This document shows, in pieces, positions 1 to 6,663 of a stretch of DNA of 6,663 nt. Source of the DNA: Bacteroidota bacterium (lineage in GTDB: Bacteria; Bacteroidota; Bacteroidia; Bacteroidales; UBA1556). Below the pieces are notes generated by a model that ran no database searches, had not been told where the DNA came from, and saw only the letters and a program-made list of their open reading frames with translations. Where the stretch lies: NCBI GenBank assembly GCA_003973505.1, contig QNXT01000127.1:1-6663 (forward strand), written 5' to 3'. The translations under genes and the position numbers were made by a program. Within the stretch, counting starts at the first letter, position 1. Every line of letters begins with the position of its first letter.

Positions 1-29
1 CAACATTGTATTGATGGGTACAGAGCAAT

Positions 30-112
30 CCAAAGCGTTCAAGACAAGGCATGGGTCGCAGGCAATGGTTATTCCCTTGGCAAGACCCATAACGCCGTAT
101 TGGACGCTTTGG
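30..112. repeat. Variable-arm hairpin unit A
   Basis: The outer stem pairs CCAAAGCGT (30-38) with ACGCTTTGG (104-112). The inner stem pairs ATGGGTC (51-57) with GACCCAT (84-90), perfectly over 7 bp. The inner stem encloses a 26-nt core (58-83) that begins GCAGG and ends CAA and can form a small inner stem of its own. AGGC precedes the inner stem and AAC follows it, as in the other units. Whether it acts as RNA, as single-stranded DNA or only as transposon structure cannot be told. Confidence 0.75.
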
Positions 113-126
113 GTTTCTCCCTTCGG

Positions 127-225
127 GCGAGCCAGAAAGCGGTCATCCACGTTGTTGCACTTTTTGTGAAGGGAGTGACCATTCCCTGCAAAGTGCGCCT
201 AGTGGCTAACCGCTTTCTGACTCGC
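127..225. repeat. Variable-arm hairpin unit B (inverted relative to A)
   Basis: This is a long nested hairpin. GCGAG (127-131) pairs with CTCGC (221-225), the 11-bp CAGAAAGCGGT (133-143) with ACCGCTTTCTG (209-219), CCAC (147-150) with GTGG (202-205), and GCACTTT (157-163) with AAAGTGC (190-196). The core between the innermost arms is again exactly 26 nt (164-189). Read on the minus strand it matches the core of unit A at about 20 of 26 positions, while the 7-nt arms are unrelated. Confidence 0.75.
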
Positions 226-257
226 TGTATCCATCAATACAATATTGTTGGAGTACT

Positions 258-317
258 AGGCGTGCTTCGCAGGGAATGCTTATTGCCTTCACAAGAAGCG
301 GAACGACGGAGATGATG
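258..317 (+). repeat. Variable-arm hairpin unit C, partial
   Basis: The unit starts with AGGC (258-261), overlapping the last bases of the 1-259 element. Arm GTGCTTC (262-268), a 26-nt core (269-294) and arm GAAGCGG (295-301) follow. Five base pairs plus one G-T wobble hold the arms together. The core matches that of the 6545 copy at 21 of 26 positions, and the following AACGACGGAGATGA resembles AACAACGTGGATGA at 6648-6661. The 5' half of the unit is missing here, probably because the 1-259 element inserted at its CTAG. The right limit is uncertain. Confidence 0.6.
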
Positions 318-338
318 CTATGGAGGCTTACCCTACGG

Positions 339-386
339 GACAACGCCAAGTTTCTAAGTTTGAGGCATTGAAAACTTGGCGTTGTC
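339..386. repeat. Perfect 15-bp inverted repeat upstream of icd
   Basis: GACAACGCCAAGTTT (339-353) is exactly complementary to AAACTTGGCGTTGTC (372-386), with an 18-nt loop. No T-tract follows on either strand, so it is not a classical terminator for the + strand. It lies about 75 bp upstream of the candidate -10 box of icd. It may be an intergenic repeat, an mRNA-end stabiliser for a gene outside the window, or an operator; nothing seen here decides between these. Confidence 0.7.
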
Positions 387-408
387 AGAATTTATCTAGG
401 TTAATTAG

Positions 409-2727
<2,319 letters not shown>

Positions 2728-2740
2728 GATTTTGAGTACA

Positions 2741-2844
2741 TATAGTCTTTCATATATTAAATTTCCATACCCTTCGACTCCGCTCAGGGGGCTCGCACCC
2801 TGAGCGGAGTTGAAGGGTAATTATTTAATAAGTGAATGTCTATA
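2741..2844. terminator. Long dyad after icd, possible bidirectional terminator or REP-like element
   Basis: The central stem pairs 2768-2789 with 2798-2819 over 22 bp with a single G-T wobble and an 8-nt loop; it contains CCCTTCGACTCCGCTCAGGG. The dyad continues outward imperfectly: TATTAAAT (2755-2762) with ATTTAATA (2823-2830), TCA (2750-2752) with TGA (2833-2835), and TATAG (2741-2745) with CTATA (2840-2844). It starts 14 nt after the icd stop. No run of T follows directly, only TAATTATTT, so termination is plausible but not classical. The CCCTTCGAC...TCAGGG core resembles dispersed palindromes in many bacterial genomes. Confidence 0.6.
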
Positions 2845-2850
2845 GTTGTG

Positions 2851-2949
2851 TTTTACCCTCACGCCCTTCGATAAGCCCAGAAAACTAGTACTCCATCAAT
2901 ACAATGTTGCTGGAGTACTAGGAGCTTGTCGAAAGGGTGGGTAATAAAA
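2851..2949. repeat. REP-like hairpin split by a small mobile element
   Basis: TTTTACCC (2851-2858) and GGGTAATAAAA (2939-2949) are the outer flanks. CCCTTCGATAAGC (2864-2876) pairs with GCTTGTCGAAAGGG (2924-2937) apart from one wobble and one mismatch. The sequence is of the same CCCTTCGA type as the dyad just upstream. Its loop holds an independent 37-bp palindrome (2885-2921). Confidence 0.65.
2885..2921. mobile_element. 37-bp deletion derivative of the CTAGTACTCC element
   Basis: CTAGTACTCC (2885-2894) and GGAGTACTAG (2912-2921) are perfect inverted ends around a 17-nt middle. From 2893 to 2921 the sequence matches the right terminus of the 1-259 element (231-259) at 27 of 29 bases. On the left only the outermost 8-10 bases remain. 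Removing it leaves one CTAG inside the host hairpin loop. Confidence 0.7.
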
Positions 2950-3063
2950 TCAGAATCACAGATTGATACCATTAGCATTTTTAAACCAAATGGCTTACAT
3001 AGCCGTACCTCAAGGATTTAGGTTAAAACTTATGGCTACCAACTTAAAGCGGAACATAACTCG

Positions 3064-3127
3064 TTCCCATGCTCCAGCGTGGGAATGCAGCTTGAATGCT
3101 CCAGCGTTCCGAACGCAATGCAGGAGC
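3064..3127. repeat. Tandem GCTCCAGCG hairpins
   Basis: TTCCCATGC (3064-3072) pairs with GCGTGGGAA (3077-3085) around a TCCA loop, with one G-T wobble. A second hairpin follows: GCTCC (3098-3102) with GGAGC (3123-3127), enclosing GCGTTC/GAACGC (3104-3116). Both share GCTCCAGCG, and they look like dispersed intergenic palindromes. Upstream, 2950-3060 shows no gene; ATAGCC and ATGGCTA there could pair weakly. Confidence 0.55.
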
Positions 3128-3149
3128 CTTGCAAGCTACAGCTCCACCG

Positions 3150-3243
3150 AGACGGCGGGAACAAGACTGCCCCGTCTAAAGTTGCTAGTACAGTGATGCT
3201 AATGCGCTTCATCAAGTGGGCTAGGCGTTGTATTGCGCCTCCC
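3150..3243. repeat. Further hairpins before the histidine kinase gene
   Basis: AGACGG (3150-3155) pairs with CCGTCT (3172-3177). A second bulged hairpin pairs GGG (3218-3220) and AGGCG (3223-3227) with CGCCT (3236-3240) and CCC (3241-3243) around an 8-nt loop. The rest of 3128-3285 holds no recognisable gene. These hairpins lie in the 5' region of the kinase gene and could end or modulate its transcript. No T-tract follows either one. Confidence 0.4.
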
Positions 3244-3253
3244 GCAAAGTCCT

Positions 3254-3289
3254 ATGAAAAAGAGGTTATTTATCATAATGCAAAAATGA
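3254..3289 (+). other. Possible 11-codon leader ORF overlapping the kinase start
   Basis: An ATG at 3254 opens a reading frame of 11 codons that ends in TGA at 3287-3289. This overlaps the kinase ATG (3286-3288) as ATGA, the classic arrangement for translational coupling. A second ATG in the same frame (3278) lies 12 nt after AGAGG (3261-3265). The kinase ATG itself lacks a well-placed ribosome binding site. It may equally be chance. Confidence 0.2.
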
Positions 3290-4956
3290 TAGACATTAAT
3301 GAATTAATGATATTCATACTATTATTTATTGTTTTTCATAATAAAGTTTCAAATAGTTTGCTCTATAGTTGGTTTTTTACCGCTATGATTGTCAAATTAC
3401 CTTTTTATTCTATCTCACTATCATGTCCTTTTATAAGTCATCTAAAACATAGCAAGCATTATTATTCATTTTATTTGTTTGGAATATTGATGTCAGGGGG
3501 GTTATGGGGGACTTTATATTTCTTAATGATTCCTCGTCTTGATATTTATTATCAAATGTTTTTAACCCTTGTCGGAGCAGGTGTTGCTACCGTGGCATTG
3601 TATGCTTTTATGCCGAATATAAGGGCTTTTCTTTATTATATATTGCCCGCAATAATGCCGCTTTCTTGGGGGTATTTCCAAGTAGATAGTGCTGCTCATC
3701 ATTTAATAGGTTGGCTACTTATTGTATTATTTTTTATCGTACTCTTTACTATAAAAAATATAGCACTAGTTTATAAAAAACTCAATGATGCTGTTGTAGA
3801 GGCACAACGAGCCAATCAAGCAAAGTCAGAATTTTTAGCAAATATGAGTCATGAAATGCGTATTCCAATGAATGCGATTGTTAGCATCGGAAATTTGCTG
3901 CAAGCAGACTATCTATCAAAACAAAAACAAAAAGATTATCTACAAAAATTACAATTATCATCAGCTACTCTTTTGCAGACATTAAATGGTATTTTGGATT
4001 TATCAAAGATCGAAGCAAAAAAAATGCAGTTGGATTTGAGTGATTTTCAATTAGTAGACCTTGTCGATACCATGAAGTCGATGTTTGCCGCACAAATAGA
4101 AAGAAAGCAACTTTATTTCACGGTTAAAGCAGATGATTGTTTGCAACATTACTTAAAAGGGGATGTATTAAAATTAGGTATAGTGCTACAAAATCTTATC
4201 TCAAATGCCATTAAATTTACTAATGAAGGTGGTATAACACTTGAGATAAGAGAATTATTTCATAATAAAGATTATACCAGTATAGGCTTTACCATTCGTG
4301 ATACAGGAATAGGTATTAGTGAAGAAGGTCAAAAAACACTGTTTATGCCTTTTTACCAAGTCAATATTTCGGACTCCCGCCAATACGGTGGCACAGGAAT
4401 CGGATTATCTATTAGTCAGCAACTACTGCATTTAATGGATAGCCACATAAGCGTAAAGAGTACACCTAGTAAGGGAAGTGCATTTTCTTTTCAGGTTAGT
4501 TTCAAACAGCTAGAGACAAAAGAAACCCTTGCAATAGCAGACGAACCTAAAAAAACAATCCGCCAGACGTTAGAAGTTGTCCCTAAATTTAAGGGTAAAT
4601 CTATTTTAATTATTGATGATGATGAATTGAGTCGTTTTTTCGTTAAAGAGCTATTAGATTGCTTTGGTGTGAGTAATATTTTTGAATCATCCACAGCAAA
4701 AGCAGGTGTCGAGCGTTTAAAGCAACAGGATATAGACTTATTATTACTCGATATTCAAATGCCAGAAATGGATGGTTATGAAGTCGCAACACTGATACGT
4801 GACAACCCAGAATGGAATAATTTGCCTATTATTTGTTTAACGGGTTATGCGCATGAAGATGATCGTCGCAAAGCATTAAAGGCAGGGGCTACTCGTGTCC
4901 TCTTAAAGCCCGTAGAACCTGAATTATTACGTACCACTTTGTTAGAGTGCTTGTGA
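3286..4956 (+). CDS. Membrane-bound hybrid sensor histidine kinase/response regulator
   Basis: From the ATG at 3286 the protein has 556 residues. About six hydrophobic segments (roughly 5-18, 24-42, 62-82, 88-108, 112-130, 139-160) form the sensor. A short helix leads to a HisKA domain with H-box FLANMSHEMRIPMNAIV and phospho-acceptor H189. The HATPase domain (about 290-404) has the N-box (N303, N307), G1 box DTGIG (339-343) and G2 box GGTGIGL (368-374). A receiver domain (about 437-556) has acidic D444-D446, phospho-acceptor D489, T519 and K541. No HPt domain follows, so a separate phosphotransfer partner or an intramolecular role is expected. The signal is unknown. The usual Thr after the H-box is Ile (I193). 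The open frame runs upstream to a GTG at 3079, but that start lies inside a repeat hairpin and adds a low-complexity, non-membrane stretch, so 3286 is preferred. The N-terminus may be slightly shortened by the repeats. Confidence 0.88.
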   Translation: MIDINELMIFILLFIVFHNKVSNSLLYSWFFTAMIVKLPFYSISLSCPFISHLKHSKHYYSFYLFGILMSGGLWGTLYFLMIPRLDIYYQMFLTLVGAGVATVALYAFMPNIRAFLYYILPAIMPLSWGYFQVDSAAHHLIGWLLIVLFFIVLFTIKNIALVYKKLNDAVVEAQRANQAKSEFLANMSHEMRIPMNAIVSIGNLLQADYLSKQKQKDYLQKLQLSSATLLQTLNGILDLSKIEAKKMQLDLSDFQLVDLVDTMKSMFAAQIERKQLYFTVKADDCLQHYLKGDVLKLGIVLQNLISNAIKFTNEGGITLEIRELFHNKDYTSIGFTIRDTGIGISEEGQKTLFMPFYQVNISDSRQYGGTGIGLSISQQLLHLMDSHISVKSTPSKGSAFSFQVSFKQLETKETLAIADEPKKTIRQTLEVVPKFKGKSILIIDDDELSRFFVKELLDCFGVSNIFESSTAKAGVERLKQQDIDLLLLDIQMPEMDGYEVATLIRDNPEWNNLPIICLTGYAHEDDRRKALKAGATRVLLKPVEPELLRTTLLECL

Positions 4957-4959
4957 ACA

Positions 4960-5445
4960 ATGTTACTTGTAAAAGAAATACCTTTGCCAATACTACGTCA
5001 TTTGTTATCAAAATTTGAATTAGAGCTAGTCCTATTAAAAGAGCAGGAAAAAATATTAGGATCATTTTGGGGAGAGCCAGAAGCAGGACTTATTAAACAA
5101 AACGTCTACGTACGACCCGACACCCCTATTCAATCACTATTACATGAAACTTGCCATGCGATTTGTGTCGATGAGAAGCGACGAAAAAATCTACACACCG
5201 ATGCAGGAGGTCGTACCGCAGTCGAAGAAAATGCTGTCTGTTATTTACAAATATTATTAGCTGATGAAATTCCTGAAATGGGTAAAAAAGTAATGTTCAG
5301 CGATATGGATGACTGGGGTTATAGCTTTCGCTTAGGATCAGCAAAAAAATGGTTTGAAGAAGATGCCGATGATGCAAGGGAATGGCTTATGCGCTATGGT
5401 TTAATCGATAAAAATGAAGGCGTAAACTTTATTTTACGCAAATAG
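4960..5445 (+). CDS. Small putative zinc metallopeptidase-like protein (HExxH)
   Basis: The 161-residue soluble protein carries HETCH at 62-66 within SLLHETCHAIC, then EENAVCYLQILL beginning at E89. The HExxH pair followed about 22 residues later by a Glu-rich helix is the layout of gluzincins. It resembles in outline the ImmA/IrrE (M78) arrangement, where EEExANxFA follows HExxH. Membership in a named family is not established from sequence alone. The charged second half includes DMDDWGYSFRLGSAKKWFEEDA (split as DMDDWGYSFRLG and SAKKWFEEDADD, about 112-135). There is no signal peptide. It begins 3 nt after the kinase stop without a clear ribosome binding site, so translation is probably coupled. 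Substrate and role are unknown; the kinase next door may be only an operon partner. Confidence 0.75.
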   Translation: MLLVKEIPLPILRHLLSKFELELVLLKEQEKILGSFWGEPEAGLIKQNVYVRPDTPIQSLLHETCHAICVDEKRRKNLHTDAGGRTAVEENAVCYLQILLADEIPEMGKKVMFSDMDDWGYSFRLGSAKKWFEEDADDAREWLMRYGLIDKNEGVNFILRK

Positions 5446-5467
5446 AAAACTAGATAAAGGAAATAAA

Positions 5468-6022
5468 ATGGCATCACTACAAGACCAATTACTAGGCGCA
5501 GGTTTAATCAATAAACAAAAAGCAAAAAAGATTCAATCAGCCAAGAAAAAAGCCGCTAATATCAGCCGTAAAACCAAGGTTGAGCTAGAAAATAAAGCCG
5601 CAGATTTAGCAAAAAAAGCAGAGGAAGAAAAACGTCTGAGAAGCCAAGCATTAAATGCGAAAAAGAAACAAGAAGCCGAGCAGAAAGCGATAACCGCACA
5701 GATACGGCAAATAATAGAATTAAATAGTATCGAAAAATCCAATGGTAAAAATGAGCAAGCCTACAACTTTACGGATGATGCAAAAATTAAAACCCTGTAT
5801 GTATCATCTAAAAATCATGAATTAATGAGTCGTGGCATATTAGCCATCGCAAAACTAGATAATAGCTACCACCTGATTCCTAAAGATGCCGCTAAAAAAA
5901 TAAACGAGCGTGATAGTCAGTCGATTGTTTTGTTAAATGACTTAGCAAGCTCCATCACAGACGCGGTTGAATCTGACGACCCTTATGCGGATTATCAAAT
6001 TCCTGATGATTTGATGTGGTAG
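5468..6022 (+). CDS. yaiL: YaiL-like DUF2058 protein
   Basis: The 184-residue protein matches the DUF2058 family, annotated as nucleoprotein/polynucleotide-associated and represented by E. coli YaiL. Its N-terminus (LQDQLLGAGLINKQKAKKIQ, residues 4-23) is the family hallmark. A Lys/Glu/Ala-rich basic coiled coil runs to about residue 85. A C-terminal globular part follows (SRGILAIAKLDNSYHLIPKD, then ERDSQSIVLLN), and the typical acidic tail ends YADYQIPDDLMW. The molecular function is not established; the basic helix suggests nucleic-acid contact. AAAGGA ends about 6 nt before the ATG, a good ribosome binding site. It lies 22 nt after the HExxH gene and is probably cotranscribed with it. Its last 28 bases overlap the end of the convergent DUF523 gene. 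Confidence 0.85.
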   Translation: MASLQDQLLGAGLINKQKAKKIQSAKKKAANISRKTKVELENKAADLAKKAEEEKRLRSQALNAKKKQEAEQKAITAQIRQIIELNSIEKSNGKNEQAYNFTDDAKIKTLYVSSKNHELMSRGILAIAKLDNSYHLIPKDAAKKINERDSQSIVLLNDLASSITDAVESDDPYADYQIPDDLMW

Positions 6023-6501
6023 ATAATATTGTTTTCGTTTAAGACCTGTAAGCACGGTCTTAAACGAAGCAGTTCTGCCGCAAATATCCCCCAACCATCA
6101 GCCCTTTGTAACTCTCCATGCCTATCAAATAATTTAGTCTTTCCCGTGCCACAGCTTGGTGATTTCTGTTTAAGAATAACGCCCGTCAACTCAGGATATT
6201 TTGCTAACAGCAACACAGCATAATCATGTAAAGCCTCTGTATAATCCACTTCTGGCTGTTCAATTAAAACCGCACGGTAATTTTGTGTGGACTCAGACCA
6301 GCGTAAGTGGATAGGAGGGCGCGGTACACCTAAGCCAATCGCCATTTCAGGGCAGATAGATAGTAAACGATATTTCGCTTCTAGTTGTGCTAATTCATCA
6401 CCTAAAGCCTGTGATTTTCCATCATAACGAACTTGCTCTCCCGCAAGACAGCTACTTATTGCAAATAAAGGCTTTTTAGAGGATAAATTTGATTTTTTCA
6501 A
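5995..6501 (-). CDS. DUF523 family protein, putative [4Fe-4S] desulfurase-like
   Basis: The 168-residue protein matches DUF523 (COG1683). It has SSCLAGEQVRYDG (16-28), CPEMAIGLGVPRPP (50-63), LKQKSPSCGTGKT (110-122) and WGIFAAELL near residue 140. C18, C50 and C117 are the conserved cysteines. In the characterised family member TudS (2-thiouracil desulfurase) such cysteines hold a [4Fe-4S] cluster, so an iron-sulfur desulfurase-type activity is possible, but the substrate cannot be told. The start is TTG at 6501. No ATG or GTG lies in frame before the upstream stop, the next ATG is M53, past C18, and an AAAGAGAG ribosome binding site sits 9 nt upstream. Its 3' end overlaps the yaiL-like gene by 28 bp, and the mobile element end lies 43 nt upstream. 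Confidence 0.9.
   Translation of the reverse strand: MKKSNLSSKKPLFAISSCLAGEQVRYDGKSQALGDELAQLEAKYRLLSICPEMAIGLGVPRPPIHLRWSESTQNYRAVLIEQPEVDYTEALHDYAVLLLAKYPELTGVILKQKSPSCGTGKTKLFDRHGELQRADGWGIFAAELLRLRPCLQVLNENNIIYHIKSSGI
6034..6068. terminator. Hairpin between convergent yaiL-like and DUF523 genes
   Basis: TTCGTTTAAGACC (6034-6046) pairs perfectly over 13 bp with GGTCTTAAACGAA (6056-6068), with a 9-nt loop. It begins 11 nt after the yaiL stop. It lies wholly inside the 3' part of the DUF523 coding region on the other strand. Neither side has a U-tract of classical strength. A bidirectional termination or transcript-end role is inferred from position. Confidence 0.55.
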
Positions 6502-6544
6502 TGTGTAATTTCTCTCTTTTATCTGTGAATAATGGTGTTATTAT

Positions 6545-6663
6545 CTAGTACTCCAACAATATTGTATTGATGGATACAGCGAGTCAGAAAGCGGTTAGCC
6601 ACTAGGCGCACTTTGCAGGGAATGGTCGCTCCCTTCACAAAAAGTGCAACAACGTGGATGACC
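6545..6663. mobile_element. Second MITE copy, right end cut by window end
   Basis: It starts CTAGTACTCC and matches the reverse complement of 141-259 at 118 of 119 bases (the only difference pairs with T176). It carries the terminal repeat, the outer stem strand (6580-6594), arm GCACTTT (6608-6614), a 26-nt core (6615-6640) and arm AAAGTGC (6641-6647). The second half of the element should lie beyond the window. Its high identity with the left copy points to recent movement or gene conversion. Confidence 0.8.

Follow-up and report, generated by a model that had tools for sequence, protein, structure and literature searches.

REPINs and BIMEs work with RAYT transposases; their ends are REPs, and they have neither terminal repeats nor target duplications. 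The attC sites of integrons carry complementary RYYYAAC/GTTRRRY boxes. IS5-like MITEs that insert at CTAG are already known, according to the available part of PMC3189936, which also mentions REPINs. The same text describes MITEPsy1 of P. syringae and other IS5-derived MITEs, which are non-coding and insert at CTAG or YTAA; MITEPsy1 is 100 nt long and has been shown to transpose actively (PMC3189936). The transcripts of Correia elements fold and can be cut by RNase III, and ERIC elements can affect transcript decay through RNase E (available part of PMC10969869). Three other groups of repeats are described in the parts of the papers that were available: R178 (101 bp, with internal inverted repeats of 11 bp) and R200 (320 bp) of P. 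fluorescens SBW25 (PMC2718517); the betaproteobacterial BRE, which is around 90 bp, can form tandem arrays, and is transcribed at one locus, bprJ (PMC3110155); and a hupL MITE of Thiomargarita with 10-bp direct repeats (PMC4853749).

The window (the whole stretch of DNA that we analyzed, 6,663 nucleotides) begins with hairpins for which we found no published description in the literature that was searched (titles and abstract openings, with partial coverage). Unit A, on the plus strand, has AGGC at 47-50, arms at 51-57 and 84-90 that pair at 7 of 7 positions, a core of 26 nt at 58-83, and AAC at 91-93. Unit B is on the minus strand, with AGGC at 200-197, arms at 196-190 and 163-157 (again paired 7/7), the core at 189-164, and AAC at 156-154. 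Unit C is on the plus strand, with AGGC at 258-261, arms at 262-268 and 295-301, the core at 269-294, and AAC at 302-304; its arms pair at 6 of 7 positions, including one G-U, and its outermost pair is G/G. These are the three hairpins that the earlier note had described, and both the coordinates and matches to a covariance model (R1; E = 1.5e-24, 5.6e-23, and 4.7e-12 for A, B, and C) confirm them. R1 also finds a copy that the earlier note lacked, at 6582-6663 (E = 3.1e-17), which ends at the window's edge. The earlier note had suggested a search of Rfam. We ran this search with Rfam 15, and at the loci scanned, which were the window and 18 others, no family reached its gathering score except for one tRNA outside the module. 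For positions 1-400, a threshold as loose as E = 5 gave two hits to miRNA families, far under the gathering score. So, for the loci scanned, we rejected the idea that the module belongs to an Rfam family.

Units A and B form a single element that is inserted in a CTAG of another element, which includes unit C. Element 1 (1..256) is a double-module MITE whose first bases lie beyond the start of the window; a near-identical copy (L042) supplies the missing left end, CTAGTACTCCAG, and the remnants of the terminal inverted repeats (TIRs) at 1-23 and 225-247 pair with each other. Module 1, with unit A, spans 25..115 on the plus strand (90.8 bits) and comprises an outer stem, the internal loop AAGGC/AACGCCG, the 7-bp stem, and an apical hairpin. 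Module 2, with unit B, is inverted and spans 132..222 on the minus strand (85.4 bits), and its 7-bp stem is at 157-163/190-196. The two are separated by a mini-hairpin that reads CCC-TTC-GGG (119..127); of 114 genomic hits among the matches listed, 85 have CCCNNNGGG after the module. The right terminal repeat of element 1 (about 225-256) is followed by a TA at 257..258, which forms the right border and lies within the CTAG of element C. The border comes from comparison with relatives: three that lack the interruption (L023, L045, and L048) read CATATCCTAGGCGCGCTTCG at the insertion point of element 1. The same comparison delimits the right part of element C, 258..416 on the plus strand (47.6 bits), which is made up of unit C (258-304), CCCTACGGG at 331-339, a remnant of a second module (about 340-387), and a right terminal repeat (about 388-416). 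Unit C has lost its 5' outer arm locally, as this arm is mostly unpaired in the match to R1; element C's own 5' outer arm should lie to the left of the window's start. The terminal repeats of elements 1 and C appear to differ.

Two more elements lie farther along. Element 3 (6548..6663, plus strand, 65.5 bits) is a second, inverted copy of element 1 that runs off the end of the window, with a TA at 6546-6547 in front of it and its module at 6582-6663; positions 6545-6663 are 99% complementary to 141-259 over 119 nt. A solo element at 2888..2918 consists of two terminal repeats with no module and has a TA on both sides. It was recognized as a palindrome, CTAGTACTCC...GGAGTACTAG, at 2885-2921, and P. 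cuatrocienegasensis has similar TIR-only copies of 57-58 nt. The genes between the elements are ordinary: a monomeric isocitrate dehydrogenase (502-2727), a hybrid of histidine kinase and response regulator that ends at 4956, a DUF2058 protein, and a protein with a 2-thiouracil desulfurase domain.

We also noticed other features in the window. There are two GC-rich palindromes of the type CCCTTCGA...TCGAAGGG (2765-2820 and 2865-2940), which look like another repeat family; the second is split, at a TA, by the 31-nt solo element. A repeat-like stretch, TTCCCATGCTCCAGCGTGGGAATGC, is followed by related pieces (3058-3130), and similar sequences presumably occur in other gammaproteobacteria. Finally, 4960-5445 encodes a protein of 161 amino acids with a HETCH-like stretch and no match in Pfam at a threshold of 0.001.

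We scanned a collection of genomes with a pattern that fixed AGGC, GCAGG, AATG, CCTT, and CAA and left the letters of the stem free. Among the matches listed, the arms pair at 7/7 positions in 95 of 121 hits, and the 75 distinct pairs of arms average 6.43 standard pairs, versus 4.19 if the right arms are shuffled (the highest mean in 1,000 shuffles was 4.51). AAC was outside of the search pattern, and it follows directly in 112 of these 121 listed hits. From the 110 listed modules with AAC and full flanks, we selected 49 with under 80% mutual identity (alignment A1). These align over 91 columns with no gap; 23 motif positions and the spacing of the core were fixed by the search pattern, so their invariance is by construction, while the spacing of the outer stem was free. 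The 23 top-scoring covarying pairs in A1 lie on two anti-diagonals, and they define a 91-nt module with an outer stem of 18 bp or more (18 pairs fall within the aligned part), a 6/7 internal loop, the 7-bp stem, a 3/2 internal loop, and, at the apex, a hairpin that has a 5-nt loop and contains a T.C mismatch. An energy-based consensus fold largely agrees with this structure. The conserved parts that are not paired are the internal loops, AAGGC/AACNCNG and GCA/AA. The earlier note had placed GCA opposite seven bases that end with CAA, but it actually faces AA.

Standard pairs fill 88.3% of the pair cells across the 49 modules, versus 58.5% after shuffling and 37.8-47.3% if the arms are slid. 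The covariation score is 0.785, as compared to 0.218 for shuffled arms (0 of 500 shuffles were as high) and 0.11-0.19 for slid arms. Two-sided changes are seen at 27 of the 32 pairs; by itself, this count is reached in 134 of 500 shuffles. So the earlier note was right that the arms pair and covary above background; the outcomes that it had named as counting against it, further copies with unpaired arms or covariation at background level, were looked for, and the results did not refute it. It understated the extent of the unit: the 7-nt arms do pair, but they leave out 25 of the 32 pairs, and the full unit, at 91 nt, includes an outer stem that also covaries. Similarly, its 26-nt core is found in units A, B, and C, but it is not universal, as other modules have apical loops of 4 bases or inserts of about 52 nt. 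Among model matches at 100 loci, 110 of 171 are exactly 91 nt. In a genome that was beyond the pattern's reach, the modules found by the model keep AGGC, GCAGG, and AAC and have shorter apical loops, of 4 bases. A full element folds into a terminal-repeat stem with two arms (z = -10.2), and so does the window's element (z = -10.35). Evolution preserves the fold of the module, not the letters of its stems.

The mispairs within the stems indicate that the selected form is single-stranded. On the module's own strand, G-U-type mispairs outnumber A-C-type mispairs by 103:19 in canonical modules (binomial P = 4e-15) and by 33:12 in partner modules (P = 0.002). (These counts are from 109 of the 171 model matches, namely those of exactly 91 nt, with L063 5613-5703 left out.) For the canonical set (nr38), the ratios are 58:12 in the outer stem, 16:7 in the inner stem, and 29:0 in the core; for the partner set (nr16), they are 21:6, 5:3, and 7:3. 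Also, the distinct stem variants within one Sedimenticola genome give 15:3. A strand bias in mutation at the level of the locus is not an adequate explanation, because both modules show the G-U excess and they are on opposite strands of the same element. An excess of G-U in the module's own strand implies that a single strand, whether RNA or single-stranded DNA, is under selection, rather than a cruciform. The covariation and the asymmetry of the mispairs together support the earlier note's view that this is a selected RNA or single-stranded DNA structure, and we are confident that it is, and that MITEs carry it as cargo.

The Pseudomonas-type element (263-331 nt) consists of a TA, a terminal repeat, an inward-facing module, CCC-NNN-GGG, another inward-facing module, a terminal repeat, and a TA. 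Many Gammaproteobacteria have the module in non-autonomous elements of the IS5 type, frequently with two modules per element, each of which is read inward from its own end. (The second module of the Pseudomonas type, for example L072 6351-6441, has lost the canonical core and keeps AGGC, AAC, and the outer stem; its inner stem often has mismatches.) In P. cuatrocienegasensis, the terminal repeats number 112 in the forward and 108 in the reverse orientation. Of 59 elements of the GGGTCTGTT type, 48 are flanked by TA at both ends, 10 at one end, and 1 at neither, and 0 of 59 have a matching 3-mer. The TIR of the P. cuatrocienegasensis MITE is identical over the first 18 nt on the left and 17 nt on the right to that of an 857-bp IS5-family insertion sequence from two P. 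avellanae plasmids, which matches NF033580 (8.5e-82) and has a TA at both borders; P. putida pGRT1 has a truncated relative. When one of the two copies of this IS was scored with the model, no module was found. The single-module element of S. hydrogenitrophicus, which is 159 nt long, has another kind of terminal repeat, and 49 of 63 Sedimenticola single-module elements have an identical 3-mer duplication (37 TTA and 11 TAA). As in IS5-family MITEs, the elements share their TIRs with an IS (for the Pseudomonas type), duplicate their target, and are short, non-coding, and multicopy. For the window's element 1, the target duplication is visible at the right border only. Because a like module lies under unlike ends and is flanked by unlike duplications, the module is not part of the IS; it is cargo that is kept by several types of MITE. 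The apparent difference between the ends of elements 1 and C shows the same thing within the window.

We found no parent IS for the window's own type of end. At the loci that we examined from genomes with modules, no autonomous partner was recognizable, and the long pairs of ends span neighboring elements. Nor was there a clear autonomous partner in Sedimenticola, where we covered 40 stretches, each about 20 kb long; loosely matching ends occur there at IS-like spacing (for instance, L363, L366, and L372). A comparison of the plasmid copy L135 to L196 gave no clean junction for an empty site. And the transposase family IS5_3 is not associated with the module: it is found in 25 of 62 genomes with the module versus 120 of 237 without it (P = 0.16, Fisher exact test), and 37 of the 62 module genomes have no match to it.

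Copies within a genome show which parts of the element are constrained. We compared 60 copies of the 159-nt element from a single Sedimenticola genome. Their divergence from the consensus is 0.45% at the 22 motif sites, versus 1.9% for the inner stem, 10.9% for the outer stem, and 4.4% and 7.4% for the terminal repeats. (These loci were chosen by their matches to the model, so copies with badly broken motifs may be missing. The 63-element set adds four from a second Sedimenticola strain, which leave the picture of constraint unchanged; 77 pairs of TIRs were recovered, versus 91 forward and 91 reverse ends.) Variants that are common to several copies fall at motif sites once, versus 11.1 expected (P = 2e-4), and private variants are mildly depleted there (4 versus 7.5 expected, P = 0.13); the contrast between private and shared variants is not significant (Fisher P = 0.16). 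This hints that motif-broken copies arise but fail to spread, in which case selection would act at propagation. In 8 of the 9 Sedimenticola elements of 210-212 nt, about 52 extra nt lie in the apical loop and the rest is largely intact; in the ninth, the insert is in front of the module. Across the Sedimenticola module variants L342-L350 and L335-L337, the inserts in the apical loop range from about 30 to 120 nt and contain further hairpins.

The elements are often found at the ends of genes. Of 85 elements in a mixed set, 19 have an upstream reading frame that stops 25-70 nt short of the module (12 at TAG, 5 at TAA, and 2 at TGA; 8 of these stops are at one distance), and 13 of the 63 Sedimenticola elements adjoin a stop codon. 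The TA of the target and the G with which the element begins together spell TAG, so that an insertion into a stop codon restores a stop. Single-module elements are not preferentially in sense with the gene upstream of them (18 of 45, P = 0.23), nor are those of an overlapping set (22 of 57, P = 0.11), which argues against a role at the level of mRNA. These tests rely on a simple codon-usage gene caller; a crude ORF caller placed 34 of the 85 modules within ORFs, but these are probably false ORFs that are driven by the palindromes, and they were excluded from the tests of orientation. We also considered that the window's copies might be intrinsic terminators, and rejected this, as positions 1-500 contain 0 terminator-like sites (a GC hairpin plus a run of T).

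We tentatively propose, at somewhat less than even confidence, that the active form of the module is RNA. Transcription that enters the element from either side would meet the first module in the sense orientation, and its RNA would fold as it is transcribed. A widely conserved, hypothetical host protein would then bind via the two conserved internal loops; the earlier suggestion of the internal loop as a candidate protein-binding site is plausible. The bound module might insulate or process the transcript, which would make insertions beside stop codons tolerable and so favor the element's spread. We favor RNA because of the G-U pattern, the tolerance for inserts in the apical loop, the frequent placement at gene ends, and the precedent of RNase-sensitive MITEs (available part of PMC10969869).

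The module might instead act as folded single-stranded DNA, for instance on the lagging-strand template, and serve the element's own transposition. This is possible, but we doubt it. At each end of the element, a terminal repeat and an inward hairpin could help to build a transposition complex or bring in a replication factor, and the dyad-symmetric, inward-facing modules at both ends would fit. The symmetric layout and the missing sense bias bring this reading close behind RNA. DNA hairpins, too, tolerate G-T better than A-C, so the excess of G-U-type mispairs fits this reading as well. The constraint on the motif lies mainly in shared, propagated variants, and there is a weak trend for the module strand to run against GC skew (18 positive versus 27 negative, P = 0.23; Wilcoxon P = 0.078). 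However, the test for GC skew does not reach significance, double-stranded DNA is the substrate of IS5 transposases, and single-module elements spread well (63 copies). Furthermore, the IS5-family element with matching ends lacks the module, and its terminal repeat still occurs at 3 to 10 places in each of five P. avellanae plasmids (two of which were inspected).

In either form, it is conceivable, though we would not bet on it, that the module is a selfish structure: a passenger of several IS5-subgroup MITEs that raises the copy number of its carriers via a single-stranded fold to which a conserved protein of proteobacteria binds. With the same reserve, it could be viewed as a hyperparasite of transposons that is defined by its shape, not by a gene or by its ends. 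If the fold does drive the spread of MITEs, it would bear on why some elements without a transposase become so numerous, and on whether bacterial MITEs carry selected cargo as opposed to leftover sequence.

Could the fold be kept as double-stranded DNA, either as a cruciform or as a protein-binding site with fixed spacing? The spacing of the motifs is nearly constant, and perfect or near-perfect palindromes can extrude. But extrusion involves both strands, so that each G-T would lie opposite an A-C and no bias would be expected, versus the 103:19 that is observed; and a plain DNA site does not need complementary arms. We disfavor this explanation and consider it unlikely.

It is slightly less likely again that the module has no function and that its arms match because template switching or gene conversion rewrites both sides together. 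In P. cuatrocienegasensis (L157-L301), the two terminal repeats of a copy mostly have matching variants (CCC/GGG, GCC/GGC, or GAC/GTC; exceptions include L283 and L286), and other positions are reshuffled between copies. This suggests that one terminal repeat is corrected by the other, which fits such a process, and two-sided changes would then need no selection. However, correction of the arms does not predict conserved unpaired loops, nor does it predict that, within one genome, the motif has diverged roughly 10-fold less than the terminal repeats. It would also erase G-U along with A-C, and an excess of G-U is observed. So we disfavor this explanation as well.

There is next to no chance that the module is a coincidence or an assembly artefact of one genome, as it is found in at least 119 stretches from named assemblies and, at E ≤ 0.001, in 62 of the 299 Pseudomonadota genomes that were sampled. 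A class-level sample that overlaps the phylum sample has it in 39 of 143 genomes, and a further overlapping sample has it in 13 of 60. In these samples, the best 14 (phylum), 30 (class), or 72 (60-genome) candidates per genome were scored, so copy numbers are at least those counted. Ten chosen genomes have 6 to 149 modules each (with the best 150 candidates, at most, being scored), and there are 64 in the genome whose elements are almost identical to those of the window. By name, 117 of the 119 stretches from the pattern scan (among the matches listed) are from Gamma- or Betaproteobacteria, one is from a "Proteobacteria bacterium", and one is from an "Aquificaceae". The last, Aquificaceae bacterium MAG 28, is the source of L042 and its near-identical elements; its name is probably wrong, because a query for its phylum gives the same sample of genomes as a query for Pseudomonas. 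We rejected a phage origin: positions 1-320 have no blastn match among 50,697 phage records, and 15 hits of a looser pattern in viral contigs add none to the strict pattern, which (among the matches listed) has 121 hits over all loci and likewise 121 over L001-L119 alone.

A structured element without an Rfam match at the loci scanned is present in about a fifth of the Pseudomonadota genomes that were sampled, and a single genome can have as many as about 150 copies. The stems covary unusually clearly, so standard pull-downs could be used to look for the ligand.

How does the module compare to known systems? R178 and R200, BRE, and the Thiomargarita MITEs are similar in size or host range, are multicopy, and are mostly intergenic, and R178 also has internal inverted repeats (PMC2718517); we set these beside the module by the descriptions in the available parts of the papers rather than by their sequences, and part of the module family may already have been named among them. 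Integron attC sites are an analogy: they also have a strand-specific single-stranded fold, variable stems, and fixed spacing. But the module is not an attC site, as AGGC faces AAC in the alignment and these are not complementary. REPINs and BIMEs also have two strand-specific hairpins, inverted, with many copies per genome. Unlike REPINs, the elements with modules have IS5-type terminal repeats, duplications of 2 or 3 bp, and a 91-nt hairpin with internal loops, so we rejected this identification on anatomy. MITEPsy1 and IS5-derived MITEs are similarly short and non-coding and have terminal repeats like those of the IS5 family; in contrast to our elements, MITEPsy1 has no conserved folded module or covariation reported in the available part of PMC3189936. 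Finally, ERIC and Correia elements are also mobile repeats whose transcripts fold, but according to the available part of PMC10969869, the cuts are in their terminal repeats, whereas the module described here is separate, covaries, has conserved internal loops, and is found in elements with unrelated ends.
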